64,000 nucleotides of DNA from contig JAMWFC010000115.1 of assembly GCA_027475525.1 (NCBI GenBank), positions 372,001 to 436,000 on the forward strand. Reading direction: 5' to 3'. The translations under genes were made by a program, and so were the position numbers. Positions 1 through 64,000 of the stretch are shown in pieces. The notes below the pieces were generated by a model. That model ran no database searches. It was not told the DNA's origin and saw only the letters and a list, made by a program, of their open reading frames with translations. Origin of the DNA: Macrolepiota albuminosa (Eukaryota; Basidiomycota; Agaricomycetes; Agaricales; Agaricaceae). The number at the start of each line of letters is the position of its first letter. Positions within the stretch are counted from its first letter, which is position 1.

Positions 1-417
1 CATTGCTGGGAAGTCAATGCATGACTCCTAGGGTCAATAAATTCCTCACATGTGCTACCCATCTTGATGCGTCTCTGTATGTTTAATAAGGTACAGTTTT
101 TATGTGGGGACCATAGTATTGGAAATAAATAAAATTGATATTCCACCAATGTAATTTGTTCACTTTCTTCCCATTCTTCCCACTATGACAGACCCAGTTT
201 GGGTACACTACTACAAGGGCACAAAGAAGTATCTGATGGACTAAAATCATTGGGAAGTATGATGCCGAGGCTGCATCAACAACTCAGTTCTAACCACATC
301 CAACACTGACCTCAATGTGCTTGCTGAAGGGTCTATCACAACTGCACAATCAGAGACAGAACTGGAAGCATACTGTAGGTTCTTTATTCTGTTGATGCAC
401 TTTGTCATTTTTTAACA

Positions 418-2640
418 TTGATAGACCTTGCTATGTTGAAGCCCCAGTCAGGAAAGATCAATGAGATATGGACTCATCTCTCTAAGTGCTATAATTGCAC
501 TGAGAGTACTTGTAATGAAGCTTTGGCTGCTCTATACACCTGCAAGAAGTGTCAGATACAAAAGGAAAACCTCTTATCTCCATTCATACAAACACCAACA
601 CAATCAACTACTTCACTTCCATTGCAGCCCTCTCTGAGTCCATTGGCTATTACTACAAATACATCTACTCCACTTGGTCACAACACTACTGCTAATTCAT
701 CATTCTCATCACTTGTATCTGAGCCTGATAGAGATATTTTCTATGCCAAAATTCTTCCTCATCAGCAGTTCTCACCCTCTACTCAGGCCGAGTTCAATGC
801 AGACCTCTGTCGTCTTATGGTTATCTGCAATATTGCCTGGTAGTGTGTTGAACATCTTTACTGGCACTTCTTCTTTCAAAAATGGAAGCCTGAGACCTTG
901 ATGCCAGGACAAAAGAAGTTATCTGGTTGTGTATTAAATGAAGAAGCTGGTAAGGTTGAGGCCAAAATTAAGAGTAGGGTGCATGATTGGTATGGAACAG
1001 GGCAGTGTGATGGATGGAAAAATATTACAAAGACATCACTGATTGCATCTATGGTAAATGTCAAATACTCTGTGAGTTTTGTATAAGATCTTTACTCAAA
1101 TCTTTGTTGACTGTCGGGTTGATCAGACAATGTTACTCAATGTTTGTAACATCTCAGCAGTCCACAAAACAGCTGAGAACTTGAAATCATATCCAAAGAA
1201 ATTGTGTATTGTGTTAGGGTTTTGGGCATTATTGTCATTGCATGGTGCATAGATGCTAGTGGTGAATTAGCCAAAATGTGATGGCTCTTATGAGTAAAAC
1301 TTCCCTGAATAATAACAGTTGACTGTTGGTGTCATCAGGTGTGGAGGAATGTTTGCATTGATGATAAATATTGACTTGAACAGTAGATCAATCTAATTGT
1401 CAGAGACATCTTGAAAATCAAGGGGCATTTTGTATCAAGTGTACAGAATGCCATTGAGGTTGTCAAATGGTTTAATAATCATAGTCATGCATTAGATATG
1501 TTGAGGAAGGTACAGCTTCAAAAGCTTTTCAAAGTATCATCACTTATTCTTCCTGTACTTATATGGTGGACTTCTCATTATCTTGCAATCCCTCAATTAC
1601 TGGATCTTGAGCTTGCATTTTGACAGCTACTTTTGGACTCAAGAGAGACATTGGTGCTAGTTGCTGGAGATAGGGCAGAAATGAAGGAAAAGGCCTGAGA
1701 GATTATTGGAATTTTGAAGGGATTCACATTCTGGTCAGATTTGAAGAGGTGTGTGTAATCCTCTGTCAATTATAAGTTCTTTGAAAATAACTATTAAACA
1801 GGATTCAAGAGCATTTGGAACCTCTCACAATTGCTGCAAATATTACACAAAGTGATAATGCCTGACTGATTGTGGTCCTGATAACTCTGGTCAATTTATA
1901 CCACTTTTTCTCAAATACTACATGTAGTCTCGATTCTCATATATGTGCCACTGCTCTCAAAAGTCTAGAAAAGTGCTGGGCCAATGCTGACCATCCAATT
2001 TTCATCCTAGCAATTGTATTCAACCCATATATCCGAGTTGGCTTCTTTGCACATGGAGCACCCTATACAGATTTCAGTACTCTATGGAGGCTTGTTGTAG
2101 GGGGTTATCAGCACTTATTTAATACAACAAATGAGCCCTACTATGAATTCTGAGCATCATTTGGTGACTATGTTTGAAGAAAAGGAGAATGGTCAGATAA
2201 GGGTATGGACTTGAAATACCACAAGGAAGCAGCACAACAAGAGGTAAGTACTGTACCTGACATGTTTTTATGATTTACTCACCATGATGTAGTGATGCCC
2301 TGTCAATCTGATCACTATATGGTGAGAACTTGAACCCTCATTAGAAAATGCACCTCCAGCGCATGCTCTATTCAATTCTGCTAGTGATAATCTTACTTCT
2401 CCTGCTGCACCACAAGGCAAGGCAGCTATGATTAAAATGGCACTGTGGCTCCTGAGTGTCACACCAAATTCTGCACCAACCAAGCATATCTTTAGTCAGT
2501 TTGGAGTCAAGCATACAAAACATTGAAATCATACTCACCCTGATAAAATACACAAAGAAGTTTTCTTGAAAATTGACACCACTGAGACCCATGGTTTACC
2601 TCCATGTCACAAATGCAAATTTGGTAATGATGATAACCAT
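418..2640 (+). pseudogene. decayed hAT-family transposase
   Basis: Pieces of one hAT transposase lie in order on the plus strand but in shifting frames with many stops. About 840-1080 holds the region around 'QCDGWKN', the typical DGW block of Agaricomycete hAT proteins. About 1411-1623 has 'VKWFNNHSHALDML' followed by a 'LPVLIWWTSHY' block, where intact relatives have an RW pair. About 1950-2150 has 'FILAIVFNPYIR'. About 2470-2610 has the C-terminal dimerisation-type block 'FSQFGVKHTKH' then 'HPDKIHKEVFLK'. The order and spacing match the family from zinc-finger side to C-terminus. Stops (for example at 843, 1086, 1623, 2153) and frame shifts show it is long dead. I did not find clear terminal inverted repeats or the 8-bp target duplication. 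Confidence 0.75.
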
Positions 2641-5600
2641 GGCACTGCCCCATTTGCAAACCCATCAACAAGCACCCTCAGCTTCACCTCTGTTGCTCAG
2701 AAACTGGTTTTTGAAGCTGGGTCATTAGTACAAGCTGTCAATGGGCATCTGCCAGCTTAGCCAATGGGTACTCAAAGCACAGATAACCCACCTGATATCA
2801 ATCCTTTGTGTTGAAGAACCTCTTTTATTATTCTGACCCCACAGATGTGACTTCAACCTCATCGACTGTCCTAACTGATTACTGGAGGGCTGAGGAGGAT
2901 GGACTGACAAGCGAGATGGAGTTTCATGACCTGGTGAATGGGCAAGACGATACAAATGGTTATGATGACCCAGATGGTGACTCATAATAAAACAGTTTAC
3001 TAATACTAGTAATAATTGATTTATAATTTTTTTCTTACATAGCTACTTGAATGAGACTTTGAGTTCATTTTATCTTATTGTGCCAGCTAACTCAACCAGT
3101 GGAAGCAGTCATGTGTTGACCTTGACATATCAGGATTAAGGGAGTTTGACCCTTTTGGTCAGAAAGTTATGACCACAATCAAACCCTATCAATGCCATCA
3201 CTGGTATCAATGCCCAAATCCTGCCATGGTCAAAAGCTAAAGGCCAAGCACAATATTAGTGGCTTGTGCAATCAGCATGCTCCAAAATCCTTAAAGTCTA
3301 CCAAGTCTAATTCTGATTGTGCTTAATCATCTAAAATATATAAGATTGATGGATTATAAGAGATCAGTAACAATGATTCTGAGATCTTTTCTTGGAGCTG
3401 AACAGCCTCAAGCTATGCTAAAGAAACGAAAATCAGAAGAGTGATGAAAGGTATGTAGGCTTGAATGATGAAAATATAGAGGTCTTGACAGAGGGATGGC
3501 CTGAAAATGATGGCATTGATATGGCTGCTACTAAATTATGGCATATCAAGTTGATGAAGCTTGTGATTGCTAATAGAGATGATCTTAGAAATAATGAATG
3601 GGTACCAGCAGAGCTCAGAAAGAAATATCTAAGGAAAATTAAAAAATATAACAGTATAATCAATGTTTATTCTATGAATTGACTTGATCATTTACTTAAT
3701 TCATGTATAAGAGCACTCTACAGAGTATAAACAAGGGCCAGATATAAGCAGTAAATCTAAGTGCACTTGTTGTTGCTATTAAAGCTTGCTATACAACCAA
3801 ATAAGTCTTGATAAATCTAGTTTTATACTCAAAAAGACAGGAGAAGTGCTATAGGAGATTACTATTAGATTCACAAGCTCAGATGAAACTTCTGAAGCTA
3901 AATTGCCTGGACTTTTTGATGTTAAAATGAAATTTGTTGGTTCAGATGTTGACATGATTTCTAGCTATTCTGATAACTATAAAAAAATAGCAATTGAAGA
4001 TCATAGTATTACATCATCAACATTTCTACAAGATTTACTTAAACATGGTTTCTAGATCTAGAGCTGGAAAACCCACTGCAAAGTGTGGTAGAAGTTTTAA
4101 GGTATGTCAACTTTATCCCTGAGATTATTAGAATATGTAGACAGTAAAATTTTCTTTATAGATACATTCATCTCAGATGCATATGGGTCCAGGACCCAAC
4201 ATTGCTACAGCTTTAAATCTAGCTATTGACTCAAATGCCTCTGAAACTCCTGCTTCTGCTCTTGTTCATTTTGGTACTGGATCTGGTGTTGAGTCTGAGA
4301 ATAAAACTACTGATTCTCAAGTTCAACCTCAAAATGCTCTGATAGTAGCTATGTCTAGTTTGACAAGAGCAGCAAAGAGAAAAATGAGACACAAGCATGT
4401 TGGTATGCATGGTATTTCTGCAGTATGTTTTTTTTTTGCTTATTTAAAGAACTTTTTAATGTTAATTTGACTTTTATAAGCTGATCCAAAAGCTGTCATG
4501 CCATTTGTTGGAACACAGCATGTGTTTTCTAAAGTTAATGCTGGTCATGTAAGTTTTTATTTTTAATTATAAACTGTTTAAGTATTTATTATTGTTTAGA
4601 TAGATCAGGCTAGACTTTGTCAAGATCATTAGATCAATTTAGTGAGTTATTAGATTTTGAAAACTACATGTGAAGTTCAATTATTATATAAATGTGATTA
4701 TATAATTGCAAAGTTTATAGCATGGTATTCTATCAATTAGCATTCAACATTCACATGCTACTCAGAAGAATAGTCTTTCTTCTCAGCAAGAAGTAGCTTC
4801 TATTGTAGAAGATGAAGTCTAAAGCTTGTAGTGAAGTTCACAGTCAGAGCCAATGAGTCTATCTTGCTTGTCTTACTATGAAATTGGCTCAAGAATGTAA
4901 ATTGCCTCATAATCAAGATGGTGTCAAGTGTTATAGTTGTGCACAAGCTAGTATGTTTTAATTTTTTAATAAAAATACAGATTTATTAACTATTTTAGAT
5001 CATATTTTTTAGCATGCTAATATGAAAAAAGGCTCAGGTAATAGGCTAATCAAAGCATCTCTCTTTTGAAAGGCTGAAAATGCCAATTGACATAACATGA
5101 TTGATTTAAATATACATAACCTTCCTTGAAATAGTTCTATTTGGATTTTTCTTGATCTAGGAATACTTTATACATGTGTTTCTTATCAGAAAATAATAAA
5201 TGTAAGCTTTTATTTGTTTTTCACTTAAGCATATACTAAATAATATATTTAGAATCATGAAAAAGTAGAGTTAACCTGGTATAGTTATGCTTATGGAATT
5301 GGAGCCAACTATACCTCCAAAACTTTTTGTGTTAAAAGGCTTCTCTGCAATCATAATTTTGGCTACAATTTCATTTTAAATCTCAATATTAATTACCAAT
5401 CTTTTGCCAGCATTATCATTGATTTTTTTGGTGCTCTTGACAGAGTTTATTCTAAATACTCACATCATTTAACCAATCTTTTGCCAGCATTATCATTGAT
5501 TTTTTTGGTGCTCTTGACAGAGTTTATTCTAAATACTCACATCATTTAAGCAGTGAAGCTGTTTCTGATGCTGTAATCTTCACTTCTCCTCTATTTTGGG

Positions 5601-6475
5601 CTTTTTTAAAGGTTGACATTGGATCTTTTTGCATTCTTCATCTCACTTTCTCTCCATTTAATAATTCTGTATCTTAAGGCAACAAACTTTGGTTCATCCA
5701 GCCTTATACAGAATATATTATGGATATCTATCCTTAGCTCACATTTTCTGGCTCTTTGTCTATTTATAATACATTGCTTCTTTTTATCCACCCTGTTACT
5801 TCAACACAAGAAGCTAGAGATGCAGAACAAAATTTTCTTGATGCATATAAAGCATACAAGAAAGTTGCTATAGAGTTGCTATAGATCTGCCTTATTTTGA
5901 TGAAAAAAAAACTTTCTTAGCTTTTCAAAATTGCTTTAACAACAAGTAAGTTATTTTTTATATTATCAAATTTTATAATTTATATCATCAATAAATATAA
6001 GGAGAAAGGAAAGCAAGTTGACTTTCAGACTTTGGAAAAAGAAAACAATTCATGTATGTTTATATTTTTGTTAAAAATTTTATTTAATATTTTTTTTAGT
6101 TATTGACAATAATGAAGATATTGATATGGGACTTGAAGACTTGATTCATATGGATTTAACTGGATTGGACCTTCTTTAATTAATTTTTAATAAATATAAT
6201 TTAAATTTTTATAAAAAAATTCTTTTCAATCTTCTTTATACTTATAAAAAAGTTTTATATATATTTTTTTCAGCAAAATACAAGTATTTAAAATTATAAA
6301 AAAAAGCAAGATTTAAAATAAGAAAGTTGAAGAAAATAAAACAATAACTAATACATGCATAGCCAAGCATAGCTTAGCTGTGTCAGGAATTACTTTGACA
6401 TAGTATATGCATACTTGTAAGCATAGTTTAGTTTAGATTTACATAAGTGCATAGTCATTAAGCAGACATATGAAC
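2641..6475. other. AT-rich transposon graveyard, no supported gene
   Basis: About 3.8 kb of very AT-rich sequence, unlike the balanced composition after position 7000. Short open stretches occur (about 3461-3682 and 4177-4470, plus strand) with no family I recognise, no extended codon-like frame and no convincing splice chain. The segment also contains a 77-bp tandem duplication at 5395-5549. Composition and the neighbouring hAT relic suggest decayed repeats, possibly hypermutated, but I cannot assign the source element. Confidence 0.6.
5395..5549. repeat. 77-bp tandem direct duplication (copy 1 of 7 in window)
   Basis: Copy 1 is 5395-5471 and copy 2 starts at 5472. Bases match at offset 77 over 78 positions with no mismatch. 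The identical period recurs at six other unrelated sites, which points to an assembly join and not to biology. Confidence 0.9.
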
Positions 6476-6575
6476 NNNNNNNNNNNNNNNNNNNNNNNNN
6501 NNNNNNNNNNNNNNNNNNNNNNNNNNNNNNNNNNNNNNNNNNNNNNNNNNNNNNNNNNNNNNNNNNNNNNNNNNN
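6476..6575. other. assembly gap of 100 N
   Basis: Exactly 100 N bases, the conventional placeholder for a scaffold gap of unknown length. Sequence on either side may not be truly adjacent. Confidence 0.99.
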
Positions 6576-7621
6576 TATCAACATCAACTTGCCCTTGTTT
6601 TTTTCTCTCATGCTTGCCTTTTCATTCTGTAAATTTCTGACTGGCATGCACTTCATCAACTGACTCCAGTCTTGTCAAAAATTCTTTGAACTTTGAAAAA
6701 TTCCACCAAGCTTCAATCTGAAACAAGTCACCTTTTCCCAAACTTGTTCAAAGTACCACCACTAGCTCCAGAGGCAAGTCCTGGAGCATCTCACACCTCA
6801 AGTACTTGTAGTTCAGCACTGAGTCTTCCTTGTAAGGGTGTTGCTTACTGGAGAAAGCCCCCATCAGCAGAATCTGACACTGAGCAAGGATAAGCACCTC
6901 TCCTCATTCCTTCAGGCAATGATAGTATGCAAACAGTGTCATGACCCACACACTTACCACTGGGACTATTTCTGGTTCCTGCCTGTGCCCATCTAAATCC
7001 TGGGCTTGTTGTAGGTGGTGGCAAGGTCATGATCACGTTAGATGGACCTCCAGCATTAGCGGCGCAGAGGCGATGTGGCACGGCTGTAAGTCAGCTGTTA
7101 CCTGACTGACTGGAGATATGGAATGATCATTGTATTTTGACTCATGGATCATTGCATGCTGGTATAAACTCTTATCACGTAACATCCTGTCTCGCGGCGT
7201 GGAGCATGATTGTGCATCATAACTCAGTTTGAAACAGGATGCCACCGAAAGTATAGATAAGGATTTCCTGCAATCATCCCTGACAGTCAATAAGTAGCTG
7301 GTTGCCATATATGTGTTGACGGCGTTTATGCCCTTGACCCTTAGGCCCTGAAATTCCATGGTGGGAACTGACTTCGGATGGCCAGATTTTTTTTCAAACA
7401 GAACCAAAAGGTTGTGCCGCACCTCACTCTAATACGCGATTCAGATTTGTTCTCGCTTGCTTATTGACTTAGGCGATTAGTTTTGTGTTTTAATCGTACG
7501 AGAAGCTGTCGCGGTGGAAACCAAATGTACGGCAATTGCCGTAATCTCCTTTGAGGTCTGAACTAAATCCGTGAACCCGCTCTCATCAACGACAAACTCC
7601 CCTCCCTGCAAACTCATCTCA
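6576..7621. other. transition region upstream of calmodulin
   Basis: Composition moves from AT-rich to balanced at about 7000-7100. Two minus-strand open stretches (6845-7081 and 7033-7422) overlap, have no recognised family and are probably chance or transposon remnants. The last 100-150 bases before 7622 should include the calmodulin promoter and 5' leader; I see no clear TATA box. Confidence 0.45.
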
Positions 7622-8534
7622 ATGGCCGACCAACTCGTAAGAGCCATATTTTGCTACAAGTACTACCGATATTGACCGATCTTGTTTCAATTCCAGTCTG
7701 AAGGTGCGATTGCGATATAGATTTGGGGGATCATCGGCTGACCAGTTACTATGCAATGTTTCCAATGACAGAGCAAATTTCTGGTAATTATCTCACTTCT
7801 GCTGCCTTCGAAACGCATACCGATCACGCGTTTAGAGTTCAAGGAGGCTTTCTCTCTGTTCGACAAGGGTTTGTCGCCTGATCATGTAACATGTCGAACG
7901 AAAAGCTGACGGAATCCATCTTCAGATGGCGATGGTACGATTACCACGAAGGAGCTGGGCACCGTCATGCGCTCTCTCGGACAGAACCCCACAGAAGCAG
8001 AGCTGCAGGATATGATCAACGAGGTCGACGCAGACAACAATGGCACGATCGATTTCCCTGAGTTCCTGACGATGATGGCGCGTAAGATGCGTGACACTGA
8101 TAGCGAGGAGGAGATCAAGGAGGCATTCAAAGTGTTCGATAAGGACGGAAACGGCTACATCAGCGCGGCTGAGCTGCGACATGTCATGACCAATCTGGGT
8201 GTGTATATGACTTTATCTGTGGATCCAACATGGGCGCTTTTTTGTTGGATCCATAGACGTGAGAGAAGGTACTCATACGCGGATTTCTTATTTTCAGGTG
8301 AGAAGCTCTCCGACACCGAGGTCGATGAGATGATCCGGGAAGCAGACGTCGATGGCGATGGCCAGATCAATTATGAGGGTACGTGAGAGTGTTTCAAATT
8401 CGATAGATTGTTGAATGATTGTTGTAATGTTCTCTTTCTATATAGAGTTTGTCAAGGTGTGTCTTCATTGCCTTACACGTACGTTTGGACAGTACTGACA
8501 TATGGTAACCTTGTAGATGATGCTGTCCAAGTGA
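7622..8534 (+). CDS. CMD1: calmodulin
   Basis: Calmodulin, the cytosolic and nuclear Ca2+ sensor that activates calcineurin and CaM kinases. Eight exons: 7622-7636, 7697-7703, 7772-7783, 7836-7868, 7926-8198, 8298-8378, 8446-8456 and 8517-8534, total 450 nt giving 149 residues, the exact family length. All introns are GT-AG. The product starts MADQL and has four EF-hands with full Ca2+ ligands: 'DKDGDGTI', 'DADNNGTI', 'DKDGNGYI' and 'DVDGDGQI', with the linker '[13 protein letters not shown]' between the lobes. The ATG at 7622 gives the canonical N-terminus. The short exons (7, 12 and 11 nt) would defeat simple ORF searches. A diverged paralogue with the same exon sizes starts 540 bp downstream. 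Confidence 0.97.
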
Positions 8535-9076
8535 TCTACTGTGTACGATCGATAGTTCTATCACCCTCGATGAGGGACGTCGGATGTCTGTAATGGACAA
8601 CATGTCAGTAAAGAGCTAGTAGCTGTTCTTTGTCTGGTCTTAGCTAGCCTTTCTATCTTACTTTATATATATGTCATGCCCGCGTCCGATACTATGCCAA
8701 AATAAGCGCGTCATCCGATTTTTTCAGTTATGTTCGCTAGGTATTTTTTTTGTGCGCTACTGATTGAATAAATGATATCATCAATATTTCGTGTCCCAAG
8801 GGGCCAAGCAATTTAGCCTAGTTGAAGGCACGATTATGGACACAGCCACACCGACGTCTTCAAGCGGTACAAATACAGCCACAGCCTCCCCGAACTCGAC
8901 GACCATGCATAGACTGCCTACCGCCGTGCACAGCGGAATGACTTCTTTATCAAGGACAAAGGCCAGATCCAGGAACTCAACACTATTTATATAGGGAGCG
9001 TCCTTATATATCCCCCTCTCTCAATGACGAGCTCGGCCATCGAAACACATCCACTGAATTTCATCGATCCCTCGCC
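8535..9076. other. intergenic: calmodulin 3' end and paralogue promoter
   Basis: Holds the 3' UTR of calmodulin and the promoter of the next gene. A TATA-like run TATTTATATAG lies at 8984-8994, about 85 bp before the ATG at 9077. The open stretch 8791-8994 shows no recognisable protein. Confidence 0.45.
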
Positions 9077-9940
9077 ATGACTGAGATGACCCAATTGGTG
9101 CGCGTTCCCCTCTATCTGCCAACCTGTCCTGTTACTAACGTTCTTTAAAGACTCAAGGTTTGTTTCTGGCCTTATAATCTGATTAGGCATCCTGCTAATG
9201 ATTGTATTTCTTTCCTTCAGATCAAATTGCAGGTATGCTTGTGCGACGCTACACATATCGATGATCTCATCTTGTGTAATCTAGAGTTCAACGAAATATT
9301 TGCACTTTTCGATGCAGGTCAGAAATGATACAACGTTCAAGGACCCATTCCTGTTTAACTTCAAATACGTCTAGATAACGATGGGAACATCACGCAAAAC
9401 GAGCTCAAAGTTGTCATGGACAAACTTGGACAGAAAACAACAGATGAGGAATTGCGGAAAATGATGAATGGAGTCGATCTCGATAAAAATGGGATGATTG
9501 ACTTCGACGAGTTCTTGAGGCTGATGAGCAACAGATTTCACAACGTTAACGAAGTCGACGAGGTGGAGGCTGCTTTCAATGTCTTCGATCGGGATGGGAA
9601 CGGGTTTATCAGCATAGAAGAACTGGCGCTTGTTCTTCGAAGTCTTAGTATGTTTCTCCAGCCCTGTGCTTCATGTGCACCATAATAGTGGTCTTTAATT
9701 TGTCCTAGATATTGACTTGACGGAGCCAGAGCTCAAGACGATGATGGAAGAAGCCGATCTGAATGCGGATGGTGTCATTAGCCTGGGAGGCGAGTACTCA
9801 CACTCTTTCCGCTTTCAATACTACTTTGTTCTGAGCTCGCTGTCATTTTTACACAGAATTTAAGAAGGTGAGCTACCTTGAAATGCCGCTTCCCTTCAGC
9901 CATCTGTTGACAATTCATCCAGATGATGTCGGAGCCTTGA
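9077..9940 (+). CDS. calmodulin-like EF-hand protein, tandem paralogue
   Basis: A four-EF-hand protein of 151 residues in eight exons: 9077-9097, 9151-9157, 9221-9232, 9285-9317, 9375-9647, 9709-9789, 9857-9867 and 9923-9940. Exons 2-8 have exactly the same lengths as those of calmodulin upstream (7, 12, 33, 273, 81, 11 and 18 nt), so it arose by duplication of that gene. The protein has diverged strongly, but ligand positions remain plausible in all hands: 'DADNDGNI', 'DLDKNGMI', 'DRDGNGFI' and 'DLNADGVI', each followed by the conserved Glu at position 12. The C-terminus reads EFKKMMSEP. The intron after 9789 begins with GC, a GC-AG intron. It probably binds Ca2+ but with a different partner set from calmodulin; its role is unknown. 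Confidence 0.9.
9790..9856 (+). other. GC-AG intron in the calmodulin-like gene
   Basis: The donor is GCGAGT, not GT, at the intron position shared with calmodulin intron 6, where that gene has a GT donor (GTACGT). The acceptor is CACAG. The extended donor still fits the U1 consensus at +3 to +6, as usual for GC-AG introns. Confidence 0.8.
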
Positions 9941-10083
9941 ACACCGGTTCTGCGAATCATAATTTGCGCTCGTGTATCACATCCCTCTTTCGTGTAGTGC
10001 TACACATGTATTGGACGCACTTGTATCGGTATATATAAGGAAATGACATCTCGGCCCTCCCGGCACGGCACTCCCGGAGTCAC

Positions 10084-10147
10084 TGACGTCATTAACCTAG
10101 GTCCGTCTCGTCATCGGACCCGTGTAAGACCATTTTCCTTTATAAAG
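10084..10147 (+). promoter_or_regulatory. CRE palindrome and TATA box before small-protein gene
   Basis: A perfect TGACGTCA palindrome (bZIP/ATF-CREB type site) lies at 10084-10091 and a TATAAAG box at 10141-10147, 56 bp before the ATG at 10203. Order and spacing fit a core promoter with a bZIP-type upstream site. Confidence 0.5.
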
Positions 10148-10202
10148 AAGCATACCTTGCGCAGCACCTTCAATATTGAAATCAAACTAAAACCCCACCA
10201 TC

Positions 10203-10606
10203 ATGTCCTCCCAGAACAAGACTTCAGTATCTAGTTCAAACACTACGGGTCAACAAACACAGAACGATCCGTCAGAGACGACATTTACAATTCAGCCTCA
10301 TCCCGCTGTATGTACAATGTTTCTGTGCAACTTTTTAATTTCAAACACAAATACAACAGACCACCAATGATCCCCAGGATCTCCAGCGTAATAGGGAACC
10401 GGGTGGGGGCTTGCAGACGAGTGGCCCTATGGTTTTTGGCCCCGGACCTGTCATTCCTGATCGCCAGACGCAACAGAACATTGGGGAGCCCTTGGTGAGT
10501 ATCTGACCTGTGTACCACCGTTACATGAGAGGTAAATTGTCTTCCGTTATATTTCTATTAGAGCAGGGAGGAACTGCGCGCGCGCGCGGCAGAATTAAAT
10601 AAGTAG
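10203..10606 (+). CDS. small hydrophilic protein, 94 aa, unknown function
   Basis: Three exons with clean GT-AG introns in phase 0: 10203-10307, 10360-10494 and 10562-10606. They give 94 residues rich in Ser, Thr, Gln, Asn and Pro, with no membrane segment or signal peptide. The protein begins MSSQNKTSV, has a central Gly/Pro part 'MVFGPGPVIPD' and ends in a charged tail 'SREELRARAAELNK'. All three exons are multiples of three, and a TATA box plus CRE-like site sit just upstream, which supports a real gene. I do not recognise a domain; it looks intrinsically disordered with a short C-terminal helix. Confidence 0.7.
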
Positions 10607-12289
10607 AGAATGTGCAAGCAGAGGAGGTGTACATTGATGTATCAGCGTTGGCGAGATTGAATATATTCTTTGTTTGAGACGAATTTGTGGCGACAAGAAC
10701 TTAGAGAGAATAGAACTACCAGTCAGCGGCCAGCGGCCAGCTGAGTGATTCTACTGTGTGGGGTGTATAGTACTTAAGTCAACGACATTCCTCGTGTATG
10801 TATTTGGCTTAGGCTCCATTTTACATGTTATTATTCCTTAAAACCGTGTTAAAAGACGCGGATAAATTACACTCGAAAGGTCTTTTCCTCTACTTAGACT
10901 CGATCAGCCTCGAGCGTCAAGCGACCGTCTTCTCATTGGATCAGCATCAAATAGCAAGGGACCATCAAGTCTTGTTGATAAGGTGTTGCAAACTCTGGAC
11001 CGCTTGGACAATCGTTCGGAGCCGCCGGTCCTTTCCACTTCATTCTTTCGTCCGTGAAAACCTAGGTCTTGAACAGTTCGGTTTCGTCAAACCATCATCA
11101 GTAGGTTCTAGTTCTCCAATAAAATGCGACGGCATCAGTGTGCTCTGTTAAAATTGCAAGTTTATTCTTCCGAATCTATTCGAATCGACAAGATTGCTGT
11201 CAAGCATGATTAATGATTTTGCACCGGAGTCGGCTTGTGCATTTCAAAGAGTAGTCGCCATCCAGATCAATTCTTTTCTCACTCCTAAGCACTTGTATAT
11301 GCGCGTTTTTCCCTTTCTTTTCAAATGCTCAGACTCTTCTCTCCTCTTTTCCCGTATATTATCTTTTCTTTTAAGAACCCAAACGGTTGCGAATGCCGCT
11401 AAGTATCCTTGATAGGTAGTCGTAAGGTCACCGCGCCGATCGGCCAGACCTTATTACCTCCGCTTTCCCCAGATGACATTAGAGATGATCGATTGATCGA
11501 TGACCCTAGGCCTGCAATCACCTAAGTGTTGCGAAGCACCTTGGTATTGAGGGAGCACAGAGCGACTTCAGCTATGTTTTTGCTCTGACTTCTTCTCCAG
11601 CAATCCTGGTATTGATTTCTGCATGTGGACATTGCTGCATTTCCTCGTTCAACAGTGCTTCTAACGCTTACCATGCTGTCAACGGATACTGGCTGCTCTG
11701 ACATCGCCGCCACATCGACTGACCATGCCATGTTTGGGTATGGCTACGTGAACATTCTTCTTTTCAATCAACACCATTCAATGTCCATATGGTCCTCATC
11801 ACCTTGACGTGTCATGTTGGAACTTGTACAGAACAACGACGTTTCAGAATTGGCCATTCTTCTTTGTGTCGTGCATGCAGCGGCAGGCAGATTCCGCTCG
11901 TATCGGCGTCAACAGAAAAGTCCGATGTCATCAACGCGGAGGTAAGTCTTGATTGAGAGTTCCAGGTTCTGATTTAAGAATCCTTTCTGAGTATGTACAC
12001 GGGTTCATTTGCCAGCGAACCTGACAGGACGCAGCATTTCAGTGCCCATGCCAAGGCAACCTCGAGGTTACAACGTACATCTCAAGCAGAACCAACCACT
12101 GATGTAAGGTGTCAATGTAACACTTCTCAGCTGGTTATAAGCTTCGAAAATGGTAATAGAATTTAATTACCTTGGGGACATCGGATACTTATATATTCCG
12201 GCTGTAGAGTCCTTAGTATCTCAAGTCCCCTTGACCTCTTTTCTCGACCCACCATTTCCTAGCGTCTTGGGCGACCCACAGCTGTGATA
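10607..12289. other. 1.7-kb intergenic region
   Basis: No gene recognised. The longest open stretch (10825-11151, plus) has no family resemblance and no flanking splice chain. A TATA-like run TTATATATT lies at 12189-12197, about 95 bp before the next ATG, and probably serves the membrane protein gene. Confidence 0.45.
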
Positions 12290-13924
12290 ATGACAGAAGA
12301 CGTCGAAAAATTCATTACTCTTTATCGTGGAAGTCTTATCCCTTTGCATGCTTGTCGTTAGTATTATCTCAAGTTCTTCCGCTATGTCTTTTCTTGATCA
12401 TTGCTTGTTTTTCAGTCGTTGGTTTAACATGGATTCTGCATGATTATCGTGGGCACTAGAATACTCTTGTTCATTTTACGTCGTTGATTGTCATTGAGTA
12501 TTAGTGATCACTCTCGAGGACGAGGTGAGTACAATTGGTAGGGTATATCCTTGACCTGTAATTCTAACATGGAAGCACCGCCAGATACGTTATATTTGGG
12601 TACAGCGATCATGATCTTTGAAGAAGAATATCAATTGACTCATGCCCCCAGTCTCAAAAGCCAGGATTTAACAAATATATGTTTCTATGGGTGAGTCTCC
12701 CTCTTACACCGCTCCTTGAAGTCCACTAATCTTGGCTTTTCTTGGTTAGATACGTTACTACAGGTAACGCTTGTCAAAGTTCTCTTTGCCTTCTCTGGAG
12801 ATGACCTTCAATTTCGCAAGCCTAGCACTCCTCATCTTCGACGTAACCCAGATACATGTGTTTTCAATACCGGGGATAACTTCTCACACTCTGTAGGTGT
12901 CTCGTACATTTATTCGCGTCGGATTGTTCCCAAATCCTAACTATCGTCGCAGTTGTGTCGCGATGGACTCCATCAATCGAATTGTTGGCGCAATCAGTCT
13001 ATGGTCCATCGAGATCATCATGATGTTGCGGGTGTATGCTTTGTATAGTTGTTCCAAAAGAGTAAGCTCCAAGACAACCATGCTTGTGGCTGTCGTCCTG
13101 CTATGCTAAGAAACTTTATGCTCACATGGTTCCACAGATAGCTATCTTTAATATCGTACTTTTCCTTGGCTCGATCGCGGGATTCCTATGGGTTCTCATC
13201 CATAATGCTCAAAGACGGAGGGAGGTCATAGCTGATGCCATCCACCTACCACTCCCGGGCTGTCCGTCGATTCATTCTGGCGTCGAGTGGCTACAATGGA
13301 TACCTGCCACCGTATTTGAGGGGGTTTTGTTTTTTTTCGCTATATTCAAAACGTTGAAGACAACGACGACACGAATAATGGAGAAGACACGGGTTTCGCT
13401 TTATTCTGTGTTGTTGCGCGATAACCTGTTCTATTTTTTGGGGTGAGTGAAAAGCATCACTCATGGTATGTTTATGGATGATATATTTCGCAATGGATGC
13501 AGAATTACCATCCTCCTTGTCTTCAATAACTTGATGGTAGTCGTAAGTGTCTCTTCAAGTTCCATCGCGATACTTCCTAAACTATCTTGTAGGGCGTAAC
13601 AAAAATTCCTTGGTTTAGTTATAGGTACTATCCCTATCTTTTCTTTCAGCAGGGGACTCCTGACTTCTTTCCTGAAGCCCCTTCCACGCCGCCATGGGTA
13701 TCTTAACTACACGCATGCTTATAAACCTTCGAAAGGCGATGGTCCAGAATCACATCGTTTCAACCGGCGTTTTGGACGCCGACATATCTCTAAAAAGGGT
13801 GAGGGATAACCACAGAGAGTACTCGACAGCGGGACGGGGGGATGTAAGCACCTGGCATGCTGCCAGTGTAATTTCAGAGTCTACAACTCCCAGTAGTGCT
13901 TTTGACGGGTTAGCCTATCCTTAA
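12290..13924 (+). CDS. DUF6533-type multi-pass membrane protein
   Basis: A spliced gene of about ten short exons giving roughly 300 residues. Landmarks fit the fungal DUF6533 family: 'HDYLITLEDE' followed by 'IRYIW' (exons near 12415-12600), 'FNKYMFLW' then 'IRYY', 'MMLRVYALYSCSKR' (about 13020-13061), 'GCPSIHSGVEWLQWIPATV' and 'LLRDNLFYFLG' (ending 13441), then 'NNLMVV' and 'RMLINLRKA'. Several hydrophobic helices are visible, as expected for a seven-helix-like plasma membrane protein. Intron 1 starts at 12357 (GTTAGT) and joins to give LITLEDE in frame. The stop is at 13922-13924. The family is very abundant in Agaricomycetes and its function is unknown. Exon edges around 12740-12800 are less certain: the acceptor I used is CGCAAG. 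Confidence 0.8.
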
Positions 13925-15212
13925 AGGTATTACGACGAAGTTTTTGTCATTGTGGAGTGATCTACTGTATTAAGCTTGATAATTTTTCTTTACTGTGATG
14001 TTTGGTGTAAATTTATTGCAATGTATAGCGCTCGAACACCCGTATCATTAGATGTGTGAAGGATTCATCCGTTTATAAATCTTTTCTTGGGTCACTCTAA
14101 GTCAATGCATTGCAATAGATGAATACATCGCAGACAGCCGTCGGTCGCTTTCTGACTTTGTGGACATGATATGAAGTTAAGATGGTGTACTTTGACGGAT
14201 CAGTCGGAAAGATCGGTATGCATTGACAGTGTCTTGAGAAGAGTCAATCATCATGCATCATATATCGTATCTCAGACAGGCGCGGACAAGGCAATTTTGT
14301 CCCCTACGCCAATGAGCAAACGTTACCCTTCGAGGTCTGGCGTAGACTGATTTTTCTTGGACACACTTCAACGGTGTCGGCAATCTCCACATGACGTTAC
14401 CTCGGACCAAGTCATTGAATCATCTTGCACCTTTATATATATAATAGGACAGCAGTGTTGGCTTCGAAATATTTATTGGTCGAGCAGCGAGGACACCCCA
14501 AATTCGAGAGCAAATGAAGGTGTCGACAATTTCAAGGCAAGAGATGTTTAACTCAGGAGGCGTGGGCGTTGCGGAGTGGAGGGAAACGCTGTACAGATGA
14601 ATCAATGTGAGCGGTTTTTATTATACCCTTGAGTGTCGTCCCAGATCTAACTTCGGCCACACATGTCAAAGCCACACCAGGGGATGCTTTAAGGGTTATG
14701 ATGAGCCTACGAGTTGTACAACTTTGGATTCAACATCTTTCGCGCTCAAGTTGTCTAGTTCAACGTGCTTCTCCATTCCACGCTCTGAAAAAAGGTGAGC
14801 GCTCCGTAAGAAATGTATTTCGAGCTACCGTACCAAATCTCGCAAACACTCTTGCCGGGGTGCCATCTGCTTCTCGAATCAGAACAGGAAGGTCGGGATT
14901 ATGTTGCTTTATTGTTGCATATCGTGAGAGGATGAACTCCCTAAAAAGCAGGTCAGAGCCGCGAGCAACCAGAATTTGAAAATTCTGACCGAGTTCCCGC
15001 AGAGGCTGAGCCTGTCTGGGACAGGAGGATTCTAATTTCTCTTAACGCTGGTGATAGAGCCTTCGAGAGCGACATGAGAGTAGGCGGCCGCGTTTCACGA
15101 GGTGGCCGTGAAGCGTTAGGCAGGAAGCGGAAAGTGCTGACATAAGCACCTCTTTCCACGTGTTGGTCGTTGATCAACAACTTTTCGCTAACGGCCAGTC
15201 GTGCTCACCGTC
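13925..15212. other. 1.3-kb intergenic region
   Basis: No gene recognised on either strand; open stretches here are short and overlap one another. The left part should be the 3' UTR of the membrane protein gene and the right part the promoter of the RGS protein gene. Confidence 0.45.
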
Positions 15213-16561
15213 ATGGACACCGACGAAAAGCATCAACACGATGATTGGGCTAAGAGTCGCAGAAACAGGCTTCCATCGTTTGCTGAAGTCCTTTCAAGGC
15301 GAACTCGCCCACCTGTCGACTTATTTATGTTCTAGTACGTTAAAGGTTTTCCTTCCATTTTAATCTGTATTAAGACTCCTCCCAGCCTGTTCCTACAACG
15401 TGAAGGAGCAGAAGACATTCTCGACTTCTGGCTAGATGTTCAGCAGCATGAGAATTTATGCCGTGCGTATTTTAAAGACGTTCGTAAATCGGGTCGTACG
15501 ATCAAGGAGGATTGGCCACAGTACTGGGATTACGCGCGTAGACGAGGGTCTATCTACGGTACTGTAGTTGGGCTTAATCCTGATGGAGGAGGGAAGAGAA
15601 GCACGACGAGCACGGGGGAAATGGTCTCTGAACAAGACAAGCGGAATCTAGCTGTATTTGGTGATGAGAGGGCTCGCCAGGACGGTCGCTCAACTAGCCC
15701 TCGACCAGCGACCGCCGCTTTGTCTGACCACACGCGTGTTGCTTCACCAGGCGAAGATGGGAAGGAACAGCCGCGTTCTACGACTCCATTCTCGCTGTCT
15801 CGACGCACACCAACCCTCTTCCACACGCGGCGTGCGTCGCGTGCTCCAACTATCATACCTCGCTCAGCTGCAATCACCCGTCTCGATCTTATTGCTTCTG
15901 CTGAGCGCATCTTCTTCCGTTACCTCTCACCCCCTACTACTGTGAACGTGACCGAGAACCACGAGATCTACCTCCCGCCCTCCCTTCGTATTCACACCTT
16001 TCCATTAAGTAGCACTCAAGAACCCAGGAATCAGGCCGAGGAGACTTTGATGGCTCAGATACCTGACCTCTTTCATGCCCAGAAGGAATACTGTTTCCGG
16101 GCAATGGAGCAGGACGCCTTCCCACGCTTCCTTCGCTCGAAGGCGTTTGGCAACTTGACGCCTGTGTCGGCCTTGGTTCGTCTTATTCTGGGGCTTCTTA
16201 CCCTATGGATCGGACTCGCAGCAGCGTTTTCACTCATATTCCTTGACGTACAACCAAAGTCCAAGCGATTCTTCGTAAGCATGCCGTTTTACATCCCTGA
16301 AGCATATCTGACGTCCTATTGTAGTTGTTCATTCCCTTTACCATCGCCATTCTCTGCCTTGTATCTCACCAATACGAGCTTGATCCTATTCTTGTTTTCC
16401 TCGGTCAATCTGAGACGACTCCTTTCCGTACCCTTACCATCCGCGAACCTTACGTTAGGAAATTGCTACTGGGCCGCGCGATATGGGTCACCTTCCTGAT
16501 CGCCATCTTTGTCGTTGTCCTCACCATAATATTTTGGGCGGTCCCCGGACACCGCCTCTGA
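15213..16561 (+). CDS. RAX1-like RGS-domain membrane protein
   Basis: Three exons (15213-15334, 15386-16274, 16325-16561) give 415 residues. The N-terminal half reads as an RGS domain: 'LPSFAEVL' and 'PPVDLFMF' (about residues 20-40), then 'EDILDFWLDVQQHENLCRAY' across the first intron, and 'FPRFLRSKAFGNL' after a long low-complexity insert (about residues 100-200). The C-terminal third has three hydrophobic helices, 'LILGLLTLWIGLAAAFSLIF', 'FIPFTIAILCLV' and 'VTFLIAIFVVVLTIIFW'. RGS plus C-terminal membrane helices is the layout of yeast Rax1, which marks sites of polarised growth. Whether this protein accelerates G-alpha GTP hydrolysis is not shown. The ATG at 15213 directly precedes the RGS start; the stop TGA is at 16559-16561. 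Confidence 0.82.
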
Positions 16562-17454
16562 TTAGGGATTTTTTTTCTCATAAACTCACCTAGGACGTTT
16601 CTGGTAATCTATACCATGGAATTTCATCGGTGCCACTTGCAGGAACTTGTTTGGTATCCGCCATGATGACGATTCTATCTCCTACCCTCATTAGTACTCT
16701 TTCAGAATTATCAGTCTGTTACTCTGTCAAAATCCCGCTCTTGTTATGTTCATGTTTACCTCACAGTCTAGGATACCCTTATTATTCTGCTGCAGCGTCT
16801 GGGCCTATTGATGCATTGTTATGCATTACACACCGTCGTGTCATTCTTGTTATCATTTGACCAAGTGGTTGTGCACGCTCTCAGCAGCCCTTCCCTGCTT
16901 CTACATTAGAAAGGACTAATTTAATGGTGAAACGTAGTATATGTGTTTATTCATTTGCCACTATCAAATCGTTGCTCGAAACCGCGAAGGGATTGACTTT
17001 TAAGAGCCTACATTTGGTCATCTTCTAAATGATGCTACGGTATGAATTCTATGTTGCTACTTCGAAGCTTCATGTAAGGTTTTCCCAACTAAACGTACAT
17101 TCCTTCCTCTATGATGCTTCCATGCTGAGTACGCGAGATCACAGACTTGTGAAATTGTAAAATCGATGTTACTTTCTGAGACACTCTCCTTGACTATACA
17201 AGCCGCTCACCTCTCTAGACTGCACATGCTCGAAATGGACCTTATAAGTTGAACAGAACATGCTTGTGTTTTTCGACGGAAGTATCGATCGGGAGCCAGC
17301 CTTATTGGTAAGGTCTCGTTGATGATCATGCCAATTCTCACGCCACAGCTTGTTACGATCATTCTCCTCTCCTCTACCACGACTTTATTATTCGTTTCTA
17401 GGCCATTGCGCCGCCTCCTCTCTTTTCTTATCTTACATTTCTGTCAATGCTGCT
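16562..17454. other. 0.9-kb intergenic region
   Basis: Contains the 3' UTR of the RGS protein gene and the promoter and 5' leader of the kinase gene. No coding signal or RNA gene was recognised. A pyrimidine-rich stretch lies around 17330-17440 just before the kinase ATG, common in fungal promoters. Confidence 0.45.
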
Positions 17455-20400
17455 ATGTCTTCTTTGAAAGGTCACAAACATACTGGTTCTGTGACCCAGA
17501 ACCACAAAGCTCAGCTTGCTAATGCCTATAATGAACTTGGGAAGGAACTTTCGTCGAACAAAATCAGAGTCGTTGGAAACTACACTTTGGGGAAGGTCAT
17601 TGGAGAAGGTGAATACTTATCTTGAGGTTTTCGTCACCTTTAACCTCTAGACAGGGGCTTATGGTAAAGTCCGGATGGGCACACATCGTCTTACATCGAC
17701 CCGCGTTGCCATCAAGCAGATTCCGAAAGCTATGTCTGCGTCTCTTACTCGCGAGATACACCATCACCGGCAGTTGCATCATCCCCATGTCACTCAGATG
17801 TACGAGGTCATCGCGACCGAATCATATATATGGATTGTTACGGAACTCTGCACCGGTGGAGAGTTGTTTGACTACGTAGTGGAGAAAGGCAGACTTCTGG
17901 AAGAAGAAGCGAGGTTGATCTTTGGTCAACTCTGTCTTGCTCTTGCGTATCTTCATGACCGCGGGATCGTACACCGGGATTTAAAGTTGGAGAATGTACT
18001 CTTGGACGAACGGTGTCGTATCAAGTTGGGAGATTTTGGATTTGCGCGTGAATATGAAAAAGGCACCTTCATGGAGACGTTCTGTGGGACGACAGGCTAC
18101 GCTTCGCCGGAAATGTTAGAGGGGAAGAAATATCAGGGTCCAGGTTAGTATTGTGCTTCTTTGTCCTCTTCGAGCATCTGCTCAGCACCCCACAGAGGTT
18201 GATGTGTGGTCTTTGGGCGTAATTCTGTATTGTCTCCTCACAGGCACACTCCCATTTGATGACGACGACGAGGGTGTCATGCGGCAGATGATAATCAAAG
18301 GAGACTTCGAAGACCCTGATTGGCTGTCAATAGGTAAAATTGGTTGCAATTCTATAGCTGTCAGCCACTTAAATCTTCCATTCAGAATGTCGAAATCTCA
18401 TCAAAGGCATCCTTCAAAAGGATATATCGGCACGCCTAACTATACCCCAGATTCTTGGCCATGACTGGTTTAAAATTCGCAATTTGACCTCGGAAATAGA
18501 CTCGCAACAACCTGATAGTGTGTTCTCGTCAGAAAGCTCTATGATGTCTCCGGATGCATCCCCCCTTGTTTCCACGTCAGAGTTAACATCTACGCCTACT
18601 ACGCCTGACGACACTCCGGACGACCCCTTCGAGATTCCCACCGGTCTTCGCCGTAATCCGAGTGAGGCTACAATTCGGAAATTGTCCGAATTACATATCA
18701 AAGTGAATCGTCCTGAAACGGTTCATGAAGAAGAGATTCGTATTTCTTCTCCCCCTCCAATCCGTCAAAGCTCTTCTACCTCTACCAAAGCTCCACCTAT
18801 CCACCCTATCCGTACTCCAGCGCGCACCAAACGCCGCTCGATATCTTCAAACCTGTCTGATCCGTCTTCCCCGATCGCCGAGAAGACACCTTCACCGTTA
18901 CCCATACGCGATGTCGATTTTGCGTCGCTGCTCAGTACACCAACTCCAATTATCTTTTCTACACCTGTCGAACGAGAATTATTGAATACCCTCAGCATGC
19001 TCGGATTTGATACCGCTCAGATTGCTCATTCCGTATTGTCATATGCATGTGATGCTACCGGAGCGCTTTGGTGGATGCTAAAAAAGAAGGCGGAGAAACG
19101 GCAGATGGAAGAGGGTGAGGGTTCGTTACCAGCGACATTACCGAGTGCCTCCGACTTTCCTCCTAAGCCTCTAGAACTCAAGGTTCCCGAGAAGGGAAAA
19201 ATATCAATTGGTGTCCAGACCGATACCGCCGCAACCCTAAGTCTTGCCCGGTCAGCACCTCAGCTCGCGTTCGTACCGCCCACTCCCACGTTTCCGCAAA
19301 CTCCAAGTCCGCCTCGGCCAACAACACCTACACGTTCGTTGTTGGTGTCCCGGCCCGATGCTTCGTCCAAATCTCATCCATCCACACCCGCATCGAGTTT
19401 GAGAGACAAGGAAAGCAAGGCCCGCAAGGCACGATCTGGGAGCGTCAGCATCATGCAGAGGGCTACTACTGCACTGGAGGCCGCTGGGTTGGTGAAGAAG
19501 AAATCTTCCGAGGTCGTTCGTGAAGAGAAAGAGAAAGAACAGGAAAAATCGAGAGATATGGAGAGGAGAATGGCTAGTGGAGATGAGCCAAGGAATTCAC
19601 ATGGTAGTGGCGGTTCAAGCAAACTAGCCAAGTTGCCTCCACTGAAACCTGAAATTGATTATTCCCCAACAACACCCCCTCCGTCTGTTCACCACCAAAC
19701 ACCTCAGATCAGCTCTCCCTGGGTGTTTGCTGATGCCAACGAAGTTCCATCCCATAGGCGAAGTATCCCTCAAACTCCTTCGAACACGCCCGGAGATGGA
19801 ATACCTCATTCGATCTCAACACCCAACTTTTCTGAAGGGTCAAAGTCGAAGACTTCAAGCGGACCTCATCGTAACCGAGCTAATATTTTGACGGCGTTCC
19901 GGCTGTGGTTCCACGAAGACAAGAAAGGAAAACGCAAGGAGAATTCAGGCAGTGGTAATTCGCCAATGGCTTATACTCGGCCTCATTCCAATCCCATTCA
20001 GTCGTTCAAATCCGGTGGAGCAATGCGGAGAGGGTCGACTAGTGGTGGGTTTAATGGCCCTGGTCATAGACAGCGTCCCTCTGCTTCTTCACGTCGATCC
20101 AGTAGTGTCAACTCACGACGTTCTTCGGGCGCATCTGTACATATGGTTGTCTTGGATTCTCCTCAGATTCCCCACAGACTTTCATTTGGCAGTCATACAC
20201 CAAACTCAGAGCGAGGGGACCATCCATCCCGGCCTTCGTCCATTCGGAGTTTCTCGATGCCACATCATAGCCATAGGAAGTCTCCGTCACAAAGTTCAGC
20301 AGGATCGACTCATCTGCGGACTGCATCTCCTATGCGCAGGTATCACAGAAGGATGGGATCGGGGTCATCAACTACCCGAGTTGTACGCCAGACGAGGCCT

Positions 20401-21156
20401 ACACACATGCGATCCAACTCTGCTACCTCCTCCCTGTATTCTCCCACTTCCTCACGTCCCGCATCGTTTTACGAATTGTCCGAGAACGAAGGTCCTCGTT
20501 CGACATCACCATACAAATCACGTTCTAGACGCTCTTCGGAAGAACATCGCCGACCTTCGGGTTCAAGCAACTCCACTTTCATTGCGCAGAAGCGTCAAGG
20601 GCCTTTTTTGAGTCCCGGACGTACAAGCTGGAGAAAGGCGTGGGGCCTTGAGCCTCCGGGATGGCAAACGCGCACGGCGCACCTCCCGATTGAAGTCATT
20701 GCAATCTCACCCGCGTCCGAACCCACGTCAATCCGTGATGTGTTCTCAGGGCGGCAGCCAAATAGCCCAGCTGATGAGGATGAGTGGGTGGATGAGGACG
20801 ATGACATACCGTTTGCAGGTGGACTGGGACAAATGGGCATGCTGTCATCGTCCACATCGTCTTCAACAACATACACGGACATTGTGCCACCAATGATGCT
20901 GTCACCTCCTTCCAGGGCTCATCGGCCAACGAAACTTACGATGAATACACAACATAGTCGGACCTCATCTGGAAATGGGTCTGCAGGGTCGCGGCAGAAA
21001 GCTGGCCATTCGCCAGCGGAAAGGGTCTCTCCATTGCCGGTGGATAATATGTATGAAACGGAGACAAGAGGGACGAGACGACAACTGCCTGCAAGCCGGT
21101 CTGGACCGGCGTTCAGACAACCTATACAAGAGGAGGACGAGGACGAGGAAGAGTGA
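17455..21156 (+). CDS. CAMK/CAMKL-type serine/threonine protein kinase
   Basis: Four exons (17455-17608, 17655-18143, 18196-18333, 18386-21156) give 1183 residues. The kinase domain covers about residues 40-315: glycine loop 'GEGAYGKV', 'VAIKQI' Lys, 'HRDLKLEN' catalytic loop, 'DFGFA' and activation-loop end 'GTTGYASPE', then 'DVWSLGVILYCLLTG'. All key catalytic residues are present, so it should be active. A conserved-looking helical segment follows ('ELLNTLSMLGFDTAQIAHSVL', about residues 465-505), resembling the UBA-like element of AMPK-related kinases. The remaining 650 residues are Ser/Pro/Arg-rich and probably disordered, with an acidic C-terminus. The group resembles fungal AMPK-related kinases, perhaps that of yeast YPL150W, but I cannot assign an orthologue. 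The ATG at 17455 is the first after a pyrimidine tract; upstream in-frame codons look non-coding. Confidence 0.9.
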
Positions 21157-21933
21157 TAATCCAAAACAGCATGTTCACTTGTTATATGATAACTGCATAG
21201 ACTTCTCGTCTGACAATTTCTCTTATTTATTTTTAAAGACAATATTCCTTCGATCATCCATTCTTATATATATTTCATCCCATGGTATAACTTATGGTTT
21301 CGACCTTTGTATCAGTTCACCTCCGTCATGGATAATATCACTTTCAGTAGATACCCTTATCAACTTTACAGTAAAATACGCGTTGCAAACAGTAGTATGC
21401 TTTTGTTCCGTTTTCACTGTCAATTCGTATAGCTGTAGTCTTTTCACTGTTTCTCGGCACGACGTGTTTGTTACAAACGTATTAGGCGTTGAACGTTGAA
21501 GCGTTGATCCTTTGTAGCCAGAAATGCCTGAAGCTGTCGGTATTGATCTTGGTAAGGATCTCGATGCTAAACAGTTGACAGCTCATCTCGCCTGGTTTGC
21601 TGCGTTTACACGGTCGACAACCTCGGACCAATCACTGCTATCTACCTCAGTCTGCCTCTGAAACGTAAGAAGCCAATCCTGGGCCATATTGAGTAAAAAA
21701 CAAGCAAGAACGCAAGAAAAAGCGATGAAGTAGACAGCTGGTATCCTTGGATCCTGTCCCATCTCAGAAAGTCCTTGATATTGATAAATGCGGCTCAAGA
21801 GTCAGCCACATAGTGTTAGCCGCCCACGGAGATAGATTTCTCGATTAGGGCTCCACGTGACCGCAATGGAAATGGTTACAAACTCGTCAGGAAAAAGCAA
21901 ATCGGCCAACGATCCCTTCTTCCTTCTTCCCCC
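21157..21933. other. intergenic between kinase and ARO1
   Basis: Holds a possible orphan Hsp70 first exon (21524-21551, plus). A minus-strand open stretch (stop at 21583-21585) contains a 59-codon ATG-started frame with one hydrophobic segment, 'IPAVYFIAFSCVLACFLL'. It has no clear partner exons, so I do not call it a gene. The last 100 bases before 21934 should contain the ARO1 promoter. Confidence 0.45.
21524..21551 (+). pseudogene. orphan Hsp70 first exon
   Basis: The 28 bases encode MPEAVGIDLG followed immediately by a GTAAGG donor. This matches the start of cytosolic Hsp70, which continues TTYS. No continuation exon is present before the next gene, so this is a truncated copy or chance. 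Low confidence because the match is only ten residues. Confidence 0.35.
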
Positions 21934-27039
<5,106 letters not shown>

Positions 27040-27538
27040 ACTCGGAATTATACGGTGAAAAAAGGATTGTAAATGAATAGATGTATATAATATAATTCAT
27101 GCCCGGAGGGTTTCGTTAATAGTGGAACGACTGTCCAGACTGTGGATTTCGCCTCATTGACTCGTGTGAGGGTGGACGTTGGCCAGCCTCTGCCGCTTAT
27201 GGTTGTACCAACTATTTGAAAGGCTTGGCTTGAGATCAGGGCTACCTCTTTCAAGAGACGGCCATTATCCTCAGTAACACCGGAGTACTCAAAGCTTTGA
27301 ATAAAGACCTCGAGCTGAGCCACCAGGATGCCTTTACTCCTCGGTGTCTTCAAAAGAAGCATTCCTCCCGTTTTCAATTGTCCGTAATCCACTGACTATC
27401 AGTACATTTATTCGGTCGTAAGCGTAAACCGACATTTTATATTAGTTGTTACTATGCTACTATTCTTATATATACCTATGCCAATTAAATAGCTGTGGTC
27501 CTGGAATATGTCACGGTAGACCTAATGATATAAATGAA
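27040..27538. other. ARO1 3' region and dispersed-repeat segment
   Basis: The first 280 bases are the likely ARO1 3' UTR and spacer. From about 27325 on the sequence is a dispersed repeat also found at 52010-52255, so the spacer has taken in transposon-like DNA. Confidence 0.5.
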
Positions 27539-27580
27539 ATGGGAAGCAGTGCATCAACTAGCAATAAGGAGTCAACATGC
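27325..27580. repeat. dispersed repeat, segment B (3' half)
   Basis: Strongly similar to 52010-52255: shared landmarks include the run around 'GTGTCTTCAAAAGAAGCATT', 'GTACATTTATTCGG', 'TTACTATGCTACTATTC' and 'GACCTAATGATATAAA', in order with small indels. A shorter piece recurs at about 30763-30825. No protein or terminal repeat recognised; it looks like a non-autonomous element or LTR fragment. The proposed start codon of the kinase-like gene (27539) lies inside it. Confidence 0.7.
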
Positions 27581-29476
27581 CATGCCGAAACGGCATTGGC
27601 CACTTCCCCCAAGTCAAGAACTCTCATACTCTTCGGCAAACGCCAGTAACCAACTTCGCACTTTGTGCCATATTGCTACTGCCTGGTTGGACCTTGCTAC
27701 TATATTTAGAGATGGTAAGTGAACCTTACATGTGCTGAGGACAATTTTAGTCTTAATTCTTTACAATCTATCCAGGCGAATTCTGTACATGAAAAGGATG
27801 ACCCTTCTTCATGTGTCTCGTGTCCTGTGTCCGACGACCTTGATTCCGTTCTTCGAACTTCCCTGTGGCCCCACGATCCCGGATTCGATCAATTAGCCTG
27901 CAGAAGATTTGCTTGGTGGGACTCAGAACGCATCCGATCGTGGTTTTTGGAACAAGGTTACGTTCTGTACATTCGATCTCCCGAGGAAGCAGATTTTTCG
28001 ACTGCGGTTTGTCCATCCAATGCTGGACCCCATGAGAGCGTATTTCCATATGCGAGTCATGAAGGACCATTACGAGAGGAGGAGGATGAGTATCATTTGA
28101 AGTTCCCACCTCTCACTGGAAGTACAAGCGCTTGGGTGCGTGTGGCGGGTATCTCGAGTGTTTTAAGCCGGATCATGCCCATGCGTTCTCCAGGGCAACG
28201 TTGCATTTGCTCAGAATACCCAAGGACAGCATGTAGCTGTCAAAGCAGTTCTAGACGGGAGCGAAGAGTTTCGCATATTGAAATACCTTCATGATCAGGG
28301 ATCGCCTTGTTCAATAGATGATTTCCATCATGTTATCCCAGTCCTGGACGTCATTCCCTGCGAAAGTCACTGGCTGGCTATTATGCCTAGGTATGCTTCA
28401 ATTACTGCAAGTACTTTGCTTCTTCGAACTCAGGACTTAGATGGGGTGTTACTCCACTCTTACCCAAATGCGACAGCTTGAGGGAAGTTTTCCATTTTAT
28501 ACATTGCCTTTTAAAGGTCCCTTTCCTTTATCCTTGTTGGATCGATACTGACCCTTTCAGCAGGGGTTGGCTTATCTTCACAAGCATCGAATCGCTCATG
28601 GTGTGCGTTTTTTGACGTCAACAGCTTGATTTATGCTGATTTTTTTTGTTACCATAGGATATCAAAATGGACAATATACTTGTTAATCACGTCTTCATGG
28701 GCGGAGCTGACATGTTCAATTATTTCCGTCACTCTTTGCGCTCTCAAGGAAAATTGACGTATGCTTTATTTGATTTTGATGGTTCCACAATGTTTCCGCC
28801 TTCGATGTCCCTCGATGATTGTCGTCTTCCAAGTCATATTTCTTTCAACACTCTGTATTATCAAGTTCCAGGAGACACGTTGCAGGGAGAGTTTGATTTC
28901 AACCCTTTTGCTTTTGATGTCGGAATGCTAGGTGTTCTCAAGTTCCAGGAGACACGTTGCAGGGAGAGTTTGATTTCAACCCTTTTGCTTTTGATGTCGG
29001 AATGCTAGGTGTTCTGTTCTGCACAGAATTCCAGGTGAGTCAATCTGTGCACTGTCATCCGTCCTGCTATCGATGCGAATTACTCCTCACTTTTTTTGTA
29101 GCATATGACGCGCACTGTCCCAATGCTAGCACCCTTGTTCGACCGAATGACGACTCGCGAGATTACACGACGATTCAAGGCTTCAGAAGCACTGCAATTC
29201 TTTGAAGAACAAGTCGTTCCCCTAACACCCAAGAGTGTATTATCTTTAGCAGCAGAGCCATGGAATCCATACGAAGACGAAGAGTATGATTATTATGATC
29301 GCTGGAAGCATCTTGACCCAGATTTTGTGGAAAAATGGGCAGCATATCGTGAGCCTCCTGTTCCCCGGTACATTCGTTTCCTTCGGGAGATCTGTTTATA
29401 TCCGTGGGTTTTCCGTATAGTCAGTTGCATCCGCCGCATTGGCCGGTTTCTTCGCCTTAGGCTGATCATATCCTGA
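27539..29476 (+). CDS. fungal protein kinase-like protein (possible pseudokinase)
   Basis: Seven exons: 27539-27645, 27751-28135, 28194-28390, 28441-28516, 28561-28602, 28658-29034 and 29102-29476. After removing one copy of a 77-bp duplication (28861-29015) they total 1482 nt, 493 residues. Kinase-like landmarks: 'VAVKAV' Lys, 'VIPVLDVIPC' and 'WLAIMPR' hinge region, 'GLAYLHKHRIAHGDIKMDN' and 'FDVGMLG'. The catalytic loop is HGD instead of HRD and the DFG position reads 'LFDFDGS', so activity is uncertain. C-terminus is basic and hydrophobic ('RIGRFLRLRLIIS'). This type is common in Agaricomycete genomes. The N-terminus is the least certain part: ATG 27539 lies in a dispersed repeat and the first donor is GTAACC. 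Confidence 0.75.
28861..29015. repeat. 77-bp tandem direct duplication in kinase-like gene
   Basis: Copy 1 is 28861-28937 and copy 2 starts at 28938; 78 consecutive positions match at offset 77. It shifts the frame within exon 6, and removing it restores an open gene. Confidence 0.92.
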
Positions 29477-31043
29477 ATGGTTTATGTTTTTTAAAGCTTC
29501 AGTATTATTTACCATTGGCTAATCACTTTACGTATGTTTCGAAGCTTCAGTGTATCTCCCATTGGGACGTTCAATACAACTATTCATCTAATATACGTTT
29601 GAAGAGCTCAACTCTCTGGCAGTCTTGGCTAGTCAACTCAAGATAGTGCTTTTGGAACACGAATTGCGTTGTTTCTTCCTTCGCAATCCCTTCCGATCTT
29701 CAGTATTAGGCATCGGAATTGCGCTCAACCGGGAGAATGGACATTTATCTCCAGATTTCGATTGACCAAGTTGGGAGTCCGAATTAGTGTTCAGAAACGA
29801 GACTTTGAATTCTTTCTTCCGAGTCCTTCAAGTTTGGCTTTCAACCGCGATCACTTTGATTGCGCTAAGGACCGGATATGGACACACATTTGAGAGGCTA
29901 CTAGTGAAAAGTTCGCGCACGGTCCTTTTGTGCGCCTCGGAATCTTCATGATACTCGAGGTCGTGTATAAGCTGATGAACCGCATAGTCGTTCTCTTGAT
30001 GGAGACATATAATGATGTGCTTGAATCGCCTCACTGTCAATAGAACCTAGCTCAGGTGACGGTGACCACCTATGGTCACTCCCACCATCTCCTCTGTTGT
30101 GATATAGACTCGCTGCCTCGTACGCCATTTTCTTTCTTTTATTTTATCTATCAATTACTTCGTCTGCGCCACCTACGGATATGTTTGACGCACTTTGCGC
30201 AAACCTTATTTTTCGTTCGTATACATACCCACGTACACAGAACATATCACAGTTGTCCGCACCTAAGTGTTCAACGTTCAGCCTTTGCGTGGCATGTGAT
30301 ACATCTACTTACGTACCAACTCTCTACTTACCGATATATTCAGTTATTATCTACAGGTAATATATAGTTGTCCAGTGTTCGGCCTCTAAGAAGTGATATA
30401 TTCTCTATACCGTCTTCATACCAATTTCATGACTTACAAGACTGGCTTGCGCCTCATGATGTTCCAGGTCACCTTGGATATTTTTCTTAGAACATACGTG
30501 GCGAACCCAAGCTAACTGGACGATAACTATGGGGTTTCCAGAACCAAGTATCCCGGCCCGTATGGTTGAAATGGTGAAGGCCATCTACAAGGTCGATACA
30601 ATGGCCTGCCTTCTTCCCTCGTGTTCAATGCCGACATGGGGATGGCGCTCGATGAGATAGTTCTGTCGAGTATGCTTAGGAACACTATACATACCAGTGC
30701 GAGGAGAAATTCTCATCAACCAGAGGGAATATAGTCGAAGTACAACAGGCCTCAAGGCGTCCACTGACTATTAGTACATTTATTCAGTCGTAACCGTAAA
30801 CCGACATTTTATTATGCTACTATACGGAACTGAGGGTACGTTAACCGTAGTCTGATATATGTATTAGCACAAAGGAAGCGGGTGGCCTCAATTGGCCCTG
30901 TGGTTGTGTCCGTGGTACCCTTCACGTCGTCACACTTATCACACTTGCTGGCCAGATAAGAGAGCCTACGGACAGAATAGTGACGCCTCAGATGTCCGTC
31001 TAGTATAAGATAGAGAACAACTAGATTCATACCTACGGACAGA
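29477..31043. other. intergenic with repeat fragments
   Basis: No gene recognised. Contains dispersed-repeat segment A (29909-30041), a short B piece (about 30763-30825), and, next to the copia insertion, a block shared with the other flank of that element ('CCTCAGATGTCCGTCTAGTA' then 'TAAGATAGAGAACAACT' at about 30986-31022 and 48693-48735). The copia therefore landed in already repetitive DNA. Confidence 0.5.
29909..30041. repeat. dispersed repeat, segment A (5' half)
   Basis: About 130 bp nearly identical to 51890-52015, including 'CTCGGAATCTTCATGATACT' and 'GTATAAGCTGATGAACCGCA'. In the 51.9-kb copy segment A runs directly into segment B, so this is a 5' fragment of the same element. Confidence 0.75.
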
Positions 31044-31048
31044 ATAGT

Positions 31049-31371
31049 TGTAGCAATCTTAAGTAATTGTACCTCAGTTCACCGTAAAGAACTCTGTTGA
31101 CCTGTAGCAATCTTAAGTAATTGTACTACAGGGGAAGTAAGTATCGGTAGGTAAATGAGTAGTAATATGGACGTACCCTCAGTTCACCGTAAAGAACTGA
31201 GGGAATATCTATATATGGTAAGTATTTTATACGACGGTCAAGAGGACTGTGGCTGAGATACTGTATAGTCACAATCGGTGACGATCGAGCTTGGTGGGGA
31301 AAGAAACAAAAAAGGAAATTCACATAATATAGCCGAACGCCGCCGCCACAGCTGAGAGTCGTCTTCCAACA
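31049..31371 (-). repeat. copia 3' LTR with 54-bp internal duplication
   Basis: The last 269 bp (31103-31371) align with the whole 5' LTR (48364-48632). The outer 54 bp (31049-31102) repeat the LTR terminal 'TGTAGCAATCTTAAGTAATT' followed by a piece of LTR sequence, so this copy is enlarged. Both LTRs end in TG...CA. The outer end abuts target duplication ATAGT, which shows that the enlarged form is the true element boundary. Confidence 0.85.
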
Positions 31372-31380
31372 CTCCCCCAG
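31372..31380 (-). other. copia polypurine tract
   Basis: On the minus strand CTGGGGGAG lies immediately before the TGTTGG start of the 3' LTR, the expected place and composition for plus-strand DNA priming. Confidence 0.75.
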
Positions 31381-31382
31381 AC

Positions 31383-33516
31383 TCAAAGCTGCGGCTGGAG
31401 GTCCAACAGCCCGACGAGGCGTTCGTGGCAGGGATGGGAAAGAGGCTTGGTAAAGAGGTCGGCGGGATTTTCGATAGATGGAATGTGCACGACATTGATG
31501 TCTCCTTTCTTGACACGTTCACATATATAATGGTGTCGAATGTCGATGTGTTTGGCTCGCGCATGTCCTTTGGTGTACTGAGCAAGGGATTGTGCCGGGG
31601 AGTTGTCAACATGGATGACCGCAGGGAGGGTTTGAGGTAAGTCGACGTCCAGCAACCAGTTGAACATCCACATGGCTTGCTGAGCCCCTTGGGACAACGC
31701 CATGTACTCGGCCTCAGTGGTGGATAGCGCAACCGTGGGTTGTCGTTTTGAGCTCCAGGATACGGCTCCCCCGGCCATGGTGAACACGTATCCTCCAGTA
31801 GATCAACGGGTGTTGAGGTCTCCTCCATAGTCCGCATCAACGTATCCAATGGGCTTAAGGTTTCCTCCTTTGTAGTAGGTTATGCGGTAGTCCAAAGTCC
31901 CGTTCACATACTGCATCACGTGGGCCAAGGCCTTCCAGTGAGCAGGTCTGGGATTACTTTGGAACCTTGCCAGTAGGCCTACGGCATACGAGAGGTCGGG
32001 TCGAGTCGCCGCTTGTGCCCACATCAACGATCCCAGGGCCTTGCGGTAAGGCTTATCCTTCATGTATTGGATGTCAGGTTTGTTCAATGGGGATGGATAT
32101 TTGGTTAAGACAATTCCAGCAGGGAGGGGTGTCGATTTCGGGTTTGATGAGCAAAATCCAAAACGTTCCAGCATTCTCTCAAGATAAGGGTGTTGGGATA
32201 GTGAGATATCACCAGTTCTCAGGTCCCTGTCAAACCTTACTCCCAGTATGTACTTGAGTTCCCCCATGTCCTTAATCTCAAACCTAGATCCAAGTTCATC
32301 TTTAGCCTTTTGTGCTCCCCTGTAAGTCGTTGAGGCTCCCAGAACATTGTCGTTGTAGTTGTCCGTGATTGTGTGTTCCCTTTCAGCATGCTTGTAGCGA
32401 ACGCAACTGTCTGCTCGAGATGCTAAGTACCCTAGCTCGTCATAGGTCCTGTCCAAGGTGTTCCACCAGTTGTGACCACCTTGCATGAGACCGTACAGCA
32501 TTTTCTTGAGGTGTAGAACCTTTCCCTCCCCCCCTCGGAAAGTTGGAGGTGGTCTCATGTACACTGTATGTTCGAGCTTGCTGTTGAGATACACGGAGGT
32601 AAAGTTGACCTGCCAGACATGCATTCCCAAGGTTGCTGCAATTGCCACAGTTATCCACATGGATTCCAACCGAACCACCAAGGCGTACGTTTCGTCGAAA
32701 TCCTTGCCCTGCACCTGGGTGTACCCCTTTGCAACCAGTTGTGCCTTCCGTTTCGCAACATTTCCCTCCACATCAAACTTATTCGCGAATACCCACATGC
32801 AGTCGACAACCTTCTTCCCTTCAGGTACATCCTCCACATTCACAATGTCCCAGACCTCCTTGGCGTCCATGACCTTCAACTCAGCTTCCATCGTGGGTAC
32901 CCACAGATCTGGTCGTTGGATTGCCTCCCAGTAGTTCTTGGAGACCTGGTACTCAGGGTCATCCGTTTTCAGGGCCAGGAACGCAAAGGCAGAGGCAATC
33001 AGTGCCTCTGGCGCCTCCTCACCTGCCACCCACTCTTCACCAGCATCCCTCGCCGCAGCCTGCAAACCCAGGGACTCTCAAGATTTGATGATGGTGTGGG
33101 TAGGACGTACCATTTGTGATGAGCGTCGCAGTGGAGGTACCGCTTCTGGTGGTGGTGCAACCACCAGCTCAGCATGAAGAGGGCCGTCAGTTGGGTGGAT
33201 TCTCGGGGCAACCTGTTGTCTCGGGTATGGAATAGTAGGGGTAGTTGTGTCAGTGAGTAGCTGGGCAGTGGATATCAAGTCATCCTCATCAGGGAAAACC
33301 AGGGTTTGGTGGCCGGTACCCTCCTCGAAGATTATGTCCTGGCTAGCGACAATGATGCAAGCATTTTTATCGTAGAGTTGGTAGCCATGGCTCGAGTATC
33401 CAATCATGACGTATTTGACCGATCGAGGGTCAAGTTTTGATTTGATGAGCTCCTTGGGGACCCTGGCATATCCGACGCATCTGAATGGACGTAAGTGACC
33501 TATATCCTGCTTCCGC
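31383..33516 (-). pseudogene. copia integrase C-end, reverse transcriptase and RNase H
   Basis: Continues the polyprotein after the gypsy insertion. Integrase C-terminal part ('CVGYARVPKELIKSKL') runs to an in-frame TGA at 33078-33080. RT follows from about 33065: 'WVFANKFD', 'QLVAKGYTQVQGKDF', 'QVNFTSVYLN' (relatives have Asp where Asn stands), and the catalytic YVDD box reads YNDN. 'YILGVRF' and 'GSLMWAQAATRPDLSYAV' follow. RNase H begins with 'YVDADYGGD' and, after an in-frame TGA at about 31801, continues 'GGAVSWSSKRQPTVALSTTEAEYMAL', ending at 31383. Loss of active-site acidic residues means no RT activity. The stops are single-codon nonsense with the frame otherwise intact. Confidence 0.9.
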
Positions 33517-34467
33517 TGATGACGCCCAAAGTTTGGTCAGCAACAAATGTAACAATTGTGTTACCGTACCAAGAGTGTGCGTTGGGCGCGCTAAAAGTAA
33601 TTTGAGGAGTCCCGGGCAGGTCCCAGAGAACGCGCCTATAAAAATGAGGAAAGTCGGTAACGGGGTCGGCAAGTGTCAAGCGCTAAGGTAAAGCGCCTAA
33701 GGAAAATGCGGTAAGTGAACACGGCAATGTGAGCGGCAAGAGCACGATATGCTTAGCGAAGTCTAAGCGTCGATAATGCCTGCCGTAGTTGCAAGGCGCG
33801 AGTATGTCGAGTGTTGGCGAACGTCTGCAACTGCCGATGAGTTTTGACGTTGCCGACCGTAGCGTGAATGAGCTCTTGAGCGTAAGGGAGACTGAAGTAA
33901 GTGGGGGAAACTGTGGTCTATTCGTCTCCTCCTTGTATGTACAAGTCGGTAAGTACTTTATATACTACAAGGAGTTCACCGTCGCCAGTGACCAACCATC
34001 GCCAAAGTGCGGTAAACTGGAAAATTTCATAGGGGTAGCTCCAACGGTTTCCGATCCCTACCGTCCTTTGAGGACCCTTGGCGCCACCAGGCAGCAGATC
34101 GCGGTACTAAACCATCAATCCATCACCCTTCTGTCTGTCAGAACACCTAAGCGACGTTGGGCGCCAAATCGAGACGGTAAGCGGTGTCAGACGCCAAGGT
34201 CAAACGCCAAGCTGTCCGTCAGTTTTTGATAGATCATCAAGCTTCTCGCTAAGCGCTGTCATCAGTGACTGATGCCATCTGTCAGTTGTCATTCCTGCTG
34301 CCGTCGGCGCTATCATTGATTGGATCTGCTTCTTGCCGTGCGCGGCCGTCGGAAATGGCTTAAAATGGGTAGAACGCATGCGCTAAGTTCGGAACGAGTG
34401 CGGCAAGGTTTCCAGAGCCGGTGCCGAGCCTGCCGTTGATGCGCCTAACCTGTATGGGGTCCTATCA
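33517..34467 (-). repeat. gypsy 3' LTR
   Basis: 951 bp, TG...CA ends (TGATGACGCC at left, CCTATCA at right on the plus strand). Differs from the other LTR at three A/G positions. I counted 23 CGSYAA hexamers (both strands) in this copy. A 141-codon open frame on the plus strand is probably fortuitous. Confidence 0.95.
33637..33964. promoter_or_regulatory. oppositely oriented TATA boxes in the gypsy LTR
   Basis: TATAAAAA on the plus strand at 33637-33644 faces the antisense gene; TATATAAAG on the minus strand at 33964-33956 faces the direction of gag-pol. The same pair is in the other LTR (44215-44222 and 44542-44534). This suggests a bidirectional LTR promoter: gag-pol from the right LTR, the accessory gene from the left one, about 980 bp upstream of its ATG. 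Confidence 0.5.
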
Positions 34468-34476
34468 TCTCCCCCC
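34468..34476 (-). other. gypsy polypurine tract
   Basis: Minus-strand GGGGGGAGA directly adjoins the TGATAGG start of the 3' LTR, as required for plus-strand priming. Confidence 0.8.
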
Positions 34477-34641
34477 AACTGAAAAATTGACTGTCCTCAG
34501 TCACCAAATAAGGCTACCGTTACCGCTTTTGTGACAAGTGGTCCGTGCGTTCTTGAGATTTGGTTTATAGTCCTGGCGCATGAGTGTGGACTTCGTTTCT
34601 TCTCCCCATTTTTTTTTTTTTACCTGGCGCTTAATATTAAA

Positions 34642-37061
34642 ATGTCTTTCCGCATTCCAACTCCGCCCCCCGTTCCTTCTCGCGAGGCTCAAGACGCTGC
34701 CTCTTCCTATATCGCCAAGGCCAACAACTTTATCAAGCGCATCGAGGGTGTGGGCGCGGAGGCGCCTTCAAACTTGGTGATCGCGGTAATGAAGTTGTTG
34801 GAGCGCTGGTACGAGGTCCGTGTCCTTGGCGTAGGCTGGGACAGGGAGATAGAGGTGCGGGAGTGGTGCCGGGCGCGCTATGTGGATAACCGTGGCGCGG
34901 AGTGGTTAGCTCCATTTTCTCGTTTTGTAAGTGCTTTCAAGTCCTTGCCGTGTCGCCAACTGATTGGGTCCCTAGGCGCCTCCTGCCGTCCCTACCATCG
35001 AGGACGAGTTGGAGGATATCTTGTCGGGTGCCTTGCCGATGACGGTAAGCGCTCCCGCGCCTGAGTAAGTAACTCTGATTTTTATCTCTAACTTAGCTGT
35101 GGTCTGACCTGTCGCCTCATAGCAAGCAAGAGGTGTTGGCGCCCCTGGCGCGCATGCAGGTGGAGGAGGAGATCGCGACACGGCAAGAGGAGGTTTCCCG
35201 CGACTCCCGTGAGATTATGAGGGGGCTAGAGGAGCGGGAAAGAGCAGCAGCCTTGGCGGCGGAGATGGAGGAGATTGCGGAAGGAAAGGCGCCTGCCGCC
35301 AAGAGGCAGGAGACTGAAGAATCCGGCAAGGTAGGTCGCGCCGGCAGCACGTCGAGCCCAGTGCTGCCGGCTAGCAAGTCGGGCTCGCCGAGGAAGCCGG
35401 CAGGTGCTTCCAAGCGTAAGGTAAGTGCTGATTTTCGCTTGCCGTTGCCGACGGTCGCTAACGACCTTCGCAGAGTCGCAAGGCGGCTCCTCAATACGCG
35501 GTAAGTGGTCTTTTCTTTTTGTACGGAAATTACTAAGTCTTTGTAGGCGCCAACACAAAGCTCCTTTGACGACAAGGAGCTCAAAGGATTGTTGTTGCCG
35601 CGTCGTGAGGAGGCAGTCCTTGATGAGGGGCAAGAGGCCGGGGTCGTTATGGAGGAGATGAAGGGAAAGAAGACCGTTTCCCTGGCGACCCGGCAAGCGT
35701 TCAAGGAGGCGCGGGGAGCGGTAAGTGATTTTTTCTGGTTCCTTTAGTTTCTTGCTGACTTTTAGCGCTAGTGCGACAAATGCTGGGCGGACAACGACCC
35801 AGAAGGCTGTTGGTTCCCGACTGGGGCCCAGCCGTGTTATCGTTGTGGCGCCCTCAAGCGCGCCTGTACTATCGACGGGGCGAAAAGTCGCGAGCGTGGC
35901 GGCGCGCCAGATGCTTTGGTCGAGAAGACGTTCTCGCGCGCTGTGTTGGTGAGGAGGGCCAGGGAGTTTGTGGAGGGCCAGAAGAGGAAGGTTGCCACAG
36001 GAGGGATGGCGGCCATTGGACGTGCCTCCTTGGCGTTGCCGACGCGCCAAGGAGATGGGACGGAATCAGTCGGCAATCGAGGCGCCGGCGAGCGCCAAGG
36101 GACTTCGGTCCCAGAAAAACGTCAAGCCCCTTCCCCAAGCAAAGGGAAGGGCAAAGCAAAGCGCCCTCGTGTGGTCTCGTCGTCGCCTTCCCCCTCGCCA
36201 ACGCCTCGCGATACCGAGATGGCCGACCTGGAGAAGGCGTTGGCGGCGAGTCGCCTGCCTCCTCGCGATTCTGAGGCAGGCCCAAGTGGCCTCCTGTCGC
36301 CTATTCATTTGGCGGCGAGGTCCCTTGGCGAGGAGCAGGAGGAGGGAGAGCGGGAAGCGGTTGGCGACACGGCGCCTCAAGAGGAACGGGAAGAGGCTCC
36401 CGTCGACATCGAGATGGGGGAGGAGAAGGCAGAGGGAGCGGCAACGGGAGGAGATGAGGACGCTGAAGGGGAGGAGGACGAAACCTTGGCGACGCAGCGC
36501 CAAGGTGACGAGGAGATGGTAGCGGGAGAGGGCAAGGGAGAAGGGGAGGCAGCGGCAGAAGTCGCCCGGGAGGAGCCTCAGTGGCGTTGGCTGCCGCCTT
36601 ACGGCAACGTCGCCCCTTGGGAGGTGTCAGATCCTGAGGACGTTGTAGGGCTGGAGCCAAGGCGTCCCGTGATCGCCAGGGTTAATCCTGCCTGGACCCC
36701 GCAGCCGCAGCCGACAGTGACTGGCGACGCTTTCCAGTGGCTGGGCCAGGACCTCGTTTACCCGGTTATAGCGCTCAATCCTCGCGACATGTTGGAGCGC
36801 TATTCCCGGAGAGCGGCAACGATGGAGGCGACTATGAGTCGGGAACGGGAGCGAGTGCGCGGTCAACTGATGGCGCTGCGACTGCGCTATTCCAACCTGG
36901 GTCGTAGCCTTCGCGTGCTTCGCGATTACCAGGGGGATTGCCAAGCAGCCATGGATTGGCAAGCTGCCAATAACATTCTTCCTGGCGACCTTCTCCCCCT
37001 TCGCGACTCTTCCTTGCCGGTATCTGACGATTCCCTGTCATTAGAGGACGATAGCGAGTAA
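34642..37061 (+). CDS. antisense accessory gene of the gypsy element, Zn2Cys6-like protein
   Basis: Runs opposite to gag-pol inside the element. Six exons: 34642-34926, 34976-35064, 35123-35420, 35474-35500, 35547-35720 and 35772-37061, all GT-AG and phase-consistent, total 2163 nt, 720 residues. Residues 1-120 are globular-looking with 'LVIAVMKLLERWYEVRVLGVG'. Residues about 136-180 form a charged coiled coil. Cysteines at 292, 295, 304, 313, 316 and 323 give C-x2-C-x8-C-x8-C-x2-C-x6-C, close to a fungal Zn2Cys6 cluster and followed by basic residues. Then come a basic patch 'KGKGKAKRPRV', a long Glu-rich acidic region (about 450-540) and a C-terminal block with 'RERERVRGQLMALRLRYSNL'. No catalytic domain recognised. 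A DNA-binding or regulatory role is inferred from the cysteine pattern plus the acidic region. The 27-nt exon 4 is a microexon. Confidence 0.85.
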
Positions 37062-37140
37062 ACGGACCTTAGCGTAGATAGGCCGTTTTTGTATATTTTT
37101 CTTTTTGTTACCGTCTCATATATATTTGTCTTGCCGCCTC

Positions 37141-37141
<1 letters not shown>

Positions 37142-37191
<50 letters not shown>
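37142..37191. repeat. homopolymer of 50 T (poly-A on the minus strand)
   Basis: Fifty consecutive T on the plus strand, between the end of pol (37526) and the end of the antisense gene (37061). Read in the gag-pol direction it is a poly(A) run downstream of pol. It could be a captured mRNA tail or a slippage tract; its true length is uncertain from short reads. Confidence 0.9.
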
Positions 37192-37192
<1 letters not shown>

Positions 37193-37525
37193 AGTGAAAA
37201 GATAAGTCCCAGAAACCTGAGTTAGCGCAACAGCCGAGAGCCAAGAAAGTAAGGCAAAGAGAAAGCAAGCGGTAAGTATTCGAAAGTAAGAGGAGTAGTA
37301 GATGTGGGACTTAGACAAATTTTTGAGAAAAGGGAAACGCTCAGTAAATCATCATGGCGAAAAACCCTTGGCGAGATTTGCGCAATGCGCTAAGCGTTGG
37401 CGACACGCTAGCGCTGCGACTTGACTATGTAAAGAATTGTCTGTTGGATATAGTACAGTAAGTATCGGCAAGAGAGATAAGTAAGATAGGTAATAGAAAA
37501 AGAGAGCTCATCAATATATTCTTTT

Positions 37526-40500
37526 CTAATCATTTTCTTCTTCTTCAACTAAAGTCGGCAAGTCATCATCGTCCAATAATTCTGTTTCTTCAAGTTCTCG
37601 TAACTTGGCGGTGTCGATATCTAGCGCTTCAAGCGGCAAGTCGAGTCGTTCCCTGGCGAGATACGGTAGTAGGCGAAAAGCGGCAACAGGTCGATGCAGT
37701 ACTGAACCATCTAGTTCACAGAGCACGTAAGCGCCTCCACGGTTACGGGAGATAACTACCAAAGGTCCAAGATAGCGCGGGCGCATTTTCTTGTTGTAAG
37801 AGGTCTCGATTTTGGAGTTGCGCATGAGCACTAGCGCTCCTCTCGGGAAGTTGTAATCTTTGATGGTGGCGCTATGCTCGGTTTCGAATCGTAGGGCTGC
37901 TTGGCGACGGGCGCTGAAGACTACCTCGTGGAGTCGCTCTAAATCTTCTTTCCTTCTTTGGAGATCAATAGCTCGTCTGGCGACAAGGTCGGTAGTCGCT
38001 AAGATACTGTTGGGTGCTGGCTGAAGATAGGTCGCTTCTATAATGTCGGCAGGGAGTAAAGGATGGGTGCCAGTAGCCGCGTAGTAGGGAGAGCAACCCA
38101 TGCGCTTACGAATAGTAACTCTTTCCGACCAAAATACTGAATAAGTCGCTTCACTCCAACGAGACTCGTCGCCATCGACTGCCTTAAAGAGCGCTTGCCG
38201 AACGTCAAAATGTGGTCTCTCTACCAGGCCATTGGCGCGTTTGTTATAGCCAGATACTCGAATGTGATGGATATTGTATTTCTTGGCGAGGTATGTTAGC
38301 GCTTTGATGATGGGCGCACCGTTATCCGTGACGATTTCCCTTAGCGCTCCCCAACGGCAAATGACGTCTTCAAATAGCCACTTGGCGACCGCGTCGGTAT
38401 TTTCTCTTTGAAGCATTCGAAATTCAGGCCAGTGGATTAGCGAGCAACGACCTTGAATGATGTACTTGTAGCGACCAGACTTGGGCATATGCATGGTGTC
38501 GACGTAGATTTTGCTGAAGAGGGGAGCTGGCGTGGCAACGGTTGGCGGTATGAGCACTTGGCGCGTTTGTTGAATCTGGCAGAGGTGGCAAGTCCTGATG
38601 TACCAGGCGATGTCGGCGCTAGCGTGTGGCCACCAGAATCGTTCTAGCAGAGAAGCTCGGGTAGCGTACAGACCTCTATGACCTAGCTCATCATGCATAG
38701 CGCGCAAGACTCGTAAGCGACCTTCTGGCTTGATGATCAGCTTGTGAGCGCCATCTCGATTGCGTCGCCAAAGGCGGTTGTCGGTAAAGAAGAAGTGGGT
38801 GGCATATCGGATAAAGGTCGCGTACTGTTCGTCGGTAAGGTCGGCGGGTCGCTTAAGGTCTTGTAGCCATTGTTCAACGAGTAACAAGCGACTGTCTTCC
38901 GCCTTTGCCTTGGCGGATCGGGGAACGGCGTCGTAGGTCAGGTTTTTGCTGTCTTCTCTTAGCGACTGGGGTTCCTGTACGACTTTTACTGGAGGCAAGT
39001 CTTGTTTAAGGATGCTTGCCGTGTAGAATGTGAGGGGTGCGCTAAAGGTCTCGGGGCGGTAAGGGACTATGGGATGTAAAAAGATAGGATGCTTGCCGTG
39101 TAGAATGTGAGGGGTGCGCTAAAGGTCTCGGGGCGGTAAGGGACTATGGGATGTAAAAAGATACTGGTAGGCTGTTGCCGTCGTAGTAGGGGGATTGGCT
39201 GTTGTATGAGGTGCACGAAACCATGTAAGCGGTCGATCCAGTCCTCGAAATCGCTATCAGCCTGTGGATCCACTGCCGGGTTATGAGGTGCACGAAACCA
39301 TGTAAGCGGTCGATCCAGTCCTCGAAATCGCTATCAGCCTGTGGATCCACTGCCGGGTCGCCAGGCTGTCGTGGTCGCCTAGAGAGTCCATCTGGGCCGT
39401 GGAAAGAGCTCTTGACGTGTACCAGCTCAAAGTGAAACATGAGGATGGCGACTACCCACCGGTTCATGCTAGCGGATGGCTGGATATCGGGATTCTGCAG
39501 CATGCCTTTGATGTACCTAGCGTCGACCTCAACTATAAGGTTCCGCACGCCAATCAAATACATCTTTAGCGACCGGAAGGCTTTGAAGAGTCCATAGAGC
39601 TCTAGCTTAGGCTGACTGTAGCGAGACTCTCTGTCGTTTAGCGTGATGGACCCAAAGCGGTTGTAACGTCGCTGTTTCCGATTGTCGCTAAGGCACTGGC
39701 ACAAGAAGTAACCAACGGCAATGTACGAGGTATCCACCGCCAAGATAACAGGGTCGGCAGATGTATAATCGATGGGGACTAGGGGCTTGGCGTCTTGTAA
39801 GGCTTTTACTAAGTCGCGTTGGGCAGTGACCTGGTCTGGCCCAAATTCGAAGAGCTCGTTAGCGCGGGTGAGTCGGTTAAGGGCGTGTGCGCGATGAGCA
39901 AAGTTTTTGACGAATATTCTAAGAACGCCAACGGTACCAAGAAAGGCGCGAACTTCTGATAAGTCGCGGCAAGGACCCCAGCGCTCCAAGAGTGCTAAGC
40001 GAGACTCGTCGGGAATGCGTCCGTCGGGAGTGCAGATGTGACCAAGTATCTTGAACCTTGGCGCGCATAGGAGAAGCTTATGGCCGCTAAAGGTTCCACC
40101 GCTATACTTCATGCGTTGGAGAACTCGATTGAGCAGCAAGAAAAACTCCCATAGCGCTAAGCGAATGTTGGAGTTGTCGGGATGGGTCGCCGGTAAGCCG
40201 TTCACGAGTCGCCAGTCTTTGGGGCCTTTGATGCCAACGTCGTCGATGAAGCTAAGGACGTTATGCGGTATCTCGGGTTGGAGGATGAAAGTGATGTCGT
40301 CGTGGAATATAGGGACTGAGTTGGTCCAGCCCATCGGCAAGGTGACTAGGCGCAGTGCGCCAAACGGAGTTTGAAATGTAGTGAGGTCGCGGGAAGAAGG
40401 GTGAATCAAGCGCTCGTCGTAGCCAACGTAGAGGTCAAGGGTGGCGCCACAAATACGCCCGGCAAAGGACTCGGCAACGTGGTCAGGGAAAGGCGGTACG

Positions 40501-41429
40501 CCAGAGTGTCGTATGGTGACTCTATTTAGCGGCTCGAGACTATGGACTATGCGTAGATTGCCGTTCTTTTTGAGGACACAAAACCAACGGGAGCGGTAAG
40601 AGCTGTTAGAGGGTTCGTAGACGCCAGCCTGTATCTTGGTCCTAATAATCTGGCAGACCTCGGCTTCAATCCCAGGCGGTAACGGTCGGTTGTGCTCAGT
40701 CCACGGCACGTGAGGAATGGTCGGGATGACGACTGGCGGGAAGAAGTCCGTACGTAGGCTGCCGCGTTCTGAGTCCTCCCAAGCAAAGGCTTTGTCTTGC
40801 TTAGCGACGAGATCGGTAAGGACATTTAACTCATCTTTGGTCAAAAATCCCGTGTCGTGCTCCTTGGCGAACTGCTGCTGGCGCTCCGCGGTAAAACGTC
40901 CTGTGGGCTGAAAGGGTGGCGGATTTGGTGACAAGGTCGGTATGTCGGCAAGAGGGTCGCCAATGATCTGGCGCTCGATTCTGAAAGTCTCGGGAGAGTG
41001 CGTAGCGATGGGTTTTGTTTTAAGCGCAACTGGCTTATATTTCTTTTTAACTTGAACCCCTTTCCTTTTGGGAGCGTTAGCTTGGTTATATACAGAGGTG
41101 GAAAGGGGAACTGTAGCCTGAGGAGCGGCAAGTCCAAGAACGGCAGGAGACGAGGCTCCGGGAAGAGTGGTAAGATAGGTATCGGTAGACGCAAAACTTT
41201 GAAACGATTCTGAGGCGGTAAGATATAAGTAGGCAAGAGAGGAGTCGGTAATATTTTGATTTTTCTGGGAAGGCTCTGCGTCGGTAATGGGTAAAGTAGT
41301 TAAAACATCTTCGTCAAGAAAAGCAGTAGACAAAACAGTTACAAGACCAGTTGAATGGTCAAATTCCAGCGTTAGCGCCACATCTCCGTGATCATCGCCA
41401 ATCACCTCCTCGATGGTCTGTGAAAACAC
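37526..41429 (-). CDS. gypsy pol: reverse transcriptase, RNase H, integrase
   Basis: Starts in the -1 frame relative to the gag end (overlap 41402-41429), as expected for programmed -1 frameshifting. RT has 'LPMGWTNSVPIFHDDI' and the catalytic box 'FIDDVG'. RNase H has 'VILAVDTSYIAVGYF' and 'RESRYSQPKLELYGL'. After two 77-bp duplications (39009-39163, 39205-39358), which split the frame, the integrase has an H-H-C-C zinc site ('HDELGHRGLY', 'CHLCQ'), DDE residues in 'VDTMHMP', 'VTDNGAP' and 'GLVERPH', and a GPY/F-type module 'PRYLGPLVVI'. No chromodomain seen at the C-terminus, which ends in an acidic tail. Collapsing both duplications rejoins the halves into one frame, so the protein is probably intact. 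Confidence 0.92.
39009..39163. repeat. 77-bp tandem direct duplication in gypsy pol (first)
   Basis: 78 consecutive positions (39009-39086) match at offset 77. Splits the pol frame between RNase H and integrase. Confidence 0.92.
39205..39358. repeat. 77-bp tandem direct duplication in gypsy pol (second)
   Basis: 39205-39281 and 39282-39358 are identical, exactly 77 positions. Lies only 41 bp from the previous duplication. Confidence 0.92.
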
Positions 41430-43840
41430 CGGTGGGGTCGTTCGTTGGCGTGCTGGTCGGTAAACTCCGGGGGCTTAGCGCGGGCGCCTTTTCGTTGTCC
41501 CCTAGGGAACGTTGGCACCGTTCGTCGGATTCCGGAATTTGGGTCGCTAATTGTGAGGGTCGTTTCCTCGTCGGTAACCGTCTTGACGACTGATCGCGCC
41601 AAGACGTCGAAGGGTCTGCCCAGTAATAAGTCGTATGCTGGGGAGCGTAAGATGTGTATCTGAAGGTAAAATGTAATGTCGCCAAGGGTGCATGGCACGT
41701 TCTTGGCGAGGCCTAAAGATCTGTCCACTGTACCGTTAGCGCTCTGCATGTTTAGTATCACCGTAGGGTCGTAAATGAGGCCTAGATCGTTAGCGACTTC
41801 TGCTGCCATAGAAATAATCTGAGACCCGCTATCCACGATTGCCTCTACTTCGTGCTTGTTGTCTACGGTTAGCGCTACTGAGCGGATAGCGTGTGATTCT
41901 TGAGCGACGGTAAGGATGGCGGGGTCCTCTCCATGGTCCACAGATCTAAGGTAGGTCTCCACTGGGTCCACCGAGGTGGCGTTAGCGATGGGGTCGGCAA
42001 GAGGTTCATTGGTGTCGGGAGCGTCGATGGTAACAGAGAAACCAGGAAGCGCATCGTCTAGTTCATCAACCTCGGCAACGGCTGTCGCCAAGGGTCGTCG
42101 AGGAGTGACTGCCGTTTTGACCTGGTTGCGGACGTCGGGAGCAATACTACAAAGCTCTTCTACTGACAAGGTGACGGCGGTTTTCATAATACGGTTGAAG
42201 ACGTGGTTGGATTTCTCTATGTCGAAAATTGGCGCAGTAGGTCGGTAGCCACCCTCAGGACGTTTCTCGGGAGCGGCAAAGTTTCGTTGTGCGGGAGCGT
42301 GATAACGGTCGGGAATCCCTGAATAGGGATGGAGAGGCGGCAAAGGCGGTTCGGGAGCGGTAGCGGACGACGAGGGTTCTGGTGCAGGTGCAGGGGCAGT
42401 AGCGGGCGGTGCGGCAGGAGCGGGAGTCGGTAACTTGCTAGCGGGAGGCATCGGCTTATACCCTTTAAGAGGTTGTTTGGGCTGCTTAACTTCAACCCCA
42501 TCAAAAACCTGATTCTTCAGCGAATCCAATTCCTGCTGTAGCTTGGCGATCCGCTCTTCACGCGAGAAGGTAGAACGGTCGCCAACGCTGTCGAAGTGTA
42601 AAACCTCGTGAATCATCTGCTGTTGAGTCGCCTGGTCTGGGTCGGGGTTGGCGTTGCCAGATAGCGTGCCGGTAACGATTTGTCCTGGATTGCGCCTATG
42701 CCATTCATCAACTCTCTCCTGGAAGGACTTCTTGTCGGGGTAGTTGGGAATGGTGGCGCCAGAGGTAAGAACTATCTTGCCGTCGATAGCCCTTCGAATT
42801 CTCCCTTGCCGAATATAATTCTCTAAAGTCGCGCAGCGTCCTCGAGTCATAGTGTGGCCAATTTCCCCACAGAAGTGGCAAGGGCCAGGTGCGGGAACGT
42901 TAGCGGGTCGGTTAGCCGTGAGGTTGGTGGTAATCATAGTTTCGATGCGAGTCATGGCGGAGGCGACAGCGGCGGTAATAGCAGCATTGAGCTCTTCTTT
43001 CTTAACGAAGTCGGCAACAGGAGGCGGGATGGGAATGATACCGTTAGTTCGCTCAGGGGGTGGGCTCGTCCTAGCGCGCTGCAGTCCAACGCCAGTGTCC
43101 GTTCCCTTGAGAACCCATTTACCGGCTTCAAAGACGTCGGCAACGTTATAGGGCTCGTCAGGGTGATGGGCCTGATGAACTATCTCTAGGCGACGGGCAA
43201 TACGAGTCCACAGTGAAGTCGGGATGCCCTGCTGAAATAGGCGACGCTCCTCGTTAATATAGAGCTTGCCGTTCTGCAGGAGCCACCTAGCGATTTTCTG
43301 GAACTCGCGGTAATACGTAGAGAACGCGCCAAGCGACGATGTGCCACTGTCGAAAGATTCCTGTACTAGTTTCTGTAACTCGTTTACCGTGTATCGGGTA
43401 GCCTCCTCGGCGCCAGGGTACAGCTGGATAACTGCCGTCTTCCAGTCCTCATACGAAGCGCCTTGAGCTGGAGCTGGCGGTGCGGCAGGGACAAAGGCGG
43501 CAAACTCGGTAAGACCTGTCCACGTCTCTGCCGTGTCATACGATACGTATCTTGCCGCGTACTCCTTCATCTGCGTGTGGTCGGTAATGTTACAATCTCT
43601 GAATAGATACTCCAACTCCTTGAAATACTGGGAGAGCTCCCGTGGCTTGGTCTCGTCCCATTTCGGTGCCGAGAAGTGGTTGCGTGGCGGCATGCGCTGG
43701 ACTTGTTGTTCCATAGCGACTGTGTTGGCGAGTTCGGTTAGCGGTAATGGGGAAGGAGTTCTAGAGACTGGCGACGGGGTAAGAGAAATGAGTTGAGAAA
43801 GAGGCGTTAGCGGAGTAATGGGGGTGATTGGTTGCGGCAC
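41402..43840 (-). CDS. gypsy gag with zinc knuckle and aspartic protease
   Basis: Capsid-like helical region ('WDETKPRELSQYFKELEYLF', 'FSTYYREFQKIARWL', 'IPTSLWTRIARRLE'), then a CCHC-type knuckle 'CHFCGEIGHTMTRGRC' (the last spacing is x6 instead of x4), a Pro-rich linker, and a retropepsin-like domain with the active-site motif 'VDSGSQ' near the C-terminus followed by 'LLLGRPFDVL'. The frame is open from 43840, but the first in-frame ATG I see is at 43714; an upstream non-AUG start is possible. Ends at 41402, overlapping pol by 28 nt in a -1 relation. The frame is otherwise undamaged, in contrast with the host copia. Confidence 0.9.
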   Translation of the reverse strand: MPQPITPITPLTPLSQLISLTPSPVSRTPSPLPLTELANTVAMEQQVQRMPPRNHFSAPKWDETKPRELSQYFKELEYLFRDCNITDHTQMKEYAARYVSYDTAETWTGLTEFAAFVPAAPPAPAQGASYEDWKTAVIQLYPGAEEATRYTVNELQKLVQESFDSGTSSLGAFSTYYREFQKIARWLLQNGKLYINEERRLFQQGIPTSLWTRIARRLEIVHQAHHPDEPYNVADVFEAGKWVLKGTDTGVGLQRARTSPPPERTNGIIPIPPPVADFVKKEELNAAITAAVASAMTRIETMITTNLTANRPANVPAPGPCHFCGEIGHTMTRGRCATLENYIRQGRIRRAIDGKIVLTSGATIPNYPDKKSFQERVDEWHRRNPGQIVTGTLSGNANPDPDQATQQQMIHEVLHFDSVGDRSTFSREERIAKLQQELDSLKNQVFDGVEVKQPKQPLKGYKPMPPASKLPTPAPAAPPATAPAPAPEPSSSATAPEPPLPPLHPYSGIPDRYHAPAQRNFAAPEKRPEGGYRPTAPIFDIEKSNHVFNRIMKTAVTLSVEELCSIAPDVRNQVKTAVTPRRPLATAVAEVDELDDALPGFSVTIDAPDTNEPLADPIANATSVDPVETYLRSVDHGEDPAILTVAQESHAIRSVALTVDNKHEVEAIVDSGSQIISMAAEVANDLGLIYDPTVILNMQSANGTVDRSLGLAKNVPCTLGDITFYLQIHILRSPAYDLLLGRPFDVLARSVVKTVTDEETTLTISDPNSGIRRTVPTFPRGQRKGARAKPPEFTDQHANERPHRCFHRPSRR

Positions 43841-44073
43841 GGTAAAGGGCGACGCTAAGGGGTCGTCGGCACTATAATCGAGGGAATGCGGGAAGAGATC
43901 AGGAAAAGCGTCTACAGTGGCGTTCTGTAGTTCCTGGGCTAGAGAGAGACCCGGTAAGGCACCAGGTGGTTGTGGAGTTGATGGGTGGGAAGGAGCTATG
44001 CCTTCTGCCGACTGATCTAGCAGGCGGCGCCTACGCTGGAGACGGGTTTCTGGCGGAATTCTGCCCTAGAGAT

Positions 44074-44091
44074 CCCTCGCGGTGGGCTCCA
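44074..44091 (-). other. gypsy primer-binding site
   Basis: Minus-strand TGGAGCCCACCGCGAGGG begins 3 nt inside the 5' LTR and starts with TGG, the complement of a tRNA CCA end. The tRNA identity was not determined. Confidence 0.7.
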
Positions 44092-44094
44092 ATT

Positions 44095-45045
44095 TGATGA
44101 CGCCCAAAGTTTGGTCAGCAACAAATGTAACAATTGTGTTACCGTACCAAGAGTGTGCGTTGGGCGCGCTAAAAGTAATTTGAGGAGTCCCGGGCAGGTC
44201 CCAGAGAACGCGCCTATAAAAATGAGGAAAGTCGGTAACGGGGTCGGCAAGTGTCAAGCGCTAAGGTAAAGCGCCTAAGGAAAATGCGGTAAGTGAACAC
44301 GGCAATGTGAGCGGCAAGAGCACGATATGCTTAGCGAAGTCTAAGCGTCGATAATGCCTGCCGTAGTTGCAAGGCGCGAGTATGTCGAGTGTTGGCGAAC
44401 GTCTGCAACTGCCGATGAGTTTTGACGTTGCCGACCGTAGCGTGAATGAGCTCTTGAGCGTAAGGGAGACTGAAGTAAGTGGGGGAAACTGTGGTCTATT
44501 CGTCTCCTCCTTGTATGTACAAGTCGGTAAGTACTTTATATACTACAAGGAGTTCACCGTCGCCAGTGACCAACCATCGCCAAAGTGCGGTAAACTGGAA
44601 AATTTCATAGGGGTAGCTCCAACGGTTTCCGATCCCTACCGTCCTTTGAGGACCCTTGGCGCCACCAGGCGGCAGATCGCGGTACTAAACCATCAATCCA
44701 TCACCCTTCTGTCTGTCAGAACACCTAAGCGACGTTGGGCGCCAAATCGAGACGGTAAGCGGTGTCAGACGCCAAGGTCAAACGCCAAGCTGTCCGTCAG
44801 TTTTTGATAGATCATCAAGCTTCTCGCTAAGCGCTGTCATCAGTGACTGATGCCATCTGTCAGTTGTCATTCCTGCTGCCGTCGGCGCTATCATTGATTG
44901 GATCTGCTTCTTGCCGTGCGCGGCCGTCGGAAATGGCTTAAAATGGGTAGAACGCGTGCGCTAAGTTCGGAACGAGTGCGGCAAGGTTTCCGGAGCCGGT
45001 GCCGAGCCTGCCGTTGATGCGCCTAACCTGTATGGGGTCCTATCA
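44095..45045 (-). repeat. gypsy 5' LTR
   Basis: 951 bp, identical to the 3' LTR except three transitions. It should drive gag-pol transcription leftwards; a TATATAAAG box faces that way at 44542-44534. Confidence 0.95.
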
Positions 45046-46488
45046 CCGCCCCGTCCACTTCTCCTCTGGTATGATGTCTGGGTGCCAAGCTGACGGCAGA
45101 AGGTTTTGAGTGTAAATGATAGTAGAAGTGGCCTCAGCCCACAAACTTTTCAGCAATCCCGTCTCGGCAAGCAAGCAGCGGACTCCATTGAAGACAGTGC
45201 GAATCGATTGCTCCACAACCCCATTTTGGGCGTGGGCATAGGGCACAACCATCTTCATTTCGATCCCAGTTTCTCTGCAAAAATCGTGCCATAGGTGATT
45301 CACCCACTCTCTCCCTCCATCCACCTGGATAGTCTGGACTTTGTTTCCAGTCTGTTGTTCAGCCTCCAGCGTGTATGATTTCAGGGCGGCAAGAGTCGTG
45401 GCACCTGATTTATTCGCCAGGTAGGAAGCCTGAAGACGGGAAGACCCAGCATCAGTAAACATCATGAGATAGAGAGCGCCTCCGAGAGAGATAACAGTTG
45501 ATGGTCCCCATAGGTCTATGTACACCTTTGTCCCAGCGGTCTGAACATCCTCTGATGCCCCATCAAACGGTCCTGTGGTATGTTTTCCATATATGCAATC
45601 CTTGCAGAGCCCTGGTGCATCTGCTGTCCCTTTCAGGTAAAACCCGGTGCCCAAACTTCGCATCCCCAAACTCCGAATTGTCTGGGCATTTGCGTGCCCA
45701 AAACGGCAGTGCCAGGTATTTATTCCAACCGGTTTGTTCAGCGAACTCGCCACTAAAGCTTTGATTACATGTTTGGGTGTTGTGAGGGCCACTCCAGGCT
45801 TCTGCGTGTGCGTATTTGAGATGGGAAGGAGGTCCAGGAGGTACATTCGATTCATCTTCTTACCCTCCATGAAGATGCTTCCTGACAGGTCTTGGAAGTA
45901 CGCCTTCCCTCCTTTGAATAGGACAGAGAAGCCCAAGTTGTCAAACTTTCCAATTGAGACCAGATTGGCCGCAAGGTCAGGGGTATGGAGGGCCTTACTA
46001 AATACAAGGGTGGACGTGCGGCCATTTATGTTTACGATCTTTCGCACTGTTCCTGTTCTCAAGATGCTAAACGTCCCTCCTTGATTTGCAGCAACTCCTT
46101 TGTGGGGAGTTTGGTATTGCTGGTACTCCTCGAAGTCATCTTGTTTGACAAAGCAGTGATCCATTGCTCCCGAGTCGGCATAACTGGCAGGACTCCCCCT
46201 AGCTCGGAGGGCAGCCATATTTGCTGAAGCCTCTACTCTGGTAAGGTAGCTGTCGAGAGGTTCTAATTTCTCGTTGTAGACTGCTGCTGGTGTGAATGGA
46301 GTGGCCACCATTAATGCGTACATTGTCTGGTTGCTCGTGGTCATGCTCACCATGTTGGCGGCAGGAGTCTGTGGTTGAGTGGAAGCGGGGAAGTTTCCCC
46401 CCGTTGATGAGCCTGCATCGTGGCTGGCTACTGATAGCACCAATACCCACACCTTGTATAAGCCCACTAGTACCACCAGAAGCGCCAC
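45046..46488 (-). pseudogene. copia protease and integrase region
   Basis: Continuous frame holding the protease motif 'YADSGAMDHCF', then 'LVSIGKFDNLGFSV', the integrase zinc site ('WHCRFGHAN', 'CKDCIYGKH') and the catalytic core: 'VYIDLWGP' (Asp), 'IQVDGGREW' (Asp) and 'NGVVEQSIRT' (Glu). These three acidic residues are conserved. The frame is cut by the gypsy insertion right after 'EEKWTGR' and resumes at 33516, so the polyprotein cannot be made. Upstream it is separated from gag by a 0.9-kb insertion. Confidence 0.9.
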
Positions 46489-46489
46489 G

Positions 46490-47404
46490 CTCTAGCGCTT
46501 CCAGCGCTATTTTTCTTATATTTTTACACTAATAACTCACAGCTACAGACTCCAATTACTCTCAGACCACTTTTTATGGCACCACTTATTCTTCGCACCA
46601 CTATTGACACCTCGCCGCACCTTGCCACTTGCACTTCAAGGCTATACATTTACACAGACACTTGGCATCAGTCAATCCAGCATAATGCTCTTAGCCAGTG
46701 GCAGCGCTTACAAGGGGAAATGATGAAGTATTTCCGTGACAGCATCATTATGGACCTTTTTACTATACAATTCAATTCACCACATTTACTTACATTTTTA
46801 TCAGTTCACCACCCTCTAGCAGCGCTTAACCTCTTAGCGTCGGCTAACTTTCTTTACTATAAATACCTACTTTTTGTTAGTAGTACAGGGAATCAATTTG
46901 GCAGTAGGGATCGTATCCCAACATTTTGGTCTCCATACGCAACAGACTACCTCTTGTTGACCATGTCAAGCAAGGGGACTCTGCTCTAGTTTTCTATATC
47001 TCTCTCTCTCCATACGCAACAGACTACCTCTTGTTGACCGTGTCAAGCAAGGGGACTCTGCTCTAGTTTTCTATATCTCTCTCTCTCTAGCACCTTGCAA
47101 CTACGGCTTGGCTTTCGTGCTTAGATCCGCTAAGCAATCTCATCCTTTTATTATCATGTTCTAGGTGCTAACACTTAGCGCCTCTTAGCGACCCTTTCCT
47201 GCACCTCTTAGCGCCTTTCTTAGTGACTTTCCCATGCTCTTAGCACTCCCCCTTAGCAACTTTTAGCGCCCTGTAGCCACATTTTGGAGCCTTACGCAAG
47301 TGCCTCCAATCATCCACTTTCCTTGCCACCAACCTCTTGCCTACCGTGTGTTCTCTGGGACCTGTCCAGGACTCTCTCACACACTTAGCACGCCCAAAGC
47401 TATA
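46490..47404. mobile_element. 0.9-kb insertion in copia, possible solo LTR rich in TTAGCG
   Basis: Interrupts copia between the zinc knuckle and protease regions. No coding content. TTAGCG or CGCTAA occurs six times, five of them within about 47127-47267, the same word family as the Ty3/gypsy element nearby, suggesting an LTR or fragment of a relative. The exact ends and target duplication are unclear. Contains one of the 77-bp tandem duplications. Confidence 0.5.
46930..47087. repeat. 77-bp tandem duplication with one mismatch
   Basis: 46930-47010 match at offset 77 with a single A/G difference (46963 against 47040). Ends in a short CT run. Same period as six other duplications. Confidence 0.85.
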
Positions 47405-48316
47405 TCAGCTAAGTAGCTGCACTAGTGATAGTCCACACAGCATCCAGCTCGATTTGGGTGTTATCACCGTTTGAGACGATCCTGGCAACCCCGTATTCTT
47501 TCGCCGTCTGAAATTTGGAGGGAACTGTCCCTCTTTTCCTCCACCTTTCCAGTAGCAATTTTTGATGGCATGACCGGTTCTGCCACAGTTTGAATTTATG
47601 CACACGAGTTTCTTCTGAGGTTGGGATGTTTTGGTGAACAAGGCAGTCAATGTAGTACCCGCTGACAACAATCATTCCTTTATCCTTTCCCAGTGGACTG
47701 TGAGTCCTGCAACCAGTTCAATGGATGTTTTGGTGGATTGGAGTGACGCCACAATATAATCCCATGAGGCGGGAAGGGACAAGATAATTATAGCTTGGAA
47801 TTGGTTGTCCTTGAGATCAGCTCCTTTTTCGACAGCATTGTTCCATTTTAGGCGGAGGTCAGTGACGTGCTCTGAGAAGTCCATTCCATCCGTGTATTTT
47901 GTAGCCCTTAATGCATTTTTGGCAGAATTTGCTCCTAGATCAGAGATTGTGCCGTAGATTTTCTTCAGTGTGGACCAGGCCTTTGCCGCCATGTTGGTCA
48001 TTTTAATCCTGAGCCCAATGGGATTTTTCGAGTTGTAGACAATTAGAGCCAGCGCCCACGCATTTCTTACTCACCATTCTTGGGCTGATGGGGCTCTGTC
48101 CCACCACTCAGTTGCGAGAGGTGTTGGTATAGTCTTGGATGTTGGCTCCATGATGGTGCTGTCAAGGTATCCTTCCGCGCCCTTGAGCCATGCGGCAAGT
48201 AATACTCTATCTCTGAAAGTAATGTAGTTTGTGCTGTCGAAAAAAAATTCATCAGGGAAAGTGGGAGGGTTACTATTCCCTCCAGTAGTAGTAGTAGCGA
48301 CCGTTTTGACCGACAT
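47405..48316 (-). pseudogene. copia gag relic
   Basis: ATG at 48316 starts 'MSVKTVATTTTGG' with 'FPDEFFFDSTNYITFRDRVL', typical of copia Gag. After an early stop near 48071 the frame resumes with 'WALALIVYNSKNPIGL' and 'DFSEHVTDLRLKWNNAVEKG'; after another break comes the nucleocapsid knuckle 'CINSNCGRTGHAIKNC'. At least two frame breaks make it non-functional. Confidence 0.85.
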
Positions 48317-48363
48317 TTTTGCGTGTGTGAATTTTTAAAGAGCGCTTTTCAGGGCCTATAACC

Positions 48364-48632
48364 TGTAGCAATCTTAAGTAATTGTACTACAGGAGAAGTA
48401 AGTATCGGTAGGTAAATGAGTAGTAATATGGACGTACCCTCAGTTCACCATAAAGAACTGAGGGAATATCTATATATGGTAAGTATTTTATACGACGGTC
48501 AAGAGGACTGTGGCTGAGATACTGTATAGTCACAATCGGTGACGATCGAGCTTGGTGGGGAAAGAAACGAAAAAGGAAATTCACATAATATAGCCGAACG
48601 CCGCCGCCACAGCTGAGAGTCGTCTTCCAACA
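48364..48632 (-). repeat. copia 5' LTR
   Basis: 269 bp, TG...CA. Followed inward (minus strand, from 48363) by GGTTATAGGCCCTGAAAA, a probable primer-binding site. Contains an 8-bp perfect inverted repeat CCTCAGTT/AACTGAGG around 48437-48464. Outer end abuts target duplication ATAGT at 48633-48637. Confidence 0.9.
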
Positions 48633-48637
48633 ATAGT

Positions 48638-49222
48638 GACTAAGTCGTAGGTTATCAGGACAGAGCAAACTAATGAACAATATCGTGCTCACCGCCTCAG
48701 ATGTCCGTCTAGTACTTATAAGATAGAGAACAACTGAGGCTGAGTGAAGCACGAACTCGAATTTACTTCCATAATCACATGATCACATCTATCAGCTGAC
48801 CACACAGACCCTTCCCGGTCAACAACACTCCAACACGAAATGGCACGATTAGGGGAGGAACGGGAGGAACGAAGCGTGTATTTCGTATGTGACTAGGGCG
48901 TGACTTGTACTGGTTGAGTAACAACCGCCACCATCACGCATATAATCCGTATTCTTAGCTTTTTGAACAACCACCCTCCCTCACCTGAGATGTTTACTGA
49001 TTTAAAGGATTAACAGATTAATTAGAGCCCTCTCAGTACTTTATCACATACTCTGTCTCAGATATGCGCTAAAAACTTCAATTAAATCTTTCCACGCGAC
49101 GAACTGCAGAGGTAGAGAAACAATTATATTGGTTACATTCATTTAGTACGACTCTAACTTTGTCATGCCAACACAGGTGCGAAAGTAAGCATACCAAAAA
49201 TAGATTTATCCTGTTTGCTCAG
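48638..49222. other. intergenic between copia and GTPase gene
   Basis: Contains the block shared with the left flank of copia (about 48693-48735). No gene recognised. The right part is the 3' side of the minus-strand GTPase gene. Confidence 0.45.
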
Positions 49223-51342
49223 CTATTCCCGCTCTATACCTAGGTGCCCACAAATCAGGTCCCCCATGATCTGTCTTCTTCTTTCCGCCGCAACGGCGTC
49301 GCGTGTAGCGGGAGCATTGCCGCGAATCAGTTGATGTATCTGTTGAGACTTGCATTTTCTGAAGTGCTCGAGAGTTGTCACGAGAAGTTCATCATTGAGA
49401 GGCCTCTGCCATTCTGTTTGTAGCGCAGTGACAAATAGTTCGTGGAGAAAAAGTGTGAGGTTGATAATGTAGGCTTCCAGATACAGAGCTGTCTCCGGCC
49501 TAGATATAGGAAAGGTGAATAGTATCTGATCACAGATGCATGATATCACATACACTGCACGATAATTGGACCACAGATAATTGATGGTCACCACTGATAA
49601 GCCAGCTGCTCCAAAGAATATCGCGAAATGAGGCATTATCGCACTCAAGATGGTAGTCCAAGCAGCAGTAGACCCGAGGTGTCTATAGACGATCATTTGA
49701 GGACGTCCATTCTAACATTCGGCTGAAGGCTTACAATTCAGATTGAGAATGAGGTACGAATGACTCAATCAGGCTGAGCATCTGCACGTGGAATTGCGTT
49801 GTGACGAGGAGCTTGAATATCGTGTCATGTAGACATTACTTGAATAGGGCTCAGGACGCACCATTTGGGGGTCTCGAAAATTCCAAACCTTGACAATGTC
49901 CAGATGTATGCGCCATAAACAGTCCTTTAAAGCATGACCTTTAAACACTGTACTCTTTGCAAGGTTTTTCCAATACTCTGCAGCAAAACATGAATTCTGT
50001 AAAGGATGATATTGAAGTATAAACACATGCTCTTTGAGCCCTCTCTAATGGTAACAGCAGATGAACACATGACATAGTGGCAACCGAAATACGTACTGAA
50101 TCGAAGCTTGGACTTTTTGCTTGGGATCAATACGTTGTGCTACAGCCCACGGGAAGAACGTCTCTTTTGTGTGGAGACATTTTCGAGTGACCTCTGTTAG
50201 CTCCTCGAGTGTGCGCAAAAACCCTAAATCAAAGGAAAGCGTCAACCTTGATCGGCCTTGTTCCAATACCAGATAAACTGGTGCTCATACCAGGAAATGT
50301 CGGATTTGTCGAGATCGCAACACAACTCATTGCTTGATTAGTCTTCGGCCATGGAAAACGTCTGCGCTTAGGTAGATCAAATTGCTGCCTGAACTCCTCG
50401 ATTGACTTCTTTAAGGACATTTTTGCCTCCTCATCGTGATCGATGATACAATTATCCTGCTGGCTATGATTTCGGGCCATCCTTGCAAAGGACTCGGCAT
50501 ATAGCAAGTCGAACTTGGTAAAGACCACAATTACTGGAATTCTTCCTGCAGCATATGTCAGTAGAGATCAAACGAAAAATTTAAAGAGGGCCTACGAGCC
50601 AACGCGAGCTTCACGAGCTTCTCATCAGCGGTCTGCATCAGACGCATCCCAGAACGTGGAGTTTCTATACATAGCCTACAATTGAGCGGTCTATAAGCTG
50701 TAATCATTGGAGTTATCACATGGTTACCATAGTGCATGAAGCCGTTGCTCAACGGGTAAGCTTTTCTTAGACCTCTGGCGAATGAAATTCTCAACGGTTC
50801 CCCAATGGTCAGTAATGCCTGGCTCAAAACCTTTGCTGTCGTGGAGCGCAAAGCACGGGTTGTCATCGGACGTGTACTCCCTATCGATATCAGCCCTTCC
50901 AGCATGGTCATGAGTAATGTCAATGTCCTATTTGGGGTCGATCATGGCAAAGCTCAAGCTTCAAGTGTTACAAGCTCACCTGTTGACTGAAACCAAAGAT
51001 GTTGGCGATAAGGGAGGACTTTCCTACCCCTGTCTGCACAAATAATCTGGTCAACCACCGTTGGCGAATAGAGCTGGAGGGCGCTGACATTTCCTACCAC
51101 CAAAACTCGGAACCTTCGCGAAAAGTTGACATATTACTAAGCTAATTTCAAGGAATTCAAGTCTTTGATGGCGCATACCTAGGGCAGCGGGAAAGAGTTT
51201 CGTCAACTGCAGATGGTAGCGAGGAGGGAGGAGGATCCATCATCACAGGATTAGTCGCCTGGGAAGTATCCATGGTGGTCGCAGGTATGTTAATCATATC
51301 TTCAGGCTGGGTGGCTATATGGTGGGGAGGGGGTGAACTCAT
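49223..51342 (-). CDS. P-loop GTPase (Agaricomycete G-domain protein) with C-terminal hydrophobic region
   Basis: Start ATG at 51342. Early exons: 51342-51179, 51113-51089, 51033-50980, 50927-50728 and 50675-50596, then one from 50545; the 3' exons are less certain. Splicing at 51089/51033 completes the P-loop 'GNTGVGKSS' (Walker A, G1). 'DSKGFEPG' is the G3 DxxG motif, and 'VVFTKFDLL' is the G4 TKxD motif. Downstream are 'WAVAQRIDPKQKVQASIQ' and 'VKVWNF', typical of this family, then a C-terminal exon (about 49696-49223) with hydrophobic helices 'MPHFAIFFGAAGLSVVTINYLW'. The N-terminal 50 residues are Pro/Ser-rich. All GTP-binding motifs are present, so nucleotide binding is likely; the cellular role is unknown. 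Confidence 0.8.
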
Positions 51343-51370
51343 TGTAGTGCTCAGAAGTGCAATTAATGTC

Positions 51371-51703
51371 CCGACATATTGTCAGGACCCGACTTTATAA
51401 ATCAAATCAAAAACCCAAAATTAGGGCTTTCTATTGAATACAGGTCTCTTTATACACTAAACTAAGACGGCTAATTATAGATGGTACTTCCTACTAGTTA
51501 CAAAATTTTGCACAAAATCGACAATTGCGACACATCGGGCCCACCTTTTTCTAATCGGACTTCAGATATCGGTAGGCTAGTATCTTGACTAGAGTCTTAT
51601 AAATTTGTTTTTTTGGATGCACGCTGTGTAATTCTCTCGGAAGGAAGCCGGATGTCCAGGACGCAAAAGGGAGCTGCAAAACTTTTGTCACAGTTTGTCA
51701 CGT
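51371..51703. repeat. putative solo LTR
   Basis: Begins TGTCAGGACCCGAC and ends near TTTGTCA, giving TG...CA ends. The flanking pentamers CATAT and CGTAT differ at one base. Contains a TATAAAT and an AT-rich centre. No coding content. Tentative, since no second copy is in the window. Confidence 0.35.
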
Positions 51704-51889
51704 ATCTCCGCTTTGGCAAAGAATGAGGACAATAGAATCAATTAATAAGACTATGCACAATAGATATATGTATAATACATGGTGAAATAACTCAAAATCA
51801 TAAGTAAATGGAAAGTTAGGAATTAGAACAATTACCTAATATATGTCATAATAACATAATAAATGAGTCAATGAAATAAGGGATAAACA

Positions 51890-52255
51890 GCGCACGGTCC
51901 TTTCGTGCACCTCGGAATCTTCATGATACTCGAGGTCGTGTATAAGCTGATGAACCGCATAGTCGTTCTCTTGATGGAGATATATAATGATGTGCTTGAA
52001 TCGCCTCACTGTGCTTTTACTCCTTGGTGTCTTCAAAAGAAGCATTCCTCTGGTTTTCAATTGTCCGTATCGACATCGTCCAAGTGCGTCCACTGAAGTA
52101 CATTTATTCGGTTGTTACTATGCTACTATTCTTATATCTACCTATACTAATCAAATAGCTGTGGTCGCATTACTGGAATATGTCACAGTAGACCTAATGA
52201 TATAAAAGAAATGGGAAGCAGTGCATCGAAAAAGTCAACTAGCAATAAGTCCAAA
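51890..52255. repeat. dispersed repeat, most complete copy (segments A+B)
   Basis: Carries segment A (51890-52015, matching 29909-30041) directly joined to segment B (52010-52255, matching 27325-27580). A more diverged B-like stretch follows at about 52905-52995. No coding capacity found; element type unknown. Confidence 0.7.
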
Positions 52256-53190
52256 TATTCACGTGATCCGTCCACATTTCCAACTTCTGGTGTGCATCAT
52301 ATGCAACGACGAAGGAGAGCGCTGCCTTGTCTGAGGTGGAGATGCATGAGTGCTGGCACCAGTGAATGGCTGGAAGGTAGATGATGGAGGTAGAACGGAT
52401 GCCAAGGCAATAGGCACGCTGGATGGAGTGACTGTGGTGTGGATAGAGGCGACGAGGATCCTGAGACTTGACACAAGGAGCTGGAGCTGTGTGATGAGCG
52501 CGTGGGATGGGGTGGCGGTGGCAGTGGTTGTGGTGGTGGGATCGACAGGGCAGAGATCCTTCTTCCTCAGCCTGAAGCGTGCGCATGCAGCTGAGTCTGC
52601 TCGACTGGGGTAACGACGACGTAAATGGACGGCATCAGATAGGGACCACCTGCTGAGTGGCCTCAGTGGCTTCATGGGAGTGCGCGGCCTGAATGGAGGA
52701 ATTGCAGAGGAAGGGACAGCCGCCGTGGATAGGACTGGTGTGGCTGTTGGTGATGGTGATGGTGATGTCATAATGTGATTGGTTGGCGTATGAAACCTTG
52801 CATATAGCGGTAGAGTGGAATTGAGCCTATCGACGGCAACGACAGTCCAGTCCTCGTAGCAGCCGGAACAACCAACAAATGAAGCCACCAACGTTGGTCG
52901 TGGTGGTTGTTACTATGTTACTATTGATGATGCCTACCTACGCTATACAAGAGAGATAGCTATGGCCGTATCTAAAGATACTCCACGATAGACCCAGTAA
53001 GGAATGTAAGAGTAAGCAAGGGGCGTATGGGGTAGCATCAAAACCCCGCTGGGGAAAGCTTGCCACCATCGCAAGAGAAGTACACCGAGATGCGCAATAA
53101 ACATACAAGTAATGCGTTCTGAGAAGAGAAGATAGACCCGAATCAAAGCCCCACCTGTCTAGCGGCTATACGCTGCACCTGTCCCCATAT
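52256..53190. other. region between dispersed repeat and LINE
   Basis: Low-complexity Ser/Thr/Pro-coding minus-strand frame at 52259-52891 lacks an early ATG and any family; probably not a gene. The right end should include the LINE 3' UTR; I could not find a clear poly(A) or simple-repeat tail, so the LINE boundary is unknown. Confidence 0.4.
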
Positions 53191-56100
53191 TCAGCCCGCA
53201 AGACGAATAGCCGCCAGGTGCCAACTGGACGCGAAGAAATGAATGAGACGTTTGTATTCTAGCGGGGGAGTGTTTTCTGAGACGACATGCGGGATCAGCT
53301 GGCTGACATCTGGGATCCGACCTAAGTAGTAAGCTGAGTATTGGAGCGGCCATACACTCGTGTCATCGAGGAAGAGGGACTTAGCGGTTCGGATGATCCC
53401 GGACGAGAGACTGATGTCAAAGATACCCTTCTCAACTAGCTCCCCACAGCGTGACGACGTGCTCTGTAGGACGGCGGACTGTGCTTCAAGTCTGAGGGGA
53501 GCAAAGTAAGGACACTCAACAAAGACATGATGTTTGTCCTCGACCGCGTTACCACAACCGAACCTGCACCGAGACACATCTATTTTTCCCCTAGAGTGCA
53601 GTCGTAGAGCAGTTGGCAGTTGTCTGGACCGTGCGTATAATTGTATGACCGCAGAGTAGCAGGCGATGGACCGTAGATTTGGAAACTCCGGAGGCGCGTT
53701 TAAATCATAAATTTGACGACGGGTTCGCAACCCCTGACTATGCTCTATCGCTAGCGCTGTCGAGTAAGAGATCGCCCGCTCAATGAAGTTACGCGTGCTA
53801 GATTCAATCCACCCGTCGGCCTGACTATACAACGTAAATTGATCCATGAAGAATGTGGGGATTGGAGCTGCCGGTGTGTCGCGTTCCTTCTGGGCCCCTA
53901 CCGCATGATGGTCCGCCAAATTGTTCAGGATTGAGGGGAGAGAAGAGCCGGATGAGTGACCCCTAGTGTACAGAACCCTAGTGTCCTTCTGATCGATTAG
54001 CGCTAAGATCCACCGGTAGTAGGATCGTCCATTCATGTGTTGAAGGCGGGCGTCAAGGTTAGCATCCGTATGGCTATCCTCAATTAATCGCACGGAGTTG
54101 AGGTGATCGGAGTGAATGACCCCTTTATTTGCCATTACGAGACCTGCAACTAAACCCATTAGCTCACCATGTAAAATAGAGATATTCCGGCCTTGGAGTC
54201 TAAGTGTAATCGTCTTTGGGCCCGTTGCTGCGGCCGTGACTGACTTGGAGTCGAACAAGCCTGCAGATGCTGGGATCATTGAACCATCCGTGCCCCAGTT
54301 GTTGGTACCAATGGCCTCGGGTGTTGGGGGAAGTGATCCGAGAACAGCCAGTGCTAGAATGGAGTTTTCTGCCTCGCTTCTCCTGAGCTCACGTGAAAGT
54401 AGCAGGTCAGATTGGCCGCTGTAAAGCATGTCAATACTAGCATTGGCGAATAGGGTACTTAGCAGGCCCCAGTTTCTCTTCTGTGCGTTGGACCACCTGC
54501 CATTAGGCAATGGACGCATCCTGAACGCTGTGGCCCCACGACCAGCGTCTAATGTCCATACCCCTATATCCTTCATCAGCCGATAACCCATTGACTTGAC
54601 CGATCTGAGAGCGTGTCCGACAGTTGGGTTCGGTGGTTGGAGGTGGGGTCTAACGAGAGAGATCGCATGCAAAATGGAGCAGTTCCCTTCTAAAATGTGA
54701 CTCTGGTCAGTTAATCGTAATGAAACATTCAGCTTAGCTAGGCAATCCTGTGCGATAATCCAAGCAGATGGGATGGAGCCTGCAAATCTAGTGAATTGGC
54801 AGCTGAGCCCCTTGCCGTTCAGGGGGTAACAGCACTGGTTGATTTGACAGGTCCAGTCCGCCAGTGTGATATGCGCCATTAGACGGTATGCTGGAATGTG
54901 GTGGTTTAAATCCCTGACCAGGCCGTCAACGGCAATCCCAGCGTTGATGCGGGCAATCGATGGGAATTCAAACCCTCCCAGTTCGAGTGGCAGTGTAGCG
55001 ATTACCGATGACGGTCAAAATGGTAAACCTAAGAGTTCATGAACCCATTGTGTGATCCGATGATCCAGCTTAACAGCGTCAGCTTGATTAATCGGTTGGA
55101 GAGAAAGAAGCGCTCTGCAGCGTGAGACAACGTTCTGTGATATGATCTTCCGAATTAAAGTGAAAGGTGATCGAATGGAAAAGATAGGGAAGACAAATGA
55201 ATCAATTATGTCACACACCTCAGCGTAGCGAGACTTTGGGTCATCAACCTGTGTTCTGAGGAAACTAAATTCTTCGGCTTGCACTGGTACCTCGTGTTCC
55301 GTTATGGTCCATGGATCAGCGCCGGGGATGTTGGTGATGGACAGGAACTGTAATGTTTTGGGCGGAGTACCTTGACAGTTAAGTATGTGGGCCGTGGTTT
55401 TCTCCCAGGACGTCAGCCATCCATAACAAAACTGGAATCTTTCCATTTCCAGGGTAAAACGCCTGAGAGCTTCATGCGACTTAGCCACAAGGTAGCTGTC
55501 GTCCGTAGCCTCGGTCATAACAACTGTCATGGAGAGAGCGTCAGCTGGCAAGTGGGGATCGCTGACCTGATTGGAGCCACTCCTTATCACCACCACGTCC
55601 GGGTCTGCCTTAGCAATATCGTTTAAGTATTGATGACCAAGGCTGGTGGTGATTGTGGATTTGAATGGAGACATGGGTCCGCCTTGCTTGGTTACGCCAT
55701 TGACTATAATAGGTTCAGCAATGCCATAAGCTGTGCGAGGAAAGCACCTGGTCGCCGATTGTGCTGCCCGATCCAGGTCACATAACGACGAAGGTAAGCC
55801 GTAAGCTGTACATGCATCATAAAACCCCTCCGGGGAGAGATAATCGAAGCCTTTCATCTGGTCTCTCTTGAGCATGTAAACTGTCGTTCCACTTTGTTTG
55901 CTCCACGTCTTCAGGCCGCTGAGGAAACTCATAAGGTCACGAGTTTGCACTCCTTGTTGGGTGGCAACCTGAGTGTCCGGGATAATGCCGAGTCGTGCTG
56001 CGTAGGGAGAAAGTTTGAAGTTCAACCATGTCATGGGTGAATTAGCAAGGAAGTTAGAAATAAGAAGGCCCCTCCAGTTGGTGAGCTCGGTGCGTACTCC

Positions 56101-58154
56101 TTTCTTGTGAAAGTAGGTGAGGTGAGTGTCAGTGAGCGTGCCGGGGAACCGGGCATTGACCACAACGTAGTTGTGTAAATCTATGACCAACTGTAAGGCA
56201 GCATCGGACAAGTTCTGCCGGGGAACCGGGCATTGACCACAACGTAGTTGTGTAAATCTATGACCAACTGTAAGGCAGCATCGGACAAGTTCTTCATGCA
56301 CCATTTTTTCCAGCCGTCTGGCCCTGGAGATGGGCGTGGGTTCCCTTTACGGAGCATGGCCCTGAAGTCGGCAATAGTGGCAGCCACCAGCCAAACGAAC
56401 AGATCCAGTTCGACTCTTTGACGAACCTCGACCATCGATGGAGTGTTGATCCAGGGTTTGGGCTTGTTGGGGGGGGGCGAGCGACTGTAGAGGTCCTCGA
56501 AGTAGTCTCTGGTGAGCTCCACTACCGCACCGGGGTCTGTTACAATGACCCCGGGCTGGGTACCTGAGTTCAGTGCAGTGGGGAGGGTGACAAATTTTGA
56601 GGAACCACTCATCAGCTTCTTTGAGGAACCCCCTGCTAACACGGCTGCGATTTGGCTACGATCATAGCTCTTCGCTCGCTCGCTGATAACGGCCTTCCTC
56701 GCAGTATGAAGCTCTCAGTGCAGGGTGCGTCTGAATTTGATCAGATAATCAACGAATGACCGTCCAGCAGTCTCGGCCAGCAGACAGAATTTACTCCATA
56801 ATTCGTCGTGCGTCGTGGATGAGCCGTGAGAGAGATCAAGGGCCCTTCCCCTCGCTATGGAGATAGCCCCACCGACGTGTCGTATTTTGGAAACGATCTG
56901 ACGAATTCATGGAGACGTAATCTCCCTGTTAGAGTGTTGGAATGGTGTGGCGCGCCCAAACGTGGTAATGGCTGCAGTCTCTATAACCTCGGTGAGCTTG
57001 GTGTACCTGTCAATAAATGAGTCATCATTCGTAATTGGAATTTCGAAACTAGGTTTGTCGGCATCGATTAAGAGGTCAACTTTACTGGTAAATTGCTCGA
57101 ACTTGTGTTTATTTGACTTAGTGGGGTACTTGACACGTGGAGGAGGTGTCGGTAAGTAAGGTGAGTATTGAGGTAGGTGAGCAGGGTCGCGTCTCCTACC
57201 TGGCAGCTGTAACACAACGTGTGCCACGACAGGCCTGTGATCAGTGCCAGGAGTCCATGAAAGGTCAGTCCTAATGTCCGAGTCAGCTAGGTTAGTACGA
57301 GATATGATGACTCTATCGATGATATTCCCTCCATCCTTGGAGAGCCAGCCCCAGCAAGTCCAATCGATTAGTCGATTTCTGCCTGGGTTGCGCTGCCACA
57401 GGTCAACACCTCTGGTCTCAGACAGGAAGCGCAGTAAGCAGCGTCTCGCCACCGCATTGTCAGCAGCACGTTCTCGAGGAGAAACAGTGGCATTAAGGTT
57501 ACCAAAAACGGACCACGATGATTGGGTGTTACGTATAACATTCGTCAGCTGGGGCCAAAAGTCACGAGACAGATCATCGAGGTCGGGATCACAGGGAGCG
57601 TAAACAGCAAAAACCCGGTGTACGAATGAGACACTAGAGTGGGATGGAATCACCACATCCATTGCTACTACGCGACCACAAAGGGAGGCGTGGTTCAGGG
57701 GAACTCTAGCCACTACTTGGATGTCTTTACGAACACCTAAGATGACACCCCATTTTGCCAGATGGGATGATGCGCATTGTACACCGTACTCCTCTACCAT
57801 TTCATAATTAGAGACTGGGAGCCTTGAGCTCGCGCGTGACCTGGTTTTGGTCTCCGACAGTGCGAAAAAGTGGGGCGACAGTCTGAAAATTAGCTGGGCC
57901 ACACAGGTCAGCTTTATGGGGCTTATGAGCCCGTTGGTGTTAAGGGCGCACATGCTGAACTGATATTGGGGTATGGAGGGCATAGCAAAGGCCCATGGGA
58001 CAAGAAAGGTAAACAGTAGCAAGAAACAAAATATATGGGTAAGTAGGCAGGAAAGCAAGATTGACATGTAACGGGACAAGAAAGGGGGAGCAGTGGAGCG
58101 TCCCGGTGTGATGATATCATCCTTAGGATGACCTAGTGATGGTACCAACTCCAA
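53191..58154 (-). pseudogene. LINE ORF2: endonuclease, reverse transcriptase, RNase H
   Basis: Endonuclease (about 58070-57200): 'CALNTNGL', 'FALSETKT' (Glu), 'VYAPCDPD', 'GNLNAT' (relatives have Asp at the first Asn), 'IIDRVI' and 'GTDHRPV'. RT (56642-55015): 'RDQMKGFDYL' (Asp), 'KQGGPMSPFKS', and catalytic 'TEATDDSYLVA', where ATDD replaces the usual YADD, a form seen in this Agaricomycete group. A TGA at 55015-55017 follows 'GLPF', and the same frame resumes 'PSSVIATLPLELGGF'. RNase H (about 54100-53850): 'GTDGSMI', 'HGELMGL', 'IHSDHLNS' and 'LNNLADHHAV' carry the acidic residues. Near the C-terminus, 'CRFGCGNAVEDKHHVFVEC' is a CCHC-like knuckle. Breaks make it inactive as assembled. Confidence 0.88.
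56139..56293. repeat. 77-bp tandem direct duplication in LINE RT
   Basis: 78 consecutive positions (56139-56216) match at offset 77. Splits the RT frame; removing one copy rejoins the two halves. Confidence 0.92.
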
Positions 58155-58196
58155 GATGGGCTTAATACAACAAGAACGTGGGGGGGCAGTATAGGA

Positions 58197-60164
58197 TCAG
58201 AAATTGGAGAAAGCAGGAAAAGGAGGTGCGACGTAAGGAGAGACCCTCGAAATTCCACCCTTCATCGTCGTCAGTGAGTCCCGGTGACCAAAGTGCTCAA
58301 CCCTTGAGGTGGAGCCACTCGACGCTGTCGGGCATGTTCTAACTGGTGAGACTCTGGGTGATTGGGCACTCCCATTAACGCCCATCCTGCAACGGGAAAA
58401 TGAGCAATAGAAACGCACCATTTCATCACCCGACATGGCAACATCTCCTCTGAGAGGCATGGAACTGCCTACCAGGCCCGAGGTCTTCCTTTTCTTGGAC
58501 AGAGACGGCGTAGCACTGGAGTTGTGCATGTCCTGGTCTGACGCGGCCTGCTCAGCTGCTAGGAGAGATGGCTGGCCCTGAGTGAAGGGAGTGAGCGAAA
58601 CACCCGTGACACTAGTAAACCTCCCTGTGAGCACTGCCAATTCGGCCTTCTTTTGCCCAATCTCCCGCTTGATGTCGGCCACAGATCCCTGCAACTCTGC
58701 TTTCTCATCGGCGTCGTCTGACATGCGTATGGTGACACGTAACACGCTGACCTGAGTCTCGAGTTCCCCAATTTGGGATCTGAGACGGACCTCCTGACTC
58801 TGTAGGAGGATGGCATGCTGGGACGCGATCATGCGATGATCCAAGTCCGAGATTAAGCCCGCCATCTTGGTCTGGTTAGCCAGCACCTCCGCCTGTTGGG
58901 CCTTGATGGACTGCATTTCTCCACATAGCTCTCTTACCTCGCGAGCCAAAGAACTCACAGTCCCGCTGATTTGATCGGCGCCTTTCGAGACTTGGTCCCC
59001 CAGGGACACTTTGCGGATGGGGCTGTCGTTGTAGTCCCACAACAGGCGGGGGAGAGGGATTGTTTCTGGGAATTTCCGTCGGAAAGAGTCCTCACCTTTG
59101 AGAATCATAAGCGTTTCAGCCCAAGAGGGTAATGAAAAAATAATCAGGTCAGAGTTGAGTTCAGATGACCTGCTGTCAACAAACGAGCACTGAGCCGTTT
59201 TCTTGGCCCAAGTGACAACATGTTTCTCCAGCTGGTCTAAGTCTCTCGCTCCTGTGACCACCAGTTCGAAGGGCTTCTCGATGGGGATCTCCTTTAGCGG
59301 TTCAATTTGAGCCGTATGCCTGGAGACCTTTGAGGGGACGACTAACGAGCCAAGAGCCATAAATCAATCTGCATCATCAGGGAGAAGGAAAGTGATCTGA
59401 GGGCCACCAAAAGATGCAAAGATTGACGCAACTCTGTAACCTAGTTTTTCTATGTGATCCTGCAGAATGGGAAAATGCTCCGTGGGGACATCGTCACGTT
59501 TGGTCGTTCCGGGATAGAGGTCCATGAGACGACACGAAAGCCGCTTGTCGCTCCTCCCTTTCCAACTCATGCTCCATCTGACCTCCCACATTGGTTTTAA
59601 TGCAGTCAATCTCATTTTGAGGCGTTCAAGTAGGTCCACTCTTGGTTCGGTCTCCGACTCGTCAAGGCCATACTTAACTTCGACATAACAAGCCGAGGAC
59701 ACGTTGGAGGGTCTCTCACTGAAGGGAGATACCAGTAGTGGGAGAATGTCAATGAAATCGAAGTTGGGGTCCGAGGCAAGGTTTAGGATCGCGTCCTTGA
59801 CAAGGGTCACTGGGGTCTCACTTGGGTTGGATGGCAGACATCCACGAACGATCAGTTGGTGGCCCTTGGGAATAAGGCTCAGGGACAGACTGGTCTCTGA
59901 GTCGGATTCTGCATCGGAGTCCACAGCTGCCGTATGACTGCCTGGCGCGGGGGTACGAGGGGTGAAGGGAGGCAACTTGCGTTTCGCAGGTTGGACTGGA
60001 GTGGAGGGAGGTGACACGTGGCACGATTGCGGGGGCACTGACGCCATATCCATGCGCTGCAGAACGTTCAGTGGTAACAAGGATAATAAACAAGAGGCCG
60101 AAGTAAGCGAGATCAGCAGGCAAGAAAGGTAATTACAAAAATAGAACGGGTAGGGGTATTGCAA
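58197..60164 (-). pseudogene. LINE ORF1 with coiled coil, one in-frame TGA
   Basis: Two consecutive open stretches in the same frame, 60164-59364 and 59360-58197, separated only by TGA and one codon before an ATG. The first part has 'MDMASVPPQSCHVSPPSTP' and an acidic, structured stretch with 'HQLIVRGCLPSNPSETPV'. The second has 'PFELVVTGARDLDQLEKHV' and then a long coiled coil (about residues 130-250 of that part) rich in Glu, Gln and Leu. This fits a nucleic-acid-binding LINE ORF1 protein. The TGA may be a nonsense mutation, or allow stop-restart; the position is listed as a pseudogene because the frame is broken as read. Confidence 0.7.
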
Positions 60165-60335
60165 GAATGAGTTTCGGGCAGAAAAGGTTCAAAATAGCGT
60201 ATCAGGGAGGGGTTCTGTATGCGAAAATGGAGTTCTATGCGTGGTGTAGTAGTTCTATGATACTATAAGGTGACTGGGCAATTATAACGGTTCAGGGAGC
60301 AATAACAACTGCGGGGTGGGGTGGGGTGGTGGTGG

Positions 60336-60369
<34 letters not shown>

Positions 60370-60780
60370 CAAAGTTGAATTCGTTCAACTTTGCTTTTAA
60401 ATTCCTTGTCACGTGGCGCAATCTCACGATTGGCTTTGGGACTGGTCGTGCGTGGTTAAAGCAGTATAGGGAAACTTTTGTTTGGAAACTAAAGAGCAAG
60501 AACACTTCTCAGACGGTGAGACGGCTACTTCCATACATCTTCAAGAGCATGGCTCCAGTTCAAACCAGACACAAAGTACAAGAGCGAAGGTAGAAAACAA
60601 GATGATAAAAAAAGTCCAAAATTCCGCATATTTGCGTAACAATCAGTAGCTAACAGGATGGTGTTACACATAAAGGAAGGGGGGCGGGAAAGAAAATTAA
60701 AGCAGTGGTCTGCATAGATGTAGACAGTACCACAGTGAGAAGGGGGTAGGGGTACGAGTGGGATAAGGCGAGGTAACCAA
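60165..60780. other. LINE 5' side and 3' flank of synaptobrevin
   Basis: Contains a (GTT)n tract and no recognised gene. Sequence from 60165 to about 60330 may be LINE 5' UTR. The part near 60650-60780 is the 3' UTR of the minus-strand synaptobrevin gene. Confidence 0.45.
60334..60369. repeat. (GTT)n microsatellite
   Basis: About twelve GTT units on the plus strand, preceded by a GGGGT/GGT-rich stretch. Confidence 0.95.
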
Positions 60781-61505
60781 CTATTTGCCTGTCGCCTTGA
60801 CGATCGAGACCACTATGATGATAATGATAACCGCAATAGCGACGAAAATGATAATGCGCATCTAACAGCCCATTAACGATGAAGAGCAAGAAGGCATACG
60901 CGATAACAAGGATAACACACCTTCATGTCCTTCCACCTAAATTACAAGGAAAATATTACATTATGCCCATACGAAATATCACATTCATGGACGTACCACA
61001 TATTCTACACGAGGTAATGAATAAGATTCAACTGACTCATCAACAATGTAAACGGGGATACGGACCTTGCGCACTCGATTTGCACCACGGCGAAATCCTT
61101 GTGCAGACACGGCAAGATTGTCTATAATAACAAAGACAAAAGTCAATCAGCAATAATCTCACATTACAGCCCGGTGGCACCTGGCCGCCTTGAGGACCCA
61201 CAACCCAAGCTGAATAAAAAGAAAAATAACACGCACCCGTCTTGTCTTGTAGCGAATCCAACCTCTCGCCTCGTTCCGCCACCTTCGTGATATTCTCCCT
61301 CATAATTCCAACAGTGTCGTCAATCTGTTGTTGTATAGCAGCGGTTTTTGAGTTGCCCGAGCTGGGTCCAGCAGGATTCGGCGAGGCGCCGGTACGGGGT
61401 ACATATGGATCGTAAGGTTCAGACCTACCAACGAGAGAGAGAGAGAGAGGGTTAGTTAGTAATGTGTACTCGGGGCGTTAGATTCATAGAACCATGCACG
61501 GACAT
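60781..61505 (-). CDS. synaptobrevin-like R-SNARE
   Basis: A vesicle R-SNARE for fusion of secretory vesicles with the plasma membrane. Exons on the minus strand: 61505-61504 (AT of the start codon, tentative), 61424-61237, 61131-61076, 61004-60997, 60936-60921 and 60861-60781, total 351 nt, 116 residues, the usual VAMP size. The SNARE motif runs from about residue 30 ('[20 protein letters not shown]') with the zero-layer Arg in 'GIMREN', then '[18 protein letters not shown]', the juxtamembrane 'WWKDMK' and a C-terminal tail anchor '[18 protein letters not shown]' ending KATGK. Two microexons of 8 and 16 nt encode the juxtamembrane part. The start codon appears split by an intron (donor GTCCGT), which is the weakest call; if wrong, the first few residues differ. 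Confidence 0.88.
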
Positions 61506-61865
61506 GATACACGCGTATGGGTCTGAGCGAATCAATCAAAACATCAGCAGCTGAGTCGTCCGACGCCGGATACGAAGTAACTTACCGTGTCAAACGATGA
61601 AAAAGTGCGAGTCGATATGAACGTTGGCCAACAAGATGTGCTGACGCCGAACTTGCGATGACAATGTTTCCCCACGGTGTGACCCGCAGAGCTTGTCACG
61701 CTGGTTGCGCTGCGGAGGTGTCGTCATGTGACTGGTGTCGAACGAAAATGCATTGCTTGTGATTGCATCGCCTTTGATTCTTTCTGCTCTACATAAAACT
61801 CTCACGAATCTCGTACACCATATGTCTGTCCGCCATCGGGATTCATCACACAACATTCTGTGCTG

Positions 61866-61885
61866 CTCTGCTCTGCTCTGCTCTG
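61866..61885. repeat. (CTCTG)4 tandem repeat
   Basis: Four perfect copies of CTCTG. Confidence 0.9.
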
Positions 61886-62216
61886 TTTAGTTTGATTATC
61901 AAGTTTGGGTCTTTCTTTCTTGTTACAGCAGCCAGCCTCACATCAAAAGGCCCCCCACCGCATCTAGATCTTATGGCTGTGAATCAGACAAACATAGACA
62001 TCCTTTTCTTTTTTTTCTTTTGATGACCACACCTATACCCACACCCACACCCTCGTTTTCCATCAAAATCCGGAAATCCGGAAATCCGTCTATCCGCGCC
62101 GACGAGTTTCCGAACTCGTACTCGCACTACACTTGCGCAATGCGCACTGATGACCTCTTTTCTTGTCTTATCTCGCCCTGATCTAGTTTGAAGACTCAGT
62201 GTACTTGACTGCTTCC

Positions 62217-62252
62217 GAGGCTACGAGGCTACGAGGCTACCTACCTACCTAC
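62217..62252. repeat. GAGGCTAC x3 followed by CTAC repeats
   Basis: Three perfect 8-bp units at 62217-62240 run into repeated CTAC to about 62252. Confidence 0.9.
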
Positions 62253-63260
62253 CCTCTGGGTAACTAACCCCACGACCAGATCATGGCTGTCATCCGCTTT
62301 TGACCTTGAATGACAATAACGCTGCAAAATGGTAGTCTTGCACAGGAAAGAAACACTTTCATAATTATATTATGCTCATTGTCATTGCTGGCTTCCTGTT
62401 TAGGACATTTTGAAGTATGTTGTGCGGAAAGGTTACTACGACGAGCTTTAACTGAAGAAATATCGCAATATCTATATGATCAGCGTGTCGGGGGGTTTTA
62501 ACTGTGCTTATCGAAAAGACTACCAGCTTAGGCGCTCACTCTCAACTTATGGAAGCCGTAGTTCTCATACGTTGAATGTGCGTGCAGACTTGTCTTCCCT
62601 TTAGTAAAACCCCTGCAAACGTTTCAGACTCTTTGGATGTTTCGACAGTTCAACATCTGTTGTTCCACTGTCGCGAATTGATCTTGTGTGTGGGGGGAGG
62701 ATGGAAAGGTACCACCATTGAAGCCCTGTTTTCACGAGCTGGATGGATGTCTTGAGAGGTAGATTGCGTGGTCCATGCACTTCACACACACAGATACCAT
62801 GTACTCGACCGTTAGCGCCGTCCTTATAGATTGTACAGCGCAGGTACGCTATCAAACGATGGCTTGACAACTGCTCGATTGCGGATTTACATAATGGGGT
62901 TGTAAAAAGGGTCCTGTTTAGATTGCTAAAAAGTTCTGCCTTTACGTATATCGCACCTTATTTGGTGGAGGCGGGGCCACGTAGCAAGTCCTTCATGAGC
63001 AACGCGAGGTCACTGCCAATGCACATCTTCTGACTAAAACATTGCCCTCCTCTACTCTGATTGTGTTTACAGCTTTGCTTATGACCTAGGAAGAATTGTC
63101 CAAGTGGTTATATTATTATCACAGTAAACTCCCAGACTGTGTAATAGGTATCAATATTGAATGTCCTGTTCTTAGAACGTGCTGTAAATATAAGGTCCAT
63201 GCCGTTTCAAAAATAGTGTACAGATCCATTTTGCTATAGTTCTGCCAGAGGAATAGCGAA

Positions 63261-63989
63261 TTAAAGTTTAGGAGAGTGAGCGTGCACAGGAGTATAGCGA
63301 GCCTGAAAATTGTAAGAACACAACAGATCATGGAAAAAGAACACATACCATTTCGTTCTCCTTCTTTTCGTATCCGCACTTCTCGTAAAAGGCTGGAAGA
63401 GAACAGTCAGCTCGACCAGGTAAAGAAATCATGTAGCTCGAGAACTCACGTATGTTTTTGTCACTGCAGTTCAAAATCGTCTTGTAAGCACCAGTATTCT
63501 CGCTGATAGAGGTCAATGCCTGGATAATCCTCAATCCCAGCTTCTTTCCCTGCTGCCTCTCGTCAACGGCAATGTCCTCAATGTGTCCAACACAGCTGAT
63601 TCCGCGCTGGAACTTGCGTTCGAGGAACACAGTGCCGACGCCGACAATTTGATCGGAAGCCTTTTCGACAATGACGATGGTATAGTACGTCCGCCCCGAA
63701 TTGCGCAAGAAGTTGAAGTGCGCGCGCCAAGCTTCTTCGCCTGTATCAGGTGCTGCGGTGAGCACGGAGAGCACGCGGAGGTGACCGCGCCGATAGTCGC
63801 TTGAAGCAAGAGGACGAATCTAATGGTAGAACAGTTGAAATTCGACTAGGTATAAGACAGAGACGTAGTACATACATGTACGTCAGGATGCAGAGCGTTC
63901 TTGACTTCGAAAGAAATGAGGTTAGGAGAGAATAGGAGGTCCAGGGTGTCGTCAGGAGTAAACGAGGTCGACGTCGAGGGAGCAGCCAT
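63261..63989 (-). CDS. GNA1: glucosamine-6-phosphate N-acetyltransferase
   Basis: Transfers acetyl from acetyl-CoA to glucosamine-6-phosphate, a step to UDP-GlcNAc and so to chitin and protein glycosylation. Four exons on the minus strand: 63989-63876, 63819-63450, 63392-63349 and 63302-63261, total 570 nt, 189 residues. GNAT landmarks: 'IRPLASSDYRRGHLRVLSVL' at the start of the domain (about residue 39), 'VGVGTVFLERKF', 'CVGHIEDIAVDERQQGKKLG' (acetyl-CoA pyrophosphate loop Q/R-x-x-G-x-G/A) and 'NCSDKN' followed by 'FYEKCGY' after splicing. The ATG at 63989 gives 'MAAPSTST' with a typical acidic N-terminal extension. Intron 3 (63449-63393, 57 nt) has no stop and is a multiple of three. Confidence 0.94.
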
Positions 63990-64000
63990 TGTTGATGTTT

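Follow-up and report, generated by a model that had tools for sequence, protein, structure and literature searches.

A selected antisense gene and a pervasive CGSYAA word in a Ty3/gypsy retrotransposon of Macrolepiota albuminosa

Introduction

How can a gene with several introns live inside an LTR retrotransposon, and what might its product do for the element that carries it? The question was raised by a locus of Macrolepiota albuminosa within the 64,000-nucleotide stretch analysed here (the window; contig JAMWFC010000115.1, positions 372,001 to 436,000). A preliminary description of this DNA had proposed an intron-rich gene on the strand opposite to gag-pol and had taken its product for a Zn2Cys6-like protein that might regulate LTR transcription or counter host silencing. 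To our knowledge, it is an open question by what means LTR retrotransposons of high copy number evade methylation in fungi. We examined the element, the gene and the composition of their DNA in the window, and copies of the element and of the antisense gene were searched for within the source genome of about 100 Mb.

Results

The host element and its surroundings

The antisense gene lies within an element whose Pfam matches fall in the order gag-PR-RT-RH-INT between two LTRs, the order of Ty3/gypsy retrotransposons (Table 1). The LTRs, with TG..CA ends, are 99.5% identical over 958 bp (blastn), and the element is flanked by a 4-bp CCGC site duplication and contains a G-rich PPT-like and a PBS-like stretch. 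No Pfam match to RVT_1 or rve within the element reached E 0.001. Its RT and INT show approximately 25% alignment identity to those of two other gypsy-type elements in the same genome, and a comparison of the integrase with viral contigs found no relatives. Gag contains a zinc-knuckle-like CHFCGEIGHTMTRGRC stretch. Loci L053 and L054 represent a second abundant gypsy-type family, with Integrase_H2C2 matches of about 85 bits.

Table 1. Features of the Ty3/gypsy element and exons of the antisense gene (window coordinates).
Feature	Position	Strand	Basis or remark
Ty3/gypsy LTR retrotransposon	33517-45045	-	LTR match, ends, site duplication, PPT/PBS-like stretches, Pfam domains
3' LTR	33517-34467	-	951 bp; 23 CGSYAA sites, 24/kb
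Antisense gene	34642-37061	+	ATG to stop; between integrase and 3' LTR
Antisense exon 1	34642-34926	+	splice model, copy alignment
Antisense exon 2	34976-35044 (to 35064 in 720-aa model)	+	splice model, copy alignment
Antisense exon 3	35097-35420 (from 35123 in 720-aa model)	+	splice model, copy alignment
Antisense exon 4	35474-35500	+	splice model, copy alignment
Antisense exon 5	35547-35720	+	splice model, copy alignment
Antisense exon 6	35772-37061	+	Cys6 cluster at start, basic patch, acidic stretch, long C-terminal helix
Integrase part of pol	37526-39118	-	Integrase_H2C2 (Pfam)
RT and RNase H part of pol	39144-41474	-	RT_RNaseH (Pfam); frame broken beside 77-bp duplications
gag and aspartic protease	41402-44065	-	gag-asp_proteas, DUF4100 (Pfam)
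5' LTR	44095-45045	-	951 bp; LTR match and ends

The insertion site of the gypsy element is a Ty1/copia element (31100-48632) bounded by LTR-like repeats of 272 bp that are 98.9% identical (31100-31371 and 48361-48632). A run of 50 T residues, which is poly-A on the gag-pol strand, occupies 37142-37191 in the gap that separates the ends of INT and of the antisense gene. The window also holds an ORF at 25441-27039 with 3-dehydroquinase and shikimate dehydrogenase domains (Pfam) that probably belongs to a pentafunctional ARO1-like gene. Tandem duplications of 77 bases occur in the window at 25397, 28855, 39009, 39205, 46930 and 56139, two of them at or near the frame break in pol. There were 61 duplications of this period in 329,390 bases (window and loci L009-L055) and at most three for each other period from 30 to 199; they look like an assembly artefact (k=77).

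The antisense gene is probably spliced

Six exons and five predicted GT-AG introns of 46-58 bases join into an open frame from ATG to stop. Splice rules allowed 78 open chains, and the two top models encode 722 and 720 amino acids. They differ solely in intron 2, which spans 35045-35096 in the 722-aa model, where every intron is in phase 0, and 35065-35122 in the 720-aa model. Because the swapped stretches are about equally conserved (0.83 vs 0.82), we make no choice between the two. The six exons, the GT-AG introns and the 720 codons of the preliminary description were thus recovered on recomputation, with the 720-aa product tying with one of 722 aa. Its placement of the gene opposite gag-pol and between pol and the 3' LTR agrees with the minus-strand Pfam domains and the mapped LTRs. 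It is reasonable that the introns of such a gene can survive retrotransposition, because the genomic RNA is that of the other strand.

Copies of the gene are maintained as protein-coding sequence

The genome search with the antisense gene scored 98 of 1240 candidates, and the copies compared were the 40 best-scoring of the 99 listed matches (L009-L048, where L009 is the window copy). An intact spliced frame was present in 26 of these 40 best places (27 of 41 rows, L009 duplicating the window row). This count is the union of 18 of 41 rows found intact with fixed coordinates and 24 of 41 with free splice sites, the latter check having missed three of the 18 (L021, L022 and L025); since the 40 places are the best rows, the genome-wide intact share may be lower. 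The start codon was kept in 39 of 41 aligned rows and the splice signals in most. As counted by eye, the matched portion of exon 6 was free of stop codons in 70 of the 99 listed matches.

The pattern of insertions and deletions relative to the window copy was examined in 40 rows. In exon 6, 63 of 64 indels were multiples of three. The corresponding counts for introns 1 to 5 were 1/15, 2/19, 6/38, 4/32 and 0/45, or 13/149 together. The short exons were less clean: 6/19 in exon 1, 3/5 in exon 2, 46/57 in exon 3, 11/22 in exon 4 and 1/4 in exon 5. The exon 4 value is in part due to one group of copies whose acceptor lies two bases on. The median dN/dS of exon 6 was 0.09 (680 pairs with dS >0.1, from copies other than L009, L023 and L030). 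Among 24 of the 27 intact rows (all except L009, L038 and L048), dN/dS was 0.095 in the coding frame and ranged from 0.195 to 3.0 in the five other frames. The exon 6 indels and the low dN/dS indicate that the antisense protein is maintained.

The position of the gene beside integrase was equally consistent. At all 44 places fetched with the gene (L009-L052, the window copy included), the end of integrase adjoined it on the other strand with an identity of at least 0.895; in L023 and L030 the antisense gene was partial. Viewed from the integrase side, with 48 of the 99 antisense-gene matches and 38 further rows as input, 48 of 81 scored copies had the antisense neighbour and 33 lacked it among the matches listed. 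A pass by eye through all listed rows found no further neighbour for these 33, and one of them, when read in sequence, retained only the last 29 codons of the antisense gene. No same-strand arrangement occurred among the typed integrase-side rows. The antisense gene is therefore genuine, under selection and carried by the element in many copies. On these points, namely further copies antisense beside integrase and purifying selection, the preliminary interpretation held; its Zn2Cys6 label did not, as described below.

The gene is an island of divergence on a recombining backbone

Distances between copies differed markedly along the element (all copies but L009, L023, L030 and L049-L052). Mean dS was highest in exon 1 (1.0) and the last third of exon 6 (0.92); the other parts of the gene had values of 0.39-0.63, and two parts of INT had 0.25 and 0.23. 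The LTR distance had a median of 0.086 and a mean of 0.153, and that of the 5' UTR a median of 0.074 and a mean of 0.084. Mean distances were 0.26-0.53 in the introns of the antisense gene and 0.133 in the stretch that follows it. The island is bounded close to the two ends of the gene. Of 276 pairs formed by intact copies, 265 had a higher dS in the antisense gene than in INT (0.55 vs 0.24).

The distances of different segments were weakly correlated (Spearman -0.11 to 0.47). Individual copies are mosaics: L034 matches the window copy at 100% identity in exons 1-5 and at 79% where exon 6 ends, and L010 has 100% identity in exons 2-6 and 87% in exon 1 (exon 4 was not scored in either). In L052, INT is 98% identical in residues and the antisense protein approximately 50%. 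Because of the patchwork copies and the weak correlations, it appears that old types of the antisense gene are moved about by recombination on a backbone that is itself younger.

The antisense protein does not match canonical Zn2Cys6 proteins

The protein has six cysteines at residues 294, 297, 306, 315, 318 and 325, which gives the spacing CX2CX8CX8CX2CX6C exactly as first described. The spacing of Zn2Cys6 domains is CX2CX6CX5-12CX2CX6-8C. We considered and rejected assignment to this class by spacing, since the first loop of the window protein has 8 residues rather than 6. The loop of 8 was also found in all 28 proteins with the full pattern among 63 examined (62 search matches, many of them partial, and the window piece). 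The protein had no Pfam match to Zn_clus at E<=5, and neither did 27 members at E<=1, which gave ten unrelated weak matches only; no Pfam family was found for the antisense protein. The hhalign probability against five yeast Zn2Cys6 domains was 0.3%. These results speak against the Zn2Cys6 label. A search of PDB sequences with a profile of the protein returned no match at E<=10.

Structures were predicted for a 684-aa Termitomyces homologue and for exon 6, with mean pLDDT values of 50.7 and 56.5, respectively. Helices are the chief confident parts, located mainly at 125-192, 393-420 and 599-666 in the homologue and at 48-75 and 337-399 in exon 6; the Cys stretch has a pLDDT of about 30-40 in both models. 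The Cys stretch was the best kept part in three of four distant types (L049, 97%; L051, 98%; L052, 80%), with L050 as the exception, its N part (94%) and C part (90%) being better kept than its Cys stretch (80%). In an alignment of the Termitomyces proteins, most of the nearly invariant columns are in or beside the Cys6 stretch. Separate searches found 17, 22 and 56 homologues, all from Termitomyces (Agaricales); two of them (those with 17 and 56 matches) were limited to the roughly 8000 candidates with the most shared words and may have overlooked distant relatives.

From its sequence and the predicted models, the antisense product is probably a nuclear, DNA-associated protein in which a conserved Cys6 cluster is combined with basic patches, one acidic stretch and long coiled-coil helices. 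We infer the nuclear role from these features. It is a fair guess that it is a zinc-binding DNA reader of a kind other than Zn2Cys6.

The element is saturated with a six-letter word

We counted all six-letter words in the element without prior bias. Apart from A-runs, the top words were CGGCAA, CGGTAA, CGCTAA and CGCCAA, or CGSYAA. The word has 201 sites in 11.5 kb (33517-45042), one per 57 bases, whereas an order-2 Markov model predicts approximately 32. The LTRs hold 24 sites per kb, gag 17, INT and RT 16 and the antisense gene 15. Outside the gypsy element the density per kb is 0.9 to the left and 1.7 to the right, and in the two other gypsy elements of the genome, which have like CpG and higher GC, it is 1.7 and 3.3. 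A cluster of five sites within about 140 bases was noted at 47128-47268, on the copia side and outside the gypsy element.

Shuffling the codons, with the encoded protein and the codon usage preserved, did not reproduce this density. The antisense gene, INT, RT and GAG have 28, 25, 37 and 44 sites; the means of 500 shuffles each were 7.9, 4.6, 8.2 and 8.2 and the maxima 15, 10, 17 and 15. Four of four element genes thus lie beyond all shuffles, compared with none of seven other ORFs in the window. A scan of every six-letter word against codon shuffles placed all four CGSYAA words within the nine listed for each of RT and GAG; INT and the antisense gene each had two of the four in their lists, and five control ORFs had none. 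In the two other gypsy elements we found no saturating word of their own, the best words being milder and at or slightly above the shuffle maximum; in the L053 and L054 family, CCCGGA and CCGGAG were mildly in excess, slightly above codon shuffles. One piece of the surrounding copia element showed a mild excess of CGCTAA (6 vs 0.8 expected).

The word is also conserved between copies. Its density is kept in the LTR, antisense gene and INT of 38 rows, with a few LTRs lower; it is absent from the LTR of L018 and L025, whose LTR stretch does not align and which were left out of the LTR counts for motif changes and CpG decay. The distant antisense genes of L052, L050, L049 and L051 have 29, 34, 33 and 39 sites, and dinucleotide shuffles of these four gave means of 4.6-5.8 and maxima of 10-13. 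At CGSYAA sites the word was kept in 0.85 of copy cells, compared with 0.40-0.78 for eleven control patterns. At motif position 3 there were 7 distinct site-changes over 83 majority-motif sites vs 110 over 342 non-motif CG[CG] sites, the majority rules of the two sets being slightly different. CGSYAA is kept by selection throughout the element.

Both strands carry the word (102 vs 76, p=0.06), and for this reason CGSYAA fits a word of double-stranded DNA rather than of RNA. There is a weak hint of a preferred pair spacing of 12-13 bp, with 15 pairs where 6.0 were expected and a maximum of 17 in 2000 random placements.

CpG sites decay in the copies

The decay of CpG sites, one of which is part of CGSYAA, was examined in the rows other than WIN, L027, L038 and L048. 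Singleton transitions amounted to 0.28-0.30 per CpG site vs 0.08-0.12 at other C/G sites, a 2.5- to 3.5-fold difference. Transversions at CpG were not raised in LTR and INT and were raised 1.7 times in the antisense gene. The decay in copies L009-L048 roughly fits what methylated CpG would be expected to cause, in line with silencing of the methylation type. No sparing of motif CpGs was found: C>T changes were present at 37 of 83 motif sites vs 142 of 342 other CpG sites. This result argues against a lasting protection of the copies now in the genome.

Discussion

What could connect a selected antisense gene with a word written throughout the element that carries it? Our best explanation, which we hold tentatively, is that a protein encoded by the element, most likely the antisense product, reads CGSYAA as double-stranded DNA. 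By reading it across LTRs and genes, the protein would mark the whole element as self. The benefit would be a resistance of the element, in trans, to silencing of the CpG-methylation type, similar to that conferred by VANC on the VANDAL elements of Arabidopsis, which are DNA transposons. The antisense strand would be the place where an intron-bearing gene can survive. We infer both the link between the protein and CGSYAA and the anti-silencing role; against them stand the lack of a match between the Cys cluster and any known DNA-binding family in Pfam, PDB sequences or hhalign comparisons and the low confidence of its predicted models. The saturation with CGSYAA makes the original guess of a regulator of LTR transcription or of silencing more plausible. 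A stronger form of the proposal, possible though doubtful, is that this is an LTR retrotransposon with its own sequence-specific anti-silencing, in which the protein of a spliced antisense gene reads a word written about 200 times, coding regions included, so that the whole element would serve as an address label.

The rival to which we give the most weight, while considering it unlikely, is that the word has another reader, such as the Gag nucleocapsid, integrase or a host factor, that for example collects or shields the element cDNA, and that the antisense protein acts otherwise. The spread of CGSYAA over the whole element, LTRs included, would suit a factor that coats cDNA or DNA, and the zinc-knuckle-like CHFCGEIGHTMTRGRC stretch of Gag offers a candidate. 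However, the near-equal use of the two strands runs counter to a word for RNA packaging, and a host factor should have shaped other elements as well, whereas the two other gypsy elements and the two copia ORFs examined are not enriched.

The divergence of the gene could alternatively reflect an autorepressor or immunity factor directed against co-resident copies, such that rare types gain and old, diverged types are kept on a recombining backbone. The excess of antisense over INT dS in nearly all pairs of intact copies, the low median distances of LTR and 5' UTR, the weak correlation of segments and the half-identical protein beside a nearly identical INT in L052 are all as this idea would have it. 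Yet the Cys pattern and CGSYAA are common to the types examined, no separate recognition groups are visible, and the low dN/dS reveals no push toward protein change. We regard it as improbable.

Still less credit can be given to the possibility that the richness in CGSYAA is a by-product of mutation or codon usage without any reader. An unusual word composition can arise by drift in any family, and one copia piece has a mild excess of CGCTAA. A by-product of this kind is difficult to reconcile with the shortfall of codon shuffles in four of four genes, with the highest density of the word in the noncoding LTR or with its conservation site by site, even though its CpG is highly mutable.

That the antisense RNA is the functional product, through dsRNA and RNAi, with the protein incidental, is very improbable: such a function is suggested for plant antisense ORFs in the passages cited (PMC7264820), but for the present gene RNA alone is contradicted by the dN/dS of 0.09 and the 3n indels of exon 6, and an RNA role may exist in addition to the protein.

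Taken together, gene and word look like a self-recognition system that may help the element to remain active. Because this family combines an antisense gene under selection with a DNA word written into the element, it leads to directly testable predictions on the reader, the word and the effect. No prior description of this antisense gene or of CGSYAA saturation was found in the titles and abstract openings of open-licence papers.

Comparison with known systems

Among fungal elements, the brtn gene of Boty-like elements was reportedly described by Zhao in 2011. Boty-like elements of Botrytis carry brtn as an additional antisense gene, according to the passages cited (PMC8365987, PMC4227169). 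As far as these descriptions allow comparison, both cases are fungal LTR elements with an extra antisense gene, and the same passages do not mention motif saturation.

The closest resemblance in gene arrangement is to the aORF-3R genes of plants, such as Grande gene23, RIRE2, Retand TRP28 and PvRetro13, as outlined in the passages cited (PMC7264820, PMC11963269). There, too, the gene lies between pol and the 3' LTR on the opposite strand in most copies, and the products are in some cases nuclear or suspected of binding DNA. Unlike those described there, the present gene is fungal, has five predicted introns, encodes a Cys6 protein without known relatives among them and resides in a word-saturated element. 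Our proposal would also suggest what the antisense genes of plant LTR elements may do; the passages cited (PMC7264820) assign them no established role.

With regard to mechanism, TET/JBP dioxygenases are carried by fungal DNA transposons, with none found on a retrotransposon in the account given in the passages cited (PMC12730594). The likeness lies in a transposon-borne counter to silencing by methylation in mushrooms, which is proposed there; unlike the Cys6 antisense protein, TET/JBP is described as an enzyme. VANC, the nearest mechanistic model, binds a short word that has accumulated in its own VANDAL element, and the element loses methylation, as stated in the passages cited (PMC5735166, PMC10398659). 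The parallels are the accumulated short word, here CGSYAA, and the diverging types. In those passages the VANC word is in noncoding tandem repeats, whereas CGSYAA is scattered over coding and noncoding sequence. Unlike VANDAL, the element described here is a retrotransposon with an antisense, intron-bearing gene, whose product would be the putative reader of the word.
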